From the NCBI GenBank assembly GCA_022072455.1, contig JAJVHY010000017.1:124001-188000 (forward strand): a stretch of DNA of 64,000 nt, written 5' to 3'. This DNA comes from Verrucomicrobiia bacterium. Lineage in GTDB: Bacteria > Verrucomicrobiota > Verrucomicrobiia > Palsa-1439. The notes below the pieces were generated by a model that ran no database searches, had not been told where the DNA came from, and worked only from the letters and a program-made list of their open reading frames with translations. Position numbers and translations under genes: made by a program. Each line of letters opens with the position of its first letter. The first letter of the stretch is position 1. Positions 1 to 64,000 of this stretch are shown piece after piece.

Positions 1-109
1 GATCATCGTGCTCGACAAGGGGCGGGTGGTGGAACAGGGGACGCACGACGAATTGATTGCCCGTGCCGGTACCTACAAACGGCTGCACGATCTGCAGTTC
101 AATGTATGA
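1..109 (+). CDS. ABC transporter ATP-binding protein, C-terminal end (partial)
   Basis: Only the last 35 codons are inside the window; the first whole codon begins at base 2. The peptide reads [18 protein letters not shown] followed by a short helix and the stop. This is the end of the nucleotide-binding domain just after the H-loop, typical of MsbA-like exporters with fused membrane and ATPase domains. Its stop overlaps the start of the next gene (ATGA). With an acyltransferase next door, an MsbA-type lipid flippase is plausible, but too little is visible to name the substrate. Confidence 0.85.
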
Positions 110-720
110 TTGGCTGGGTGCTGCGTTTTTTGGTGATGTTCATCGGCCGCACGTTGCGGTGGCGCGTCGAGGATCCGGCCGGCTTGTTAGCCAATACACC
201 GCACCGGTCGGTCTTGTTCGCCACCTGGCATAATTGTTTGTTTCTCGTTCCCTACCTCTACCGGAAACACTGGCACGGCCGGCAACGCACCAAGGTGGCG
301 GTACTGGTCAGCGCCAGCAAAGATGGGGAGAAGTTGGTGCGCGTGTTGGAAAAATTCGACCTGATTTGTGTCCGCGGTTCCAGCAGCCGACGCGGCAAGG
401 AGGCGTTGCTCGAAATGACCCGGTTGGTCAACGACGGTTATGATGCCGGGATCACACCCGACGGGCCGCGGGGGCCAAAATACCGGGTGGCAAATGGCAT
501 CGTCAGCCTCGCGCACCTGACCGGCGCGCCGATTATTCCGTTTGTGTGGAATACGAGTTGGAAGATTACGTTGAAAAGTTGGGATGCGTTCATGATCCCC
601 TTACCGTTTGGACGGGCGACCTTGCGGATTGCAGCCCCGATCAGCGTCCGACAGGATGAGGATCGTGAAAATAAAAGACTTGAGCTTGAAACGGTTTTGC
701 AGTCTCTGGTGAAACCATGA
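106..720 (+). CDS. DUF374 family lysophospholipid acyltransferase-like protein
   Basis: 204 aa with a hydrophobic N-terminal segment (residues 1-15) that should anchor it to the inner membrane. It carries the DUF374 hallmarks: FATWHN near residue 38, a KDGEKL stretch, RGSSSRRG, and [12 protein letters not shown] near residue 115. DUF374 proteins are related to LpxL/PlsC acyltransferases and are thought to transfer acyl chains in lipid A or phospholipid synthesis. WHN stands in place of the usual HX4D catalytic pair, as is normal for the family. Four-base overlaps with the ABC gene before it and purE after it indicate one operon. The exact acceptor is unknown. Confidence 0.85.
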
Positions 721-1220
721 AAACACTCGTGGGAATTCTCCTCGGCAGCGATTCGGATTGGCCGACAATGAAGGCGGCAGCGGAAGTCTTGAAGGAATTG
801 GGTCTCGGGAGCGAAGTGAACGTGATGAGCGCGCACCGGACCCCCGACGATGTCGCCGAATATGCCAAATCCGCTGTTACCCGTGGGCTGCAAGTCATCA
901 TTGCCGGGGCCGGGGGGGCGGCGCATTTGGCTGGGGTGGTGGCGGCGGTGACCCCGTTGCCGGTAATTGCCGTACCGATTGAGACGAAGTGTGCGGGTGG
1001 CTTGGATTCATTGCTAGCGATGGTGCAGATGCCGAGCGGCGTACCGGTCGCCTGTGTGGCCATCGGCGGCGCGAAGAATGCCGGCATTTTGGCCGCGCAG
1101 ATTGCGGCAACCGGTGACGCGGCGTTGCGGGAGCGGATCGTGAAATTCAAGGCCGAGATCGCCGATGAAGCCCGCGCCAAGAACCGCAAGTTACGCGATT
1201 CGTTGGCCGCCGAAAAATAG
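717..1220 (+). CDS. purE: N5-carboxyaminoimidazole ribonucleotide mutase PurE
   Basis: 167 aa, the usual length for class I PurE. It converts N5-CAIR to CAIR in de novo purine synthesis in the cytoplasm. The phosphate-binding GSDSDWPTM is at residues 9-17, the catalytic SAHRTP is near residue 40, and a Gly/Ala-rich loop ([15 protein letters not shown]) follows. The ATG lies inside the stop region of the DUF374 gene (ATGA overlap). No purK is visible nearby, so the partner carboxylase must be elsewhere. Confidence 0.96.
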
Positions 1221-1269
1221 TTTGAACTTTTTTTCCGGATGGCGGGTCAAAACGGTTGCAGGGCATGGA

Positions 1270-1380
1270 AGGCTTCACTCGGTTGCTCGCGTCGGCCCCC
1301 GGCAGTGGTTACGCTTCTCCTAGCCTGACCTGACCTCACCCAGGTAGTCACTGCCACGCGCGAGCAACCGACTGAAGCCT
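1270..1380. repeat. Long imperfect hairpin between convergent genes
   Basis: Two 22-base arms (1270-1291 and 1359-1380) are reverse complements with one mismatch. Nested inside are 12-base arms (1301-1312 and 1344-1355) with two mismatches. The whole unit is 111 bases and fills most of the gap between the 3' ends of purE (+) and the lytic transglycosylase gene (-). It may be a bidirectional transcription end, a REP/MITE-like repeat or a structured RNA. There is no T-tract right after the outer arms. Confidence 0.6.
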
Positions 1381-1388
1381 TTCGGTTT

Positions 1389-2030
1389 TCAGAAATCGCC
1401 GTTGGCCCGGTAATACTCGTAGTGCTCCACCACCGTCGCGATATAGCGGCGCACCATCGGAAACGAAATCGCGTCCCGGAACTCGGCGGCTGTGGTGGCC
1501 GGCCCATTCGGCAGCCAGCGCAGACAATGGCCGTAGCCAGCGTTGTATTCAGCGAGTGCAAACGGCACCGGATCATCCCGGTCCTGCCAGCGCCGTAGCG
1601 CCCGCGCGAGATACCAAGTCCCGACTTCGATATTTAACCGTTCGTTCCACAGCATTTCCTTTGAAAAATCCTTGCGTCCGTTGGCGCGCGCCCAATCCCG
1701 CCCGGCGCCTTCCGTGACCTGCATCAACCCAATCTCGCCGACGCGCCCGCGAACGGTTGGATCAAACTCGCTCTCGCGGCGAATCACGGCTTTGATGAGA
1801 TATTTGTCAACGGCGTGTTTGGTCGCAATTTCTTCGATGAGCCGGTCATAGCGTTGCTCGCGAAACTGCCAGCGGTAAAACACCGTGCTGGCAGCCACCA
1901 ATGCCGCGGTGGCTAGCCCGATCGACAGGAGGTTACCAAATTGGTGAACCGATGACTTCTTCAAGCGTACCATTGGTGGGATAGTACGAAGCTGTGATGG
2001 AGGAAGGGAAGTCAAAGCTTGAGTTTTCAA
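1389..2030 (-). CDS. Lytic transglycosylase (SLT domain), membrane-anchored
   Basis: 213 aa. One membrane segment lies near residues 33-49 (GLATAALVAASTVFY), followed by a periplasmic SLT domain. The catalytic glutamate is in AVIRRESEFDP, followed by GLMQVT and later AEYNAGYGH, the four signature blocks of family 1 transglycosylases. It should cleave peptidoglycan with formation of 1,6-anhydro-MurNAc. It is transcribed away from the Flp-like pilin gene, leaving a 58-base divergent region. The start at 2030 keeps about 30 residues before the membrane segment; a shorter start is possible. Confidence 0.88.
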   Translation of the reverse strand: MKTQALTSLPPSQLRTIPPMVRLKKSSVHQFGNLLSIGLATAALVAASTVFYRWQFREQRYDRLIEEIATKHAVDKYLIKAVIRRESEFDPTVRGRVGEIGLMQVTEGAGRDWARANGRKDFSKEMLWNERLNIEVGTWYLARALRRWQDRDDPVPFALAEYNAGYGHCLRWLPNGPATTAAEFRDAISFPMVRRYIATVVEHYEYYRANGDF

Positions 2031-2088
2031 CCTGAATTTGTCATATCTGCGGCGTTGTTACCACAGGGTGCTTGAAGCTGCGAAAGTC

Positions 2089-2271
2089 ATGAAATTGAAA
2101 CGCCAAATCGTTCAACTGCGTCGCTGGATGCGCCGTGTAACGGCCTCTACGGTAACCGAATACGCTGTCATCATCGCCTTGGTTTCGATTGCCGCCGTGG
2201 TCTTGCTGGCCTCGATTGGCCGGCAAACCAATAATCTCCTCGAACAGATGAACAGCAACATGCCACAGTGA
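2089..2271 (+). CDS. Flp-family pilin-like small protein
   Basis: 60 aa from the ATG at 2089; an upstream TTG at 2038 would give 77 aa but is less likely. A basic N-terminus (KLKRQ...RRWMRR) is followed by ASTVTEYAVIIALVSIAAV, which resembles the class III leader and hydrophobic helix of Flp/TadE pilins (Glu and Tyr right after the cleavage point). Flp pilins are cleaved by TadV-type peptidases and built into Tad pili. No other tad genes are in the window. Only the N-terminal signature supports the family call. Confidence 0.6.
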   Translation: MKLKRQIVQLRRWMRRVTASTVTEYAVIIALVSIAAVVLLASIGRQTNNLLEQMNSNMPQ

Positions 2272-2327
2272 ATCGCGGCAATTCCGCGCTTCGCTCTGCT
2301 TGACCGGACGGGTAGTATCGTCCCTAG

Positions 2328-4535
2328 TTGAAACCCACGATTGCCAAGGTTGTCGTTGATATCGCGCTCGACCGTGAGTTTGACTACCGGATTCCGCCCC
2401 ATCTAAGCGACTTGGTTCACATCGGCTCCCGCGTCGCCGTTCCCTTCGGCACCCGCACCGCCCAAGGCTACATCGTCGGCCTTGCCGAATCCTCGCCGTA
2501 CCCCAAACTCAAAGAACTCGGCGACGTCGTTAGCAAACGCTCCCTGCTCAGCGACAAAATGCTCGAACTCGTCCGCTGGATGGGCCGGTACTACTGCTGC
2601 CCCGTCGAACTCTGTGTGAAGTGCGCTCTGCCGGAAGTCGTCCGCAAATCCAAAATCAGTTGGAAAGAACGCCAATTCGTCAAAGCCGGCCAATGCACTC
2701 CGGAACAACTTGCCAAACTGCGTCCCAAAGCCCGGCAGATCATCGAACTCCTTCAACAATCCGCCGGCATGTTCGTCAGCAAACTTACCCAACAAACCCA
2801 CGCCGACGCCTCCACTATCAAACGCCTTGCCGGCAAAGGCTACGTCGTAATCACCGATCAAGTGGACGAACGCGATCCATTCGGCGGCGAAGTCTTCCTC
2901 CCCACCGAACCCTTGACCCTGACCGCCGACCAAGCCAAAGCGCTCGTCCAGTGCAACGCGGCCATTGACCAACCGGAAAAGCCCGTCCTCATCCACGGCG
3001 TTACCGGCTCCGGCAAAACGGAGATTTACCTCCAAGCCATCGACCACGCCCTCCGGCAAGGCAAAGACTCCATCGTTCTCGTCCCTGAAATTTCCCTCAC
3101 GCCCCAAACCGTCGAGCGTTTCCGCGCCCGTTTCCCACATCAACAAATCACCGTTCTCCACAGCAATCTCTCCGAAGGCGAACGTCACGACCAATGGCAC
3201 AAAATCCGCGACGGCCTATCCCACATCGTCATCGGCGCCCGCTCCGCCGTTTTCGCTCCCGTGCAAGCACTCGGCCTCATCATCATTGATGAAGAACACG
3301 AGACCTCCTACAAACAGGACGAAGCCCCGCGCTACAACGCCCGCGATGTCGCCGTCATGCGTGGCAAATTTGAAAAGGCCGCCGTCGTTCTCGGCACCGC
3401 GACGCCCTCGCTCGAATCTTTCTACAATGCCGACCGGCGCCGCTACATCCTCGCGACTCTACCGGTTCGCGTGGACAACCAAAAAATGCCGCTCATGCGC
3501 ATCGTGGACATGCGCCAGGAAATGATCCGGCAAAAAGGCCTCCACGTTCTCTCCCGCAAACTCCGCGACGCCATCGAAGCGCGGCTCGCCAAAAAAGAGC
3601 AGGTCATCCTCTTCCTCAACCGGCGCGGCTACGCCACGCACATGTTCTGCCCGAAATGCGGCTACGTCGCGCAGTGTCCGAATTGCAGCGTCAAACTCAC
3701 TTACCATCGCAAAGCCGAAAAACTCGCCTGCCACCTCTGCGGCGACATCCGTCCCGCGCCCAAATTCTGTCCCGATCCCGCTTGCCGCGACCCGGCCATC
3801 CGCTATGCCGGCATGGGTACCGAAAAAGTCGAAGCCGCCATCGAAACCGCGTTCCCAAAAGCGCGCGTTCAACGCATGGACTCCGACATCATGACCCGCA
3901 AAACTCTTTACCGGGAAATCTTCCGCGACTTCCGCGTCGGCAAAATTGACATCCTCGTCGGCACCCAGATGATCGCCAAAGGGCTGCACTTCCCCAACGT
4001 CACCCTCGTCGGCATCATCTACGCCGACATGGCGCTGCACTTGCCGGATTTTCGCGCGGGCGAACGCACCTTCTCCCTCCTCGTCCAAGTAGCCGGCCGC
4101 GCTGGTCGCGGCGACGTTGAGGGCGAAGTTATCGTCCAAAGTTTCACCCCGTTTCACCCGGCGATCCAACACGCCCGGCAACACGACTACCTCGGCTTCT
4201 ACGACCAGGAAATCGAATACCGCCGGCAACTCCACTATCCGCCCACCGCCCGCCTCGTCTGCCTTACCGTCAAAAGCAAAAGCGAAGAAAAAGCCAAATT
4301 CAGTCTCGACGCCATCGCCCGCGAACTCCGCAAACACATTCACACCACCGACGTCATGGGCGAACCCACACCGGCTCCGCTCGCCAAAGTCCAAAACCAT
4401 TACCGCTTCCAACTCATCGTCCGCGGCGACCAAATCATGCGGCTCACCGAAGCCGTGAGCAAAGTCGTCACCACCACCAAACTTCCCGAAGGTGTTACCC
4501 TCGCCGTGGACGTCGACCCCTTATCACTCTTATGA
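2328..4535 (+). CDS. priA: Primosomal protein N' (PriA helicase)
   Basis: 735 aa, full length for PriA, which restarts stalled replication forks by loading the replicative helicase. The start is TTG at 2328, placed at the conserved N-terminal VVVDIALDREFDYRIP DNA-binding domain. Visible motifs are Walker A GVTGSGKTE near residue 225, IIIDEEH, a zinc-binding block with four CxxC-type pairs (CPKCG, CPNC, CHLCG, CPDPAC) near residues 442-490, and GTQMIAKG and QVAGRAGRG in the second helicase lobe. The stop overlaps bioD by four bases. Codon choice favours C-ending codons strongly, unlike the 17-25 kb operon. Confidence 0.97.
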   Translation: MKPTIAKVVVDIALDREFDYRIPPHLSDLVHIGSRVAVPFGTRTAQGYIVGLAESSPYPKLKELGDVVSKRSLLSDKMLELVRWMGRYYCCPVELCVKCALPEVVRKSKISWKERQFVKAGQCTPEQLAKLRPKARQIIELLQQSAGMFVSKLTQQTHADASTIKRLAGKGYVVITDQVDERDPFGGEVFLPTEPLTLTADQAKALVQCNAAIDQPEKPVLIHGVTGSGKTEIYLQAIDHALRQGKDSIVLVPEISLTPQTVERFRARFPHQQITVLHSNLSEGERHDQWHKIRDGLSHIVIGARSAVFAPVQALGLIIIDEEHETSYKQDEAPRYNARDVAVMRGKFEKAAVVLGTATPSLESFYNADRRRYILATLPVRVDNQKMPLMRIVDMRQEMIRQKGLHVLSRKLRDAIEARLAKKEQVILFLNRRGYATHMFCPKCGYVAQCPNCSVKLTYHRKAEKLACHLCGDIRPAPKFCPDPACRDPAIRYAGMGTEKVEAAIETAFPKARVQRMDSDIMTRKTLYREIFRDFRVGKIDILVGTQMIAKGLHFPNVTLVGIIYADMALHLPDFRAGERTFSLLVQVAGRAGRGDVEGEVIVQSFTPFHPAIQHARQHDYLGFYDQEIEYRRQLHYPPTARLVCLTVKSKSEEKAKFSLDAIARELRKHIHTTDVMGEPTPAPLAKVQNHYRFQLIVRGDQIMRLTEAVSKVVTTTKLPEGVTLAVDVDPLSLL

Positions 4536-5182
4536 ACCAACACTACTTCATTACCGGCACCGATACCGGCGTCGGCAAAACGCACGTCACCGCCGCGCTC
4601 CTCCGCGAACTCCGCCGGCAAGGCATCAAAGCCGCCGCCTTCAAACCCATCGCCTGTGGTCCCGGCGGACGCGACGACGCCAAGATTTACCGGCGTCTCA
4701 TGCACAACGAAGTCCCGCTCGACCTCCTCAACCCGGTCTATCTCAAGCAACCGCTCGCGCCGGTTGTCGCCGCCAAAATGGAACACCGGGAAATCAGCCT
4801 CCACAACATCCGCACCGCTTACCGGTCTCTCAGCGCGGAGTACCAAGTCGTCCTCGTCGAAGGCGCCGGGGGACTCATGGTGCCGATCAAACGCGACTAC
4901 TACATTGCCGACCTCGCCAAAGACCTCGAACTGCCGGTTCTAATTGTCAGTCGTCTCAGCCTCGGCACCATCAACCACTCCGTCCTCACGGTCCGGGCCG
5001 CTCAATCCGCCGGCCTCCGCGTCGCCGGCATCATCCTCAATGACACCCTTGGCCGTACCGGCTTGGCGGAGCGCACGAATGTCACCGCCGTCCCGGCAAC
5101 GTGCGGCGTCCCGTTGCTCGGAGTTGTCGCCCACAAAGCCCAACCCGACGTCCGCAAGATTGTGGTAAAATGCTGGCGATGA
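4532..5182 (+). CDS. bioD: Dethiobiotin synthetase BioD
   Basis: 216 aa. Catalyses ATP-dependent ring closure of 7,8-diaminopelargonate with CO2 to dethiobiotin, the penultimate step of biotin synthesis. The P-loop GTDTGVGKT is at residues 8-16 and the second conserved block VEGAGGLMVPI is near residue 109. It overlaps priA by four bases and the downstream toroid protein gene by four bases (ATGA). No other bio genes are present, so bioD is uncoupled from the pathway here. Confidence 0.95.
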   Translation: MNQHYFITGTDTGVGKTHVTAALLRELRRQGIKAAAFKPIACGPGGRDDAKIYRRLMHNEVPLDLLNPVYLKQPLAPVVAAKMEHREISLHNIRTAYRSLSAEYQVVLVEGAGGLMVPIKRDYYIADLAKDLELPVLIVSRLSLGTINHSVLTVRAAQSAGLRVAGIILNDTLGRTGLAERTNVTAVPATCGVPLLGVVAHKAQPDVRKIVVKCWR

Positions 5183-6102
5183 GATTTCTCTTCATCCTGC
5201 TCCTCACAACCTCGGCCTTTGCCGACACCAACGCGGTCACGCGCGGCCTGGCTTGGCTCGCATCCCAACAACGCGCCGACGGCTCCTGGAGCACCAACGT
5301 TGCGTTGAACTCCTTGCCGGTCCTCGCGTTCCTCTCCGCCGGCCGGCCGCTCGACGCGCAACTCGAACGCGCGGTCAGCCACATCATCGCACAGCAAACC
5401 CCGGCCGGCGCTTTCACGAATGGCGGCGCGATGATGTTTGGGCAAGGCATTACCACGTTCATGCTCGCCGAAGTTGCCGGCATGAGCCGCGAAGGCGCGA
5501 AACTCACCGCCCATCTCAACAAAGCCGTCCGCTTCATACTGACAGCGCAAGCCGTCGAAAAAGGCGACATCCATGCCGGCGGGTGGCGCTATTTTCCCGA
5601 TTCCAAAGACAGCGACCTCGCCGTCACCATCTGGCAGGTGGTCGCATTACGCGCCGCGCAGAATGCCGGCATCCGTGTTCCGCAGGAGAGTCTTGATCGC
5701 GCCGGTCACTACGTCAACCGGTGCCGCCGCCCCGACGGCGGCTTCGCCTACCAACCCGGTGGCCAACCTAATGCCGGCCGCACCGCTGCCGGTATCATCG
5801 CGTTGCGGATGTGCGGCCAATTCGACTCGCCGGCCATTGAGCGTGGCCAGGATTGGCTGAAGGAGCATCCCTTGAAATGGGACAGCCCCTATCCGTATCA
5901 CTCCGCATTTTTCTGTGCTCAAGCCCGGCTGGCCTTCGACCCGGCCGTGCTCACTGCGCATCAGTTACCGGATGGAAGCTGGCCGGCACCGCCCAATTCG
6001 ATTGACGAAACGGATGCCGGCCCGCTCTACCGGACTGCCATGGCCATTCTCGCCCTGACGGCCCGGGACCATTTCCTCCCGGTCTTCATGGTCAACGATT
6101 GA
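5179..6102 (+). CDS. Secreted prenyltransferase/squalene-oxidase-repeat (alpha/alpha toroid) protein
   Basis: 307 aa from the ATG at 5179, which overlaps the bioD stop and starts a clean signal peptide (MRFLFILLLTTSAFA). Repeats follow with the toroid signature, such as GLAWLASQQRADGSW, GGWRYFPDSKDSDLAVT, CRRPDGGFAYQPGG and LPDGSWPAPP. These repeats are shared with squalene/hopene cyclases and prenyltransferases, but the DXDD cyclase motif is not evident, so I expect a non-enzymatic or unknown periplasmic role. It is a distant paralogue of the gene at 12885-14066. Tail-to-tail overlap with the TMTC-like gene at 6092. Confidence 0.8.
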   Translation: MRFLFILLLTTSAFADTNAVTRGLAWLASQQRADGSWSTNVALNSLPVLAFLSAGRPLDAQLERAVSHIIAQQTPAGAFTNGGAMMFGQGITTFMLAEVAGMSREGAKLTAHLNKAVRFILTAQAVEKGDIHAGGWRYFPDSKDSDLAVTIWQVVALRAAQNAGIRVPQESLDRAGHYVNRCRRPDGGFAYQPGGQPNAGRTAAGIIALRMCGQFDSPAIERGQDWLKEHPLKWDSPYPYHSAFFCAQARLAFDPAVLTAHQLPDGSWPAPPNSIDETDAGPLYRTAMAILALTARDHFLPVFMVND

Positions 6103-7462
6103 GCAACTCCAGATTCCGGCGCGCATCCACCAGCGTCGGCTTCAATTCCAACGCCCGTTCCAAATGCACCCGCGCCTCGCCGGTATTCCCGCGCATCAAT
6201 AAAATCGCGCCGAGTCGTTCCTGGGCATCCGCAAACCGGGGATTCAACTTCACTGCTTCCCGGGCATGAAACTCCGCCGTCTGAAAATCCCGTTCGCCCA
6301 CGGCGTACCCGGCCACACTGAAATGCGCCATCGCCGAATTTGGATCTTTCTTCACCGAATCCGTCCACAACGTCTTTCCATCTTTCCAATCCGGCAACCG
6401 GAGCATCGTCAGCGTCGCAAACCAGACCGCACCGACAACGCCCACCACCTTCACCGCCCGCGCCGGCAAACTCAACGCCAACAGCAGAAACGGTCCGAGC
6501 ATCGCCAAATAGAGATACCGGTCGGCACGTACCGTGGGATGCGGCACGAGTTGAAGCACCGGTAATAGCGCGATCAAAAACCAGCCCAACGCAAACCAAC
6601 CCCACCGGCGTTCCCGCTTGATCGCCCAACCCCACACCGTCGCCCAACCAACTGCTGCCAACAAGCCGGCCGTGGAAGCACGCTCCACATAAAAATTATT
6701 CAGGCGCACCGGCCACACGAGTGTCGTGAGATATTCGCCGAGGACTTGGAACATCGTGCGCGTCCAATTCCAAACCGAAGGAAAATTTTCGGCGAGCTGA
6801 CTCGATTCCTGGTGCCCCAGCACGCGCATCACCGCCGCAAACGCCGCCGGCACGAAGAAGAGCCACGTTCGTTGTACAGCCGTGCGCCACGGCGTTCGTT
6901 CCCGGTAAACCTCGTACCAGAACAACAGCGCCGGCATCACAATCACCAACGCGTGCGACAACGCCGCCAGAGTGAAACACAGCAACGCAAGCAACCGGCG
7001 CCGCGGATAAGCGAGCCACGCTAGCAATACGAAACAGGTGCCGAGGACGTTCTTACGTTCCGCGATCCACGCGACGCTTTCCACTTGCACCGGATGCCAC
7101 GCAAACCAAACCGCCACCGTCACCGCCACCGGTAAGTTTTTCGTCCAGCGAAAGAGCAGCAACAGCAGTAACCCGGCATTCAGTGCGTGTAGGAGAGTCT
7201 GGGTGACGTGATAGCCGACGAACCGGCCACCCCACACCCAATGATCCACGGCAAGGCTGAGGTATTTGATGGGGTAATAGTCGGTGGAAAATATCGAGGT
7301 GAAGATCGACTTGAAGCCTTGCATCCCCGGCTGTGTGACCAAGGGATTTTGCAGCACGTTGACGTCATCATCCCAAAACAACATCTGGTGCGACCACGTC
7401 GGACTGAACAGCAGCAGCGTCAGGACGGCGAGGACCAGCGCGAAGCGATGTTCAGGTTTCAC
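6092..7462 (-). CDS. Polytopic membrane protein with C-terminal TPRs (TMTC-like putative glycosyltransferase)
   Basis: 456 aa. An N-terminal signal-anchor helix is followed by a periplasmic loop with WDDDVNV near residue 31, an acidic motif where GT-C enzymes bind the metal or lipid-sugar. Roughly ten membrane helices follow, with HPVQVESVAWIAERKNVLG in a loop. The C-terminal 100 residues are TPR repeats (AMAHFSVAGYAVGERDF, RFADAQERLGAILLMRG). The layout matches eukaryotic TMTC1-4, which O-mannosylate cadherins; bacterial homologues are uncharacterised. Start overlaps the M23 gene by 11 bases, so it ends the deoC operon. Confidence 0.75.
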   Translation of the reverse strand: MKPEHRFALVLAVLTLLLFSPTWSHQMLFWDDDVNVLQNPLVTQPGMQGFKSIFTSIFSTDYYPIKYLSLAVDHWVWGGRFVGYHVTQTLLHALNAGLLLLLLFRWTKNLPVAVTVAVWFAWHPVQVESVAWIAERKNVLGTCFVLLAWLAYPRRRLLALLCFTLAALSHALVIVMPALLFWYEVYRERTPWRTAVQRTWLFFVPAAFAAVMRVLGHQESSQLAENFPSVWNWTRTMFQVLGEYLTTLVWPVRLNNFYVERASTAGLLAAVGWATVWGWAIKRERRWGWFALGWFLIALLPVLQLVPHPTVRADRYLYLAMLGPFLLLALSLPARAVKVVGVVGAVWFATLTMLRLPDWKDGKTLWTDSVKKDPNSAMAHFSVAGYAVGERDFQTAEFHAREAVKLNPRFADAQERLGAILLMRGNTGEARVHLERALELKPTLVDARRNLELLNR

Positions 7463-8090
7463 GAGGCGCGACTTTACGCGGTGGAAGGAATCTCTTCAAG
7501 AACTCCACCGGGTCATACGAATTCCCGGCCGCATCGCGGACTTCAAAATGCAGGTGGGGAGCGATTGCCATCCAGTTTCGCGCATCCGCGATCCGGGAGG
7601 TCTGCCCCATTTTGCCAATCCGCTGACCGACACCGGTGGCAATCTCGGCCAGATGTCCGTACAAGGTGAAGAACTTCTCGCCGCTAATCGGCCAGCGATG
7701 CTCGACGACAACATGCTTTCCAAAATCCGAAGCATACTCATCGTCGACGGCTTCCACCACGACGCCATCGAACACTCGGAACACGTCGTCGTCCGGCACC
7801 AATGTCGGTTCATCACTCTCGAAGTCACGGCCGGTTGCGCAATCCGTGAAGATGACGCGTGTGGTCTTACCGGTGGCGGTGACGGATACCGGCGCGATGT
7901 CGCAGCCGCGGTGAAAACGTTTGCCGCAATCGCGCGTGAAGCCGGGCTTGCCGTAGTCGGCGTTGACGCGGGTGCGGGCGAAGAATTTCTCCGGCGCGTC
8001 GAAGAGCTGCCGGTTCGGCGTCGGCCAGGCGATTTGGATTTTTTCGTTGGCCGGTAACGGAACGAAGCTCACAGCCCGATCGGATGCCAC
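7452..8090 (-). CDS. M23 family metallopeptidase (LytM-like)
   Basis: 212 aa. The zinc ligands of the M23 fold are visible: HRGCD (HxxxD) near residue 60 and HLHFEV near residue 179, with YGHL before it. M23 enzymes cut peptide cross-links in peptidoglycan, or act as inactive activators; here all metal ligands appear intact. No signal peptide is seen at this start, so export would need another route or a different start. Its start overlaps the upstream aldehyde dehydrogenase-like gene by 22 bases and its end overlaps the TMTC-like gene, indicating translational coupling. Confidence 0.82.
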   Translation of the reverse strand: MASDRAVSFVPLPANEKIQIAWPTPNRQLFDAPEKFFARTRVNADYGKPGFTRDCGKRFHRGCDIAPVSVTATGKTTRVIFTDCATGRDFESDEPTLVPDDDVFRVFDGVVVEAVDDEYASDFGKHVVVEHRWPISGEKFFTLYGHLAEIATGVGQRIGKMGQTSRIADARNWMAIAPHLHFEVRDAAGNSYDPVEFLKRFLPPRKVAPRET

Positions 8091-8914
8091 GTCGTCTTGG
8101 TTTCCTGTGTGGCGAGGATGGCGTAGGGGCTTTGCGATTGTTTCTCGGAGAAGATCGCGCGCTTCACGTTGAGCGAAGCTTGGCTCTGGATCGTCTTCCG
8201 ATCTTCGACGTTGTCGCCGGCGTAGACGACGGCGTTGACATCCATGTGGCCGGCAATCTGTGAGAGAAGTTCGCTGCGGTAGCCGGTGAGGATGTTGACC
8301 ACGCCCGCCGGTACATCGCTGGTGGCGATGACTTCAGAGAAGGTGATCGCACTGAGCGGTTTCTTATCGGAGGCGAGCGCAATGACGGTGTTGCCGCCGA
8401 CGATGATCGGCGCGAGGTAATTCACGAGGCCGAGCAACGCGCTGTCTTGCGGCGCGATCAGGGCGACGACGCCGGTCGGTTCGGGGACGGAGAATGAGAA
8501 ATGCGGCGAGGCCACCGGGTTCACGGTGCTGAAGAGTTGCTGATACTTGTCAGACCAACCGGCGTAGTGGATGAGCGTGTCGATCGTGTCGTCGACTTCC
8601 CGGCGGGCGTCGGCGACCGATGAACCTTGCTGTTGTAACTCCGCGATGAATTGATCGCGCCGGCCTTCGACCATTTCTCCGAGCCGGTAGAGAATCTGGC
8701 CGCGGTTGTAAGCGGACTTGCCGGCCCAGCTCTTTTGCGCGCTGCGGGCGACGACAACGGCGTTGCGGAAGTCTTTTCGGCTGCCGCGCGAGACGTTGGC
8801 GATGTGCCGGCCTTTGGCGTCGTTGAAGTCGAACGTGCGGCCGGACTCGCTGCGTGGGAATTCACCGCCGATGTAAAGTTTGTAGGTTTTTTGGACGGGG
8901 ACGCGTGTGCTCAT
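8069..8914 (-). CDS. Non-catalytic aldehyde dehydrogenase-like subunit (ALDH16 C-half type)
   Basis: 281 aa from the ATG at 8914; a start at 8932 is possible. It aligns with the N-terminal NAD-binding part of aldehyde dehydrogenases (KTYKLYIGGEFPRSESGRTF, YAGWSDKYQQLF, PEPTGVVALIAPQDSALLG, DVPAGVVNILTG), but the catalytic Cys loop and ELGGK are absent and the protein is about 200 residues short. It begins one base after the stop of the full-length dehydrogenase. The pair resembles ALDH16, where a catalytic domain is followed by a non-catalytic pseudo-domain; here the two halves are separate genes. A structural or dimerising role is inferred. Confidence 0.78.
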   Translation of the reverse strand: MSTRVPVQKTYKLYIGGEFPRSESGRTFDFNDAKGRHIANVSRGSRKDFRNAVVVARSAQKSWAGKSAYNRGQILYRLGEMVEGRRDQFIAELQQQGSSVADARREVDDTIDTLIHYAGWSDKYQQLFSTVNPVASPHFSFSVPEPTGVVALIAPQDSALLGLVNYLAPIIVGGNTVIALASDKKPLSAITFSEVIATSDVPAGVVNILTGYRSELLSQIAGHMDVNAVVYAGDNVEDRKTIQSQASLNVKRAIFSEKQSQSPYAILATQETKTTWHPIGL

Positions 8915-8915
8915 A

Positions 8916-10382
8916 TCATTCAAGCTCCACATACGGTTGCAATCCGTGCCAGCCGCCTTCGCGACCGATGCCGCTTTCTTTGTAGCCGCCGAACGGACTG
9001 GTCGGGTCGAATTTATTGAACGTGTTGGCCCAGATGACGCCCGCGCGGACTTGCCGGGTCACTTTGAAAATCTTCGCGCCTTTGTCCGTCCATACGCCGC
9101 CGGACAGGCCGTAGGCGGTGTTGTTGGCTTTTTCGACGGCCTCGTCCTCGGTGCGGAACGTGAGAATCGAGAGGACCGGGCCGAAAATTTCGTCCCGGCA
9201 AATCCGGTGGGACTGCGAAACGTTGGTGAACAGCGTCGGCCGGAACCAGAAACCTTTCGCCGGTAATTCACAGCTCGGCTGCCACATCTCCGCGCCTTCC
9301 TCCGCGCCGCTGGCGACGAGGGCTTCAATGCGACCGAGTTGTTCCTTGGAGTTGATCGCGCCGATGTCAGTGTTCTTGTCGAGCGGATCACCGATGATCA
9401 ACGTGGCCATGCGCTGTTTGAGCTTGGCGATGACGGTGTCGGCAACGCCTTCTTGCACGAGGAGGCGCGAGCCGGCACAGCAGACATGACCTTGGTTGAA
9501 GAAGATCGCGTTGATGATGCCTTCGACGGCTTGGTCAATCGCGGCGTCCTCGAAGATGATGTTCGCCGCTTTGCCGCCGAGTTCGAGCGTGTATCTTTTC
9601 TTCGTGCCGGCCAGTTCCTTCTGAATCCATTTGCCGACAGCGGTCGAGCCGGTAAAGGCGATCTTGTCGATGTCGGGATGCTGCACGATGGCGGCGCCGG
9701 TCGGGCGACCGCCCGGGATGATGTTGACGACGCCGGCAGGCAGCCCGGCATCTTGAATTAACTCGGCGAGTTTCATCGCCGTGAGCGGCGTTGTGTCGGC
9801 GGGCTTGAGGACGACCGTATTGCCGGTCGCGAGGGCGGGGGCGATTTTCCAGGCGGCCATGAGCAACGGGAAATTCCACGGGATGACTTGGCCGCAGACG
9901 CCGAGCGACTTGGCCTTGCGACCCGGGAAGGCGTATTCGAGTTTGTCAGCCCAACCGGCGTAGTAGAAGAAATGCGCGGCCGCGAGTGGAATGTCGGTGT
10001 CACGGCTCTCGCGGATAGACTTGCCGCCGTTCATCGTTTCAGCGACGGCAAATTCGCGGGCGCGTTCCTGCAGGAGGCGCGCGATCCGATAAATATACTT
10101 GCCGCGTTCTTTGCCGGACATCTTCGACCAGATTTTGGTGTACGCTTTGCGCGCGGCTTTGACCGCTTTGTCAACGTCGGGTGCGGTGGCGTCGGCGACT
10201 TCGGCCAAAGTGGTTTCGCGCGCGGGATTGATCGAGGGCCGGTAATTGCCTTCGGCCGGCGCGACGAACTTGCCGTCGATGAACAGGTCGTAGCGTTTGC
10301 GGAACTGCGGGTCAACGCTCTCGGGCGCGGGCGCGTAGTTCCATTGGAGCGGCGCGGTTTTCTCGGCGGTAGCTGTGCTCAT
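8916..10382 (-). CDS. NAD(P)-dependent aldehyde dehydrogenase
   Basis: 488 aa, standard length. Oxidises an aldehyde to the acid in the cytoplasm. Visible motifs: [23 protein letters not shown] for cofactor binding, FTGSTAVGK, the general-base block [10 protein letters not shown], and the catalytic cysteine in [12 protein letters not shown]. Lying three bases after deoC, it probably handles acetaldehyde released by DeoC or a related small aldehyde. It is followed directly by a cysteine-less ALDH-like gene. Confidence 0.93.
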
Positions 10383-10385
10383 GAT

Positions 10386-11303
10386 TTATCCTGCCTGTGA
10401 AAAATAATCGCTGCTTTGGTAGACCCCGGTGCTTTCCTTGACGAGCTGCATCAGGATGTCGTTGGTCAATGTGCTCGCGCCAAACCGGAATAAATCCGGC
10501 GTGAGCCAGTCCGGGCCGAGGGTTTCGTTGACGATCACGAGATATTGAATCGCCTGCTTCGCGGTCTTGATGCCGCCGGCGGGTTTCATGCCGCGTTTCT
10601 GGCCGGTGCGCTGATGAAAATCGCGCACGGCTTCGAGCATGACGAGGGTGACCGGCTGCGTGGCCGCGGGTTGGACCTTGCCGGTGCTTGTCTTGATGAA
10701 ATCGCCGCCGGCCGCCAACGCGAGATCGCTGGCGTGCCGGACGCGGTCGAGCGTGCCGAGTTCGCCAGTTTCGAGAATGACTTTCAGATGCACGTCGCCG
10801 CAGATGGATTTGAACTCGGCGATTTCGTCGTAGACGTAATTGTATTCGCCGCGCAGATACGCGCCGCGCGAGATGACCATGTCGACTTCGTCGGCACCTT
10901 CGCTAATGGCGTACCGGAGGTCTTGAATTTTCGTGTCGTGGTCGGCTTGCCCGCTCGGGAAGGCCGTTGCGACGGCGGCGACGTGGATGCCGGAACTTTT
11001 CAGTTCCGCCTTCGCCACGCGCACCATCGTCGGATAGACGCAGACCGCCGCGACGTGCGGCAGGCCGGGCAGTGCATCGTGAACGTGGAGCGCCTTGTAA
11101 CACATCTGTTTGACCTTGCCGGCGGAGTCGCTGCCTTCGAGCGTGGTCTGGTCGATCATGCTGAGCGCGAGTTTGAGCGCCTGGACTTTTGACTCTTTTT
11201 TGATGCTGCGCGTGTTGAGGCGCGCGATGCGTTCTTCGACACCCACTTGGTCCACGGCCGGGGAAGGTTGCCAATTGGGGTACGGCTGCTGTGATGCTTG
11301 CAT
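10386..11303 (-). CDS. deoC: Deoxyribose-phosphate aldolase DeoC
   Basis: 305 aa from the ATG at 11303 (MQASQQPYPNWQ); a longer open frame would run into the tRNA gene and is rejected. Splits 2-deoxyribose-5-phosphate into acetaldehyde and glyceraldehyde-3-phosphate. The Schiff-base lysine lies in GGDFIKTSTGK and a second lysine in MKPAGGIKTAKQA; DEVDMVIS is also present. It is longer than E. coli DeoC (259 aa) because of about 45 extra N-terminal residues, as in the eukaryotic-like class. It heads the operon with two ALDH-type genes, giving a deoxynucleoside-to-acetate route. Confidence 0.94.
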   Translation of the reverse strand: MQASQQPYPNWQPSPAVDQVGVEERIARLNTRSIKKESKVQALKLALSMIDQTTLEGSDSAGKVKQMCYKALHVHDALPGLPHVAAVCVYPTMVRVAKAELKSSGIHVAAVATAFPSGQADHDTKIQDLRYAISEGADEVDMVISRGAYLRGEYNYVYDEIAEFKSICGDVHLKVILETGELGTLDRVRHASDLALAAGGDFIKTSTGKVQPAATQPVTLVMLEAVRDFHQRTGQKRGMKPAGGIKTAKQAIQYLVIVNETLGPDWLTPDLFRFGASTLTNDILMQLVKESTGVYQSSDYFSQAG

Positions 11304-11331
11304 AATCAATTCACCCGTCACCACGGAAATC

Positions 11332-11408
11332 TGGCGCGCCCGACAGGAGTTGAACCTGTAACCTTTGGTTCCGTAGACCAACGCTCTATCCAATTGAGCT
11401 ACGGGCGC
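11332..11408 (-). tRNA. tRNA-Arg (anticodon ACG)
   Basis: Read on the minus strand from 11408, a 7-bp acceptor stem (GCGCCCG with CGGGCGC), a D-arm, an anticodon stem TTGGT/ACCAA with loop CTACGGA (anticodon ACG), and a T-arm with loop TTCAACT are all present. The 3' CCA is encoded (11332-11334). A34 would be deaminated to inosine by TadA to read CGU/CGC/CGA. It lies just upstream of deoC. Confidence 0.95.
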
Positions 11409-11444
11409 GACTTGCGACTAGACAAATAAGGTAGAATCGCAACC

Positions 11445-11939
11445 GTGGCAAGCTTCCAGATTGTCTATGTGATCGCCGGTGTCAGCGGCAGCGGCAAGAC
11501 CGTCGTGGGTGCCGCCGTGGCCGCCCGGCTCGGGCTGCCGTTTTACGATGCGGATGATTTTCACCCCGCCGCCAACGTCGCCAAGATGTCCGCCGGCACT
11601 CCGCTTAATGACGCCGACCGCGAACCGTGGTTGCGGGCGCTGGCCGGCAAGATTCGCGAGTGGAACGCAGCGGGTGGCGCGGTGCTGGCGTGCTCAGCGC
11701 TCAAGGAGTCGTACCGGCAGATTTTGCGGGAGGGTGGGGCGGTCCGGTTTGTCTTCCTCAATGTTCCGAAGGAAATCCTCGCGCAACGGCTCCGCGACCG
11801 GCAATCGCATTTCATGCCGGCCACGTTGCTGGAGAGTCAGTTGGCGACGTTGGAGATAACCGGTGACGCCCTCCGTGTGGACGGTGCCGGAACTGTGGAT
11901 GCAGTGGTGGAACGGGTAGTTCAGGAGTTGAACCGGTAG
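11445..11939 (+). CDS. gntK: Gluconokinase
   Basis: 164 aa with a GTG start at 11445. Phosphorylates gluconate to 6-phosphogluconate, feeding the pentose phosphate or Entner-Doudoroff routes. The P-loop GVSGSGKT is near residue 12, the substrate loop DADDFHPAANVAKMSAGTPL near residue 35, then WLRALAGKI, CSALKESYRQIL and HFMPATLLESQLATLE, all typical of the GntK/IdnK family. It stands alone, divergent from the tRNA, with no gluconate permease nearby. Confidence 0.94.
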   Translation: MASFQIVYVIAGVSGSGKTVVGAAVAARLGLPFYDADDFHPAANVAKMSAGTPLNDADREPWLRALAGKIREWNAAGGAVLACSALKESYRQILREGGAVRFVFLNVPKEILAQRLRDRQSHFMPATLLESQLATLEITGDALRVDGAGTVDAVVERVVQELNR

Positions 11940-11959
11940 GACCATCCTGCCGATCACGA

Positions 11960-12045
11960 TTACGGATGCTGCCGGGCATGCGCGATCTCCAGCGCGAGCA
12001 CGTGTAACTCGTCACCAAGATCGGTTTGTTTTCCGCTGACTTCGG
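11960..12045 (-). pseudogene. Decayed C-terminal fragment of a toroid-repeat protein gene
   Basis: Read on the minus strand, the end of this stretch gives ELHVLALEIAHARQHP, which matches the C-terminus of the gene at 12885-14066 (SYTLLALEILQARQYP). The DNA is alike over roughly 80 bases, including the sequence around the stop. No matching upstream part remains, so this looks like the leftover of a duplicated or rearranged copy, now separated from the intact gene by the 120-aa protein gene. Ends are approximate. Confidence 0.6.
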
Positions 12046-12102
12046 CGACGGATTCCCGATCCGACGCACAACGCGACAGCGTCAAGATGGCGGTCGCCGA
12101 TT

Positions 12103-12142
12103 CTCGAAAAACAAACGGGGAATCCGTTGCCGGATTCCCCGT
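12103..12142 (-). terminator. Rho-independent terminator of the 120-aa protein gene
   Basis: On the minus strand a perfect 12-bp stem (ACGGGGAATCCG, loop GCAA, CGGATTCCCCGT; 12142-12115) is followed by TTGTTTTTC. It lies 25 bases downstream of the stop at 12168. Confidence 0.85.
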
Positions 12143-12167
12143 CAGATTTTCGCGCACTGCCGGACGG

Positions 12168-12530
12168 TTACTTATCCTTTTTTTCCTTGGGCTTGGCGTC
12201 AATGTGGCCGATCTTGGTCGCCACGAGCGGCGTGGTGTCGGGCTTGAAATGGACGTTTACTTTGTCGCCCACTTTCAAGTCGGCAAACTTGATGTCTTTG
12301 CCGAGGCCGGCCAAGTCGGTGTCGGCGTTGACGACGAAGGTTTTGGATTCCTTCTTGCCTTTGATGGTCACGGTGCCGGCTTTGGCGTCCACGGCTTCGA
12401 TTTCACCGCGGACCATATCGGTCTTCTTCTTTTCGGCTTTCTTCTCTTCTGCGCGGACCGTTTGGGTAAGCCCCAAAACGCTGACCGCAAGAACTGCCGC
12501 GAGGGCTGTGCGAATAACGGCTTTGATCAT
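12168..12530 (-). CDS. Small periplasmic protein, DUF5666-like beta domain
   Basis: 120 aa. Signal peptide of about 26 residues ending in TVRAEE, a Lys/Glu-rich linker (KKAEKKKTDM), then a small beta-rich domain (GEIEAVDAKAGTVTIKGKKESKTFVVNADTDL... KVGDKVNVHF) and a lysine-rich tail. The pattern of a strand pair around KAGTVTI and LKVGDKV resembles DUF5666 or OB-like copper/metal-associated periplasmic domains. Function unknown. It has its own terminator; an RBS-like aggag sits just before the start on the minus strand. Confidence 0.75.
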   Translation of the reverse strand: MIKAVIRTALAAVLAVSVLGLTQTVRAEEKKAEKKKTDMVRGEIEAVDAKAGTVTIKGKKESKTFVVNADTDLAGLGKDIKFADLKVGDKVNVHFKPDTTPLVATKIGHIDAKPKEKKDK

Positions 12531-12884
12531 AGAGAACTCCTAGTTTGGTTGGTTTGTACGACTACAGAGCAATAGACAATCAAGTGGGGGAAATATTCAA
12601 CCTTAATCATGAGCTCACTTACTGGCGGGGGCGGACAACTCGTGACCATTCGTGGCCGACCGGGGCGCAGTTCCTGCCGGCAGTCACCCCTGACCGGGCG
12701 CGGTTGAAAACCGCTCCCACAGGATTCGGCCGGCGCGGCGCGGCAGCCCTACCGGTTGTCCGTGTCAGCTGAGTAACCGGCAGCATCGTTTGGGCAGGCG
12801 TAGCCACGGCTCGATGAGCCGTGTTTGTTTAGAACAACATAAGAACGCCTCATCGAGGCGGTGCGACACCGCCGGAGATCGTGG
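12531..12884. other. Intergenic stretch with two tandem palindromes
   Basis: No coding sequence is supported here. Two perfect hairpins lie close together: ACGGCTCGATGAGCCGT at 12806-12822 and CGCCTCATCGAGGCG at 12846-12860. Both loops sit on a CGATGAG/CTCATCG core, so the two are variants of one motif. They lie downstream of the gene ending at 12885 (-) and might end its transcription, or belong to a REP-like family. Confidence 0.55.
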
Positions 12885-14066
12885 TTACGGATATTGTCGG
12901 GCTTGCAAGATCTCCAAGGCGAGCAGGGTGTAGCTCGTGACCAAAACCGGGTCGTTTTCCCACCAGCGATTGTTGTCGTTGACCCAGAAACCTTCGGTCT
13001 TTTGGATGCCGAGGAGTTTGTTCATCAACTCGAATCGCCAGTCGTGCTGCTTGTCGGCGGCGTCGGTGAAGGTGTCGGCACCGTAGGCGGTCAAGGCCTT
13101 GGCGACGGTGTGGTAGTAGTAGAACAAACCTTGTTTGCCCATGCCGGGGTTTTCCTCCAGCGAATAGTTTTTTTGCAGCCACTGCAGCGCGGCGGTAACA
13201 CGCGGGTCGTCTTTCTTTAACTCGGCGTAGAGGTAACTCTTGAGGCCCGCGTAGGTCATGCTGGCGTAACTGCGGAGCGGCGTCTTCTCGTCGACCGGCT
13301 GACCGTCGTTGGCGAAGCTGACTGCCGGGATGCCTTTGGCGGGGTCGCCCGGCATGTAGATGAAGCCGCCCCGGTCTTCCTCCTTTGCGACCTTGACCCA
13401 CGGCTGGTCGTTCTTGTCCGGCAAATTCTGGCAACGTTGGAGAAATTGAATGGCTTTTTCCCAGTGCAGTTTGGAGGGGAGGTGCGGGGCTTTGTCGGAC
13501 GGCTTTTCCAACGATTCGGTCATCCGGATGGCTTCGAGCGCCCATTGCATGTTGGACATGTCGGGGCGTTCGCGTTTGCCATAGCCGATGCCGCCAAAGC
13601 TGGCGTTGTTGGTGGTATAGCCTTCGCCTTCGTCGAATTGTGAGTTGAGGAGGAACTTGCGGGCGTTGCGGAGGATGTCGTTGTACTCGGCCTTGCCGGT
13701 GGCGAGCAACGCCATGGTGCAGATGGCGGTGGAATAGCTCGGGTATGGGTCTTTGCCTTCGCCGCCGTAGATCGCGCCGTTGTCGCGAACATTGGTGAGG
13801 ATGAACTGAATCGCTTTGTCAGCGGCGGCCTGTTCGTTGGTCGCGAGCGGCCGGCCAGCGCGGAGGATGGCGGTGGCGGCTAGGGCAGTCACGGCGGTTT
13901 GATTGCGCCACGAGCCATTCGGCTCTTGTTGTTTGACGAGCCACGCGACGCCGCGTTGATGGGTGGAATTGACTTCATTGAGGAAGGAGACTTCCTGGCT
14001 GGGCAAACTCGCGGCTTGGAGCAGTGCCGGAAAGAGCAACAGGGTGAGTGTTAGAGTCGTTTTCAT
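12885..14066 (-). CDS. Secreted prenyltransferase/squalene-oxidase-repeat (alpha/alpha toroid) protein
   Basis: 393 aa. Signal peptide MKTTLTLTLLLFPALLQA, then repeated toroid helices with signatures such as GVAWLVKQQEPNGSWRNQ, KAIQFILTNVRDNGAIYGGEG, ARKFLLNSQFDEGEGY and QGLFYYYHTVAKALTAYG. It is a paralogue of the protein at 5179-6102 and the source or sister of the fragment at 11960-12045. No DXDD cyclase motif was seen, so cyclase activity is doubtful. Proteins of this kind are frequent in planctomycetes and verrucomicrobia, with no assigned role. It lies 50 bases after the TonB receptor gene on the same strand. Confidence 0.82.
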   Translation of the reverse strand: MKTTLTLTLLLFPALLQAASLPSQEVSFLNEVNSTHQRGVAWLVKQQEPNGSWRNQTAVTALAATAILRAGRPLATNEQAAADKAIQFILTNVRDNGAIYGGEGKDPYPSYSTAICTMALLATGKAEYNDILRNARKFLLNSQFDEGEGYTTNNASFGGIGYGKRERPDMSNMQWALEAIRMTESLEKPSDKAPHLPSKLHWEKAIQFLQRCQNLPDKNDQPWVKVAKEEDRGGFIYMPGDPAKGIPAVSFANDGQPVDEKTPLRSYASMTYAGLKSYLYAELKKDDPRVTAALQWLQKNYSLEENPGMGKQGLFYYYHTVAKALTAYGADTFTDAADKQHDWRFELMNKLLGIQKTEGFWVNDNNRWWENDPVLVTSYTLLALEILQARQYP

Positions 14067-14115
14067 GTAAAGATGCTAGGCCACTCCGGTGGGACATGCA
14101 AGCGCGTTGCCTTGT

Positions 14116-16227
14116 TCAAAACCGCGCGATGCCGGCTACGACGAGGTTGCGGCCGGGCTCGTTGAGACCGGAGCCGTGGATCCGGTAATCCTTGTCGGCG
14201 ATGTTTTCGAGTGCGGCGCTGAGGCTGAAGTTTTGATTGATTCGCCACCCACCGCGCACGGTCAGCACCCCGTACCCCGGGGTGCCGCCGGGCGGGATGC
14301 GTTGGGTGTCACCCTTGTCGCCGGAGGAGAGTTTGTCTTGTTTGTCAGACAGCAAGGTCACGAATTCCGCCCAGAACTTGCGCGAGGGCGCGTCCCAGCG
14401 GAGGCCGAGTTCGCTGGTCAACGGCATGACGCGGCTGAGATATTCTTCGCGGCTGGCCGGGGCGGAGGTCGGGTACCCGTCCGCTTCACCTTCCATCCAC
14501 GTGATCCAACCGAATGCGGCCAGTTGCGAGTGGAACTGCCAGCGGGCGCTCGCTTCGACACCGTGAACAAAGCCGTCGCCGCCGTTGCGTTTCGTGACTT
14601 CGTTGGCGCCGTTGACGATGTTACCGGTCGGCTGGCGGACGATCATGTCATCAATGAACGTGTAAAAGTACGCCAGCTCGGTGGTTATTTTGTCGAACTG
14701 GGCTTTGATGCCGGTCTCCAACGCAATGAACGTCTCGGGATCGAGGTCCGGGGCCGCGGTCTCGATTTCGCCGCTGCGGGCGATGTCCAACCGGGTCAAA
14801 TCGGAGAGGTTTGGCGCGCGGAAGCCCTGGGACACGCCGGCAAACCAGCGCCAGTGATCGTCTTCGTCGAGACGCACCTGCACCCGGCCACTGCCGACCA
14901 CGCTGTGCCAGTCTTCGTCCAATGACGTGACACCTGCTGTGACCGGATCACGGACCCGGTTGGCATCGGCATGCGAGTAGGTGTACCGGCTACCGAGGAT
15001 GAGTTCCGCGCGCGAAGTGACCGGGAGCTGGTCTTGCAAATAAACCGCGATGGAATCGTACGCCGCATCATCAGCAACCGGGCCCTGAATCGCTTTTGTC
15101 ACGGTGCCGTTGGTGGCGGTGGATATTTGTCCTGACTGCACCCAATCCCGGTAATACTCCGCGCCGAAGGTCAACGTCCCAACCGGAGTAGGGGAGATGA
15201 ATTGCGCCCAGAATCCGCCGGTATGTACTTGCACGTCGGATTCGTCGCGGACGCCATTGCTGCGGACGCGAGTCATGTCTTCGCCTTGATAATGATACGA
15301 GGCGCTGAGTTTCAGGGATTCAATCGGACCGTCCATTTTCTGCGCGTGATACTGGAGGTAGGCGAGGTCGCGGGCTTGATCGAAAGTGTGGACGAGATCG
15401 GTCCCAATGGCCGAGCCGTGGAAGCTCTTGGCGTAGATCGTCCGATGCGTCCGCCACGCGTCGTTCTGATCCACATGTTGAAACGCGGCGACGAGTTTGC
15501 GGTCATCGTCGAACCGGTATTCCATTTTCGCGTCGCCGTCCCATTCGTTGTAGCCGGTCTTGCGCTGAACGCCGGTCGGATCGCCGGCCCGCAGGTCGCC
15601 GTAGTCCTTGGCGGTGCCGCCGACGAAGAGGCCGATGTGGTCGCCCGAATTGGCGCCAAATTCCGCGCGGCCGGTATGCGAGTCTTCGGCGGTGGCGTAT
15701 CGATAGGAGACGGCGCCATCCCAATCGCGCGCGGTGCCGAATTCTTCGCGGCGCTTCGTCAACGCCTGCACGGTGCCGCCGATGGCGTCGCTGCCGTAGA
15801 GCACCGAGGCTGGGCCTTTCAGGACTTCGAGCCGGGCGATGGACTGCGCGTCAACCGTGTTCCAGTACTGGTTCGGGCCTTCCCGAAAAGTTGAATTGTT
15901 CAGACGAATCCCATCAATGAGAAAAACTGTCCGAAACCCGGTGAACCCGCGAATGAACGGCGAGCCTTGCCCGTGGCCGGTCTTCTGCACGAGGACGGCC
16001 GGGGTTTCCTTCAATGCCTCGGGGACCGTCCGCACCATCTGTTCTTCGGCCAGCCGGTCGGTCGTCAGCGTCGTGAGCGTAAACGGGACGTCGAACATAT
16101 CTTGCTCCGTGCCGGTGGGCGTGACCACAATTGTTGGCAAGCGTTGGACCGTTTCGTTCGTTTGTCCAACGGCTGTCATTGTCCACACCACTGCGCTGCT
16201 GGCGAAGCCAATCCAAAAACCTTTCAT
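14116..16227 (-). CDS. TonB-dependent outer-membrane receptor
   Basis: 703 aa. Signal peptide, then the TonB box region (LPTIVVTPTGTEQ), the plug domain (VPEALKETPAVLVQKTGHGQGSPFIRGFTGFRTVFLIDGIRLNN, LEVLKGPASVLYGSDAIGGTV) and a C-terminal 22-strand barrel ending in the usual aromatic residue (VAGIARF). It imports a scarce ligand such as a metal chelate or cobalamin using TonB energy. A strong RBS (aaggaga) precedes the ATG. No riboswitch or clear Fur box is recognised upstream, so the substrate stays open. Confidence 0.92.
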   Translation of the reverse strand: MKGFWIGFASSAVVWTMTAVGQTNETVQRLPTIVVTPTGTEQDMFDVPFTLTTLTTDRLAEEQMVRTVPEALKETPAVLVQKTGHGQGSPFIRGFTGFRTVFLIDGIRLNNSTFREGPNQYWNTVDAQSIARLEVLKGPASVLYGSDAIGGTVQALTKRREEFGTARDWDGAVSYRYATAEDSHTGRAEFGANSGDHIGLFVGGTAKDYGDLRAGDPTGVQRKTGYNEWDGDAKMEYRFDDDRKLVAAFQHVDQNDAWRTHRTIYAKSFHGSAIGTDLVHTFDQARDLAYLQYHAQKMDGPIESLKLSASYHYQGEDMTRVRSNGVRDESDVQVHTGGFWAQFISPTPVGTLTFGAEYYRDWVQSGQISTATNGTVTKAIQGPVADDAAYDSIAVYLQDQLPVTSRAELILGSRYTYSHADANRVRDPVTAGVTSLDEDWHSVVGSGRVQVRLDEDDHWRWFAGVSQGFRAPNLSDLTRLDIARSGEIETAAPDLDPETFIALETGIKAQFDKITTELAYFYTFIDDMIVRQPTGNIVNGANEVTKRNGGDGFVHGVEASARWQFHSQLAAFGWITWMEGEADGYPTSAPASREEYLSRVMPLTSELGLRWDAPSRKFWAEFVTLLSDKQDKLSSGDKGDTQRIPPGGTPGYGVLTVRGGWRINQNFSLSAALENIADKDYRIHGSGLNEPGRNLVVAGIARF

Positions 16228-16328
16228 GCTGTCTCCTTAAAATAGGTAGTTCAACAGTGCGACACGCGGCTAGAAAATATGTTCCAGAAAAATTTGAAAA
16301 TATTATCCACCTGCGTCACGCTGCCGCC

Positions 16329-16721
16329 ATGCCGAATTCGCAACAGTTGCTCGCCCTAACCAAAACCGATCTCGACCGTCAGTCGCCGGAACAACTGCTT
16401 GCCCCGGCCAAGGTCGTTTCTTTACCGGACGCGCACCTCGTCAAAGCCGCGCTCTACCTGAAGTTGGGTTGTCTGGAGGAATGTCACCGGCTCGCGCAGC
16501 AGTATCCGACGCCGACTGGCAATTACTGGCACGGCATCATGCACCGGCACGAAGGCGACATCAGCAATTCCAAGTACTGGTACGCCCGTGTCGGCCGGCA
16601 TCCGGTGCTTGATGCCATTGGTGGTTACCCGAAAAATGCCGAGGCAGAAGCGCGGGAGTTTGCGCTGTTGCTGGAGTACACGATCCGCGCGGCCACAGGC
16701 ACTTCCGACGATTCTGAATAA
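16329..16721 (+). CDS. Hypothetical protein, 130 aa, cytoplasmic
   Basis: Begins at the ATG at 16329 (MPNSQQLLALTKTDLD); longer in-frame starts would run into the receptor promoter region. It is helical and soluble with no signal peptide; the middle (DAHLVKAALYLKLGCLEECHRLAQQYPTPTGNYWHGIMHRHEGDISNSKYWYARVGRHP) looks like a single degenerate TPR-like helix pair with conserved Trp/His. I do not recognise the family. Divergent from the TonB receptor gene, with a 101-base shared upstream region. Confidence 0.65.
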   Translation: MPNSQQLLALTKTDLDRQSPEQLLAPAKVVSLPDAHLVKAALYLKLGCLEECHRLAQQYPTPTGNYWHGIMHRHEGDISNSKYWYARVGRHPVLDAIGGYPKNAEAEAREFALLLEYTIRAATGTSDDSE

Positions 16722-16773
16722 CTTTTCACAGGGCACGTCTCAACGGTAACGCGCACGAAAGGAGCGCAACTGA

Positions 16774-17232
16774 ATGAAAAGTTTACTGAAAATAATCGCA
16801 GTGGGAAGTGCGTTCGCCCTCGGGAGCGCCGCCCTGCCGGCCAAGAGTTACGCGGGCGACCGCGAATGGGCCACGGTCGGCAAAGTGTTGACCGGGGTTG
16901 CCGCTGTTGGTGTGTTGTCCGCCATCATTCACGATGCGCATCACCCCCGCGTGGGAGTATCCGTGGAAGTGGGGCATTGCCCACCACCGCCACCGCGCTG
17001 GAATTCCGGCCACTACGAAACCCGGCAGGAACGGGTCTGCATTCCCGGCTATTGGACAACAGTGACTGAGCCCGCGGTATACCGGTACGAACGGCGCGGG
17101 TGCCATACCGTACAGATTCTGGTGCGTCCCCCGTGCACCCGGCGCGTCTGGGTGCCGGAACGATATGAAATCCGCGAAACCCGCGTTTGGGTGCCGGGCC
17201 GGTATGACGACCGGTATGCCTACAACCGGTAA
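16774..17232 (+). CDS. Secreted Tyr/Arg-rich repeat protein
   Basis: 152 aa with signal peptide (MKSLLKIIAVGSAFALGSAALPAKSYAG) and a good RBS (aaggag). A short hydrophobic helix (VGKVLTGVAAVGVLSAII) is followed by imperfect repeats around the pattern RxxVWVPGxYxx (RVCIPGYWTT, RRVWVPERYEIRETRVWVPGRYDD). Such YXXW/VPG repeats occur in small exported proteins of Gram-negative bacteria with no known function. Three cysteines could form disulfides. A strong terminator follows directly. Confidence 0.72.
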   Translation: MKSLLKIIAVGSAFALGSAALPAKSYAGDREWATVGKVLTGVAAVGVLSAIIHDAHHPRVGVSVEVGHCPPPPPRWNSGHYETRQERVCIPGYWTTVTEPAVYRYERRGCHTVQILVRPPCTRRVWVPERYEIRETRVWVPGRYDDRYAYNR

Positions 17233-17248
17233 ACGGATGTAAACTTGG

Positions 17249-17283
17249 GAAGCGGCGGTCACGATGACCGCCGCTTCTTTTTT
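17249..17283 (+). terminator. Rho-independent terminator
   Basis: A perfect 12-bp stem (GAAGCGGCGGTC / GACCGCCGCTTC) with a 5-base loop ACGAT is followed by six T. It ends the gene at 16774-17232. The ATG at 17264 lies inside the 3' half of this hairpin, which argues against that codon as the start of the next gene. Confidence 0.92.
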
Positions 17284-17320
17284 GCTGTCATCGTACCCAG
17301 GTGCCGGGCAAGATGCCGGC

Positions 17321-17998
17321 GTGAAAACGCGCCCGTGGTTGCCCTATGTGTTGCCGATGGCGATTTACATGGGGTTTTTGCTCATCCAAACCCCCGGCAA
17401 TCTGCTCTGGATTTATCCGCTGAAAACGGTGGCGGTGGCCGCGGCATTGTGGTGGTTTCGCCGGGAATACTCTGAGTTGGTCCCGCGATTGTCGTGGCTC
17501 GCGGTGACGGTTGGTTTGGTGGCCATCGCGATTTGGATTTTCGGCGATCCATATTACCCGAAAATCGGCGAACTCTTGTTTGCGACGGAGATGAAGTTGA
17601 GCCAGTGGTTGAACTGGCCACCGCCGGTAGCGGACACAACACCGCCTTTCGATCCAACTGGCCGGTATTGGTTCATTGTCTTTCGGATTATCGGCGCGGT
17701 GGTGGTGGTGCCGTTGATGGAAGAATTGTTCTGGCGGGCTTTTCTGATTCGGTGGTTGGTGAGCGAGGATTTTCGGAGTGTGCCGGTCGGGACGTACACG
17801 TGGACATCGTTTGCGTTCACGACGGTGTTGTTCGGGTTGGAGCATGATCAGTGGTTGGCCGGGTTATTTTGTGGGGCGCTGTACAATTGGTTGTTGTACC
17901 GGACGCGGAGTGTGTGGGCGTGCGTCATCGCGCACGCGGTGAGCAACGCCGCGCTGGCCGGGTGGGTGTTGGCGCGTGGGGATTGGAAGTTTTGGTGA
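17321..17998 (+). CDS. CAAX prenyl protease-related membrane protease (CPBP/ABI family)
   Basis: 225 aa from the GTG at 17321 (MKTRPWLPYVLPM); the ATG at 17264 sits in the terminator hairpin. Several membrane helices carry the CPBP motifs: MEELFWRAFLIRW (EExxxR), FGLEHDQW and HAVSN, which place the Glu, His and Asn/His metal ligands in the membrane. The length and order resemble the CAAX-protease-related family found beside exosortase/PEP-CTERM systems, but no exosortase is visible here. It begins an operon of six tightly packed genes; the next starts one base after its stop. Confidence 0.82.
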   Translation: MKTRPWLPYVLPMAIYMGFLLIQTPGNLLWIYPLKTVAVAAALWWFRREYSELVPRLSWLAVTVGLVAIAIWIFGDPYYPKIGELLFATEMKLSQWLNWPPPVADTTPPFDPTGRYWFIVFRIIGAVVVVPLMEELFWRAFLIRWLVSEDFRSVPVGTYTWTSFAFTTVLFGLEHDQWLAGLFCGALYNWLLYRTRSVWACVIAHAVSNAALAGWVLARGDWKFW

Positions 17999-18004
17999 GA
18001 TGAA
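17981..18004 (+). repeat. 24-base direct repeat, copy 1 (protease gene end / TMTC gene start)
   Basis: The 24 bases covering the last codons of the protease gene (DWKFW, stop) and the first codons of the next gene recur exactly at 19659-19682, in front of the second TMTC-like gene. The repeat spans stop and start signals rather than a coding domain, so it is best read as a footprint of tandem duplication. Confidence 0.8.
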
Positions 18005-19634
18005 ATACGACCGGCGACTCGGACTGGCGGTGATAACCGCATCGCTTGCGGCAATTGTTGTGTGTTGGCCGTGTTTGCGCGGTGGTGTGTTGAGTAATAT
18101 GGATGACGACGTTTACCTCGAAAAGGCTCGCGAGGCCGGCGGGATCACCGCGCGTGGCCTCCGCTGGGCATTCACTGAAGTGGAGCCGTACTATCAACCG
18201 CTAGTGCGGGGGAGTCATCTTCTTGTCTACACAATCAGCGGCACGAATCCGGTCGGGCACCACGCGGTGAACCTTGGGTTGCACGTGCTGAATACCCTGT
18301 TGGTGGTGTTGCTGGCGTATCAACTCCTCCCCGGTGGGGTAGCGTGGTTGGCGGGGGTGTTGTTTGCGGTGCATCCGTTGCAGGCGGAGAGCGTGGCGTG
18401 GATTTCTGGGCGAACACAATTACTGTGCGGCGCGTTCATGCTGGGAGCCGCGCTGGCTTACTTGAAGGCTGAACAGTCGGGGCAACGAAAGTGGCTTTGG
18501 CTGGTGGCGACGTTCTATATGTTGGGATGGTTGTGCAAGCCGATTGTTGCGACGTTGCCGTTGGTCTTGTTGGTGCTGGATTGGTTTCCGTTGCGCCGCC
18601 ATGTCGGATTGTCTTGGTGGCGGTTGCTTCGTGAAAAACTGTGGATGTTCGCGGTGACGGCACTGATGGCGCCGCTCACTTATGTGTTTGCGCAGCGCAG
18701 CGGGATGGCAGTGGACACCGGCGAGTTAGGATGGCTGGAACGCGTTTTGGTGGCGGGCCGGGCCGTGGTGTTCTATCTGTGGAAGTTTGTTTGGCCGGCT
18801 TGGTTGTCGCCATTCTACCCGTTACCGGGGGAGGTGCGAGCCGGGAATCCTGATTTCTGGGTTCCGATACCGCTTCTGGTGATCTTTGGAATAGCAATTT
18901 GGCGCTGGCGCCAGCGATTGCCGGCGCTGGCTGCGGCTTGGTTTGTTTATCTCGCGTTGCTCTTACCGGTACTGGGCTTGACGCAATTTGGCTACCAGTC
19001 AGCCGCGAATCGCCATATGTATCTCGCGATGATCCCGTTGGTGCTCCTGGTGGTTGGCGGCGCGGGTCGATTTTGGGAGCGGCTGGCCGGCGGTGGAAGG
19101 GTTGGGTTGGCCGTTTTGACGTTGGGGGGTGTCTTTGCACTTGGCATCCGGTGTCATGCAGCAGTCAGCATGTGGCGAGATGATGAGACGCTGTGGCGGA
19201 ATGTTTTGCACTGGTATCCCGATTATGGGGTCGCCAACCTGAAAGTCGCACACGCTGCGGTGGCGAAGCGAGATTTTGTGACCGCTCGACGCTGCGCGGA
19301 ACGGGCTGCCGTCGCGTGGCCTGATAATGTCGAAGTTCAGGGGTTGCTCGGATTGGTATGCCTGAAGGATGGGGATGCGCCAGCCGCGATTCGCGTGCTG
19401 TTGCCTCTGGCGGAGCGGACGGATGTGTGGCTCCCACTGGCTCGTTACAATTTGGCGTCCGCATATGTCAGAGTGGGATCGAATGCCGCGGCGGTAGTCG
19501 AGTTAGGCAAAGTTATGGCTCGCGAACCACAGTTTCGTGAGATAGCACGGCGGGATCGCGAACTGGTCGCGCTGCGGTCGGATGAAAGGTTTTTACAATT
19601 GCTTCAAACTACGAGCGGAGAGGAAGAACCGTGA
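18000..19634 (+). CDS. TMTC-like polytopic membrane protein with TPRs (putative glycosyltransferase)
   Basis: 544 aa from the ATG at 18000, one base after the protease stop. After the first helix comes the acidic loop motif SNMDDDVYL near residue 35, then YYQPL and GHHAVNLGLHVLN, about ten helices, and LFAVHPLQAESVAWISGRTQLL in a loop; the C-terminal 130 residues are TPR-like (VANLKVAHAAVAKRDFVTARRC). Topology and motifs fit the GT-C/TMTC type that would move a sugar from a lipid carrier to a protein on the outer face of the inner membrane. Activity is inferred. Confidence 0.76.
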   Translation: MKYDRRLGLAVITASLAAIVVCWPCLRGGVLSNMDDDVYLEKAREAGGITARGLRWAFTEVEPYYQPLVRGSHLLVYTISGTNPVGHHAVNLGLHVLNTLLVVLLAYQLLPGGVAWLAGVLFAVHPLQAESVAWISGRTQLLCGAFMLGAALAYLKAEQSGQRKWLWLVATFYMLGWLCKPIVATLPLVLLVLDWFPLRRHVGLSWWRLLREKLWMFAVTALMAPLTYVFAQRSGMAVDTGELGWLERVLVAGRAVVFYLWKFVWPAWLSPFYPLPGEVRAGNPDFWVPIPLLVIFGIAIWRWRQRLPALAAAWFVYLALLLPVLGLTQFGYQSAANRHMYLAMIPLVLLVVGGAGRFWERLAGGGRVGLAVLTLGGVFALGIRCHAAVSMWRDDETLWRNVLHWYPDYGVANLKVAHAAVAKRDFVTARRCAERAAVAWPDNVEVQGLLGLVCLKDGDAPAAIRVLLPLAERTDVWLPLARYNLASAYVRVGSNAAAVVELGKVMAREPQFREIARRDRELVALRSDERFLQLLQTTSGEEEP

Positions 19635-19658
19635 AGCGATTGAGAATCGCGCCGCGAG

Positions 19659-19682
19659 GATTGGAAGTTTTGGTGAGATGAA
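19659..19682 (+). repeat. 24-base direct repeat, copy 2 (upstream of second TMTC gene)
   Basis: Exact copy of 17981-18004. Here the segment no longer encodes the end of a protease: it lies after the stop of the first TMTC-like gene (19634) and supplies the start region of the second one. The similarity drops sharply outside the 24 bases. Confidence 0.8.
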
Positions 19683-21408
19683 GCACCCGTTGACGAAACT
19701 GCTGGTTGGGTTGGGGGTGGTCACATTGCTCGTGCATTGGGGGGCGGTCGGGAATGAGTTCACGTACTGGGATGATTGGGGCTATGTGGAACTGGCCAAT
19801 CAACATCGGTTGACGTGGGCCGGGATCAAATGGGCATTTACCAGCACTTACATTTACTATCAACCGCTGACGTGGTTGTCGCATGGATTGGATTGCGTGT
19901 TGTGGGGCGTGATGCCGGCGGGGCATCACGCGCAGAGCGTCGTGTGGCATGCGTTAAACGCGGTGTTGGTCGCCGGGTTGGCGTGGCAGTTGAGCAAGTG
20001 GGCGGCACCGTGGTCGGAGACGGAGCGGTTGTATTTTGCCGGCTGGGTCGGGATCGTGTTCGCGGTACATCCGTTGCAGGTGGAGGCAGTGGCGTGGATT
20101 GCCGGGCGGAAGACAGTTTTGGCGGCTTTTTTTACGTTGCTGGCGGCTATGGCGTATGTGCGCTGGGCGAACGCCGAGCACGAGCGCCGGTGGTGGTGGG
20201 CGATGTTGGGGGCGTATGGGCTGGCGTTGTTGAGCAAGCCGATGGCGGTGTCATTGCCGGTGGCGTTGGTGGCGCTGGATATTTTCCCGTTGCGCCGTGT
20301 TGAAGTGCGCGGGTGGTTCGGAATCATTCGCGAAAAATGGCTGTTGCTTTTGCTGGCCGGGATTGTGGGAGTGGCGACGATAATCGGTCAGGCGGAGGTG
20401 GGGGCGTTGACGGCGGTGCCGCTGGGGCCGGTGGAGCGCGGTTTGGTGGCGGCGCGGAGTTTGTATTTTTATTTGTGGAAAATGCTCTTCCCGGTCTGGC
20501 TTTCGCCGTTTTATCCGTTGGGGGAATGGAACAATTACCGGCAGGCGGAGTTTGTCTTGCCGGTGGTGATCTGCTTCTTGATCGGCGGGGTGGCGATCGC
20601 GTTGTGGCGGCGGGCCCCGCAGGTGGCGGCGACGGGAGTGGGATATTTGGCGTTTGTGCTGCCGGTGTCGGGTTTGTTTCAGGCGGGCGGCCAGGCGGTG
20701 GCTGACCGGTTTGCGTATTTGCCGATTGTGCCGGTGTTGTTGTTGTGCGGGGGCGGATTGGTGGTGTTGCGCCGGCAATTGGCGGAGAAGTACCGAGGGG
20801 TGTTGGGCATTGTGTTGGGGGCGCATTTGTTGTGGTTGGTGGCGCGGACGCAACAGCAGATACCGGTCTGGCATGATTCAGCGCGGATGTGGCAGGAGGT
20901 TTGTGACCAAATCAGCGCTTCGACGACAGAGTATGGATACGCGGCGGCCGCGTTGACACGGGAGAAACGGTATGACGAGGCGCTGATTTACGCCGAGCAG
21001 GCGTATCAGCTTTTGCCGGCGACGGCGGCGGATTCGCGCGAGCAGGTGGGGAAAATTTTCCGGGATTTGGCGGCGACGTTTGTCGAGGTCCGGCGGTTTC
21101 CGGAGTGCGTTTTGGCGGGGTTCCGGGCGACGGAGTTGTTGCCGGGGGATGCAGTGGGGCACGCGGCGCTGGGGTTGGGGTTGTTGAAGGTGGGGAAACC
21201 GCGCGAGGCGGTGGCGCCGCTGGAACGAGCGGTGGAGTTGCGCGGGAATTTGCCGGCGGCCCGGTATAATCTGGCGTGCGCGTATGCCGGGACGGGGCGG
21301 TTGGAGGATGCGGCGCGGGTGTTGGCGGAGGCGGTGGCGTTGGAACCGGGCTTGGCCGGTTTGGCGGAGCGGGATCCGGCCTTGGCGCGGTTGCGGGAGG
21401 GGAAATGA
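19678..21408 (+). CDS. Second TMTC-like polytopic membrane protein with TPRs (putative glycosyltransferase)
   Basis: 576 aa from the ATG at 19678. Same plan as its neighbour: first helix, then EFTYWDDWGYVELAN (WDD acidic motif near residue 33), WAFTSTYIYYQPLTWLSHGLDC, GHHAQSVVWHALNAVL, IVFAVHPLQVEAVAWIAGRKTVL and about ten helices, then a TPR-rich C-terminus (KRYDEALIYAEQAYQLLP, GHAALGLGLLKVGKPREAVAPLERAVELRG). It is a tandem paralogue of the gene at 18000. The plus strand is markedly rich in G and T here. Its stop overlaps the YbaK-like start (ATGA). Confidence 0.77.
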   Translation: MKHPLTKLLVGLGVVTLLVHWGAVGNEFTYWDDWGYVELANQHRLTWAGIKWAFTSTYIYYQPLTWLSHGLDCVLWGVMPAGHHAQSVVWHALNAVLVAGLAWQLSKWAAPWSETERLYFAGWVGIVFAVHPLQVEAVAWIAGRKTVLAAFFTLLAAMAYVRWANAEHERRWWWAMLGAYGLALLSKPMAVSLPVALVALDIFPLRRVEVRGWFGIIREKWLLLLLAGIVGVATIIGQAEVGALTAVPLGPVERGLVAARSLYFYLWKMLFPVWLSPFYPLGEWNNYRQAEFVLPVVICFLIGGVAIALWRRAPQVAATGVGYLAFVLPVSGLFQAGGQAVADRFAYLPIVPVLLLCGGGLVVLRRQLAEKYRGVLGIVLGAHLLWLVARTQQQIPVWHDSARMWQEVCDQISASTTEYGYAAAALTREKRYDEALIYAEQAYQLLPATAADSREQVGKIFRDLAATFVEVRRFPECVLAGFRATELLPGDAVGHAALGLGLLKVGKPREAVAPLERAVELRGNLPAARYNLACAYAGTGRLEDAARVLAEAVALEPGLAGLAERDPALARLREGK

Positions 21409-21851
21409 AAATTCCAGAGCGGTTGATCAAGTTTTTGGATGAACAGAAGGTCCGGTATGAAATCCGGCATCACCCGGTGGCCTACACGGCGCAAGAATTG
21501 GCGGCCATCGAGGGCGTGCCGGGCCGAATACACGCGAAGGTCGTGGTGGTGAAGATCGCCGGCAAGCTGGCGTTGGCTGTGTTGCCGGCGGATTGTCGAA
21601 TTGATCTGGCGCGCTTGGGGGCGGTGATGGCGACGGAGGCGGAGTTTCGGGATGTGTTCCCGGATTGCGCGACGGGGACGATGCCGCCGTTTGGTCAGTT
21701 GTATGGGGTGCCGACGCATCTTGACCGGCGGTTGACGGAGAATGAGCGGATTATTTTTGAGGCGGGGACGCACAGTGATGCGATTCTGATGCGGTCTGCC
21801 GATTATGAGCGGTTGGCGCAGCCGGTCGTGGGCGATTTTGGGGTGAAATGA
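21405..21851 (+). CDS. YbaK/ProX-type aminoacyl-tRNA deacylase domain protein
   Basis: 148 aa from the ATG at 21405. Matches the tRNA-editing domain: HHPVAYTAQELAA near residue 22, HAKVVVVKIAGKLALAVLPAD with the conserved lysine, then GTMPPFGQLYGVPTHLDRRL. Free-standing domains of this type hydrolyse mischarged aminoacyl-tRNAs. Here it is embedded between putative glycosyltransferase genes with four-base overlaps on both sides, which is an odd place for an editing enzyme; a link to the operon's membrane proteins is unknown. Confidence 0.85.
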   Translation: MKIPERLIKFLDEQKVRYEIRHHPVAYTAQELAAIEGVPGRIHAKVVVVKIAGKLALAVLPADCRIDLARLGAVMATEAEFRDVFPDCATGTMPPFGQLYGVPTHLDRRLTENERIIFEAGTHSDAILMRSADYERLAQPVVGDFGVK

Positions 21852-23629
21852 TGCGCAAGCCGGTATTGGTCGGTTTGTTTTTATTGCTGGCGGTGGCGGC
21901 GCATTGGGTGGTGCGGTGGCCGGAGTTGGCGCAGTTGCGCGGTCGGGATGGGTACGTCATGGCGGGGCCGGATTGTTATATGCACTGGCGGTTGGTGACG
22001 CGGGCGTTGGCGGGTGAAGGGGTGCGGATTCGTTGGATGATGGAGGATAATGCTCCCTATGGACGGCCGAATGAATGGACTTCGCCGATGACGATTGTGA
22101 GTGTGGCGGGAGTGCGATTGGTGGAGGCAGTGAGCGGGTGGCCGCGGGACAAGGCGTTGCGGGTGACGCGGTTGTGGGTGGGGCCGGTGATCGGGTTGGT
22201 GGCGTTAGGGGGGCTGGCGTGGTTGGGCTGGCGGACGGGCGGGTGGTTGATGGTTGTTGGGTGGGTGGGGACGTGGGTGGCGCTGAAGCCGGTCATTGAG
22301 GCGAGTGGTTTTGGGAATACTGATCATCATGGGTTGAATCAGGTGTTGGCGATTTTGATGTTGGGGGGCGCGGTGGCGTGGTGGCGGAATCCAACGCGGG
22401 CCGGGGGAATTTTTGTTGGATTGGTTTCGGCGGTGGCGTTGTGGTCGGCCGGGTCGGAGTTGTTGCCGGCGTGGGGGTTGGTGGCGTTGTGGGCGGGCTG
22501 GGAGATGGCGCACCGGCAGCGGGTGGAGTTTTGGCGGTGGTGGTGGATTGTCGGCGGAATCGGAACGGCGATGGCGTTGGTTTTCGAGTTTTGGCCGGCA
22601 GTGTGGCAGACGCGGTTGGAGTTGTTGTCGGTCTGGCATGTGACGTTGTGGGGAATCACCGGGGGATTGTTGGAGTTTTTGTGTCGAGAGCAGCGGCGCG
22701 ACCGGCAACGGGTGGCAGTGGGTGTGGCGGTGTTGTTGACGTTGGTGGTGGCGGCGGCGGTGCGCGGGTTCAAGCTGGATGCATTGCACGTGATGCAGGA
22801 TCCACGGTTTGTGTTGCACGCGACGAATATAGTGGAGTTGGAGTCATTTGGCCGGTTTGGGGTGGAGGAATCGCTCCGGTATTGGTGGTGGGCGGTGGGG
22901 TTGTTGCCGGTGGTGGTGGCAGTGGGGTGGTGGCGGTTTCGGGAGTTGAATCCGGCCGGGCGGTGGTTGGTGATTTGTGCCGGGGTGTTTCTGTTTTTGA
23001 CTTTCCAGCAACGGCGGTGGGACGTGTTTTTGGTGGTCGCGCTGGTTTTGGCTGGCGGGATGTTGGTGAGCGAATTTTGGCCGCGGTGGCGTTGGGTTGG
23101 GTTGGTCGGGTTGGTGGGGTTGACGGTGCCGACCTGGTTCGCAGTGGCGCGCGAATGGGAGTCGGCGCGGAGTTATGATTGGACGGGGAATGTGACGGTG
23201 CGATTGGAGGCGGTGTCGGAGTGTTTGGGGCGACAGGCACCGGGCACAATCGTGTTGGCACCATGGGATCAAGGGAGTGTGTTGGCGGGTTTGGGGCAGG
23301 TGCGGGTGGTCGGGTCGGGGTATTGGTCGAATTTGGATGGGTTGATGGATGAGCAGGTGTTGTTGACGACGGAGTCACCGGAGGTTTTTTGGGGGATCGT
23401 GCAGCGACGGGGGATTGAGTTTTTGGTGGCGCGGGAGCCGGCAGCGTTTTTGTTGGATTTGACGTTGGCAAAGGTCGTGGTTAGCGGTCGGGTGCCGGCA
23501 GACGTGGAGGTGCGGCGAACGGTAGTGTGGCAGGTGGCAGCCCGACGGCAAGCGGCGGCATTGGTGTGTCCGGAATTGCCGACGGAGTGGCGAATTATTC
23601 CGTTGGGTCGGGAGGTGAAGCGACAATGA
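21848..23629 (+). CDS. STT3/AglB-like putative oligosaccharyltransferase
   Basis: 593 aa, about 11-13 membrane helices and a soluble C-terminal domain. Features resembling STT3/PglB/AglB: a first periplasmic loop with AGPDCYMHWRL (acidic residue D42 followed by an aromatic and His/Arg), MMEDNAPYGRPNEWTSP, then GNTDHHGLNQ (D159-H160-H161, the DHH of the second conserved loop), LESFG in the place of the TIXE/SVSE motif, and APWDQGS at 471-477 in the place of WWDYG. Such enzymes transfer a lipid-linked glycan to Asn. The divergent WWDYG motif means substrate and even activity must be tested. Overlaps its neighbours by four bases. Confidence 0.68.
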   Translation: MMRKPVLVGLFLLLAVAAHWVVRWPELAQLRGRDGYVMAGPDCYMHWRLVTRALAGEGVRIRWMMEDNAPYGRPNEWTSPMTIVSVAGVRLVEAVSGWPRDKALRVTRLWVGPVIGLVALGGLAWLGWRTGGWLMVVGWVGTWVALKPVIEASGFGNTDHHGLNQVLAILMLGGAVAWWRNPTRAGGIFVGLVSAVALWSAGSELLPAWGLVALWAGWEMAHRQRVEFWRWWWIVGGIGTAMALVFEFWPAVWQTRLELLSVWHVTLWGITGGLLEFLCREQRRDRQRVAVGVAVLLTLVVAAAVRGFKLDALHVMQDPRFVLHATNIVELESFGRFGVEESLRYWWWAVGLLPVVVAVGWWRFRELNPAGRWLVICAGVFLFLTFQQRRWDVFLVVALVLAGGMLVSEFWPRWRWVGLVGLVGLTVPTWFAVAREWESARSYDWTGNVTVRLEAVSECLGRQAPGTIVLAPWDQGSVLAGLGQVRVVGSGYWSNLDGLMDEQVLLTTESPEVFWGIVQRRGIEFLVAREPAAFLLDLTLAKVVVSGRVPADVEVRRTVVWQVAARRQAAALVCPELPTEWRIIPLGREVKRQ

Positions 23630-24804
23630 CGATAGCTGATTTGGTAGGCGATGAAGCGTTGCGCCGGCATGAGTTTCCGGTATGTGCGGAAAAGACATTT
23701 TTGGCGCATGCGGCGGTGTGTCCGCTGCCGCGGCGGGTGACGAAGGCCGTCCAAGATTACATGACATTGGCCGGCACAGATGATCAAGAAGCGGTCTTGC
23801 CGGCGGGGGTGGTGCGGGAAACGCGGGAGCTGGTGGCGCGGTTGCTGGAGGTGAGTCCGGCAGAGGTCGCGTTTACCGGGTCAACTTCGATGGGGTTGGG
23901 TTTGGTGGCGAGTGGGCTGGACTGGCAGGCGGGTGAGAATGTGGTGTGTTACCGGGATGATTATCCGGCCAATGTTTATCCGTGGATGGAATTGGCGAAA
24001 CGCGGAGTGGAGGTACGGTTCGTGGAGCCGGCAGTTTATGGCCGGGTGACGGTGGAGGATGTGGCGCGGGTTGTGGATGAACAGACCCGGTTGGTGGCGT
24101 TGGCGAGTGTGCATTTTGTATCGGGCTGGCGGTTGGCGGTGGAGCAGATTGGGGAGTTTTTGAGGAAAAAGGGGATTTTGTTTTGTTTGGATGGGATTCA
24201 GAGTTTTGGGGCGTTGCGAACGAGTCTCCGGTATGTGGATTTTGCAGCGGCGGATGCTCACAAATGGCTGCTGGGGCCGCTCGGAGTCGCGCTTTTCTAT
24301 GTCCGGCGTGAGAATTTTGACCGATTGCGGCCGGCGTTGATCGGTTGGCACAATGCGGTCTGTCCGGATTTCGTGGTGCAAGAGCGGTTGGTTTTTTGGC
24401 CGGATGCACGCCGGTATGAGCCGGGGAGTTTGAATCTGGCAGGTTTGATTGGTTTGCGAGCGGCACTGACGCTGATTATGGAGTTGGGGTTGGAGGCTGT
24501 CGAGGCGCGGATATTGGACTTGAGGCGGGATTTGGTTGAGCAAGGGCAGGCGCTGGGGTGGGAGGTGATTGGGCCGACGATTGAGGGTGGATCGGGGATT
24601 GTGTCGTTTGGATTGGCGAAGGGGGTGGCGGATGAAGTTCAGGCGCAATTGGCAGCGGCGGGAGTTGTGGCGTCAATCCGGACGCTGCGCGGTGGAATGA
24701 AGTGTGTGAGGTTGTCGCCACATTTTTATAACACCAGCCAAGAGATTGCAGCGGCGATCAAGGCGTTGAAGGTGCGGCCGGGGGCTCTATCAAGAAAATG
24801 TTAA
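23626..24804 (+). CDS. Class V aminotransferase / cysteine desulfurase-like PLP enzyme
   Basis: 392 aa from the ATG at 23626, which overlaps the STT3-like stop. PLP fold type I: TGSTSMGLGLVASGL cofactor loop, FCLDGIQSFGALR (Asp contacting the PLP ring) and the Schiff-base lysine in DAHKWLLGPLG. A catalytic cysteine loop of NifS/IscS type is not evident, so it is closer to the isopenicillin-N epimerase/SufS-like subgroup of unknown substrate. It is the last gene of the 17.3-24.8 kb operon; no terminator hairpin is obvious after it. Confidence 0.82.
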   Translation: MTIADLVGDEALRRHEFPVCAEKTFLAHAAVCPLPRRVTKAVQDYMTLAGTDDQEAVLPAGVVRETRELVARLLEVSPAEVAFTGSTSMGLGLVASGLDWQAGENVVCYRDDYPANVYPWMELAKRGVEVRFVEPAVYGRVTVEDVARVVDEQTRLVALASVHFVSGWRLAVEQIGEFLRKKGILFCLDGIQSFGALRTSLRYVDFAAADAHKWLLGPLGVALFYVRRENFDRLRPALIGWHNAVCPDFVVQERLVFWPDARRYEPGSLNLAGLIGLRAALTLIMELGLEAVEARILDLRRDLVEQGQALGWEVIGPTIEGGSGIVSFGLAKGVADEVQAQLAAAGVVASIRTLRGGMKCVRLSPHFYNTSQEIAAAIKALKVRPGALSRKC

Positions 24805-24839
24805 AAAATGCCATATTCGATTCGAGGTCGTATTCACGA

Positions 24840-24868
24840 TTGACTGGAACCGGTCTACCACCTATGTT
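24840..24868 (+). promoter_or_regulatory. Sigma-70-like promoter of prepilin copy 1
   Basis: TTGACT (24840-24845), 17-base spacer, TATGTT (24863-24868), about 90 bases before the ATG. The matching position of copy 2 also has a -35/-10 pair with a 17-base spacer although the surrounding bases differ, which supports both. Confidence 0.6.
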
Positions 24869-24893
24869 CGGTGGTAGTTACCCGCCGCGAAGC

Positions 24894-25600
24894 GGGGCAG
24901 GATCCCATCCGCGGGGGCGAGGAATAGGTCAACAAAATCAGTAATGGAGGCAAGATATGAGTCAGTTGCTTAAGAAAAAGATCGGTGGCTTTACGCTCAT
25001 CGAACTTCTCGTCGTCATCGCGATCATCGCGATTCTCGCAGGGATGCTGTTGCCAGCGTTGGCGACGGCCCGTGAAAAAGCGCGGCGCACGCAATGTTTG
25101 AACAACCTGAAGCAGATTGGTTTGGCGATTGCGCAGTATGCCGGGGACTTTAATGACAAGTTGCCATTGAGTGGTTCGGCTGGTTCAGGTGCTGAAGCGC
25201 AATTTTCGCTACTCGCCAACACGCTTGGCAGTCCGAAAGTTTTGGTTTGTCCTTCGTCGAGCAAAACGGCAACCAATGCATTTGCAGCGACCAATTACGC
25301 CGGCAATGCCAATTGTTCGTATGCCTACCAAGGCACGCCGGGCACTGGTTCGACCGCCAGTAATCTGACGTGGCAATCCAGTTCCGATGAAATCATTGCG
25401 TGGGATTCTGGCGCGGCAGTCACGGTCAATAGCGCACCAGTGGCTTGGACCGTTGGCGGCAATCACAAGACCTCGGGTGGCAATATCCTGTTCAATGACG
25501 GACATGTGTCATTCGCGACCAAGGTGCCGACCAATGCGCCCGCCGGCGTATTGAACCAATAAATACCTGTCTTACTCAGACCAATCACGAGAAGCCCTGC
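24894..25600 (+). repeat. Long direct repeat, copy 1 (prepilin-like gene)
   Basis: From the GGGGCAGGATCCC stretch in the leader, through the whole gene, to the left arm of the terminator, this block matches 25859-26566. The only changes I could see are one extra G in the leader of copy 2 and the base change at the end of the terminator arm. Flanks on both sides are clearly diverged. Confidence 0.95.
24957..25562 (+). CDS. Prepilin-like protein (type II pseudopilin family), copy 1
   Basis: 201 aa. Type IV prepilin leader [30 protein letters not shown], cleaved by PilD between Gly and Phe, with Glu5 of the mature protein present. The C-terminal part has the planctomycete/verrucomicrobial signature [20 protein letters not shown], an H-x(10)-DG variant of the H-X9-DG motif. 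Such proteins are secreted or assembled by type II/IV-like machineries. Good RBS (tggagg) nine bases upstream. It has its own promoter and terminator and is identical in protein sequence to the copy at 25923. Confidence 0.9.
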
Positions 25601-25620
25601 CATGTCGGCGGGGCTTCTTG
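25591..25620 (+). terminator. Terminator of prepilin copy 1
   Basis: Stem GAAGCCCTGCC / GGCGGGGCTTC (11 pairs, one T-G), loop ATGTC, at 25591-25617, followed by a weak T-rich tail (TTGCTTTC). Confidence 0.8.
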
Positions 25621-25803
25621 CTTTCTGGAATTGTAGATTTTTTTGAGTAATCGGGTTGTCGGACGCCGGTGGAAGTTATTACAAGGGGTTACGATGCAGT
25701 TGGTTGATTTTGCTTTTTTATGAACTTGCCGAAAGGGATTTCGGGCTCTGCATCAAGAAAATGTAAAGAAATGGAACGCGGGGCCGGATAAGCCCTTTCG
25801 AGT

Positions 25804-25832
25804 TTGACAGTTATGCAAAGTTCCTTCAATGT
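25804..25832 (+). promoter_or_regulatory. Sigma-70-like promoter of prepilin copy 2
   Basis: TTGACA (25804-25809), 17-base spacer, CAATGT (25827-25832). The rest of the 25621-25858 gap has no gene; a shared motif (GGCTCT..ATCAAGAAAATG) near 25750 also occurs near 24783 before copy 1, so the duplication reached further upstream and has since diverged. Confidence 0.6.
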
Positions 25833-25858
25833 TCACCTAGTGGTACCCATCGCGATGT

Positions 25859-26566
25859 GGGGCAGGATCCCATCCGCGGGGGGCGAGGAATAGGTCAACA
25901 AAATCAGTAATGGAGGCAAGATATGAGTCAGTTGCTTAAGAAAAAGATCGGTGGCTTTACGCTCATCGAACTTCTCGTCGTCATCGCGATCATCGCGATT
26001 CTCGCAGGGATGCTGTTGCCAGCGTTGGCGACGGCCCGTGAAAAAGCGCGGCGCACGCAATGTTTGAACAACCTGAAGCAGATTGGTTTGGCGATTGCGC
26101 AGTATGCCGGGGACTTTAATGACAAGTTGCCATTGAGTGGTTCGGCTGGTTCAGGTGCTGAAGCGCAATTTTCGCTACTCGCCAACACGCTTGGCAGTCC
26201 GAAAGTTTTGGTTTGTCCTTCGTCGAGCAAAACGGCAACCAATGCATTTGCAGCGACCAATTACGCCGGCAATGCCAATTGTTCGTATGCCTACCAAGGC
26301 ACGCCGGGCACTGGTTCGACCGCCAGTAATCTGACGTGGCAATCCAGTTCCGATGAAATCATTGCGTGGGATTCTGGCGCGGCAGTCACGGTCAATAGCG
26401 CACCAGTGGCTTGGACCGTTGGCGGCAATCACAAGACCTCGGGTGGCAATATCCTGTTCAATGACGGACATGTGTCATTCGCGACCAAGGTGCCGACCAA
26501 TGCGCCCGCCGGCGTATTGAACCAATAAATACCTGTCTTACTCAGACCAATCACGAGAAGCCCCGC
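25859..26566 (+). repeat. Long direct repeat, copy 2 (prepilin-like gene)
   Basis: Second copy of the block at 24894-25600, 966 bases further on. The coding part is identical; the copies diverge just outside the leader and in the terminator loop and right arm. Confidence 0.95.
25923..26528 (+). CDS. Prepilin-like protein (type II pseudopilin family), copy 2
   Basis: Identical in sequence to the gene at 24957-25562, including the leader peptidase site, the Cys pair region (CPSSSK) and the H-x(10)-DG end. The coding DNA shows no difference that I could find, whereas the flanks have diverged, which points to recent duplication or ongoing gene conversion. RBS tggagg is kept. With two autonomous units, doubled gene dosage of an abundant exported protein is a fair reading. 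Confidence 0.9.
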
Positions 26567-26590
26567 CATTATGGTGGGGCTTCTTGCTTT
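26557..26590 (+). terminator. Terminator of prepilin copy 2
   Basis: Stem GAAGCCCCGCCA / TGGTGGGGCTTC (12 pairs, one G-T), loop TTA, 26557-26583, followed by TTGCTTTTTT. The loop and inner pairs differ from copy 1 while the stem is kept. Confidence 0.88.
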
Positions 26591-26618
26591 TTTGGCTTTG
26601 CCGGCTAGTCTCTTGACA

Positions 26619-27248
26619 ATGAAAGCAGTGATTCCCAAGCGAACGGTTTACCGGCTCAGCATCTATTTGCGCTGCCTTGAGCAAATCGGTGCCGTCGGCA
26701 ACACTACCATTTCCAGCCGGGAACTTGCTGATGCGGCGGGCGTGAAACCGACCCAGCTTCGCAAAGATTTGACCAGCTTCGGGCATTTCGGGACACGTGG
26801 GCTGGGGTATGATGTCACGACGTTGCGTGAAAAATTGGGTGGCGTACTCGGGCGCGCCAATTTTAACCCGGTGGTTTTGGTCGGCGTCGGGAATCTCGGG
26901 GCGGCGCTATTGGCGTATGGGGGATTTCGCCGGGAAGCATTCGAGGTGGTGGCCGGATTCGATATTGATGTGAAGCGGCAGCGGCGGCGGACGTTCTCGC
27001 AACCGATTTACCGGCTCGACAAGTTGGAGACGTATGTCCGGCAGCATCAGGTCAAAATGGCGATTATCACCGTCCCGCCGGCCAGTGCCCAAGCTGTGGC
27101 CAACCGTCTGGTCGGTGCCGGCGTCAATGCGATTCTCAATTTTGCGCCGACAGTCCTGCATGTGCCAGCCGACGTGGTGGTGAGTAACGTCAATCTGGCG
27201 ATTGAGTTGGAGAATCTCAGTTACTTCAGGTCATTGGCCGAATCTTAG
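26619..27248 (+). CDS. rex: Redox-sensing transcriptional repressor Rex
   Basis: 209 aa from the ATG at 26619; an earlier ATG (26571) lies in the terminator of the prepilin gene. The N-terminal winged helix (TISSRELADAAGVKPTQLRKDLTSFGHFGTRGLGY) binds DNA and the Rossmann domain begins with VVLVGVGNLGAALL, which binds NADH/NAD+. Rex represses fermentative and respiratory genes until NADH rises. The stop codons of rex and thrB overlap tail to tail (TTAG). Confidence 0.95.
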   Translation: MKAVIPKRTVYRLSIYLRCLEQIGAVGNTTISSRELADAAGVKPTQLRKDLTSFGHFGTRGLGYDVTTLREKLGGVLGRANFNPVVLVGVGNLGAALLAYGGFRREAFEVVAGFDIDVKRQRRRTFSQPIYRLDKLETYVRQHQVKMAIITVPPASAQAVANRLVGAGVNAILNFAPTVLHVPADVVVSNVNLAIELENLSYFRSLAES

Positions 27249-28147
27249 GAACGCTTCACCCGCGTCCCGTCGTTATCAGCAGTGAGAATATGGGTCTGGC
27301 AGCGGATGGAAAGTTTTGTGAAGACGGCGGTCATCGCGTCGGCGACGGTGTGCTCTTTTTGTTCGGCCAGACAAAGAATGGTTGAACCGCTGCCGGAGAG
27401 CCAACCGGCCAAGGCGCCGGCTTCGGCACCGGCGGCAATCACATCATCGAGCATCGGGATCAGTTTTTTCCGAAATGGCTGGTGGAGCCGGTCATCGAAC
27501 AGACCTCGCAGCAATGAGTATTCGCCGGTCGCAAAGATGGCGGTGATCAAGGCGGTGCGCTTCATGTTCTCGACCGCGTCGCGGAGGGTGACCTGTTTTG
27601 GCAACAAGGCCCGGGCCTTTTCTGTCGCGACGGCGAACTCAGGGCAGCAGACGATGAACTTCAATGTCGGTGGGACACTAAAGCGCCGGTAGCGGATCGA
27701 GCCGTCGACGATCCCCGAAACCACAAAGCCACCAAAGAGGGCCGGAGCCGCGTTGTCCGGGTGGTGTTCCAATTCAGTGGCGATTTCCAAAAGGCCGGTA
27801 TCGGACAACGGTCGGCCGTTCAATTCATTGAGTGCGTAGACGATTCCCAAGCGCACAGTCACGCTCGATCCCAGCCCGCCGGTATTGGGTACATCGCCTT
27901 TGACTTCGATTTGCGCGCCGTGGGGTTTGACTTTGCTGCGGCGGAAAAAAACATCCATGGCTTCGCGAGTCATGGCCAATGCGCCGGGATTCCCGCGCAT
28001 CGCGTCCACGCGTTCGACGGTTCCATCATCAGTCTCGCGGATGGCGATTTGATTGTGGAGCTTGAGCGCAATCCCGAGCGTGTCGAAGCCGGGGCCGAGA
28101 TTGGCCGTGGTGGCCGGGACGCGGACTGAGACGGACGGTTTTCTCAT
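27245..28147 (-). CDS. thrB: Homoserine kinase ThrB
   Basis: 300 aa, usual length. GHMP kinase that phosphorylates homoserine on the path to threonine. N-terminal SVRVPATTANLGPGFDTLGIAL, the ATP loop VPNTGGLGSSVTVRLG near residue 88, and C-terminal GWLSGSGSTILCLAE are all present. The usual GLGSSAA is GLGSSVT here. It stands alone; no thrC is next to it. About 200 bases separate it from the divergent receiver gene. Confidence 0.94.
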   Translation of the reverse strand: MRKPSVSVRVPATTANLGPGFDTLGIALKLHNQIAIRETDDGTVERVDAMRGNPGALAMTREAMDVFFRRSKVKPHGAQIEVKGDVPNTGGLGSSVTVRLGIVYALNELNGRPLSDTGLLEIATELEHHPDNAAPALFGGFVVSGIVDGSIRYRRFSVPPTLKFIVCCPEFAVATEKARALLPKQVTLRDAVENMKRTALITAIFATGEYSLLRGLFDDRLHQPFRKKLIPMLDDVIAAGAEAGALAGWLSGSGSTILCLAEQKEHTVADAMTAVFTKLSIRCQTHILTADNDGTRVKRS

Positions 28148-28321
28148 CGGCGCGCGTTATTGCATGGCAGGTCAGGGCAAGTCAACGGGTTTTGACAATT
28201 CGGACCAAAGAAGGTGAAAAGCCCAAGAATTTGGCCGATTGGCGGAGATTTGCCACCGCCAATTACAACACGGAGAAGCTGCCGGACCGTAGTGGTTGGC
28301 ACACCCGGTGCTAGTTCAGTG

Positions 28322-28342
28322 TTCTGACAAGTGTTGTCAGAA
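28322..28342 (+). promoter_or_regulatory. Inverted repeat just before the lone receiver gene
   Basis: TTCTGACA (28322-28329), AGTGT, TGTCAGAA (28335-28342): a perfect 8-bp inverted repeat ending five bases before the ATG. It could be an operator or an RNA hairpin that hides the ribosome site, since no clear Shine-Dalgarno is seen otherwise. Confidence 0.5.
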
Positions 28343-28347
28343 AGAAC

Positions 28348-28731
28348 ATGAGCCGAAGCGACGTCAACTCCAGCCCGTACCGTGTCATTATCGTGGACGA
28401 CGATGAGACCGAGCGGGAGATTTTGGTTGAATTGCTCTCCGCGCCCCACCGGCAACTCGAGGCGTTCGAGTCAGCCGAAGCGGCTCTGGAGTATCTGCAA
28501 GATCATCCAATCGACTTGGCGTTCTTGGACCACATCATGCCGGGGTTGAGCGGTGCCGAATTGGCCGCCCAGATCAAGGCCCTGTATCCGCAAGCGCGGA
28601 TCGTCATGTGCACTGGCTACCTCGTCGAAGTTGGTTACCCGCACCTGCGCGAGCAAGCCGAACGGGTCCTACATAAACCCCTCAACCTTGGCGAAGTCCT
28701 GCAATTGGCAGTAGCGCCGGCTGGGGCGTGA
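28348..28731 (+). CDS. Single-domain response regulator (receiver)
   Basis: 127 aa, one CheY-like receiver and nothing else. Acidic pocket VDDDE at 17-20, phospho-acceptor D61 in LAFLDHIMPG, Thr in MCTGY and the conserved Lys in LHKPL. It lies about 290 bases before a hybrid kinase on the same strand, so it may take phosphate from that kinase. No output domain, so it must act through protein contacts or as a phosphate sink. Confidence 0.9.
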   Translation: MSRSDVNSSPYRVIIVDDDETEREILVELLSAPHRQLEAFESAEAALEYLQDHPIDLAFLDHIMPGLSGAELAAQIKALYPQARIVMCTGYLVEVGYPHLREQAERVLHKPLNLGEVLQLAVAPAGA

Positions 28732-29024
28732 GCGTTCTTCGAAAATTTTATAACGGCGGCGCTGCTTTTAGGGAACGCCACGGTGCACCCTGTGCTGGGC
28801 GCACAGAATTTGATGCCCGTGGCAGGACAGCCGCCGCCGTTCCCTTTTCAATCACCCGCGCGCCACAGGCTGGGGGTCGCCTGTTCGAATCCCCCAACAC
28901 CATCAGGGTCGGCTCCTCCTCCGACCGCGAACGGTTTGCGCTCCCGGCTTGTGCGCGCGGCGATTGATACCCCGAAAATTATGGAGGCCATGGTTTCTGA
29001 CACAAGCCCACTGCCGGCACCGCC
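28732..29024 (+). other. Non-coding stretch with nested hairpins
   Basis: No gene is supported. From 28752 to 28841 three stems nest: 28752-28764 with 28828-28841 (13 pairs, one bulged base), 28778-28783 with 28817-28822 (CCACGG/CCGTGG), and CTGTGC-TGGGC-GCACAG at 28790-28806. Two further hairpins follow at 28872-28895 (GGGGG/CCCCC around a tRNA T-loop-like GTTCGAAT) and 28907-28926 (GGTCGG/CCGACC). It may be a small RNA or a structured leader of the downstream kinase. Not a family I recognise. Confidence 0.5.
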
Positions 29025-31451
29025 ATGAAAAACGAAGTCCAGCTCAGTCTCAATCTCCAAGCCAAAGTGGCGTTGGTGGCGGTCACCTCCTTGGTCATCG
29101 TTGCCAGTGCCCTGACGATTTACTACAGCCAGATCCTCACCCGCGCGGCCCAAGCCGCCGACCGCGAACGCATCATGGCGGTGGCCTCCGGTTTGGCCAA
29201 CCAATCGACTTTTGGACTGCGGACCCAAAACAAGTCACTCTTGCAAGATGCCGCAGTTCGCACGTTGACCCAACCGGAAGTGGTGGCCGCGACTATCTTT
29301 GACAGAACCGGGCGCGTCATGGCAGCTGCCGGCAAGATCACCCTCCAGGAAAAACGCCGGGTCGGCCCCGACTTGGCCAGCCGAATTACCGTGGCCGAAC
29401 ACTTACCGGAGGTCAACGACATGACCTTGGGACGCATCGGACGGGTCTGTGTACCGGTTTACTTGTCGTTGCTTGAGTCGCCTTTTGCTGAATACCCCGC
29501 TGATAATGACCAGAAGCTCGGAGTTGTCGAAGTCACCTACAGCATGGCCGGGACGGCGTTAACCGTGGCCCGCGCCCGGCATTCCGCCCTGTTACTCACG
29601 AGTCTGTTGGTCTTGATTTGGTCACTCCTGATTTCCTTCAGCGCGCGCAAACTTGTCCGGCCCCTCCGGGAGTTGTTGAGCGGGACCAAGGAACTCGCCG
29701 CCGGCAATCTCTCCGCCCGCGTGACCGTCACTAGTCGGGATGAAATCGGGGCCTTGGCCGGCGCCTTCAACCAAATGGGCGAACGCCTCCAAGCCTCACA
29801 TCGTGAAGTCCTCGACCAGCAACGCAATCTCGAACACCGCGTCACCGAACGCACCCTCGAACTCAGCGCCGCCAACGCCCGGCTCATGCAGGAAATCGTG
29901 GACCGGAAAAACTCCGAACTCCGGTTGCGTGAGGCCGAAACCAAATACCGCACCGTCGTCGAACAACTCCCGGCGATCACCTACATCGCGGACTATAGCG
30001 CCGAGGGAAAATGGAATTACGTTAGCCCGCAAATCTCCTCGATCTTGGGCTTTAGCATTACCGAATGGCAGGCCGACCCCACCTTGTGGGAGCGCCAGAT
30101 GCATCCTGACGACCGGGCCAAAGCTATTGCCGCTGAACAGACCAGTCGCCAAACCGGTTTGCCTTTTTCCATCGAATACCGGATGCACGACCGGGACGGT
30201 CGCGTCGTCTGGTTTGCCGACCGGGGGGTCGTCCTTTGCGATCTCGCCGGTAAAACCTGTTCTGTTCACGGCGTCATGCTGGACATGACCGACCGCAAAC
30301 GGCTTGAGCAACAATTCCTCCAAGCCCAAAAAGTTGAAGCTGTCGGACGCCTGGCCGGCGGCGTGGCGCATGACTTCAATAACATCCTCACCGCCATCCT
30401 CGGCTACTCCGAATTGATCTTGCGTCGTGTCCAACCCGGCGATCCGATTCGAGTCAATGGCGAACAAATCCAGAAAGCAGCAGAACGCGCTGCCTCGCTG
30501 ACCCGGCAACTGCTGGCTTTCAGTCGCAAACAAGTTCTCGAACCACGCGTCTTCAACCTTAACGACGTCATCTTGGATCTCGAAAAAATGCTGCGGCGCT
30601 TGATCGGCGAAGACATCCAATTCATCAGCATGTTGGGCCCGCAACTTGCGATGGTGAGAGCGGACCCTGCGCAGATTGAACAAGTCATCATGAACCTCGT
30701 TGTCAACGCGCGGGACGCCATGCCTGAGAGGGGCACGCTAACGCTCAAGACCGCCAACGTCACCATCCCTGTCGGCGCGCCCCTTCAAGTCGTCCCGGCT
30801 GGTGACTACGTCACTTTCCGTGTGACTGATACCGGGGTGGGGATGACAGAAGAAACCAAAGCCCATCTCTTCGAGCCATTCTTCACCACCAAACCCGTCG
30901 GAGCCGGAACCGGTCTTGGGCTGGCCACCTGTTTTGGAATCATCCAACAAAGCACCGGTCACATCACCGTCGAGAGCGAACTGAGCAAAGGCACAACCTT
31001 CACCATCTACCTGCCGGCCATCAACACCACCGTGTCCGTCAACGAACCGGCCGCAACCGAGCCGGCCACCCCGCGTGGCAGCGAGCGCATCCTGCTCGTT
31101 GAAGACGAGCCGGCAATCCGCGAACTGGCCGCCCTCGAACTGCGTGAACTCGGCTATGCAGTCCACACCGCGGGCGACGGCGCGGAGGCCCTCGAAGTAC
31201 TCCAAGCCACCGGCGGCCCCGTCGAATTGCTGGTGACCGATGTGGTCATGCCGAAGATGGGCGGCCCTGAACTCGCCGATGCCCTGCGCCATCGATACCG
31301 GGACACGCGGGTGCTATTTACTTCCGGCTACACCGCCGACACGATTGGCCGGCATGGCGTGCTGGATGAGGGGATTAGTTTTCTGAGGAAGCCGTTCACC
31401 TCCCAGACGTTGGCGCGCAAAGTCCGGGAAGTCCTCGACGAAGATGAATAA
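29025..31451 (+). CDS. Hybrid sensor histidine kinase (HAMP-PAS-HisKA-HATPase-receiver)
   Basis: 808 aa. Two membrane helices (about 14-32 and 183-204) enclose a periplasmic sensor domain; then a HAMP linker ([26 protein letters not shown]), coiled coil, a PAS domain near 310-430 with the PAC end [12 protein letters not shown], HisKA with H449 in [11 protein letters not shown], ATPase boxes ([28 protein letters not shown]) and a C-terminal receiver with D739 in [11 protein letters not shown]. It senses an envelope signal and passes phosphate to its own receiver and perhaps to the lone receiver upstream. No output regulator is adjacent. Confidence 0.93.
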
Positions 31452-31463
31452 AGCGGTTATAGT
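31435..31463 (+). promoter_or_regulatory. Candidate tmRNA promoter
   Basis: TCGACG (31435-31440), 17-base spacer, TATAGT (31458-31463), placing a start about 18 bases before the mature tmRNA 5' end. It overlaps the last codons of the hybrid kinase gene. Confidence 0.5.
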
Positions 31464-31487
31464 CACAACGCTCGACACGGATTTTCC

Positions 31488-31839
31488 GGGGGCGAAATGG
31501 TTTCGACTTTGCGGAGTAATCGTGAGCGGCATGCCGAGGTGGTTCGGAGGCCTCGTTAAACACCGGACAAAAACATAAAAGCGAACGAAGAACTCGCTCT
31601 CGCGGCTTAATTGACCGCGACGTCCGTCCAGCGACACCGCTAGTTGGAACGGACGACACCAGCGGTTAGCCTGCCGGTTGAGTCGGCGGATCGGCGGGCG
31701 AAACTTCACATGCTGGCTGGCGCGACGTGTGGCCTGTCCATCGGCAGCCCGGCGTGCGAGAACTAAAGGTGGAACAAGCATGTAGTCACTCGCGGTGACT
31801 TGGTAAAGGACGTGGGTTCAACTCCCACCGCCTCCACCA
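31488..31839 (+). ncRNA. ssrA: Transfer-messenger RNA (tmRNA)
   Basis: 352 bases. The 5' end GGGGGCGAAATGGTTTCGAC and the 3' end with the T-arm GTGGGTTCAACTCCCAC and CGCCTCCACCA form the tRNA-Ala-like domain; the acceptor stem pairs GGGGGCG with CGCCTCC (one G-U) and CCA is encoded. The tag frame runs from the GCG at 31581 to TAA at 31608-31610 and encodes ANEELALAA, ending in the usual LAA degron read by ClpXP. It rescues stalled ribosomes with SmpB. One-piece type, not permuted. Confidence 0.97.
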
Positions 31840-32318
31840 TCTTTAATTTATCAATCAATAACTTGCGTGGTATTTATTAGTTTCACAATATTTTCGGTGT
31901 GGGGCGGAGCGGTATAAGAGAGGATGACGTCCGGATACCTCTGGCAAGCGTTGTTGCGGCGGGCGCTGGGTTGGGAAGTAGTGACTGCCTTCTATGACCG
32001 TTCTCAATCCAGAGTGTTGTTGCTGGTACGCGTAACATCCACCCTCTGGCGGTAGGAAAGTTATCCCAAGGCCGGCCGGCTGGTCAGTGCTTACGACCAA
32101 CTGAGCCGTTGCACAGGCGTCCGTATCGCGCACAGCAGCCTTCCAGTTTGATTTCGAGACCGATTTCGCGACTTGGCGAGGGAGATTGCCTTTGCTAAAC
32201 TTGAAACGGTATGGCCAAATGTAACTTCCGGCTCACGAGGCGAAACTTCCATGCCGGGCACCCACTTGAACCGGTCGCGCGCACGAGGGCCGGGAAGCGC
32301 GCCTCCCAGAGTTGAGCA
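31840..32318. other. Intergenic stretch downstream of tmRNA, nothing recognised
   Basis: About 480 bases with no supported gene on either strand. It starts AT-rich after the tmRNA and becomes GC-rich. I looked for an integrase, an attachment-site repeat of the tmRNA 3' end and a structured terminator and found none. Confidence 0.5.
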
Positions 32319-34848
32319 ATGAAGAAAAAACCCAGCATTTCGGCCCCGACCACCGAAGACCGTCACCGCGGTGGCGCTGACCTACGAAACCAACAGAAGA
32401 ACCAGCGGGCCAAAATCGCTGTTCGTCAGAAGTCAGCACTCGACACACAAAAACAGCAGCTTACGAAGTTGATTGCGGATCTCCCGACGAAGTTTATCAG
32501 CATTCCGTCCGCCAAGATCGACTCCGAAATCAATGAGGCATTGCGGGAGATCTGCGAATCTCTCGGATTGGATATTGGGGTGGTTTGGCAATGGGAGTTG
32601 GCGAAACCGGAGACATTTTTTGCTGACGCATATATATCGTCCTTTGGGTAGTCCTCCGGTGCCGGATCGAATGGATGCGGCGGCGCGTTTTCCATGGTGT
32701 CTTCGGCAATTGCTGGACGGAAAGACGTTGGTCATTCCGTCCACCGAGCACGCGCCTGCGGAAGCTGAGGTTGATCGGCGGAGTTGGCGGCACTTCGGTG
32801 TCAAATCAGTCATCGACCTCCCACTGGCTGTCGGAGGCCGTGCGCCATTGGGTGTTCTCAACTTCAGTACAGCACACGGCAAACGCAGCTGGCCCGAGCC
32901 GGTGGTGAAGCAACTGGAGTTGGTCGCACGGGTTATTACCGGTGCCTTGGTTCGCCAGCGCGAGGAGCAAGCATTGCCCGAAAGCGAAGACCGACTTCGG
33001 ATGGCGGCCGAGTCGGCCAACATTGGTCTCTGGAGTTTGGACCTCGCCAGTCAGCTGTTTTGGCTCACGCCGATGACCCGAGAATTGTTTGGGTTCTCGC
33101 CGGCCGAATCGGTAAGCTGGCAACGAGTGCTGGAAGCGATCCACCCCGAGGATCGCGGAAACGTCGAGCGCGCGCTGCAGGCGGTCGTGCAGACCCGAAA
33201 GGAAGGGCAAGTCGAATACCGCGTTCCACAGACCGATGGCAGACTGCGCTGGTTTATTTCGCGTGGACGGCTTCGGCAGGACAGACTACTGGGAAGCCAG
33301 TGCGTCATGGGGGTGACGGCCGATATTACGGAGCGTAAGCTGGCTGAACTGGCGCTGCGCGAAAGAGAGGTTCGCTTGGAGGAAGCCACGGACGTGGCGG
33401 CTTTGGGTTTCTATGAGATGCTGATTCCTCTTCGTCAGGAATATTTTGATGCTCGAATTCAATCGATTCTGGGTTTTCCAAACGATCTGGTTTCAGGATT
33501 TCGGGATTTTTGGGAAGAACATCTTCATCCCGCGGACCGTGACTGGGTGCTCGATATCAGCCGGCAAGTCCTCGGAGGCTCGTTGAGCGGCGTTACTGCG
33601 GAGTACCGTTATCTCCATCCGCAACGAGGTGTAGTGTGGCTGCGGCAAGCGGCGCGGGTCTTTGAGCGGGATGCCCAAGGGCGGACGATGCGGATTCTGG
33701 GGGTCATGCAGGACATCACTGAGAGCAAGGTCAACGAGGAAAAGCTGCGCCAGGCATTCCATGCGTTGGAGCAAAGCCCGGTATTGGTGGTTATCACCAA
33801 TGCCCAAGGCCAAATCACCTATGTGAACCGGAAATTCACCGAAGTTTCCGGCTATTCACAGGCCGAATGTCTTGGGCAAAATCCGCGCTTCCTCAAATCC
33901 GGCGAAACCCCACCGGAAATCTATCGCGAGTTGTGGGCGTGCATTACCGGCGGGGGGACGTGGCGCGGGGAGTTTCACAATCGGAAAAAAAACGGTGAAC
34001 TGTATTGGGAAGCAGCGATCATTTCGCCGTTGCACGACAGCGCCGGCCAGATCACGCACTTTGTGGCGGTGAAAGAAGACATCACCGACCGGAAACGGGC
34101 GGCGTTGGAGTCGTACCGCGACCGGGCTGAGATCACGCACTTGTCACGCGTGGCGATGCTTGGCGAAATGTCGGGCTCGCTGGCGCATGAGTTGAACCAG
34201 CCGCTCACGGCAATCCTCAGCAATGCACAAGCCGCGCAACGCTTCCTCGCCGATGGCCAAGCCGACCTGAACGAAGTGCGCGAAATCCTCCGCGACATCG
34301 TCGCGGACGACTTGCGCGCGGGCGAGGTCATTCGCCGGTTGCGGTTGCTCTTGAAGAAAGGCGAGGTGCATTCGCTGCCACTCGACCTCAATGAAGTGGT
34401 CCAGGATGTCCTGAAAATGGTGCGGAATGATTTGCTCAATCACAGCATCACTCTCCAGACCGCGTTCGCACCTGACCTGCCGGCAATTCACGGCGACCGC
34501 GTGCAGTTGCAGCAGGTGATGTTGAACCTGATTCTGAACGCCACCGATGCGATGGCCACGAATGCGTACGCGGACCGGCAACTGGCGGTGCAGACGGAAC
34601 GCACGCCGGCGGGCGCGGTACGCATTTCGATTCGGGACCGGGGCCACGGTCTGACACCCGAGGCGCAAGCGCGCATCTTCCAGCCATTTTTCACGACGAA
34701 GCTCACGGGGATGGGCTTGGGGTTGAAGGTTTGTCGCACGATCATCACCGCGCACGGCGGCCAGTTGGGGGGGGAGAACAACCCCGATGCCGGCGCCACG
34801 TTTTACTTTGAGTTGCCGGCGGGGAACGGGACGAGGAGTGAACAGTAA
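32319..34848 (+). pseudogene. FixL-like sensor histidine kinase (GAF-PAS-PAS-PAS-HisKA-HATPase), frameshifted near the start
   Basis: The ATG frame from 32319 encodes the first half of a GAF domain (LTKLIADLPTKFISIPSAKIDSEINEALREICESLGLD) and stops at 32651. The rest (LLTHIYRPLGSPPVPDRMDAAARFPW...) continues one frame over to 34848. Removing one T from the T6 run at 32616-32621 restores a continuous GAF domain (ETFLLTHIYRP). Downstream are three PAS/PAC units, H-box GSLAHELNQPLTAIL, NLILNATDAM, GHGLTPEAQARIFQPFF and GMGLGLKVCRTI. It is soluble with no membrane helix. Partner of the FixJ-like regulator at 35335. It may be a real mutation, a phase-variable tract or a sequencing error. Confidence 0.85.
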
Positions 34849-34859
34849 TCAGTAATCAG
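34843..34859 (+). repeat. Left simple repeat flanking the four-helix-bundle gene
   Basis: CAGTAATCAGTAATCAG, overlapping the stop codon of the kinase gene. It resembles the reverse complement of the repeat at 35311-35335 (TCAGTATTCAGTGGTCAGTA). Confidence 0.65.
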
Positions 34860-34874
34860 AAAGGGGAGTGGACT

Positions 34875-35303
34875 GTGAGTTATGCGAAAAGCTTTACGGA
34901 ACTCATTGTGTATCAGAAGGCCAAAGGCGTCTCCAAGATGGTGTTTCAGGTTTCGAAGACTTTTCCGAAAGAAGAGATGTACTCGTTGACGGATCAACTG
35001 CGGCGGGCGGCGCGTTCTGTCGGCGCGCAAATCGCCGAGGCGTGGGCGAAACGCCGCTACGAAAAGCACTTTGTTAGCAAGTTGACCGATGCCGATGCCG
35101 AACAGATGGAAACTCAACACTGGCTCGAGGAGGCGCTCGCTTGTGGCTATCTCACGCCACCGCAAGCTGAGAAACTGAAAGCTGACCTGCTGGAGATCGG
35201 GCGGATGCTCGGCGCGATGATTGAAAAAGCCGACGCGTTCTGCAACGCCACCACCAACATTGTCCAAGAGGACACTGCCGAGTATTATGTCGCGGGACGA
35301 TGA
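34875..35303 (+). CDS. Four-helix-bundle protein (S23/IVP family)
   Basis: 142 aa with a GTG start at 34875 (MSYAKSFTELIVYQKA). The family signature is clear: LIVYQKAKGVSKMVFQVSKTFPKEEMYSLTDQLRRAARSVGAQIAEAW, then KLTDADAEQMETQHWLEEALACGYL. The family was first seen inside 23S rRNA intervening sequences and also as scattered chromosomal copies; its function is not established. It sits between a sensor kinase and its regulator, framed by short inverted simple repeats, and looks inserted into that operon. Confidence 0.92.
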   Translation: MSYAKSFTELIVYQKAKGVSKMVFQVSKTFPKEEMYSLTDQLRRAARSVGAQIAEAWAKRRYEKHFVSKLTDADAEQMETQHWLEEALACGYLTPPQAEKLKADLLEIGRMLGAMIEKADAFCNATTNIVQEDTAEYYVAGR

Positions 35304-35310
35304 CCGCTAA

Positions 35311-35335
35311 CTAAATACTGACCACTGAATACTGA
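35311..35335 (+). repeat. Right simple repeat flanking the four-helix-bundle gene
   Basis: A run built on ACTGA (ATACTGACCACTGAATACTG and neighbours) that ends on the start codon of the regulator gene. In inverted orientation it resembles the left repeat at 34843-34859. Confidence 0.65.
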
Positions 35336-35964
35336 TGACTCCCCACCCACCAACCGTCTTCATCGTGGACGACGATTTGTCCGTGCTCAAGGGATTGACG
35401 CGGTTGCTGCGGTCGGCCAAGCTGAACCCGGTTACCTTCGCTTCGCCCCAGGAGTTTCTCGACCGGCATGATCCGACGCAGCCCGGTTGTCTGGTGCTGG
35501 ATGTGGCGATGCCGGGGTTGGATGGATTACAGCTGCAACAGGCGTTGATCACCCGCGGCTGTGAGATTCCCATCATCTTTCTCACCGGCCACGGTGATAT
35601 CCCGATGAGTGTGCGCGCCATGAAACGCGGGGCGATTGATTTCCTGACCAAACCCGTCCGCGACGAGGACTTGCTGAAGGCGATTCGCGCCGCGCTCGTG
35701 GCTGATCAAAGCCGCCGGCAAGCCCAGGCTGAACTCGCCGGCATCCGGCACCGACTGGCGACACTGACAACGCGCGAACGCGAGGTCTTGGAGCACGTGC
35801 TGGCCGGACAATTGAACAAGCAGATCGCGGAAGATCTTGGGATTGTCGAAAAAACCATCAAGGTTCATCGCGGCCGCATGATGGAGAAGATGGGAGTTAC
35901 CTCTGTCGCCGAGTTGGTGCACCTCTGCGAACTGGCCGGTGTTAAAGCCATCTCAATCAGGTAG
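35335..35964 (+). CDS. FixJ-family response regulator (receiver + LuxR HTH)
   Basis: 209 aa. Receiver with VDDD at 11-14, phospho-acceptor D56 in LVLDVAMPG, LTGHGDIPMSVRAMKRGAIDFLTKP typical of FixJ, and a C-terminal LuxR-type helix-turn-helix (LTTREREVLEHVLAGQLNKQIAEDLGIVEKTIKVHRGRMMEKM). It is paired with the soluble PAS kinase at 32319-34848. The first copy of the palindromic motif lies 72 bases after its stop. I infer that it, or its paralogue at 57750, binds that motif. Close relative of the regulator at 57750-58379. Confidence 0.94.
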   Translation: MTPHPPTVFIVDDDLSVLKGLTRLLRSAKLNPVTFASPQEFLDRHDPTQPGCLVLDVAMPGLDGLQLQQALITRGCEIPIIFLTGHGDIPMSVRAMKRGAIDFLTKPVRDEDLLKAIRAALVADQSRRQAQAELAGIRHRLATLTTREREVLEHVLAGQLNKQIAEDLGIVEKTIKVHRGRMMEKMGVTSVAELVHLCELAGVKAISIR

Positions 35965-36035
35965 CCGCGACGGAAGAGAGCGGAGGCAGTCACCAGGATT
36001 CGGAGTTCGGTCAGGCGCGAGTCGCCTGCGCAAGG

Positions 36036-36051
36036 TTGGACTAAAGTCCAA
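36036..36051 (+). promoter_or_regulatory. Palindromic regulator site A (DUF1254-lipocalin unit)
   Basis: TTGGACTAAAGTCCAA, a perfect 7-bp inverted repeat with a 2-base centre. Its centre is 32 bases upstream of the centre of a candidate -10 (CATAGT, 36073-36078), and it lies 97 bases before the ATG of the DUF1254 gene. There is no independent -35 box, so activation at this site is the likely mode. Confidence 0.75.
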
Positions 36052-36147
36052 TTTTCGGCCCTGTCCTTATGCCATAGTTTTGCGAGCTGAACTCTTGAGT
36101 CAAACCAAGGGAATTCAGGCAACCGCGGCGACTTCGAGGATGGTTTT

Positions 36148-37566
36148 ATGAAAAGAATGCGATTCAACCGGTGGTGCTGGTTGGCGGCAGTAGTGCTTGC
36201 GGTGGGTGTGTGCGGAAGAGATTGGGCAGAGTCTCCAGCGCCGGCACCCACGGTGGCTGAGCCGGAACGGATCGCAATGGAAATTGGGACGGATGCTTAC
36301 CTCTACGGCTTGCCGGTCGTGCAGATGAAGCACTGGCGCGAGCAGTTCTTGAAACACACGCCGGCCAATCAATTCCGCCATTTCCGCGACTACGCCGGGA
36401 CCAACGCCCCCAGTGTCCCATCCCCGAATCCCGATGTTCTCTATTCCGTCGCTTGGCTCGATCTGACCAAGGAGCCGGTCCTGTTAAGCGTGATCGAGAA
36501 AGGTGACCGGTATTTTTCGTTTCAAGCCCAGAATGCGTATGGCGATAATGGGTTTTACGCCAGTCTTCACGGTCGCACCGACCGGATGGAACATCACGCA
36601 TATGTCGGCCCCGGCTGGAGCGGCAAACTCCCCGCTGGCGTCCAGCGCTTCGATAACGCAACCCGTTTGGTTGCACTTGTCGGTCGGACGTATGTTGCCG
36701 GCCCCGCAGACCTAGCTGCCGCCCGGGCTGTGCAGGACAGTTATCAACTGACTCCGCTCAGCCAATGGCCCCCGCCGCCAATCCAGTCAAAAACCAATTC
36801 CCCAAGCCATACCGCCACTGCAGCAGTTGTCGTCGGTGTTGCCAGCGAGGAGATCGAGCCCTTGCAGTTTTTTGCGCGCTTGGATGAATGTCTGCATGAA
36901 GAGCCGCCGACCTTTGAATACGCGGCCCCAATCGAGCGGTTCATTCAGATCGGGATCGGTGGCGCCACGCCATTCTCGCCGGCAGGCTTGGATCCGGCGA
37001 CGCGTGCGGGATTGCTCCGCGCAGTGCCGGCCGCCAAAGCACTGATCGCTGCCGCGAAGGCGAAATTGTCTTCAGTGAACGGCTGGATTATCCCGCCGGC
37101 AACGATCGGCAAGACGCGGGTTGACCTGATTGAACGTGCTGCGGTTGCCGCCACGCGCATTGGGATCAACTCGCAGCGCGAATGTCGCTACCTGGTGGGA
37201 CAGGCGGACGCCGCCGGACAGCCGCTTGCGTCGCCGGGGCGGTACGTCATTCGGTTTGAAAAAGACCAGCTCCCGCCGGTCGATGGGTTCTGGTCGCTCA
37301 CGGCCTACCGGGCGGCCGACCGAAGCTTGGTGGACAACCCAGCCGGCCGGTATGGGCTGAAAAGTCTCGACCCGGCATTGCGGCGCGGGGCCGATGGCTC
37401 CATTGAGGTGTCTCTGCAGAAAGAATCGCCGGGGCCGGATCGCGAAGCGAACTGGGTGCCGACACCCGCCGGCGAATTTGTGGTGATGCTCCGGATGTAT
37501 AACCCAAAATTATTTATTCGCGGTCCAAAATGGCAACCCCCCGTAATCCAAAAAATTGGTTCGTGA
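36148..37566 (+). CDS. DUF1254/DUF1214 domain secreted protein
   Basis: 472 aa. Signal peptide (RWCWLAAVVLAVGVCG), then DUF1254 (GTDAYLYGLPVVQMKHWREQF, NPDVLYSVAWLDLTKEPVLLSV, GDRYFSFQAQNAYGDNG) and C-terminal DUF1214 (GRYVIRFEKDQLPPVDGFWSLTAYRAADRSLVDNPAGRYGL). This architecture is common in proteobacteria and PVC bacteria; the function is unknown. It follows regulator site A and overlaps the lipocalin gene by 37 bases, so both form one unit. Confidence 0.9.
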   Translation: MKRMRFNRWCWLAAVVLAVGVCGRDWAESPAPAPTVAEPERIAMEIGTDAYLYGLPVVQMKHWREQFLKHTPANQFRHFRDYAGTNAPSVPSPNPDVLYSVAWLDLTKEPVLLSVIEKGDRYFSFQAQNAYGDNGFYASLHGRTDRMEHHAYVGPGWSGKLPAGVQRFDNATRLVALVGRTYVAGPADLAAARAVQDSYQLTPLSQWPPPPIQSKTNSPSHTATAAVVVGVASEEIEPLQFFARLDECLHEEPPTFEYAAPIERFIQIGIGGATPFSPAGLDPATRAGLLRAVPAAKALIAAAKAKLSSVNGWIIPPATIGKTRVDLIERAAVAATRIGINSQRECRYLVGQADAAGQPLASPGRYVIRFEKDQLPPVDGFWSLTAYRAADRSLVDNPAGRYGLKSLDPALRRGADGSIEVSLQKESPGPDREANWVPTPAGEFVVMLRMYNPKLFIRGPKWQPPVIQKIGS

Positions 37567-38069
37567 TCTTCAGTGGGGCGCTGGTCCTGTTGACGGGCTG
37601 CACGGCTGTGCCGAAGGGCGTCACACCGGTGACGGGGTTCGATGGGCCACGGTACACCGGGAAGTGGTATGAGGTGGCGCGTTTGGATCATTCGTTCGAG
37701 CGCGGTCTGACCCGCGTGACGGCGGAATACACGCTCAACAGCAACGGGAGCGTCACCGTGGTGAATCGTGGTTGGGATGCACGCGGGCAACGGTGGAAAG
37801 AGGTGCGCGGCCGGGCGAAGTTTCGGGGCGACCAGTCGGTCGGGAGTTTGCAGGTTTCGTTTTTCGGTCCGTTCTACGGCGGCTATCACGTCCTCGCCCT
37901 CGACAAGAACGGGTATGGGTACAGCATGGTTTGCGGCCCGACCCGGTCGTATCTCTGGATTCTTGCCCGGCAACCAACGCTGGATGACGCGGTGCGGACG
38001 GCTTTGGTGGAACAGGCCCGCGAGCTCGGGTTCGCGGTGGACCAGCTGATCTGGGTGGACCAAAACTAG
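37530..38069 (+). CDS. Lipocalin family lipoprotein (Blc-like)
   Basis: 179 aa. Lipobox VLLTGC near residue 24 marks an outer-membrane lipoprotein. The lipocalin signature GKWYEVARLDHSFERGL follows, with YSMVCGPTRSYLWILARQPTL near the end, as in Blc, which binds lysophospholipids. The ATG lies 36 bases inside the DUF1254 gene, so translation is coupled. It belongs to the unit behind site A. Confidence 0.92.
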   Translation: MATPRNPKNWFVIFSGALVLLTGCTAVPKGVTPVTGFDGPRYTGKWYEVARLDHSFERGLTRVTAEYTLNSNGSVTVVNRGWDARGQRWKEVRGRAKFRGDQSVGSLQVSFFGPFYGGYHVLALDKNGYGYSMVCGPTRSYLWILARQPTLDDAVRTALVEQARELGFAVDQLIWVDQN

Positions 38070-38079
38070 TGCGCGCCGG

Positions 38080-38095
38080 TTAGACTAAGGTCCAA
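38080..38095 (+). promoter_or_regulatory. Palindromic regulator site B (head of the 15.5 kb gene run)
   Basis: TTAGACTAAGGTCCAA, an imperfect copy of the palindrome, 10 bases after the lipocalin stop. Its centre is 34 bases upstream of the centre of a candidate -10 (TAGAGT, 38119-38124). The first gene downstream starts with GTG at 38134. Confidence 0.7.
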
Positions 38096-38133
38096 TTCTC
38101 ACCGCCGGTGGCCGTCGCTAGAGTCGCCACACT

Positions 38134-38514
38134 GTGAGCAAGGAACATCCCCTCGTTGCCGTGGTGGACGACGAAGAATCAGTGCGGAAAGCCCTGCAAC
38201 GCCTGCTGCGCTCGGTCGGAATGACGACGGAGGCATTCGCCACCGGCGCGGAGTTTTTGCAATCGCTCGCCGACCACAAACCGGATTGCATCGTGCTGGA
38301 CATCCACATGCCGGGAATGACGGGGTTTGAAGTGCAGGCGCGACTCGCAGTGGCCGGCCCACCGTTGCCGGTCGTCATCATCACTGGGTACGACTCGCCC
38401 GAGACCCAAAACCGGGTGATGACAGCCGGGGCCTCGGCTTACTTGCGAAAACCAATCAACGACGAGGCGCTGTTGGCGGCTATTCATCGCGCGATCGGAG
38501 GCACGCCGGCATGA
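38134..38514 (+). CDS. Single-domain response regulator (receiver)
   Basis: 126 aa with a GTG start. Receiver only: VDDEE at 11-15, D56 in IVLDIHMPGMTG, ITGYD, and Lys in YLRKPIND. It is the first gene behind site B and overlaps the following lipoprotein gene by four bases. Without an output domain it could compete for phosphate from the FixL-like kinases, giving feedback on the regulon. A counterpart with the same position (behind site D) is at 58444. Confidence 0.9.
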   Translation: MSKEHPLVAVVDDEESVRKALQRLLRSVGMTTEAFATGAEFLQSLADHKPDCIVLDIHMPGMTGFEVQARLAVAGPPLPVVIITGYDSPETQNRVMTAGASAYLRKPINDEALLAAIHRAIGGTPA

Positions 38515-38885
38515 GCAGGATTCATTGGTTGGCGCTGGTCGTCCTCCTTGGCGTTGGGTGCAACAGCCGGTCGTCGTCCTACGAGGTTCTCAAGGGTCAA
38601 TGGGAACGCCCCGACGGTGGTTATGTCATCGCCATCACCAATGTGACGGCTACCGGCGCGTTGGGGGCCGGCTACTTCAATCCCAAGCCGATTCATGTGG
38701 GCCGGGCCCAAGCCACGCGGGAAGCCGGCCAGCTCCAAGTGCTCATCGAGTTGCAGGATGTGAATTATCCCGGCTCGACCTACAAGCTGACCTTCGATCA
38801 GGCCGCTGACCAATTGAAGGGGACGTATTATCAGGCGGTCGCCAAGCAAACGTATCCCATTTACTTCACGAGGTTGAAGCCATGA
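38511..38885 (+). CDS. Small hypothetical lipoprotein
   Basis: 124 aa. Lipobox LGVGC near residue 17, then a compact beta-rich domain (GQWERPDGGYVIAITNVTATGALGAGYFNPKPIHVG...YKLTFDQAADQLKGTYYQAV). The pattern of a strand-rich single domain with YFNP resembles small periplasmic lipoproteins often found beside sulfatases; I do not know a named function. Four-base overlaps with the receiver before it and the sulfatase maturase after it. Confidence 0.82.
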   Translation: MSRIHWLALVVLLGVGCNSRSSSYEVLKGQWERPDGGYVIAITNVTATGALGAGYFNPKPIHVGRAQATREAGQLQVLIELQDVNYPGSTYKLTFDQAADQLKGTYYQAVAKQTYPIYFTRLKP

Positions 38886-40225
38886 GCGCCCCGCTCCAAG
38901 ACGCGTGGAGTGCCGCGCGCGTGGCGGTTCTCGATCCGGATGGCACGCGCCGCGCCGTTGATAAATATGATGCGCCGGCACTGGCGGCCAACAGCGGGCC
39001 GGTGAACTTCCATGTGATGGCCAAGCCGGTCGGCTCGATCTGCAACATCGACTGCACTTATTGCTTTTACCTGCACAAAGAACATCTGCCCGGCGGCCCC
39101 GGTGCGGCGCGGATGTCGGACGAGACGCAGGAGACGTTCATCCGTCAATACATGGCCGGCGTGACCGGGCCCGAGGTGACGTTCACGTGGCAGGGCGGCG
39201 AGCCGATGTTGCGCGGGTTGGACTTTTACCGGCGGGCGGTGGCGTTGCAGAAAAAGTATGCCCGACCCAAACAGACGGTGAACAACGATTTGCAGACGAA
39301 CGGGACGTTGCTCGACGAGGAATGGTGCGCATTTCTCAAGGAGCACAAGTTTCTCGTCGGGCTGAGCATTGACGGACCGCGCGAGATTCACGACCAATAC
39401 CGGGTGGACAAGGGCGGCCAGCCGACGTTCCACCGGGTGATGCATGGGCTGGCGTTGCTCAAAAAGTTCGGCATCCGCTTCAACACCCTGACGTGCGTCA
39501 ACCGGCACAACGCCCGCAAGCCGGTTGATATCTACAAGTTTCTCCGCGACGAAATCGGTTCGACGTACATGCAGTTCGCGCCGATTGTGGAATACCGGGC
39601 TTTCAAGCAGCGCTCGGTGCAAGCGCAAAACCAAGCGCAGCCGGCGCCGCGCGAGTGCGATCCAGAGTCGCGGCCCGGTCATCCCAACTCGATTGTCACG
39701 GACTGGTCGGTGGACCCGGAGGATTGGGGCTATTTCCTTTGCCGGCTGTTTGACCGGTGGGTGCAGCGGGATGTCGGCAAGATTTACGTCAACCAGTTCG
39801 AGACGCTCATCGCGCAGCATCTTGGCGAACCGTCGCAGATGTGTGTGTACAGCGAGAACTGCGGCAAGGCCGTGGCGGTGGAGCACGATGGCAGTCTCTA
39901 TTCGTGCGATCATTTTGTGTATCCCGATTACCGGATCGGCCATCTCGCCGACGGCAACCTGCGCCAGACGGTGCTTGCGCGGGACCAGGTGAAGTTCGGC
40001 TATGCGAAAAGCGAAATGCTGCCGCAATACTGCCGGCAATGTTCATTTCTCAGCGACTGCTGGGGAGAATGTCCGAAGAACCGCATCCTTCGCACGGCTA
40101 CCGGCGAACCGGGGCTGAATTACCTGTGTCGGGGGTTGAAAACATTTTACGCACACGCGCTGCCGCAGATTGATCGGATCGTGGCCGGCTTGCGCGCCAA
40201 CAAAACCAAAGGAGCCAGACCATGA
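38882..40225 (+). CDS. Anaerobic sulfatase-maturating enzyme (radical SAM, SPASM)
   Basis: 447 aa. The radical-SAM cluster ligands are C54, C58 and C61 in CNIDCTYCFYLHK; the Gly-rich FTWQGGEPML follows. The C-terminal SPASM cysteines (CVYSENCGKAVAVEHDGSLYSCDHF, YCRQCSFLSDCWGECPKN) bind two more Fe-S clusters. Such enzymes oxidise the active-site Ser or Cys of sulfatases to formylglycine without oxygen. It overlaps the downstream sulfatase by four bases, whose active site is Ser, which only this type of enzyme can convert. Cytoplasmic, acting before export. Confidence 0.95.
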   Translation: MSAPLQDAWSAARVAVLDPDGTRRAVDKYDAPALAANSGPVNFHVMAKPVGSICNIDCTYCFYLHKEHLPGGPGAARMSDETQETFIRQYMAGVTGPEVTFTWQGGEPMLRGLDFYRRAVALQKKYARPKQTVNNDLQTNGTLLDEEWCAFLKEHKFLVGLSIDGPREIHDQYRVDKGGQPTFHRVMHGLALLKKFGIRFNTLTCVNRHNARKPVDIYKFLRDEIGSTYMQFAPIVEYRAFKQRSVQAQNQAQPAPRECDPESRPGHPNSIVTDWSVDPEDWGYFLCRLFDRWVQRDVGKIYVNQFETLIAQHLGEPSQMCVYSENCGKAVAVEHDGSLYSCDHFVYPDYRIGHLADGNLRQTVLARDQVKFGYAKSEMLPQYCRQCSFLSDCWGECPKNRILRTATGEPGLNYLCRGLKTFYAHALPQIDRIVAGLRANKTKGARP

Positions 40226-42021
40226 AATCCACGCACATACTCACCGCGCTCAGCTTGCCGCTGTGTGCCACGACCGGCTTTTCCCAAGCCGTCGAGATGA
40301 AGCAAGAACCAAAGAGCCAGCGACCGAATATCGTCATCATCTTGGGGGACGACCTGGGGTATTCGGATCTGGGTTGTTTCGGGGGCGAAATCAAGACGCC
40401 GAACTTCGATGCGCTCGCCAAAGAGGGAGTGCGCTTCAATCAGTTCTACACCTCCGCCAGTTCTTCCCCCACGCGGTCCATGCTGCTCAGCGGCGTGGAC
40501 ACGCATCTCAACGGCATGGGCAACATGAGCGAGATGACGGCGCCCAACCAAATGGGCGTGCCCGGTTATGAAGGGTATCTGAATAACCGCGTCACGACGC
40601 TCCCGCAACTGCTCAAGGATGCCGGCTACCACACCTATATGGCCGGCAAATGGCACATGGGCAAACAGCCCGACCAAATCCCAGCGGCACGCGGGTTTGA
40701 GCGTGACTTCGCGCTGCTCGACGGCGCTGGCAGCTATTGGGACATGATGAATTTCAGCGCCAACACTCCGAAATCCACGTTCACCGAAGATGGACGCTAC
40801 CTCAAATCACTGCCCAAGAATTACTACGCCACGAAGACCTACACCGACAAAATGATCGGTTACATCGAGGCCAACCGGGCCGACGGCAAACCGTTCTTCG
40901 CGTATATGTCGCACCAGGCGCCGCACGACCCGTATCATCTGCCGCGCGAATGGCGCAACCGCCACGTGGGCGAATACGACAAGGGTTGGGACGTGGTGCG
41001 CCAGGAACGGCTGCAGCGCCAGATTGAAATGGGCCTCGTGCCCAAAGGCACGGAACTGGCCGAGCGCATGTGGTTCATCCCCCAAGCCTCGCTGCTGGCA
41101 CCCGCGACAAAAATGATCATGGGCAAAAAGATGGAGCTGTACGCCGGCCTGGTGGAGAACGTGGACTACCACACCGGGCGGCTGATTGATTATCTCAAGA
41201 AGATCGGCGAGTACGACAACACGATCTTCATTGTGTTCGGGGACAACGGCGCGGAAGGAACCGACCTCTTCGCGCAGATTGTGGGCTCGGCCGGCACGGC
41301 GAATTACCTGTTCGCTGCGATTGCCTGGTCGCAGACGCATCCCAACGCCTGGGGTGATCCGCAGTCCTACGTCGGCTACGGCCCGATGTGGGCGCAGGTT
41401 TCGATGACTCCGTTCAGCCAATACAAGGGCAACTTGGCCGAGGGCGGCATCCACAATTGCCTCATCGTCAAGGGCCCGGTCGTCAAACGCCCCGCCGGGA
41501 GCATCAACGGCGGCTTTATGCACGTGGCGGACATCATGCCCACGCTACTCGAAGTGGCCGGCGCCAGTTATCCCAAGACGGTCAACGGTCAGGAGCCGCC
41601 ACCGCTGATCGGCAAGTCATGGGTCAAGATGCTGGCGGGTGAAGAAGAGTCGCCGCGTTCCGGACAGGACTACATGGCGTGGGAGATTTTCGGCAACCGC
41701 GCCGTCCGGCAGGGCGACTGGAAGCTGATCTGGCAATACAAACCCTTCGGCACGGGGGACTGGCAGTTGTTCAATCTCGCCACCGATTTGAGCGAACGCC
41801 ATGATCTGGCCACCCAGCAGCCCGAGAAGGTCAAGTCGCTCGTGGCGCTCTGGGACAAGTACGTTCAAGACAACAAGGTGATCCTGCCCGACCGCGTCAT
41901 TTGGGAGCAACAGGAAAAGCGGCTTCCCGATCGCTATCCGGTGGTGGACGGTTTCCCGCCGCTCATCTCCCAGAAGCAGTTTATCCCACCGGCGAATATG
42001 ATGGCCGATCCGAAACCTTGA
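40222..42021 (+). CDS. Arylsulfatase, Ser-type, exported
   Basis: 599 aa. Signal peptide ending near FSQA, metal ligands in DDLGYSD near residue 43, and the formylglycine site S81-S-P-T-R85 (Ser form of C/S-x-P-x-R) followed by SMLLSG. KWHMGK and GDNGAEG supply further active-site residues. It should hydrolyse sulfate esters in the periplasm. The C-terminus contains GDWKLIW and a PDRVIWE tail as in bacterial arylsulfatases. Four-base overlap with its maturase. Substrate unknown; no carbohydrate-active enzymes are nearby, so polysaccharide use is not supported. Confidence 0.94.
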   Translation: MKSTHILTALSLPLCATTGFSQAVEMKQEPKSQRPNIVIILGDDLGYSDLGCFGGEIKTPNFDALAKEGVRFNQFYTSASSSPTRSMLLSGVDTHLNGMGNMSEMTAPNQMGVPGYEGYLNNRVTTLPQLLKDAGYHTYMAGKWHMGKQPDQIPAARGFERDFALLDGAGSYWDMMNFSANTPKSTFTEDGRYLKSLPKNYYATKTYTDKMIGYIEANRADGKPFFAYMSHQAPHDPYHLPREWRNRHVGEYDKGWDVVRQERLQRQIEMGLVPKGTELAERMWFIPQASLLAPATKMIMGKKMELYAGLVENVDYHTGRLIDYLKKIGEYDNTIFIVFGDNGAEGTDLFAQIVGSAGTANYLFAAIAWSQTHPNAWGDPQSYVGYGPMWAQVSMTPFSQYKGNLAEGGIHNCLIVKGPVVKRPAGSINGGFMHVADIMPTLLEVAGASYPKTVNGQEPPPLIGKSWVKMLAGEEESPRSGQDYMAWEIFGNRAVRQGDWKLIWQYKPFGTGDWQLFNLATDLSERHDLATQQPEKVKSLVALWDKYVQDNKVILPDRVIWEQQEKRLPDRYPVVDGFPPLISQKQFIPPANMMADPKP

Positions 42022-42068
42022 GCGCGGCCAAATCCAAAACATGACCCCCTTAAAGAAAGAAAAATACC

Positions 42069-43046
42069 ATGAATAACAAAATCAAATCCCTCCACCTCGG
42101 GATCGCCATCCTTGCCTTCACCATCATCTGCCCGATGTTCGCCTCCGCGCAGGTGCCGCCCCGCTTCTATTGGAAAAGCCTGGCCGGTGGGCAAGCCGTC
42201 CCGGTGATTTTCCAATCACTAAACGCCAACGCCAATCCCTTGGACCCGTCGTCCTTCATCCCGTCCGATGCTCAAGTGGAGGCCAATGTCGCGACGGTTG
42301 GTTACGCGATAATGCTGCCCATGTTCGACCGCACGCTCACCCTCGCGATTCTGGAGCCGATGGGCCGGGTTTCCGGCACGACCACGATCGCGGGGAAGAG
42401 TTACAACGAGGACGCGACCGGATTCGGCGACCCGACGTTGGAAGTGGGGTACAACCTGATCGGCCCCAAGGCGATCAAGAACATTCCCGACATGCTGCGG
42501 TATGAGCCGAAGTTCTCGCTCGACCTGATCGTGGATATCGCGTTCCCCATCGGCGAGTACGACAACGACCAATCGCTAAACCTTGGCCAGAACCGCTGGT
42601 ATGGCCGCGTCGGCGCGCCGATCGTTTGGCAGATCGGCCCGTGGGTGCCCGGCCGGCGCACCACCCTCGAACTGTTTCCCTCGGTGTGGTTCTACAGTGA
42701 TAACACCGACTTTGTGGGCCAAACGCTGAGCACGGACCCCCTGTTCCACCTGGAAGCGCATTTGACCCGTGACATCACGGAGCATTTCTGGGCCTCCTTC
42801 GACACGACTTGGAAGGCAGGCGGCAAGGCGAGCCTGGACGGAGTGGAAGGTTCGTCGCTGAATACCTTGGCTGTTGGTATCACCCTTGGCTACCAGATTA
42901 ACGATAACCTCTCACTGACTGCCGGTTACATGACGACGGTCAATGACAGCGACCCTGGCGATATGCAGATGGACGCCTTTCGAATCTCATTCACGTACGG
43001 TTGGCACCCCATGGTGCAGGGAATGAACCGGCTGAAGAGCGAGTGA
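42069..43046 (+). CDS. Outer-membrane beta-barrel transporter-like protein (MetA-pathway phenol degradation-like)
   Basis: 325 aa with signal peptide (ILAFTIICPMFASAQ). Strand-rich with motifs of the MetA-pathway phenol degradation/transporter family: NEDATGFGDPTLEVGYNLIGPKAIK, DLIVDIAFPIGEYDNDQSLNLGQNRWYGR, FPSVWFYSDNTDFVG and a final aromatic-rich strand. Members are assumed to be outer-membrane channels for hydrophobic compounds. It lies 47 bases after the sulfatase, suggesting uptake of the sulfatase substrate or release of its product. Confidence 0.82.
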   Translation: MNNKIKSLHLGIAILAFTIICPMFASAQVPPRFYWKSLAGGQAVPVIFQSLNANANPLDPSSFIPSDAQVEANVATVGYAIMLPMFDRTLTLAILEPMGRVSGTTTIAGKSYNEDATGFGDPTLEVGYNLIGPKAIKNIPDMLRYEPKFSLDLIVDIAFPIGEYDNDQSLNLGQNRWYGRVGAPIVWQIGPWVPGRRTTLELFPSVWFYSDNTDFVGQTLSTDPLFHLEAHLTRDITEHFWASFDTTWKAGGKASLDGVEGSSLNTLAVGITLGYQINDNLSLTAGYMTTVNDSDPGDMQMDAFRISFTYGWHPMVQGMNRLKSE

Positions 43047-43096
43047 TGACCGACGCCGCGCCGGCCCGCTCTCAAAAAAACTTAAGGCTACCGAAA

Positions 43097-43726
43097 ATGA
43101 TACAGATAAAAATGTTCAGGAAACCCAAGCTCGCCATCGCACCGGTCGTTGTCTGGCTGGCCGTGGTCGCATGCTCCTCGCCGCCGGCAAGTGAAAAATC
43201 GGCGATGTCGGCTTATCAGGAAGGCGTACCGGGCGGACTGATCGCGCGCACCGTCAAAACCAGCGCGACCGTGACCCGCATTGACGCCACTACCCGCAAG
43301 GTGACGCTCGTGGGGCGCGACGGCAAAGAGTTCACAGTCAAAGCCGGCCCGGAAGTCAGCAACTTCGCCGCGATTCAAGTTGGGGACAATGTCACCGCGA
43401 CGGTCACGGAGGAGTTGGTGATATTTCTCAAAGGGAAGTATGAACCGATCCCCGATGATGGGCGCGCCGTTGCGGTTGCAGTGGCTCCCAGCGGCGCCAA
43501 ACCGGGGGGCGTGCTGGCCGATACCGTGCAGGTTACCGCCACAGTTGTCGGGCTGGATCTCAATCGCCATCAAGCCAAACTCCAATTCCCAGATGGCACA
43601 ATCAAAACGATTGGAGTGCGCCAAGACGTCGATCTGCGCCAGCGGAAGATCGGCGAGGAAGTCGTCCTGCGCAGCACGGAAGTGGTGGCCATTCTGGTGG
43701 AAAAACAATCAACCAACCGAAAGTAG
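43097..43726 (+). CDS. Lipoprotein with two tandem beta domains
   Basis: 209 aa from the ATG at 43097, chosen for the TAAGG nine bases before it; the ATG at 43112 is an alternative. A lipobox-like VVAC ends the signal segment. Two similar units follow (TSATVTRIDATTRKVTLVGRDGKEFTVKAGPEV... GDNVTATV and VTATVVGLDLNRHQAKLQFPDGTIKTIGVRQDV... GEEVVLR), like a duplicated DUF5666/OB-type domain. Function unknown. It lies in the co-directional run behind site B. Confidence 0.78.
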   Translation: MIQIKMFRKPKLAIAPVVVWLAVVACSSPPASEKSAMSAYQEGVPGGLIARTVKTSATVTRIDATTRKVTLVGRDGKEFTVKAGPEVSNFAAIQVGDNVTATVTEELVIFLKGKYEPIPDDGRAVAVAVAPSGAKPGGVLADTVQVTATVVGLDLNRHQAKLQFPDGTIKTIGVRQDVDLRQRKIGEEVVLRSTEVVAILVEKQSTNRK

Positions 43727-43734
43727 GGAGCACA

Positions 43735-44457
43735 ATGAAATCGCAACAACATGGTCCGATCATCACCTTCGCTTGTCTGGTTCTTGCCCTCGTCGCGCTG
43801 GGCTGCGCGTCGACCAAGGTCACCGATCAACACCGGCTCGTGCATGAGTGGCTGCCGCGCCCGGCCAATATCTGGGTTCACGAGTTCGCCGCCACCCCGG
43901 CCGAGGTGCCGGCGGATGCGACGCTGGCGCGGGAGTTTACCGTGGACACCACGCCGCAAACGCCCGAACAAATTGAGGAAGCCCGGCAGTTGGGCCGCGG
44001 GATTGCCGCGCAACTGGTCCAGCAGATTCGTGACCTGGGCCTGCCGGCGCAGGTGGCGACCGGGGGCGGAAAACCGCGCGTCAATGACCTCGTCATCCGC
44101 GGTTACCTCGTCTCCGTCGAGGAAGGCAGCGCCGCCAAGCGCGTGGTCCTCGGTTTTGGCGCGGGCGGTTCCGCATTGTGCACCGCCGTCGAAGGTTTCC
44201 AAGTGACGCCGACCGGGCTGCGCAAGCTCGGGTACGGCGCCGTTCAAGCCGGCGGCAACAAAACGCCCGGTGCGGCCGTGGGCGTGGCGACGTTTATTGC
44301 CACCGCCAATCCGGCCGGACTCATTGTCAGCACGGGCGCGAAGATCTACGGCGAAGCCAGCGGCAAGAGCACCATCGAAGGCCGGGCCAAAGCCACGGCG
44401 AAGGAAATTGCCAAGGTCCTCGAAGCCCGCTTTCAGGAGCAGGGATGGATCAAGTGA
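43735..44457 (+). CDS. DUF4410 family lipoprotein
   Basis: 240 aa. Lipobox LVALGC near residue 24. The middle part matches DUF4410 (IWVHEFAATPAEVPADA, GRGIAAQLVQQIRDLGLPAQ, DLVIRGYLVSVEEGSAAKRVVLGFGAGGSAL), followed by a hydrophobic Gly/Ala-rich stretch and ASGKSTIEGRAKATAKEIAKVLEARF. DUF4410 proteins are periplasmic lipoproteins of unknown role with a layout like the DUF3313 protein at 62429. Nine bases after the previous stop. Confidence 0.85.
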   Translation: MKSQQHGPIITFACLVLALVALGCASTKVTDQHRLVHEWLPRPANIWVHEFAATPAEVPADATLAREFTVDTTPQTPEQIEEARQLGRGIAAQLVQQIRDLGLPAQVATGGGKPRVNDLVIRGYLVSVEEGSAAKRVVLGFGAGGSALCTAVEGFQVTPTGLRKLGYGAVQAGGNKTPGAAVGVATFIATANPAGLIVSTGAKIYGEASGKSTIEGRAKATAKEIAKVLEARFQEQGWIK

Positions 44458-44491
44458 ACCGCGGGGGATCAAGCCGACCCGAACGTTGCCC

Positions 44492-45076
44492 ATGAAATCG
44501 GTCATCCAGTTTCTCAAGACGACAATGGTGGGCGGGCTGCTGGTGGTTTTGCCGGTCTGGCTGACGGTGTTGTTGCTGTTGAAAGCCATCCAAGGCGCGG
44601 TGGGGGTACTCCGTCCAATTGCCGCGCTCTTACCACAGCAGGTGGTCCATGCCGACTTGGTGGCGTTGGCGCTGCTGCTGCTGATTTGCTTTCTGACCGG
44701 CCTGCTGTTGCACGCGAGCGCGGTGCAGCGCTTCGGGCAGTGGGCGGAGGCGCACATTCTCGACCGTGTGCCCGGCTATAGTCTGTTGCGCGGGATGACC
44801 CGGCAATTCGCCGGCCAGAGCGAAGAGCAGCCATTTCGACCGGCCTTGATCGAATTGGAAGATGCACTCGTGCCGGCGTTCATTGTCGAAAAGCATGCCG
44901 ACGGCCGGTACACCGTATTCGTCTCCTCGAGTCCGACGCCGATGGCCGGGGCGATTTACATCCTGCCGCCGGAGCGCGTGCATCCGGTGGATGTCCCGCT
45001 CGCCACCGCCTTGGTCAGCATCACGAAGTGGGGGACCGGGACAGGGCAGTGGCTGGCCGCGCAACGTCCCAAATGA
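44492..45076 (+). CDS. DUF502 family membrane protein
   Basis: 194 aa from the ATG at 44492. Two membrane helices (about 8-32 and 53-72), then a cytoplasmic beta domain with the DUF502 pattern (GYSLLRGMTRQFAG, PALIELEDALVPAFIVEKHADGRYTVFVSSSPTPMAGAIYILPPERVHPVDVPLATALVSITKWG). In plants the homologues are LCV-like proteins; the bacterial function is unknown. It lies in the run behind site B between a lipoprotein and a K+ channel gene. Confidence 0.88.
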   Translation: MKSVIQFLKTTMVGGLLVVLPVWLTVLLLLKAIQGAVGVLRPIAALLPQQVVHADLVALALLLLICFLTGLLLHASAVQRFGQWAEAHILDRVPGYSLLRGMTRQFAGQSEEQPFRPALIELEDALVPAFIVEKHADGRYTVFVSSSPTPMAGAIYILPPERVHPVDVPLATALVSITKWGTGTGQWLAAQRPK

Positions 45077-45083
45077 GGCGGCA

Positions 45084-45317
45084 ATGCTAAAACAGAAATT
45101 ACCATTGCGTCGCCTTGGACCAACCGCCGGCCTGTGTCTCGTGGTGTTGGGGTTGAGTGCCGGTTGTGTCTTCCGGCAATTAAAGCGCTTGGCCGCCCAT
45201 CTCCCATTCGCTGATCTCCGGCAACATAGTGAGATAGCGACTAAGGCCAAAGCGGCCGGGCGCGCTGATTTTTCCCAAGCGATTCGCGCCGGACTTTCCG
45301 GCTTCATTACCCAATGA
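45084..45317 (+). CDS. Short lipoprotein, probably a truncated N-terminal copy of the hydrolase at 46030
   Basis: 77 aa. Its signal and lipobox region (GLCLVVLGLSAGCVFRQLKRLAAHL) closely matches that of the protein at 46030 (GICLVVLALISGCAFRQLKQEVARL), but the remaining 40 residues are unrelated. Either a duplicated N-terminal piece captured by the operon or a true small lipoprotein sharing an export signal. The stop overlaps the K+ channel gene by four bases. Confidence 0.6.
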   Translation: MLKQKLPLRRLGPTAGLCLVVLGLSAGCVFRQLKRLAAHLPFADLRQHSEIATKAKAAGRADFSQAIRAGLSGFITQ

Positions 45318-46033
45318 ACCCGACGCCAACAAATCCCACCACTGAGCAACCGCCGAAGAGCGTGGTGCGGCCCCGGTGGTTTTCGGCGAAGGAGTTGCTC
45401 GTGGCGTTGTTGGTGTTGTTTCTGGCTACACCGGCTTTCGCTGTCCTGAAACAGGGAGAATTGATCGAAGCGGTGTTGGTTACCGCAGTGCTTTTGTCGG
45501 CAGTTCTCGCCGTCAGTGGCCGGCGTGGCACCTTGGTGGTGGCGATTGTCTTACTCCTGCCAGCGCTGGTTGGCCAATGGCTTGACCACTTTCACCCGGG
45601 AGTTCTTCCAGCGTGGGTCTTTCAGGCTGCATTTCTGACCTTTCTCGGCTTCGTTGTGGTGAATTTATTTGGATTCGTCATGCGTGCGTCACGGGTTGAT
45701 TCCGAAGTGCTCTGCGCGGGAGTCGCGATTTACATTTTGCTCGGCTTGATTTGGGCAAATGCTTACATCCTGGCCGCGCAGTCATCATCACCGGCCTTCG
45801 CGCTTGCTGTCCCCGACGGAAACGCTCAGGTGATGGGGCGCTTCAACGCGCTCTATTTCAGTTTCATCACCCTCAGCACCGTCGGGTTCGGCGATATCGT
45901 CCCGGTTTCGCGGCTGGCGCGGACGTTGACGATGTTGGAGGCGATCACAGGCTTGTTCTATATGGGAATCTTCATCGCCCGGCTCGTGTCTTTGTATTCC
46001 ACCGCCGCCAAGTCAGAAGGAGTTAAACGATGA
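45314..46033 (+). CDS. Two-pore-helix potassium channel-like protein
   Basis: 239 aa. About five or six N-terminal helices and the selectivity filter TLSTVGFGD at residues 186-194 followed by IVPVSRLARTLTMLEAITGLFYMGIFIARLV, the pore-lining helix. The filter fits K+ selectivity. No cytoplasmic RCK domain is present. Overlaps of four bases with the genes on both sides put it firmly in the run behind site B, which is unusual for a channel next to sulfatase genes. Confidence 0.9.
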   Translation: MNPTPTNPTTEQPPKSVVRPRWFSAKELLVALLVLFLATPAFAVLKQGELIEAVLVTAVLLSAVLAVSGRRGTLVVAIVLLLPALVGQWLDHFHPGVLPAWVFQAAFLTFLGFVVVNLFGFVMRASRVDSEVLCAGVAIYILLGLIWANAYILAAQSSSPAFALAVPDGNAQVMGRFNALYFSFITLSTVGFGDIVPVSRLARTLTMLEAITGLFYMGIFIARLVSLYSTAAKSEGVKR

Positions 46034-47298
46034 ACCGAAGAATTTTACCGGCCGGTATCTGTCTGGTGGTGTTGGCGCTGATATCGGGGTGTGCGTTCCG
46101 TCAATTGAAACAGGAGGTCGCCCGGCTCGACACGCAATGTTACATCGTCGGCGAACTGGACTCGCCGCTGCCGGGGGCGATGACGAATTATGCTGTGGTT
46201 TTCCAAAACACGCCTACCGAGACGCGCATCGTTGATGTGGCGGTCATCTCCCGCGAGAACCGAACGGTCGGCTTCAGCGTGCCGGGGGCGACGAACTACT
46301 TCTTTGGCGCTTTCGCCGACGCCAACGGCAATCAGCGCTACGACGACGGTGAACCGGTTTGGGTGACTCCGGTCACATTTGATTCGCAACGGCGAACCGG
46401 CCGGATTCCGATCCGGTACGACACGAAGCTGAATCTCGCTCCAGCAGTGCTGGCCGGTCTTCGGGCGGCGCGCGGAAGTCATCGCTTGGAGGAATTGCAG
46501 CGCCACGGGCAACTCGCGATTGCGCTCGGAGAAGTTACGACGATGAGTGACCAGCGCTTCAGTCCGGAAAACGGCAGCCGCGGACTGTGGGAGCCGGCGA
46601 GTTCGCTAAATGAACAAGGCGTGGGGATTTATTTTCTGGAACGGTACGATCCGCGACGCATCCCGGTGTTGTTCGTCCACGGGGCCGGCGGGACGCCGCG
46701 CGATTGGAGCGGGTTCGCGGAAAAGTTTGACCGGAAGAACTTCCAACTCTGGTTCTATTCCTATCCGTCCGGCTTGCGGGTGGCGGACTGCGCGGGGGTG
46801 TTGGAAAAAGGGGTGGAGCAACTCCGGAGTCAATTCGGCTTTGAACGGCTGCACGTCGTGGCGCACAGCATGGGCGGACTGGTGAGCCGGCAATTTCTTC
46901 TCAACCATGTCCGCCGTCACCAACGGCCGTACGTGCGGCAGTTGGTGACGCTCGCGACGCCGTGGCGGGGACACGAGGCGGCCGCGTTGGGCGTGCAACA
47001 CGCGCCGGCTACTGTGCCGTCGTGGATTGATATGCAGACCGACAGCGAGTTCACCCGGCAGTTGTTTGCCCGATCCTTGTCGCCGCAGGTGCGCCATTAT
47101 TTGGCGTTCACCTATGGCGGCAAGGAGAGTCCGTTCCTGCCGGAGAGCAATGACGGCACCGTGAGTGTTGCGAGTCAGTTGAAGCCGGAAGCGCAAGCCG
47201 ACGCGGCCGGGATGCGGGGATTTAACGAATCCCATGATGCCATCCTCCACTCCGCCGCCGCCATCCGTTGGGTCGAGGAAGTTTTACGTGCGCCATAA
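46030..47298 (+). CDS. Lipase-like alpha/beta hydrolase lipoprotein
   Basis: 422 aa. Lipobox LISGC at residue 21, a beta-rich N-terminal part (about 30-170), and a C-terminal alpha/beta hydrolase with oxyanion motif VHGAGG at 216-221 and the nucleophile Ser280 in AHSMGGL. LATPWRG, SNDGTVSVAS (likely Asp) and NESHDAIL (likely His) follow, so the triad appears complete. It is like PGAP1/triacylglycerol-lipase-type esterases anchored to the outer membrane. Substrate unknown, but a lipid or ester of the envelope is likely. Overlaps the channel gene by four bases. Confidence 0.85.
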   Translation: MNRRILPAGICLVVLALISGCAFRQLKQEVARLDTQCYIVGELDSPLPGAMTNYAVVFQNTPTETRIVDVAVISRENRTVGFSVPGATNYFFGAFADANGNQRYDDGEPVWVTPVTFDSQRRTGRIPIRYDTKLNLAPAVLAGLRAARGSHRLEELQRHGQLAIALGEVTTMSDQRFSPENGSRGLWEPASSLNEQGVGIYFLERYDPRRIPVLFVHGAGGTPRDWSGFAEKFDRKNFQLWFYSYPSGLRVADCAGVLEKGVEQLRSQFGFERLHVVAHSMGGLVSRQFLLNHVRRHQRPYVRQLVTLATPWRGHEAAALGVQHAPATVPSWIDMQTDSEFTRQLFARSLSPQVRHYLAFTYGGKESPFLPESNDGTVSVASQLKPEAQADAAGMRGFNESHDAILHSAAAIRWVEEVLRAP

Positions 47299-47313
47299 AG
47301 AAATCATCCAACT

Positions 47314-48150
47314 ATGAAAACACTGAAACTAAACCGACTGATCTTGGGCTGCGGGCTATTGTTGGCCACCTCCGCTCTCGTCGCGGCTGAGAACCCAGCC
47401 CCGTCGGACGAGGTTGTGAAAGCGCAGGAGTTGGCCAAGAAACTTTCCAACCCGATTGCGAGCCTCATCAGTGTGCCGTTTCAGTTTAACTTCGACGCTG
47501 GCTACGGGCCGGACAGCAAAGGGTCGAAGTTTGTGATGAACGTCCAGCCGGTCATCCCGATCTCCCTCAACGAGGATTGGAATGTGATCTCCCGCACCAT
47601 CATGCCGGTGATTTACCAGTCGGATGTGATTCCCAACAGCAGTCAGGGGGGCCTCGGCGATTTTCTCCAGAGCCTGTTTTTTTCCCCGAACGCGCCGGTC
47701 GGCGGCATGATTATCGGCGTCGGGCCGGCACTTTTGTTGCCGACGGCGACTGATGACCGGCTGGGAGCAGAACAATGGGCGGCCGGACCGACCGCCGTTT
47801 TGTTGAAGCAACATCAGGGGTGGACGTTTGGCGTGCTGGCCAATCATTTGTGGGACTTCGCCGGCAACGATGAACGCGACGATGTGAACGCCACCTTGTT
47901 GCAGCCCTTCGTGTCGTTTTCGACGAAGACGGCCACGACGTTCTCGATGAATACCGAAGCGACTTACAACTGGGATGCCGCGGCCGAGCCGTGGAGCATT
48001 CCGGTGAATTTTAGCGTGGCCCAGTTGATCAAGATCGGCAAGGCACCGGTGCAGTTGTCCGGGGGGTTGCGCTACTGGGCGGAGACGCCGGCGAATGGTC
48101 CGAGCGAGTGGGGTTTCCGCTTTGGCGTCACGTTGCTGTTTCCAAAATAA
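47314..48150 (+). CDS. Outer-membrane beta-barrel transporter-like protein (neuromedin U-type annotation)
   Basis: 278 aa. Signal peptide LILGCGLLLATSALVAAE, then a short helix (VKAQELAKKLSNPIASLISVPFQFNFDAGYG) and a barrel with PVIPISLNEDWNVISRTIMPVIYQSDV, GLGDFLQSLFFSPN and GVGPALLLPTATDD; ends FGVTLLFPK. This family is often annotated as a transporter or neuromedin U-like. The function is unknown. It is the second barrel gene behind site B. Confidence 0.82.
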   Translation: MKTLKLNRLILGCGLLLATSALVAAENPAPSDEVVKAQELAKKLSNPIASLISVPFQFNFDAGYGPDSKGSKFVMNVQPVIPISLNEDWNVISRTIMPVIYQSDVIPNSSQGGLGDFLQSLFFSPNAPVGGMIIGVGPALLLPTATDDRLGAEQWAAGPTAVLLKQHQGWTFGVLANHLWDFAGNDERDDVNATLLQPFVSFSTKTATTFSMNTEATYNWDAAAEPWSIPVNFSVAQLIKIGKAPVQLSGGLRYWAETPANGPSEWGFRFGVTLLFPK

Positions 48151-48163
48151 CGAGGCGGACATT

Positions 48164-49222
48164 ATGAAAATGAAACTACCCATGTTCTTGGTCGTGGCCG
48201 GCGGCGCGGTCGCGTTGTGTGGTTGCGCGAGCATCGGGCCACGCACCATCGCGCGGGATCGGTTTGAATATAGCAGCGCGGTCGGCGAGTCATGGAAGCG
48301 CCAGACCCTGCTGAACATCGTCAAGCTCCGGTATCTCGACCCGCCGACCTTCGTGGACATTGGCCAGATCGTGGCCGGGTATTCACTGGAGATGTCGGCG
48401 AGTGTGGGCGGGCAGTTTGCGGGGGTTGATTCCATCCAGGGGAACACGTTGACGCTCGGCGGGGCCGGGCGGTACACAGATCGGCCGACGGTGACGTACT
48501 CCCCGTTGACCGGCAATCGGTTTATCCGGTCACTGATGACGCCGCTCTCGATCGAGGCGGTGTTCTCGACGATCCAAGCGGGCTGGCCGGTGGACAACGT
48601 GTTGTTCTCCGCGTTGTCCTCGATCAACGGCCTGAAGAATCACGATGCCACCATTGCCGGCATCGCGTCGCCGGATCCGGGTTTTCTGCGCGTCCTGGAA
48701 TTGTTGCGCCAGATCCAGGTGTCCGGCGCCGTCGCCCTGCGGATCAAGACGGACGCGCAACACCAGCAGACTACAGTGCTGACGTTTCGGTCGAAGGACA
48801 TCACCCCGGAAACCCAGGCGGCAATCACGGAGTTGCGGCAGTTGCTGGGGTTGAATCCGCAGGCGCAGGAGTTCAAGTTGGCGTTCGGCACGACATCCAT
48901 AAGCGATAATGAGTTGGCCGTGGTGACGCGCTCGTTGACGCATATCATGGGGATGATGGCGACGATGATCGAGGTGCCGCCGGAACACGTCACGCAAGGC
49001 CGGGCGACGCCCGGGGTATCGAATCCAGCTTTGCGGATTCGGTGCACGAAGAGCCGGCCAGCGGATGCGTTTGTGGCGGTGGCCTACCGGCAGCGGTGGT
49101 TTTGGATTGATGATTGTGATCTGAAAACCAAGCGGGCGTTCGCGTTCATGATGATGTTGTTCACGCTGGCCGATAGCGGCGAGCGGGAGAAACCCGTGCA
49201 AATCACCATTCCGGCCCAATGA
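48164..49222 (+). CDS. Hypothetical lipoprotein, 352 aa
   Basis: From the ATG at 48164. Lipobox ALCGCAS near residue 20. Starts RTIARDRFEYSSAVGESWKRQTLLNIVKLRYLDPPTFVDIGQIVAGYS, a segment I have seen in proteins of unknown function next to sulfatase and transporter genes; later IRSLMTPLSIEAVFSTIQAGWPVDNVLFSALSSINGL and FVAVAYRQRWFWIDDCDLKTKRAFAFMMMLFTLA. No catalytic motif is evident. It is likely an outer-membrane or periplasmic accessory protein. Thirteen bases after the barrel gene. Confidence 0.8.
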   Translation: MKMKLPMFLVVAGGAVALCGCASIGPRTIARDRFEYSSAVGESWKRQTLLNIVKLRYLDPPTFVDIGQIVAGYSLEMSASVGGQFAGVDSIQGNTLTLGGAGRYTDRPTVTYSPLTGNRFIRSLMTPLSIEAVFSTIQAGWPVDNVLFSALSSINGLKNHDATIAGIASPDPGFLRVLELLRQIQVSGAVALRIKTDAQHQQTTVLTFRSKDITPETQAAITELRQLLGLNPQAQEFKLAFGTTSISDNELAVVTRSLTHIMGMMATMIEVPPEHVTQGRATPGVSNPALRIRCTKSRPADAFVAVAYRQRWFWIDDCDLKTKRAFAFMMMLFTLADSGEREKPVQITIPAQ

Positions 49223-49235
49223 GAAAGGTCTGCGG

Positions 49236-50414
49236 ATGCCCGAAAAACCACTCGAACCGACCGACTTCTCACTGGTAACCGGCGGGCCGTTGTACCGGCT
49301 CTGGCTGCGCATGGGAGTGTTGCGGGCACCGCTGGGGCTTGTCCACCGGCGGATTCTGGTGATGGCGTTGCTTGCGTGGGTGCCGTTACTCGTGCTCTCC
49401 CTGCTGGGCGGGGTGGGCCCAGACGGCGGCATGCTGTTCTTGAAGGGGCTTGGGGCGCACGTGCGGTTGCTCGTGGCGTTGCCGATTTTGATTCTGGCTG
49501 AATTGCCGATTCAGCGGCGCTTAGGGAACATGATCCGCCGGTTGGTGAGCCACGAAATCATCCCGGCGGAAGAGGTGCCGAAATTCAACACCACAATCCA
49601 GCGGGTGCATCGTGTGCGCGATTCCGTCGTGATCGAGCTAGGTTTGTTGATGATCGTGTACACACTGGGGCATTGGATTTGGCGCGAATACTGGGCCCAA
49701 GGGCGAACAAGCTGGTACGGCGTAATGGGCGATTCGGGTTGGCAACTGACTTTGGCCGGCTGGTGGTACGCGTTTGTCAGCGTGCCCTTGTTCCAATTCA
49801 TCTTCCTGCGCTGGGTGTTCCGGATTGGGTTGTGGTTCTGGTTTCTGTGGCGGGTGGCGCGGTTGAATCTGCAGTTGATCGCCACGCATCCCGACGGCGC
49901 CGGTGGCATTGGAATGGTTGGCAACAGTGCGGAGGCGTTTGGCGTTTTTTTATTGGCCGAAGGCGTGTTGCTGGCCGGTCAATTTGCCCAGCGGATTCTC
50001 TTCGAAGGTAGCTCCCTGTTGGCTTACAAGATGGATATCTTTTTAGCGGTGCTCACCATGGTGTCGCTGGTGCTTGCGCCATTCCTGGTGTTCGTGCCGG
50101 CTTTGTACCGCGCCAAGCAGCGCGGGCGCAGCGACTATGGAGCGCTGGCTCACACTTATGTCGCGGAATTCGATGCGAAGTGGGTTCGCAAGGTCGCCCC
50201 GACCGAGGAACGGTTCATCGGCAACGCGGATATTCAGTCGCTGGCCGATATGGCCAACAGCTACAGCGTGGTGCGGTCGATGCGCCTTACGCCATTCAGT
50301 GCGGAAGTAGTCATGCACCTGGTCATCATCACCGTTATTCCCTTGCTGCCGTTGACGCTGACCGTGGTGCCATTTGAAAGTGTGATCAACCATTTGATCA
50401 AGGCGGTGTTATGA
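49236..50414 (+). CDS. Polytopic membrane protein of unknown function
   Basis: 392 aa, about seven membrane helices (for example near 38-60, 70-90, 130-150, 165-195, 230-250, 268-290 and 358-380). The cytoplasmic or periplasmic loops contain VSHEIIPAEEVPKFNTTIQRVHRVRDS and RGRSDYGALAHTYVAEFDAKWVRKV. No transport or enzyme motif recognised. It overlaps the DUF481 gene by four bases and lies 13 bases after the lipoprotein gene, so both are probably used together. Confidence 0.8.
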   Translation: MPEKPLEPTDFSLVTGGPLYRLWLRMGVLRAPLGLVHRRILVMALLAWVPLLVLSLLGGVGPDGGMLFLKGLGAHVRLLVALPILILAELPIQRRLGNMIRRLVSHEIIPAEEVPKFNTTIQRVHRVRDSVVIELGLLMIVYTLGHWIWREYWAQGRTSWYGVMGDSGWQLTLAGWWYAFVSVPLFQFIFLRWVFRIGLWFWFLWRVARLNLQLIATHPDGAGGIGMVGNSAEAFGVFLLAEGVLLAGQFAQRILFEGSSLLAYKMDIFLAVLTMVSLVLAPFLVFVPALYRAKQRGRSDYGALAHTYVAEFDAKWVRKVAPTEERFIGNADIQSLADMANSYSVVRSMRLTPFSAEVVMHLVIITVIPLLPLTLTVVPFESVINHLIKAVL

Positions 50415-51643
50415 ACCGACTGCCGTGCATACTGACATTCCTGCTGGCATTTGGGGGCTGGACGACCAGTGGACTGGGGGATGTGCTGATTGGAACGAAT
50501 GACGAACGCTTTGTCGGCTCCGTCATCGAGGAGACCGCCGACACGGTAGTGTTCGAGTCAGAAATCGGCGGCCGGCTGGTGGTGCCGCGGAACCGGCTCC
50601 GGGAAGTCCAACGCACCGCCCCACCGCCGCGGCCATTCTGGAAGCCACCCGGCGTGGGCAAGGATGGGCATGACTGGGTGGAACTCAAGTCCGGCGAATG
50701 GTTGTGCGGGTGGATCCGGTACGTCCAGGACAAGGAGGTCGAATTCGACAGTGAAGAACTGGAGGAGATGACCCTGAAGTTGAAGGATATCCGCACGTTG
50801 TTCACGGCCAAGCCGATGGATGCGATGTTCGCGAATCGCGCGGCGGTTCAGGGATTGATCGTGATCAGCAATGAACTGGTTTATGTCACGGGAGTAGAGG
50901 GGGTGCAGTTGGCCCGGACGGAGTTGATCGGGATCACGCCGGCCAGCGGGAAGCCGGGGATGAAATATTGGGCCGGAAAGTTCACCGTGAGTTTGAGTCT
51001 GTCATCCGGCAACACGGAGTCCACGGATTTGAGTTTGAGCGGGGAGTTGTCACGCCGCACGCCCAACACGGAGCTGAGTTTGAACTATCTCGGAAATGTT
51101 TCCGAAGTGGCCGGCGTCGAAAGTGAGAACAACCAGCGGTTAAATTTATCGTATGACGTGCGGCTGACACGCCAGTGGTTTGTGCGCCCCGTGCTGGTGG
51201 AATATTTTTATGATCCGTTGGTCAATATCGCGGCGCGGGTGACGGGCGGGATCGGCGGAGGCTATTACATTTTGGATCGGGATGACTTGGAGTGGAAAAT
51301 CATGGTCGGTCCAGCCTATCAATACACGAAATATGACACGGTGGATGTGGGCGAGAAAGACTACAGCGCCACCCCCGCGGCTGTGCTGTATTCATTATTC
51401 AAGGCGGATATCACCCGGCGCGTCAAGACCACTGTGGCGTATCAGGGAATGGCGGTGCAGGAAAAGGCCGGACTGTATAGTCACCACGCGGTGTTCCAAG
51501 TCACGTTCGAAATCAAGCATCGCTTGGACTTGGATGTCGCGTTTGTGTGGGATTACCTCCAGAACCCACAGCCGGATTCGGGTGGGGAGATCCCGAAGCG
51601 CAGCGACCTGCGCTTGGACGTGGGGTTGGGGATGAGATTTTAA
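50411..51643 (+). CDS. DUF481 family outer-membrane protein, copy 1
   Basis: 410 aa. Signal peptide, then an N-terminal soluble part (DVLIGTNDERFVGSVIEETADTVVFESEIGGRLVVPRNRLREVQR; LKSGEWLCGWIRYVQDKEVEFDSEELEEMTLKLKDIRTLFTAKP) and a C-terminal DUF481 barrel (FTVSLSLSSGNTESTDLSLSGELSRRTPNTELSLNYLG ... LDVGLGMRF). DUF481 proteins are salt- or stress-induced outer-membrane proteins in some proteobacteria. The closest paralogue is at 58953-60161, with the same plan throughout. Confidence 0.88.
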   Translation: MNRLPCILTFLLAFGGWTTSGLGDVLIGTNDERFVGSVIEETADTVVFESEIGGRLVVPRNRLREVQRTAPPPRPFWKPPGVGKDGHDWVELKSGEWLCGWIRYVQDKEVEFDSEELEEMTLKLKDIRTLFTAKPMDAMFANRAAVQGLIVISNELVYVTGVEGVQLARTELIGITPASGKPGMKYWAGKFTVSLSLSSGNTESTDLSLSGELSRRTPNTELSLNYLGNVSEVAGVESENNQRLNLSYDVRLTRQWFVRPVLVEYFYDPLVNIAARVTGGIGGGYYILDRDDLEWKIMVGPAYQYTKYDTVDVGEKDYSATPAAVLYSLFKADITRRVKTTVAYQGMAVQEKAGLYSHHAVFQVTFEIKHRLDLDVAFVWDYLQNPQPDSGGEIPKRSDLRLDVGLGMRF

Positions 51644-51658
51644 GACGCGCACGGGAGA

Positions 51659-52594
51659 ATGAATATGCAAACAATCATGAGGTGGATGGTTCTGTTGGGT
51701 TTCGTGCCAGTGCTGGCGGCCCAGTCACCGGACCAAGCGGAAACCATTCGCCTGCTTCATCAGCAGGTGGCTGCCCAAGAAGACCGGCTCGAAACAGTTA
51801 AGGAAAAGTTGCGCGTCACGGATCAGCATATCGAACGGCGGATTGACCGGCTCATCAAGAGTCTGACGGCGGTGACGGACGGCAAAGATTCGCGCACGAA
51901 AGTACTGCAAGCCAAACAAACCGCATACACGGCGCTCAAGAAAAACATCGAGTTCTATGGGCGGGAACGCGGCCAACGGTTCATGGCGTTGTATCAGGCG
52001 TCGAACCAATGGACGAAGGAAGGCTTAGCCGCCGATGTGGCGTGGCTGAATGAGCGGATCGAGACGCGCGTGGGACAGGCGCTCGCGTTGGTCGCGTCGT
52101 TGCCGGCGGAGAAGGATATGCAGAAGTATCAGACGTATTACATCGACGGGGATTGGAACCACCGGGTGGATTCGGCGTACTCGCATCAACAGCGCGTCTT
52201 GGCCGGTGGTAGCCAGTGGCGCGACGCGGTGTTTAAGGACTTGAAGACCAGCATTGACCGGCTCAAGCGCAGCCATGTCGAGTTGGAACGGGCCTTGGCC
52301 GCCGCCAAAACGTCGGAGGGCCGGAAGTTTGTGCAGGACTTGCTGAATCTCAACGAGGCGTTGGTCGTCAAACGGCAGGAGCAGATCCAGACGGCGTTGG
52401 GGAAGGCAAATCCGGCGTCCCGCGCGCTCGGGAATAAGTCGGCTGATGCCTTGCTCGAACAAATCCAAGCGGAGCGGACAGCCAATCAAAAAGATCTCGG
52501 GGAATGGATTCGGTTGAAGAACGAGCGCGACCAGGAACGCCAACGACTGGAGTTTTACCGGGTGCGATTGGCTGCGGCGCAACTGGCCCAATGA
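51659..52594 (+). CDS. Periplasmic coiled-coil protein
   Basis: 311 aa. Signal peptide (MRWMVLLGFVPVLAAQ), then almost entirely helical and charged (QAETIRLLHQQVAAQEDRLETVKEKLRVTDQHIERRIDRLIKSL..., QIQAERTANQKDLGEWIRLKNERDQERQRLEFYRVRLAAAQ), so long coiled coils are likely. Two Trp-rich turns (ADVAWLNERIE, YYIDGDWNHRVDS) break the helices. No family recognised. It overlaps the DUF4105 gene by four bases. Confidence 0.78.
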   Translation: MNMQTIMRWMVLLGFVPVLAAQSPDQAETIRLLHQQVAAQEDRLETVKEKLRVTDQHIERRIDRLIKSLTAVTDGKDSRTKVLQAKQTAYTALKKNIEFYGRERGQRFMALYQASNQWTKEGLAADVAWLNERIETRVGQALALVASLPAEKDMQKYQTYYIDGDWNHRVDSAYSHQQRVLAGGSQWRDAVFKDLKTSIDRLKRSHVELERALAAAKTSEGRKFVQDLLNLNEALVVKRQEQIQTALGKANPASRALGNKSADALLEQIQAERTANQKDLGEWIRLKNERDQERQRLEFYRVRLAAAQLAQ

Positions 52595-53643
52595 AAGCGC
52601 CGTCCATAATTTGCCGGTGGGGCCGGTGCCTTGCCCGTGGTGTGCTCGGGTTGGTGATCGGACTGGTCACGCTCTGGGTGGTGCTGGCCATTGCGTTGTC
52701 AGACTTGCCGGGAGTGTGGGTGCGGCGCGGGGCGGCGGGAGTTTTTGCAGTGGGGACCATCGTGCTCTTTTGGAAATGCCGGCCGCGTTGGCGCGCGTTG
52801 CTGATTTTCGTGGCGGTCGTGACGGCGGTGATCGTCTGGTGGAGACACCGGCCCCCCGCGAACGACCGGGATTGGAAACCGGAAGTGGCGGTGGCCGCAC
52901 ACGCCACGGTGACCGGTGACCAGGTGACAATCCATAACATCCGGCACCTCGAATATCGCACTGAGACGGATTTCACGCCGCGCTATTACGATAAGACTTT
53001 CGACGTCACTCAACTCGACTCCGTGGATTTGATTAGTGTCTATTGGGGGAGCGACGCCATCGCGCACGTGATGGTGAGCTTCGGATTCAAGGGGAAGGAT
53101 TTCGTCACGTTTTCGATTGAGCGGCGGGACGAACGCGGGGAGACATATTCGACCTGGCGGGGGTTGTTTCACCAGTATGAGCTTTTTTACGTGGTCGCCG
53201 ATGAACGGGATGTGATCCGCGTCCGCACGAACTACCGGCAACCGGCGGAAGATGTTTATCTGTTCCGCACCCGGATGCCGGTCGAGAATCAGCGCCGGTT
53301 GTTCCTCGATTACATCCGCTCGCTGAACGAACTGGCCGCCCGCCCGGCCTGGTACAACACGCTGGCCGACAATTGCACGACCGGCGTGTTGTTGCACACG
53401 AAAGCCTACCCGGGACGGCTGCGGTACAATTGGAAAATCCTCCTGAGCGGCTACACGGCGGAGTATGCGTACGAGCTTGGCGGTCTCGATTCCCGCGTGC
53501 CGTTTGCGGAACTGAAACGGCTCGGTCACGTCAATTCGCGAGCGCGGGCGGCCGATCAGGCGGAAAATTTTTCGCAGCAGATTCGCGAAGGCATACCCCT
53601 GCCGGCGCCGTACACCATGGAAGAATTTCGCCGTCAACCCTAA
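52591..53643 (+). CDS. DUF4105 domain membrane protein
   Basis: 350 aa from the ATG at 52591. Two or three N-terminal membrane helices, then a periplasmic DUF4105 region (HNIRHLEYRTETDFTPRYYDKTFDVTQLDSVDLISVYWGSDAIAHVMVSFGF) with a conserved NCTTGVLLHTKAY (Asn-Cys) near residue 263 that is a plausible catalytic cysteine site. DUF4105 resembles NlpC/P60-like or lipid-modifying cysteine enzymes in fold prediction, but no activity is known. Last gene of the run behind site B. Confidence 0.85.
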   Translation: MKAPSIICRWGRCLARGVLGLVIGLVTLWVVLAIALSDLPGVWVRRGAAGVFAVGTIVLFWKCRPRWRALLIFVAVVTAVIVWWRHRPPANDRDWKPEVAVAAHATVTGDQVTIHNIRHLEYRTETDFTPRYYDKTFDVTQLDSVDLISVYWGSDAIAHVMVSFGFKGKDFVTFSIERRDERGETYSTWRGLFHQYELFYVVADERDVIRVRTNYRQPAEDVYLFRTRMPVENQRRLFLDYIRSLNELAARPAWYNTLADNCTTGVLLHTKAYPGRLRYNWKILLSGYTAEYAYELGGLDSRVPFAELKRLGHVNSRARAADQAENFSQQIREGIPLPAPYTMEEFRRQP

Positions 53644-53679
53644 CTCAATTCGCAGCGGCGATGGCTTGGCGTGATTGGT

Positions 53680-54693
53680 TCAGTAGCACGCGCTCGCGTC
53701 GCAATCGTAGTAGCGGGGGGTGGTCGCTTCCAACGTGAAGCGGAATTTGCCGATGCGTTTACCGGCTTTGTAGGAACTCTTCGGGCGAGTCCAGTTACCC
53801 CAGACGTTGACGTTCTCCGCGGCGGCGTTGGTGGTGGCTGCGGTGAAGCCTTGCGGGCGGATGTTGCGGGGACTGGGGTTTTCGAAGTGGAGCACTAGTG
53901 TGGGGGTGTTGGCCGGGTAGATGTCTTGATTCGCGAGAAACAAACGCGGGTCGGACAGCCGGTCGCGATAGCAGACCAGAATGGTGTCCGGCCGGGAGAG
54001 GGTGCCGCAGACTGGCCCCTTCACTTTATAGCAGTAACAGCAATCGCAGTATTTGGTGGTCGAGATGAAATACCGGAGCAGATCATTCTGGTGGACGAGG
54101 CTGGAAACGTAGTTCGCCGCCATGCGCGCGACCGGAAACCCCTGACTTTGATCCTGCCGGTACTGATCGAGGCAGATGTCGCGGGTGGCGTAGAGCGTGT
54201 AGCTGATTTCGACGCGGACTTGATCGAAGTCCGGCGGGACGAACTTCATCTTGAAATCCGTGGCCTGCATCGAGGTCAGGTTGGTGACCTGCCCGGTGAA
54301 GATCAGCTTACCGGAGTCATCCGGGTCGAGGAGGAGGTCGAGTTTGGTGATGAAGAGATTGGAGACCAACCCGTCCAGGCAATCCCAATAGCCCGTCAGA
54401 TAAAACGCGCCGCCGGCTACTCCCGGCGGAGGCAGGCTGGGCTGCATAGCCCCGGTGCCTTTGATGGAAAAAACCTGGGGGAATCCCGCACCGGTGAACG
54501 CCCGATAAATCTTCAATTCCGAAAATGTACCCGCCGGTACGCCGCCAATGGAAACCGCGATTGGTTGGGAGTTGGTGACGGCTTCGGTCACCCCGCCGAC
54601 ACTCCACACACCATCGTTGAAGAGCTCAGTGTCCGCCCGGGCTGGCGACATGAGTCCGCAGAGCAACAGGCCGGTTAATATCCATCGCATCAT
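53680..54693 (-). CDS. Secreted cysteine-rich hypothetical protein
   Basis: 337 aa (ATG 54693 or, more likely, the next ATG at 54690). Signal peptide ending SPARA. Mostly beta-strand predicted; residues 200-260 contain a cysteine cluster (YCDCCYCYKVKGPVCGT) and the end is ATTPRYYDCDASACY, giving about ten cysteines overall. NSQPIAVSIGGVPAGTFSELKIYR near the start looks like a beta-sandwich. No family recognised. It is the only minus-strand gene between 28.2 and 64 kb and interrupts the run. Confidence 0.75.
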   Translation of the reverse strand: MMRWILTGLLLCGLMSPARADTELFNDGVWSVGGVTEAVTNSQPIAVSIGGVPAGTFSELKIYRAFTGAGFPQVFSIKGTGAMQPSLPPPGVAGGAFYLTGYWDCLDGLVSNLFITKLDLLLDPDDSGKLIFTGQVTNLTSMQATDFKMKFVPPDFDQVRVEISYTLYATRDICLDQYRQDQSQGFPVARMAANYVSSLVHQNDLLRYFISTTKYCDCCYCYKVKGPVCGTLSRPDTILVCYRDRLSDPRLFLANQDIYPANTPTLVLHFENPSPRNIRPQGFTAATTNAAAENVNVWGNWTRPKSSYKAGKRIGKFRFTLEATTPRYYDCDASACY

Positions 54694-54834
54694 ATTTCAC
54701 CTCAAATTGTCTTGGCTGACAGTGGCGGCTCCAAAATACCACCGCCAGCCGGCGCTGCAACCTTGGCAATCCCAGTGCCACTGGCGGAGTGTTTCATTGG
54801 CGGAACCGTACCATGGCGAATTGGTGTCCACTTA

Positions 54835-54850
54835 TAGGACTAAAGTCCAA
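54835..54850 (+). promoter_or_regulatory. Palindromic regulator site C (outer-membrane protein gene)
   Basis: TAGGACTAAAGTCCAA, followed by TTGGCC. Its centre is about 30 bases upstream of the centre of a candidate -10 (TTAGTA, 54870-54875), 59 bases before the ATG at 54910. Confidence 0.75.
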
Positions 54851-54909
54851 TTGGCCACCCGACGGAGACTTAGTAGAAAGGCGCAGTAATCATTACCCTA
54901 AGGAAACCC

Positions 54910-55734
54910 ATGAGACTTGACACGAAACGATTGATTGCCGCATGTGGCGCCGCACTGTTAATGACCACTGGCCGAGTTGCGCTGGCCGAGGAACCGGCTC
55001 TGGCGGCGCCCTCCGACCCCAACGAGGACAAATGGGTTTTCAATTCGCCGTTGTATATCTGGGCGTCGGGGATGGACGGCAGTGTCACCGCCCGGGGGAA
55101 TTCGACGGAAATTGATTACTCCTTTAGTGACCTCAACGAAAACATGGAACTGGGCTTTCAGGGCTATTTTGAACTCGCGAAGAAAAAGTACGGATTCTAT
55201 GCCCAACCGTCATACATGAAATTGGCGGTGGATGGTTCGACTGGTCCAATTGACACCGAGGTGACTTCCGAGATGTGGATTGTGGAGTTTGGCGCGTTCT
55301 ACAAATTCCTGACGTGGGAAGGCAAACGGCCGGGCTCATTGGCCGCGGTGGCTGGTGGCCGCTATTGGAGCATCAACAATGACTTGAAAGTGAAGGCCCC
55401 CCTCGGTACCGCGAATTTTGGCGACAGCAACTCCCTGTTCGACCCCATTCTCGGCTTGCGGTACCACCAGTATTTCACGAAGAAATTCCACGTGTGGATG
55501 CAGGGCGACGTTGGCGGGTTTGATATTTCCAGCAGCCAATCGCGCTTCTCGTGGCAGGTCATGCCGATGGTGGCCTATGACTTTAACATGATCGTGATCA
55601 ATAAGCCTTCCACGGTATTCCTCGGCTACCGGATACTCGGGATCCAACACTCGGAAGGCAGCGGAGCGAATGAACACTCATTCAACATCCGACTGAACGG
55701 TCTGCTCGTAGGTCTCAATGTCCAGTTGTTTTGA
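54910..55734 (+). CDS. Outer-membrane beta-barrel protein
   Basis: 274 aa. Signal peptide ending ALAEE. Strands with alternating aromatic residues: WVFNSPLYIWASGMDGSVTARGNSTEIDYSFSDLNENMELGFQGYFELAKKKYGFYAQPSYMKL... ending NIRLNGLLVGLNVQLF with the final aromatic. Family not named by me; similar barrels are annotated simply as outer membrane proteins. RBS aagga. It has its own site C and its own strong terminator, so it is a single-gene unit. Confidence 0.82.
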   Translation: MRLDTKRLIAACGAALLMTTGRVALAEEPALAAPSDPNEDKWVFNSPLYIWASGMDGSVTARGNSTEIDYSFSDLNENMELGFQGYFELAKKKYGFYAQPSYMKLAVDGSTGPIDTEVTSEMWIVEFGAFYKFLTWEGKRPGSLAAVAGGRYWSINNDLKVKAPLGTANFGDSNSLFDPILGLRYHQYFTKKFHVWMQGDVGGFDISSSQSRFSWQVMPMVAYDFNMIVINKPSTVFLGYRILGIQHSEGSGANEHSFNIRLNGLLVGLNVQLF

Positions 55735-55757
55735 CCGGAAATATTAAGTTGTCTGCG

Positions 55758-55799
55758 GAGCAACGGCGGGCTGGCTTAGCCCGCCGTTGCTCGTTTTAT
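55758..55799 (+). terminator. Strong Rho-independent terminator
   Basis: A perfect 15-bp stem GAGCAACGGCGGGCT / AGCCCGCCGTTGCTC (55758-55772 with 55778-55792), loop GGCTT, followed by GTTTTAT. It separates the site C gene from the kinase at 55924, which must have its own promoter. Confidence 0.93.
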
Positions 55800-55923
55800 C
55801 TCGGCTCGTGCAGTTTCCGATGCGGCGCACTGACTGCCGGATTTCGCCTTGAAGTAGAATACTGTCTTCGGGCATGGTTTCTCCAACTGGTGCTTTTTCT
55901 GGTGTGGTACTAACTCCATTCGA

Positions 55924-57753
55924 ATGAATTGGATCACAATCATTTGGCCGATGATTGCCGCGTGTTGTTTGACGCTGGCGGGAGTGCACCTCCTCATTTG
56001 GTTCAAGGATCGGCAGGAGAAGGCCAATCTGGCGTTCTCGGTGTTGGCGGCTTGCGTGGCGGCGGTCGCCGGTTTCGAATTCATGATGATGCGCGCGCAA
56101 ACCGTGCCTGAATTCGGCGCTTTCCAGCGCTGGATGCTGGTGCCAGTGTTTGTGGGGATCGCGGCGATCTTGGCGTTCGTGCGCTTTTATTTCCACACGG
56201 GCCGACTCTGGCTCGCGCACGCGACGTGGGTCGGCCGGCTCATCGGTCTCGTCATCAATTTCACGGTGGAACCCAACATTTTTTATCGCGAGATCACCGG
56301 TTTGCACCAAATCCAATTCTTCGGCACATCAGTGACGGTGGCGCAGGCGGTGCCGGGGCACTGGCTTTGGGTCGACCAACTCAGCGCGTTAATGCTGGTG
56401 GTGTTTGCGGCGGATGCGTCGCTGATGCTGTGGCGACGTGGCAACTCGGTCGACCGGCGCCGGGCGCTCGTGGTTGGCTTGAGCCTGACTGTTTTTCTTT
56501 TTTTGGCGTGTACGCTGGTGGCGCTGGTGCATAGTCAAATCATTGCTGCGCCCTATTTCGTGAGCATCCCCTTTCTGATCATGGTCGCCGCCATGGGGCA
56601 TGAGTTGAGCCGCGATGTGTTGCGGGCGGCGAAGTTGGCGGCTGAGTTGCGCGAGACCGAGCAACGCATGGAGTTGGCTGCCGACGCTGCCAATCTCGGG
56701 TTGTGGGTCTGGGAGATACCGGCCGATGAGATTTGGGTGACCGACAAAGGTCGGGCGTTGTTCGGGATTGCAAAATCCCAGCCCCTCAATTTTGCCCGGT
56801 TCGAGGAGACCCTGCATCCGGATGATCGCCATCCGGTTCGGCAAGCGGTTCAGAAAGCCCTGGAAGGCAGCGGCGAATACCAGACCGAGTTTCGGGTTCG
56901 ATTGCCGGAGGGGGGCGCGCGTTGGATCAACGCGTACGGGCGAGTTGAGTTCGGCGCGCAAAGACAAGCGCTGCGGTTGCGCGGCACCGTGATCGACATC
57001 ACCCAGAGCAAACAAGCGGCCGTGGAAGCCAAGCAGTCCCGCGACGCCTTAGCCCACGCCATGCGGGTCTCGGTCATGGGTGAATTGTCGGTGTCGCTGG
57101 CCCACGAGTTGAATCAGCCTTTAAGCGCGATCCTCAATAACGCCCAGGCTGCGGAACGGTTTCTGGGGGCTGGCCGGCCGGACATTGACGAAGTGCGGGA
57201 GGCGTTGCGGGATATCGCCGAGGACGGCAATCGGGCCGGCGAAGTCATTCGCCGGATGCGCGCGATGGTCAAGCGCACCGAGGTGGAATTGCTGTCACTG
57301 GAGATTGAACGCGTGATTCGCGATGTGGCCGACTTGGTGCATAGCGATGCCGTGCTCCGCGCGATCAACGTGACACTTGACCTCGCCCCCGGTTTGCCCT
57401 TGGTGCGGGGCGATCATGTCCAATTGCAGCAGGTCGTCTTGAATCTCATGCTCAACGCTTTCGATGCCGTTAATGGCGCGGCGGCTTCTGACCGGGGTGT
57501 GACCGTGCGGGCGGCGATGACCGACCCGCGCCGATTGCGCGTGAGTGTCGAAGACCGTGGCACGGGGCTGAGCGCGGATGGATTGGGGCGGATATTTGAA
57601 CCATTTTACACGACGAAACCGCACGGGTTGGGGATGGGTTTGGTCATCAGCCGCTCCATCATTGAGGCGCACGGCGGCCGATTGTGGGGCGAGTGCAACC
57701 CCGACCGCGGCGCGACGTTTCATTTTGAACTGCCCATTGTTGGTAAGCCATGA
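55924..57753 (+). CDS. Membrane histidine kinase (7TM-like N-terminus, PAS, HisKA, HATPase)
   Basis: 609 aa. About seven membrane helices in the first 230 residues form a 7TM-like sensor, followed by one PAS domain (TEQRMELAADAANLGLWVWEIPADEIW ... GTVIDITQSKQ), the H-box VSLAHELNQPLSAIL with H394, NLMLNAFDAV, EDRGTGLSADGLGRIFEPFYTTK and GMGLVISRSIIEAHGG. The kinase core is close to that of the 32319-34848 kinase. It overlaps the FixJ-like regulator by four bases. Confidence 0.93.
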   Translation: MNWITIIWPMIAACCLTLAGVHLLIWFKDRQEKANLAFSVLAACVAAVAGFEFMMMRAQTVPEFGAFQRWMLVPVFVGIAAILAFVRFYFHTGRLWLAHATWVGRLIGLVINFTVEPNIFYREITGLHQIQFFGTSVTVAQAVPGHWLWVDQLSALMLVVFAADASLMLWRRGNSVDRRRALVVGLSLTVFLFLACTLVALVHSQIIAAPYFVSIPFLIMVAAMGHELSRDVLRAAKLAAELRETEQRMELAADAANLGLWVWEIPADEIWVTDKGRALFGIAKSQPLNFARFEETLHPDDRHPVRQAVQKALEGSGEYQTEFRVRLPEGGARWINAYGRVEFGAQRQALRLRGTVIDITQSKQAAVEAKQSRDALAHAMRVSVMGELSVSLAHELNQPLSAILNNAQAAERFLGAGRPDIDEVREALRDIAEDGNRAGEVIRRMRAMVKRTEVELLSLEIERVIRDVADLVHSDAVLRAINVTLDLAPGLPLVRGDHVQLQQVVLNLMLNAFDAVNGAAASDRGVTVRAAMTDPRRLRVSVEDRGTGLSADGLGRIFEPFYTTKPHGLGMGLVISRSIIEAHGGRLWGECNPDRGATFHFELPIVGKP

Positions 57754-58379
57754 GCGAGCCGATCGTTTATATCGTGGATGATGATCACTCCATGCGCCGC
57801 AGCTTGACGCGGCTCATGAAATCGGCGGGTTACCGGTCGACCGCGTTTGCGTCCGCGCGCGAGTTTTTGGACAGCGACCGGCAACACGACGGGCCGGCCT
57901 GCGTGGTGTTGGATGTGCGCATGCCGGGATTGAGCGGGCTGGAATTGCAGACGGAACTGGCGAATAATCCGCCGGGGCCAGCGATCATCTTTATTACCGG
58001 GCATGGGGACGTGCCGATGAGTGTGCGCGCCATGAAAAAAGGCGCGGTGGATTTTCTGCTGAAACCGTTTCAAGACAAGGCTCTCTTGCAGGCCATTGCG
58101 TTGGCGCTCGATCGGAATGTCCGCGACCGCGCCGCGTTTGCCGAACGCCGGCAAGTCCAGGCGCGCGCTGAGATGTTGACGCCGCGCGAGCGCGAGGTGC
58201 TGGAACTGGTCGTGACCGGCATGCTGAATAAACAGATCGCCGCCCAACTCGGCACCACCGAGAAAACCGTCAAGACCCACCGCGGCCGCGTCATGGAAAA
58301 AATGGCGGTCGAATCGCTCGCGCAACTCGTTCGTGACGCCGAGAAAATCGGCATTCCAGCCGCCCGTCCCACTGCGTAG
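57750..58379 (+). CDS. FixJ-family response regulator (receiver + LuxR HTH)
   Basis: 209 aa. VDDDH, phospho-acceptor D55 in VVLDVRMPGLSG, ITGHGDVPMSVRAMKKGAVDFLLKP, and LuxR-type HTH LTPREREVLELVVTGMLNKQIAAQLGTTEKTVKTHRGRVMEKM. Recognition helices are nearly the same as in the regulator at 35335 (NKQIAxxLGxxEKTxKxHRGRxMEKM), which suggests both bind the same or similar sites. Site D follows seven bases after its stop. Confidence 0.95.
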   Translation: MSEPIVYIVDDDHSMRRSLTRLMKSAGYRSTAFASAREFLDSDRQHDGPACVVLDVRMPGLSGLELQTELANNPPGPAIIFITGHGDVPMSVRAMKKGAVDFLLKPFQDKALLQAIALALDRNVRDRAAFAERRQVQARAEMLTPREREVLELVVTGMLNKQIAAQLGTTEKTVKTHRGRVMEKMAVESLAQLVRDAEKIGIPAARPTA

Positions 58380-58386
58380 TTCGATC

Positions 58387-58402
58387 TTGGACTTAGGTCC
58401 AA
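58387..58402 (+). promoter_or_regulatory. Palindromic regulator site D (receiver-DUF481 unit)
   Basis: TTGGACTTAGGTCCAA. Its centre is 33-34 bases upstream of the centre of a candidate -10 (TATTCT, 58426-58431), and the GTG at 58444 follows closely. Confidence 0.75.
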
Positions 58403-58443
58403 TATACCGGGCGTGCTTTTCCCGGTATTCTGACGGTCATCCT

Positions 58444-58851
58444 GTGAACGCCAAAACCAAACTGCTCATTGCCATCGTGGATGACGATCCATCGGTGTGC
58501 CGCGGGTTGCGCCGGCTCGTGCGTTCGCTCAACATGGAGGCCCAGTCCTTCTCCAGCGGTCGACAATTTCTTGAACTGCTGGAGGCGTTGCCGTCGTTCG
58601 CGCCGGACTGCGTGGTGCTCGACATCCAAATGTCCGGGGTCAACGGGCTCGAAGTGCAGAGCCAGATCCGGCAGCATCAAAGGGGGATTCCGGTCATTTT
58701 CATGACGGCGCACGACGAGTTTGACGTCCGTGAACGGGCGTTGGCCGGCGGTGCGGTTGCGTATTTGCGCAAGCCGTTCAACGATGGCGCTTTTTCGCAA
58801 ACGCTGCGTGCGGCTCTGGCGCAAAATCAGCGAGGAGCTGACCCTCAATAA
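58444..58851 (+). CDS. Single-domain response regulator (receiver)
   Basis: 135 aa from the GTG at 58444; an earlier start would lie inside site D and the preceding gene. VDDDP at 12-16, D60 in VVLDIQMSGVNG (Ser where Pro is usual), FMTAHDEFDVRERAL, and Lys in YLRKPFNDG. It is the counterpart of the receiver at 38134: both are first genes behind a palindromic site and both lack an output domain. Confidence 0.9.
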   Translation: MNAKTKLLIAIVDDDPSVCRGLRRLVRSLNMEAQSFSSGRQFLELLEALPSFAPDCVVLDIQMSGVNGLEVQSQIRQHQRGIPVIFMTAHDEFDVRERALAGGAVAYLRKPFNDGAFSQTLRAALAQNQRGADPQ

Positions 58852-58952
58852 CAACGGCTGTGTAGTGCGGCGCTGCGCAATCGGCGGTTGACCGGCTCGC
58901 CGTCCGTCCTGGCGTTTGTCAGCCCAGCTCTGGAGGGAGAAAAGAACACGAT

Positions 58953-60161
58953 ATGAGACTCGCGTGTGGGTTCAGTGCGTTGCTGCTGCTGGTTGACGGG
59001 GTGCGGGCAGATGTGTTGATCGGGACGAATGACGAGCGGTTCGTCGGCCAGGTGATCGAGGAGTCCGAAAACTCGGTCATATTCGAGTCTGACCTCGGCG
59101 GTCGGCTGACAATTCCGCGCCCGCGAGTACGTGAAATTCAAAGACATTCACCGTCACCGGTCAGTGTTTGGAAACCCCCGGGTCTTGGCCACGATGGTTA
59201 CGATTGGATGCAATTGAAGTCCGGCGAGTGGCTGCGCGGCTGGTTGCAGTACGTACAAAACAAGAAGGTCGGTTTCGATAGTGACGAGTTGGAGGAGCTG
59301 ACCCTCAAGTTAAAAAATGTGCGGTCCCTCTACACGGTGAAGCCGATGTACGCAAAATTCGATAATCACGAGCCGGTCCACGGGTTGATCACCCTGAGTA
59401 ATGAGGTTGTGTATGTGGATGAGGTTGGTCGCGCCCGGGCCGATTTGATCGGGATCACGCCGAGTGGCCAAGCCGGTCTGCCGCATTGGACCGGCCGGTT
59501 CGTCGCCGGACTAAACCTCCGTGCCGGCAACACGGAGTCCGCTGACCTGAATGTGCGGGGCGAATTGGCGCGCCGCACCCCGAATACGCTGTTTAATTTA
59601 AAGTACATCGGGAATTTCGCCGAGGTCAACGGGACCGAAGACGAGAACGACCAGCGAGTCAACGCGGTCTTTGATGTGCGGCTGGATCGGCATTGGTTTG
59701 TGCGACCGCTGCAAGGTGAAATCTTCTTTGATCCACTGGCAAACATCGCCTACCGCGCAACGGTCGGGTTGGGCGGCGGCTATTACTTTATCGATCAGGA
59801 TGACCGCATCTGGTGGATCGCGACCGGGCCCGGCTTTCAATCCACGCGCTTTGACAATGTCGAACCCGGCGAGTCCGGCCATGCTTCGACGCCGGGCGGC
59901 TTGCTCGAGTCGTACTTCAAGACCGACCTCACCAAACGGGTTGATCTGATTCTATCCTACCAAGGTTTTGCGATGAGCAAGGCGGCAGGGCTGTACACTC
60001 ATCATGCGCTGCTGGAGTTGCAGTTCGAAATCAAGCGCCATCTTGATCTCGACGTGGCGTTGGTCTGGGATTACCTGCATTACCCGCAACCCGAAGCCGA
60101 CGGCTCCACCCCGAAACGCGGCGACCTGCGGCTCACCCTCGGTTTGGATGTCTGGTTCTAA
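58953..60161 (+). CDS. DUF481 family outer-membrane protein, copy 2
   Basis: 402 aa, paralogue of the protein at 50411 over its whole length (DVLIGTNDERFVGQVIEESENSVIFESDLGGRLTIPRPRVREIQR; LKSGEWLRGWLQYVQNKKVGFDSDELEELTLKLKNVRSLYTVKP; RFVAGLNLRAGNTESADLNVRGELARRTPNTLFNLKYIG). Ends LTLGLDVWF. Signal peptide short (LACGFSALLLLVDGVRA). It lies 101 bases after the receiver behind site D. Confidence 0.88.
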   Translation: MRLACGFSALLLLVDGVRADVLIGTNDERFVGQVIEESENSVIFESDLGGRLTIPRPRVREIQRHSPSPVSVWKPPGLGHDGYDWMQLKSGEWLRGWLQYVQNKKVGFDSDELEELTLKLKNVRSLYTVKPMYAKFDNHEPVHGLITLSNEVVYVDEVGRARADLIGITPSGQAGLPHWTGRFVAGLNLRAGNTESADLNVRGELARRTPNTLFNLKYIGNFAEVNGTEDENDQRVNAVFDVRLDRHWFVRPLQGEIFFDPLANIAYRATVGLGGGYYFIDQDDRIWWIATGPGFQSTRFDNVEPGESGHASTPGGLLESYFKTDLTKRVDLILSYQGFAMSKAAGLYTHHALLELQFEIKRHLDLDVALVWDYLHYPQPEADGSTPKRGDLRLTLGLDVWF

Positions 60162-60217
60162 ATGGAAATCGCCAGACCTCGGCAACTGTGAATGTGGGCC
60201 TGATTGCCAGTCATTGA

Positions 60218-60233
60218 TGAGACCAAAGTCCTA
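60218..60233 (+). promoter_or_regulatory. Palindromic regulator site E (second sulfatase)
   Basis: TGAGACCAAAGTCCTA, the weakest copy, followed by TTGGCC as at sites C and F. Its centre is 32 bases upstream of the centre of a candidate -10 (GATAAA, 60255-60260), and the ATG at 60269 comes right after, leaving a leader of only a few bases. Confidence 0.6.
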
Positions 60234-60268
60234 TTGGCCAGTGCGGGCGCGTTCGATAAAATCAAACA

Positions 60269-61786
60269 ATGAAGAAGATTCCCTCGAAGAAAAACGTTTC
60301 CGTCTTGTGGGTGAAAGCAGTCATTGCCTTGAGTCTGAGTCTGTTGACTCGTGGCGCGGGTGCGGCGGAGACCAAGCCCAACATCGTGCACATCGTCGCC
60401 GACGATTTGGGCTGGAAGGATGTCGGGTTCAACGGCTGCTTGGACATCAAGACGCCCAACCTTGACGCACTGGCGGCAGGCGGCGCGAAGTTCGCCCAAT
60501 TTTATGTCCAACCGATGAGCACGCCCACGCGCGCCGCACTGATGACCGGGCGTTATCCATTTCGCTACGGTTTGCAGACGATTGTCATCCCCGGCCCGGC
60601 GGGTTACGGCCTCGACACCAGCGAGTATCTGCTGTCGCAATGCCTCAAGGATGCCGGCTACACCACGGCCATCATCGGTAAATGGCACCTTGGCCACGCC
60701 GACCTGAAATATTGGCCCAAGCAACGCGGCTTTGACTACCAGTACGGCGCCATGATCGGCGAGTTGGACTATTTCACCCACAGCGACGGCGGCGTGCTCG
60801 ACTGGTTTCGCAACAACAAGCCCGTCCGCGAAAAGGGCTATACGACCCAACTAATCGGTGCGGACGCGGTCAAATACATCAACGAGCAAAAAGCCGGCAC
60901 GCCATTCTATCTGTATCTCACCTTCAATGCCCCCCACACGCCGTATCAAGCGCCCAAGGAATACGTCGACCGGTACCCCAACATCGCAGACCCCACGCGG
61001 CGGACCTACGCCGGCATGGTTAATTGCCTCGATGACGAAATTGGCAAAGTTGTCGCCGCGCTCGACAAGAAGGGATTACGTGATAACACGCTCATCCTAT
61101 TCCACAGCGACAACGGCGGAACGCGAAACGCGATGTTTGCCGGGCAGATGGCGGACCTGTCCAAAACCAAGATTCCCTGCGACAACGGTCCCTATCGCGA
61201 CGGTAAAGGTGCGCTTTTTGAAGGCGGCTGTCGCGTCGCTGCCTGCGCCAATTGGCCCGGCCAGATTAAGGCACAGACAGTCGACGGCATGATCCACGCT
61301 GTGGACATTTTTCCGACACTCGCCGCGCTAGCGGGGGCGTCCACCGCCAAGTCCAAACCGCTCGATGGCATGAATGTTTGGGCCACCATCGCCGCCGGCA
61401 AGCCGTCCCCACGCACCGAAGTTGTTTATAACGTCGAACCGTTTCGTGGTGCGGTGCGGCAGGGCGACTGGAAACTCATCTGGCGCTCACTGATCCCAAC
61501 GAGCGTGGATCTCTACAATCTTGCCGACGATCCCTATGAGCAGAAGAACCTCGCCGCCGCGCATCCCGACAAAGTTGCTGCGCTGCAGGACCGACTCAAC
61601 GCGTTGGGCAAGGAATCCGCCAAACCGCTCGCGCTGATTTATGTTGCTAGCGTGGGGTTGGCGCACGGCAAGCCCCGCATGGCTTCGGAAGACGGGCGCG
61701 GTCCCGCGTTGGTCGAGGACGCTGCTCATGCCATTACCGACGAAGGCTTTGGTGAGCGTGACATCGTTGGTGAGGATCACCACTGA
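60269..61786 (+). CDS. Sulfatase, Ser-type, exported
   Basis: 505 aa. N-terminal signal (SVLWVKAVIALSLSLLTRGAGAAE), DDLGWKD near residue 45, formylglycine site S84-T-P-T-R88 (Ser form), then GRYPFRYGLQ, KWHLGH and SDNGGTRNA. It belongs to the same superfamily as the sulfatase at 40222 but is clearly different in the middle and about 95 residues shorter. The Ser site means it should rely on the maturase at 38882, 20 kb upstream. Site E stands before it. Substrate unknown. Confidence 0.93.
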   Translation: MKKIPSKKNVSVLWVKAVIALSLSLLTRGAGAAETKPNIVHIVADDLGWKDVGFNGCLDIKTPNLDALAAGGAKFAQFYVQPMSTPTRAALMTGRYPFRYGLQTIVIPGPAGYGLDTSEYLLSQCLKDAGYTTAIIGKWHLGHADLKYWPKQRGFDYQYGAMIGELDYFTHSDGGVLDWFRNNKPVREKGYTTQLIGADAVKYINEQKAGTPFYLYLTFNAPHTPYQAPKEYVDRYPNIADPTRRTYAGMVNCLDDEIGKVVAALDKKGLRDNTLILFHSDNGGTRNAMFAGQMADLSKTKIPCDNGPYRDGKGALFEGGCRVAACANWPGQIKAQTVDGMIHAVDIFPTLAALAGASTAKSKPLDGMNVWATIAAGKPSPRTEVVYNVEPFRGAVRQGDWKLIWRSLIPTSVDLYNLADDPYEQKNLAAAHPDKVAALQDRLNALGKESAKPLALIYVASVGLAHGKPRMASEDGRGPALVEDAAHAITDEGFGERDIVGEDHH

Positions 61787-61821
61787 GCTGACCGAGTTGC
61801 TGCTGCCGCCCTGCTGGGTGA

Positions 61822-61837
61822 TTGGACTAAGGTCCAA
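61822..61837 (+). promoter_or_regulatory. Palindromic regulator site F (glycine-zipper unit)
   Basis: TTGGACTAAGGTCCAA, followed by TTGGCC. Its centre is about 33 bases upstream of the centre of a candidate -10 (TTACAA, 61860-61865), 68 bases before the ATG at 61906. Confidence 0.75.
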
Positions 61838-61905
61838 TTGGCCGACCGGGCGGCGGTGCTTACAAACGAGCATAAGCAATGTAGAGAACAATGAGGAGAT
61901 GGATT

Positions 61906-62394
61906 ATGAAACACACACTTTTAATTGCCGTTGCGTGCTCGACGATGGTCGTGGTCGCCAACGCCCAGCAACAGTACGTCTTCCCGAAGCTCGGACAGAC
62001 GCCCGAGCAACAGGCAAAAGACGACTATGACTGCTACCAGTGGGCTGCCAAACAAACCAACTTTGACCCGATGGCAGCGGGCATGGCGACGCCGCCGCCG
62101 CCGGCCTCCGTTCAATCCGGCCCCGATGGTTCAGCGGTGAAGGGTGCCGCGAAAGGCGCTGTGGTTGGGGTCGCGGTTGGGGCGATTGCTGGCGATGCGG
62201 GCAAAGGCGCGGCCATCGGTGCCGCTGCGGGCGGCATTGGCGGGAAGATGCGGAGCAACCGGCAGAAGCAAGAGGCTCAGCAGCAGCAGGCGGCCCAAGC
62301 CCAAGCCGCCGCGGCTGACACCGCCAAACGCCAGCAGGAATACCTAAAAGCCAAAGCGGCCTGTCTGGAAGCCAAAGGTTATACAGTTAAGTAA
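61906..62394 (+). CDS. Glycine-zipper secreted protein
   Basis: 162 aa from the ATG at 61906 with a GAGGAGAT RBS. Signal peptide ending VVANA. The N-terminal part has a Cys-Tyr-Gln-Trp motif (DYDCYQWAAKQTNFDP), then a glycine zipper (GAAKGAVVGVAVGAIAGDAGKGAAIGAAAGGIGG) that can insert into or span a membrane, and a Gln/Ala-rich tail with a second Cys. This is the YMGG/Gly-zipper type found in outer-membrane lipid or stress proteins. First gene behind site F. Confidence 0.86.
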   Translation: MKHTLLIAVACSTMVVVANAQQQYVFPKLGQTPEQQAKDDYDCYQWAAKQTNFDPMAAGMATPPPPASVQSGPDGSAVKGAAKGAVVGVAVGAIAGDAGKGAAIGAAAGGIGGKMRSNRQKQEAQQQQAAQAQAAAADTAKRQQEYLKAKAACLEAKGYTVK

Positions 62395-62428
62395 ACCACC
62401 AACCACAACTCGAATTGGAAAAACCATT

Positions 62429-63115
62429 ATGAACATCAAAACACTATTGGCTGGCGCGACTTCATTGTTGTTGGCCGTTGGCTGCTCAACGACCCATCAA
62501 GTCCGCAGTATGCACGATGTCTCCGGGTTTTTGGGCGACTACTCCCAACTCCGTCCCGGCAGCGGCGACGAAGCCAAGTTAATCTACGTCGCCTCTGGCG
62601 CTGACTTCGGCAAATACCACAAGGTGATGATTGAACGAGTCCAACTCTGGCAGTCCGAAGACCCGGACTCGGCGCTGGGGAGTTTGTCGAAAGAAGACCA
62701 ACAACTGTTGGTGGATTACCTGTACACCTCTTTGCGGGATCACCTCAGCAAGGATTATCTGCTCGTGGATAAGCCGGGCGACGATGTGCTCCGCATTCGC
62801 GCGGCGATCACCGAAGCCGGGAAATCAAAACCGGTCTTGGATCTCGTCTCGAACGTGACCCCGTTCGGCTTGGGCATTACCTACGCCAAGCGGATTGTCT
62901 TCGGGACGCACACCTCGGTCGGCATGGTGACGGGCGAGATCGAACTGCTGGATGGCGGCACCGGCCAACGCGTTGCGGCTGCCGTGGATCGCCGGGCAGG
63001 AACCAAAGTGTTGCGCGGCAAATTTTCACGCTGGGGTGATGTGAAAGACGCGTTTGATTTTTGGGCGCGACGCCTCCAGACCCGCTTGGCAGAATTGCGG
63101 GCGCATCAGGATTAG
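62429..63115 (+). CDS. DUF3313 family lipoprotein
   Basis: 228 aa. Lipobox LLAVGCST near residue 17. DUF3313 pattern: SGFLGDYSQLRPGSGDEAKLIYVASGADFGKYHKVMIERVQLW, VDYLYTSLRDHLSKDYLLVDKPGDDVLRIRAAITEAGKSKPVLD, FGTHTSVGMVTGEIELLDGGTGQRVAAAVDRRAGTKVLRGKFSRWGDVKDAFDFWARRL. Function unknown; a related DUF4410 lipoprotein is at 43735. It lies 34 bases after the glycine-zipper gene in the unit behind site F. Confidence 0.9.
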   Translation: MNIKTLLAGATSLLLAVGCSTTHQVRSMHDVSGFLGDYSQLRPGSGDEAKLIYVASGADFGKYHKVMIERVQLWQSEDPDSALGSLSKEDQQLLVDYLYTSLRDHLSKDYLLVDKPGDDVLRIRAAITEAGKSKPVLDLVSNVTPFGLGITYAKRIVFGTHTSVGMVTGEIELLDGGTGQRVAAAVDRRAGTKVLRGKFSRWGDVKDAFDFWARRLQTRLAELRAHQD

Positions 63116-63172
63116 TTGCCATCACTTGAGTTTGGACGGCTCTGGTTAATCAGTAAAACGGGAGTGTTGGTC

Positions 63173-64000
63173 ATGAAAACGACAAAAGGATTTTCTGGGC
63201 ACTTAACCCGGTGGATTGCGTTGGGTTTGTCGATTGTGATGACGCTACCGCCGGTCGTCATTGGCGCGGAGCAAGCGCCCACCGATCCCGGCTGGCCACG
63301 CGTGTTCAAGCAAGGCCGCGCGCAACTGACCGTCTACCAGCTACAGTTAGTGGAGTGGCCCGGCTTCACCAATGCCACCATCCGCTGCGCCATCGCGCTG
63401 ATTCCCAGCTCCGACACGAAGGAGATCTATGGTGTGTTGGAGGTGAATACCGACACCAGCGTTGACCAAGCTGCCCGCACCGTCACGACGGTCAATGCGC
63501 AGCGACAAATCCGGTTCCCCAACCTCGCCGAGGCGGAAGCTTCCAAGATGGCGTTGATCGTCAACAACCTCCTGCCCGAAAAACGTCCACTCATCATCTC
63601 ACTGGACCGCATGCTGGCTTACTTGGAGACGGCACAGGCCAAGCCACGGACGACGGAGGTCAACCTTGATCCCCCGAAGATCTTCTACAGCCGGCAACCG
63701 GCGATTCTGGTGCTTTTCATGGGCAAACCGCAGTTCAAGCCAGTCGCCACAAATGACACAACGCTCTTGTTTGCGGCGAATACCAATTGGGACGTCTTCT
63801 ACGACACCACGACCGGCCGGTACTTCCTGCTTAATGGCGAAAGCTGGCTGACCAGCGACGACCCCATCAAGGGTTCGTGGGTGCCCGCCAAGGATCTGCC
63901 GAAGCAACTCCGCAACTTACCGGCTGACGACAACTGGGCCGACGTGCGCAAGCACATTCCCGGTAAGCCCGCCAAGCAAGCGCCGGTAGTGTTTGTCACC
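63173..64000 (+). CDS. Large secreted protein, N-terminal part (runs off the window)
   Basis: At least 276 codons, open to the window edge. Signal peptide (RWIALGLSIVMTLPPVVIGAEQA). Then AQLTVYQLQLVEWPGFTNATIRCAIALIPSSDTKEIYGVLEVNTDT and IFYSRQPAILVLFMGKPQFKPVATNDTTLLFAANTNWDVFYDTTTGRYFLLNGESWLTSDDPIKGSWVPAKDLPKQ. This resembles large proteins labelled carbohydrate-binding family V/XII in databases, known only by sequence. It is the third gene of the unit behind site F, 57 bases after the DUF3313 gene. Confidence 0.75.
   Translation, partial: MKTTKGFSGHLTRWIALGLSIVMTLPPVVIGAEQAPTDPGWPRVFKQGRAQLTVYQLQLVEWPGFTNATIRCAIALIPSSDTKEIYGVLEVNTDTSVDQAARTVTTVNAQRQIRFPNLAEAEASKMALIVNNLLPEKRPLIISLDRMLAYLETAQAKPRTTEVNLDPPKIFYSRQPAILVLFMGKPQFKPVATNDTTLLFAANTNWDVFYDTTTGRYFLLNGESWLTSDDPIKGSWVPAKDLPKQLRNLPADDNWADVRKHIPGKPAKQAPVVFVT

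Follow-up and report, generated by a model that had tools for sequence, protein, structure and literature searches.

A tight operon of six genes in the genome of a Verrucomicrobiia bacterium probably encodes a periplasm-facing protein-glycosylation unit acting on exported surface proteins, a reading to which we assign a probability of about 0.6. The operon lies on the + strand at 17264/17321-24804 of the window (the whole stretch of 64,000 nucleotides that was analysed), and its genes encode, in order, a CAAX-type protease, two TMTC-like proteins (TMTC-a and TMTC-b), a YbaK-like deacylase, an STT3-like protein of 593 aa and a PLP enzyme. The reading draws on the computed fold of the STT3-like protein, the register of its active site, the homology of both enzyme types, their recurrent linkage and the family of the protease. 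The initial annotation had proposed a new surface glycosylation system at this position, and the STT3-type fold, TMTC homology and recurrent linkage all favour that proposal; however, neither of the reactions it had brought to mind, N-glycan transfer and O-mannosylation, is implied.

Gene organization

All six reading frames were confirmed by an ORF check. The protease gene (17264..17998, +) has two candidate starts, ATG 17264 and GTG 17321, the latter being the earlier choice. A terminator-like hairpin (17247..17279, +; a 15-pair stem followed by a T run), upstream of or overlapping this gene, covers the first of these starts, although the hairpin scan overall did no better than shuffled sequence. 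The protease stop (17996-17998) is separated by 1 nt from the likely ATG of TMTC-a at 18000 (18000..19634, +; frame open from GTG 17976), and 43 nt separate the end of the TMTC-a stop (19634) from the ATG of TMTC-b at 19678 (19678..21408, +). ATGA overlaps join TMTC-b to the deacylase gene at 21405 (21405..21851, +), the deacylase gene to the STT3-like gene at 21848 (21848..23629, +) and the latter to the PLP enzyme gene at 23626 (23626..24804, +), so that what had been described as one overlapping operon does comprise six frames on one strand but overlaps at only three of its five junctions. The starts of TMTC-a and TMTC-b have an identical run of 20 bases, GGAAGTTTTGGTGAGATGAA, before them, which points to a tandem duplication. 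A third TMTC-like GT-C/TPR protein is encoded outside the operon (6095..7495, -; profile match G000:C8:130407-131444, 9e-97).

The deacylase carries a YbaK/ProX-type aminoacyl-tRNA editing domain (PF04073, 2.5e-18) and the PLP-dependent protein resembles class-V aminotransferases and cysteine desulfurases (PF00266, 1.7e-49) while falling under every NCBIfam cut-off. The initial assignment of these two proteins therefore holds, but their inclusion in a glycosylation system is probably unwarranted: homologues of neither were found beside any other STT3-like gene searched, we rejected both as conserved parts, and they are probably passengers outside the system.

The STT3-like protein

The 593-aa protein had no Pfam match, and a direct search for PF02516 found nothing in either the protein or the genome. 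Its best family match, the archaeosortase-A-associated STT3 model TIGR04154, reached 19 bits against a cut-off of 450, and the protein falls far under every STT3 family cut-off. Comparison of its AlphaFold model (pLDDT 91.3) with AglB and PglB, proposed in the initial annotation as a check on the STT3 assignment, returned a GT-C fold with a C-terminal globular domain, so that the refuting outcome named there, a fold other than GT-C, did not occur, and the top 19 structures matched by Foldseek are all STT3/AglB/PglB oligosaccharyltransferases (AglB, E 3e-13, TM 0.74; PglB 5ogl, E 2e-10, TM 0.59). The protein aligned by hhalign to a PF02516-positive protein, L136, with an E-value of 1.7e-10, and a profile match to the AglB C-terminal domain was obtained at 2.6e-5; L137, tried as a second STT3 bridge, gave only a weak alignment (43% probability).

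Residues were mapped to Archaeoglobus fulgidus AglB in two hops, via L136. By this mapping, AglB D47, D161/H163, E360 and R426 correspond to D42, D159/H161, E330 and R390, so that the catalytic acids of EL1, EL2 and EL5 and the phosphate-binding Arg are all in register, and WWDYG corresponds to PWDQG at residues 472-476. The motifs PDCYMH (containing D42) and NTDHH (D159-H161) lie where they had been placed initially, and near-invariance across 52 homologues makes them more than chance: all 52 have D42, H160, E330, R390 and W391, 49 have D159 and 48 have H161. Model and alignment together support assignment of the protein as a GT-C enzyme of STT3/AglB/PglB fold with its predicted catalytic residues in register, and it is a member of a divergent STT3-type family. 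TIGR04154 matches 32 of the 52 family members (best 7.3e-15), strong family matches occur in 43 of 335 Verrucomicrobiia genomes, and TPRs were found in 32 of 42 C-terminal tails. Beside other members of the family lie GT2 or GtrA/DPMS genes, which are typical of polyprenyl-phosphate-sugar supply.

The TMTC-like proteins

Both TMTC-like proteins of the operon have, as first noted, DD in the first loop, and both gave TPR matches in a C-terminal tail. TMTC-a was aligned with TMTC-like family A4, and TMTC-b was characterized with the A4 profile and an AlphaFold model (pLDDT 90). Neither has a significant match to PF08409 (DUF1736) in the Pfam search, the genome's matches to this family being at other loci, and homology to TMTC proteins rests on a bridge through the PF08409-positive protein L132, which the A4 profile matches along the entire membrane part (2e-70). 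On these alignments, both neighbours of the STT3-like gene are homologous to TMTC proteins. TPR proteins dominate the Foldseek matches of a TMTC-like model, so a GT-C fold is not shown thereby, and the membrane-only profile found no PDB match. Set against the active-site motifs proposed for human TMTCs (M1 DD, M3 RxD, M4 KE(T/Q)xxT and M7 ERxxY), the window proteins keep the DD, the Lys of M4 and the R..Y of M7, but have T or Q instead of the Asp of M3 and KP for the KE of M4. Because two proposed active-site acids are absent, O-mannosylation of the kind carried out by animal TMTCs, mentioned at the outset, is not implied.

The protease and PEP-CTERM sorting

The description of the first gene product as a CAAX-type protease (PF02517, 1.7e-15) was right but missed a narrower family, TIGR03008 (pepcterm_CAAX; 8.7e-52, 176 bits, cut-off 81), which is tied to PEP-CTERM/exosortase sorting and of which this is the only member in the genome. 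Genome searches put the number of exosortases at about 3 and that of above-cut-off PEP-CTERM genes at 34; the exosortase is about 50 kb or more from the operon, and no PEP-CTERM gene was found in or near the operon. PEP-CTERM genes lie near STT3-like homologues at 6 loci against 2.2 expected, an adjacency that looked striking at L028, L029 and L040 but is weak against genome-wide density (P 0.016), and we do not take it as strong proof. Likewise, exosortases occur in 43 of 43 genomes with the STT3-like family compared with 282 of 335 in the background, which is suggestive only, because kinship links the genomes and exosortases are near-universal in this class. In its searched parts, the 2006 description of the PEP-CTERM/EpsH system (PMC1569441) records EpsH-CAAX fusions and makes no mention of STT3- or TMTC-like partners.

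Linkage and alternative explanations

It might be argued that unrelated membrane proteins have come together here only through compact genome layout, given that the deacylase and PLP genes look unrelated, that the exact six-gene order was found in this genome alone among those searched and that some relatives have many TMTC-like genes (44 in G009). The neighbourhood survey makes this very improbable. Of 27 loci, 7 have a TMTC-like gene adjoining the STT3-like gene, where chance would give 0.75 (P about 1e-6 without kinship correction), and the tree shows 5 gains or losses; the combination singled out in the initial annotation thus recurs far above chance. Genome-wide search turned up just 6 TMTC-like genes in the 4.8 Mb of the present genome, yet 3 of these are no more than 17 kb from the STT3-like gene; L040 and L041 show tandem TMTC-TMTC-STT-STT arrays, in genomes with only 3-4 TMTC genes each; and the ATGA overlaps imply that the genes they join are co-translated.

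A more serious alternative, although one we consider rather unlikely, is that exopolysaccharide or a lipid-linked glycan is what the GT-C proteins assemble or modify, in the manner of ArnT or arabinosyltransferases, and that the PEP-CTERM link arises from exosortase loci sitting with exopolysaccharide genes. PEP-CTERM/EpsH systems are associated with such genes (PMC1569441), a Bac_transf sugar transferase and an epimerase are encoded at one of this genome's exosortase loci, and ArnT and AftD are among the weaker Foldseek matches of the 593-aa model; GT-C enzymes of related fold do also act on lipids and polysaccharides, a point against protein glycosylation. However, STT3-type structures are far ahead of these GT-Cs (E 1e-13 versus 1e-4), only protein glycosyltransferases (OST, DPY19) match better than 1e-6, and peptide binding would suit the TPR tails. 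That the protein is instead a bona fide bacterial OST, transferring oligosaccharide to Asn-X-Ser/Thr, would agree with its AglB-like fold and catalytic residues and with the W and D retained by PWDQG, but seems improbable. PWDQG, initially read as standing in place of WWDYG, is indeed at the right position, but W-D is limited to the five-member clade of the window protein (WSQ in one member), and most of the 52 homologues have SPNSS, so that transfer of N-glycans to sequons does not follow and N-X-S/T recognition is doubtful. The motif that is invariant in the family is instead the downstream YW[ES]N..G, and the operon is without a lipid-linked oligosaccharide gene set.

Proposed function

Under the protein-glycosylation reading, the 593-aa transferase would have a D42/D159-H161/E330 metal site at which a polyprenyl-linked donor gives up its sugar, with R390 holding the lipid phosphate, and would pass this sugar to an exported acceptor protein via an acceptor-reading site diverged from WWDYG. 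The two TMTC-like proteins may share these exported clients, using polyprenyl-phosphate-sugar to add or extend sugars while their TPR tails grip the acceptor, and the TIGR03008 protease would process membrane-anchored clients, probably of PEP-CTERM type. We infer that the acceptor is protein rather than lipid or polysaccharide, with surface proteins as clients, and PEP-CTERM proteins are plausible targets. A DPY19-like protein glycosyltransferase is also encoded in this genome. If correct, this would mean general STT3-based protein glycosylation in a bacterial phylum for which our literature search found none described. An AglB catalytic core joined to a different acceptor reader would be a natural test of STT3 acceptor-residue choice, the origin of eukaryote-like protein glycosyltransferases (STT3, TMTC, DPY19-like) would be touched on, and the long-standing question of the purpose of PEP-CTERM sorting would gain a testable link to glycosylation.

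Comparison with known systems

Archaeal AglB/STT3 (GT66, PF02516, TIGR04154) has the same fold as the 593-aa protein, sharing its TM-helix order and C-terminal globular domain, with D, DHH, E and QxR motifs in register, whereas the latter's sequence is under the family cut-offs and WWDYG is not conserved in its family; the C-terminal domain of A. fulgidus AglB is also much longer, and most homologues of the 593-aa protein have a TPR tail instead. Campylobacter PglB shares the STT3 fold but is more distant than AglB, and no pgl-type gene set surrounds the gene of the 593-aa protein. Human TMTC1-4 (PF08409), which O-mannosylate cadherins, have in common with the window proteins a GT-C membrane part, the loop-1 DD, the K of KE(T/Q), the R..Y and C-terminal TPRs, but differ in the two acids described above and in the PF08409 match. 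In the archaeosortase A/AglB systems of Archaea, an STT3-type enzyme and an exosortase-family sorting enzyme occur in one genome, as here, although here the operon partner is the TIGR03008 protease and the exosortase itself is distant. The PEP-CTERM/exosortase (EpsH) system is represented by the exosortases and many PEP-CTERM genes of the genome and by the protease in the operon. We tentatively suggest, as no more than a possible extension of the main reading, that a Verrucomicrobia-wide STT3-type family, in many cases fused to TPRs and altered in its acceptor-reading site, acts together with TMTC-like transferases to glycosylate exosortase-sorted PEP-CTERM surface proteins at a non-canonical acceptor motif, which would parallel in bacteria the archaeosortase A/AglB pairing.

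Results

The six genes on the + strand between 17264/17321 and 24804, which the initial annotation had taken for a putative protein glycosylation system, encode in order a TIGR03008 protease, two TMTC-like proteins, a YbaK-like deacylase, a 593-aa STT3-like protein and a PLP enzyme, on contig 8 of a genome of 36 contigs and 4.8 Mb. We read them as one operon because, at the five junctions read from the sequence, there are three ATGA overlaps, one single-base gap and one gap of 43 bases; we regard the YbaK-like and PLP genes as probable passengers. Twenty identical bases (GGAAGTTTTGGTGAGATGAA) over the starts of both TMTC-like genes, at 17985 and 19661, point to a tandem duplication as the origin of this pair. 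Third-position GC skew is 0.38–0.77 across the operon (17264–24804), an extreme coding-strand G excess; the STT3-like gene has the highest value among 110 ORFs sampled from its own genome (median 0.02, 95th percentile 0.42), followed at 0.72 by a PMT_2 GT-C gene adjoining an exosortase, and three STT3-like homologues elsewhere have values of 0.11–0.21. Downstream, 24913–25597 and 25879–26563 are exact direct duplicates of 685 bases (spacing 966 bases), which may reflect recent duplication or an assembly artefact; an identical gene for a 201-aa type IV pilin-like protein (N_methyl/SBP_bac_10) lies in each copy.

A Pfam scan of the 593-aa protein gave no match, and its sole NCBIfam match was sub-threshold, to the archaeosortase-A-associated STT3 model TIGR04154 (3e-4); this model matches 32 of the 52 collected homologues that form the family alignment (best 7.3e-15), relatives having been fetched by name from the Verrucomicrobia and Lentisphaerae, plus one Syntrophobacteraceae MAG. 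Computation nevertheless establishes the fold: the AlphaFold model (pLDDT 91.3, pTM 0.91) retrieves AglB, eukaryotic STT3 and PglB from the PDB at Foldseek places 1–19 (E 3e-13 to 4e-9), ahead of DPY19 and then ArnT and other GT-Cs. The 52-homologue profile matches the solved C-terminal domain of Archaeoglobus AglB (3vu0) at 2.6e-5, and in the same match a nine-sequence profile sets the PWDQG region (residues 472–476) opposite WWDYG.

The residue register, likewise computed, runs through L136, a 711-aa protein from another genome of the phylum (G480, contig 17), which matches PF02516 above cut-off (8.6e-20), aligns with the family profile over most of its length (hhalign, E 1.7e-10) and aligns in sequence with A. 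fulgidus AglB (3waj) at 1.1e-14; L136 itself has SWPYG at the WWDYG position. By residue counting through these alignments, AglB D47, D161/H163, E360 and R426, which are established metal/catalytic and lipid-phosphate ligands, correspond to D42, D159/H161, E330 and R390, and WWDYG corresponds to PWDQG. D42, H160, E330, R390 and W391 are invariant in the 52 homologues and D159 (49/52) and H161 (48/52) nearly so, whereas the WWDYG position reads PWD in four of five members of the window's clade and SPNSS in most others; slightly downstream lies a YW[ES]N..G motif whose W, N and G are invariant. AglB R426 is also cited in PMC7801869. Since the catalytic residues are near-invariant while the WWDYG position differs, we infer from sequence that the catalytic core has been kept and the acceptor reader changed.

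C-terminal tails of at least 60 residues are present in 43 of 56 distinct homologues, with TPR matches in 32 of 42 scanned; these TPR-tailed homologues combine an STT3-like module with a TMTC-like architecture. A close homologue (42–43 % identity) adjoining a GtrA/DPMS gene occurs at L033 5104–7548, in the MAG labelled Syntrophobacteraceae, where horizontal transfer or mis-binning may account for it.

The linkage to TMTC-like genes extends beyond the window. Among the 27 STT3-like genes with genome counts of TMTC-like genes, seven (window, L024, L029, L040, L041, L058 and L061) have such genes inside the fetched locus, against 0.75 expected from per-genome counts; the P of about 1e-6 is optimistic because kin pairs, and the window itself, are among these loci, but the excess is still large despite kinship. 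The tree has five changes of the TMTC-neighbour label, and supported branches force four or more of them. L040 and L041 contain TMTC-TMTC-STT-STT arrays, and GT2 glycosyltransferases adjoin the STT3-like genes of L024, L046, L057, L060 and L061.

Discussion

The operon protease is the genome's only TIGR03008 copy, from a family presumably confined to PEP-CTERM/exosortase genomes, as its model description has it. This genome has exosortases at three places and 34 PEP-CTERM matches above cut-off. Counted from two genome lists, exosortase occurs in 43 of 43 class genomes whose STT3-like match is strong (E below 1e-40) vs 282 of 335 overall. EpsH-CAAX fusions are on record in PMC1569441. Six STT3-like loci have PEP-CTERM genes nearby, in L028 and L029 directly upstream on the same strand; because P is 0.016 against genome density, PEP-CTERM proteins as clients are our leading guess rather than a result. 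Two exosortase loci of this genome also have a GT-C enzyme. On contig 29 (L031), a DPY19-like protein (5897–7669; PF10034 at 2.2e-24, and C-mannosyltransferase dpy-19 as a weak PDB match at 3.5e-4) adjoins an exosortase; this locus also encodes a bacterial sugar transferase and an EpsI-like DUF3485 protein. On contig 8 (L030), a PMT_2-type protein (14830–16686) is followed a few bases on by another exosortase (16698–17750).

Our working model is that the 593-aa protein would carry out metal-assisted transfer at its D42/D159/H161/E330 site on the periplasmic side, most likely from a polyprenyl-linked sugar donor to an exported protein, and that its TMTC-like partners would most likely act on the same clients.

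Our searches of an open-access library turned up no description of this STT3-like family or of its pairing with TMTC-like proteins; PMC4973528 treats a few bacterial STT3 homologues that fall inside the euryarchaeal clade. The TMTC-like family is common, being found in 19 of 24 relatives and reaching 40 copies in one of the genomes, and its membrane-part profile matches L132, a protein with a PF08409 (TMTC_DUF1736) match above cut-off, at 2e-70, which shows homology to TMTCs, at the level of profiles and via this one bridge. Prokaryotic TMTC homologues are mentioned in PMC7801869, which also lists seven TMTC active-site motifs. Compared with those motifs, the window proteins retain DD, the KE(T/Q)xxT Lys and the ERxxY R..Y, whereas Pro replaces the Glu of KE(T/Q)xxT, and Thr or Gln the Asp of RxD. 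They may be active enzymes whose chemistry has changed, or they may have partly degenerated.
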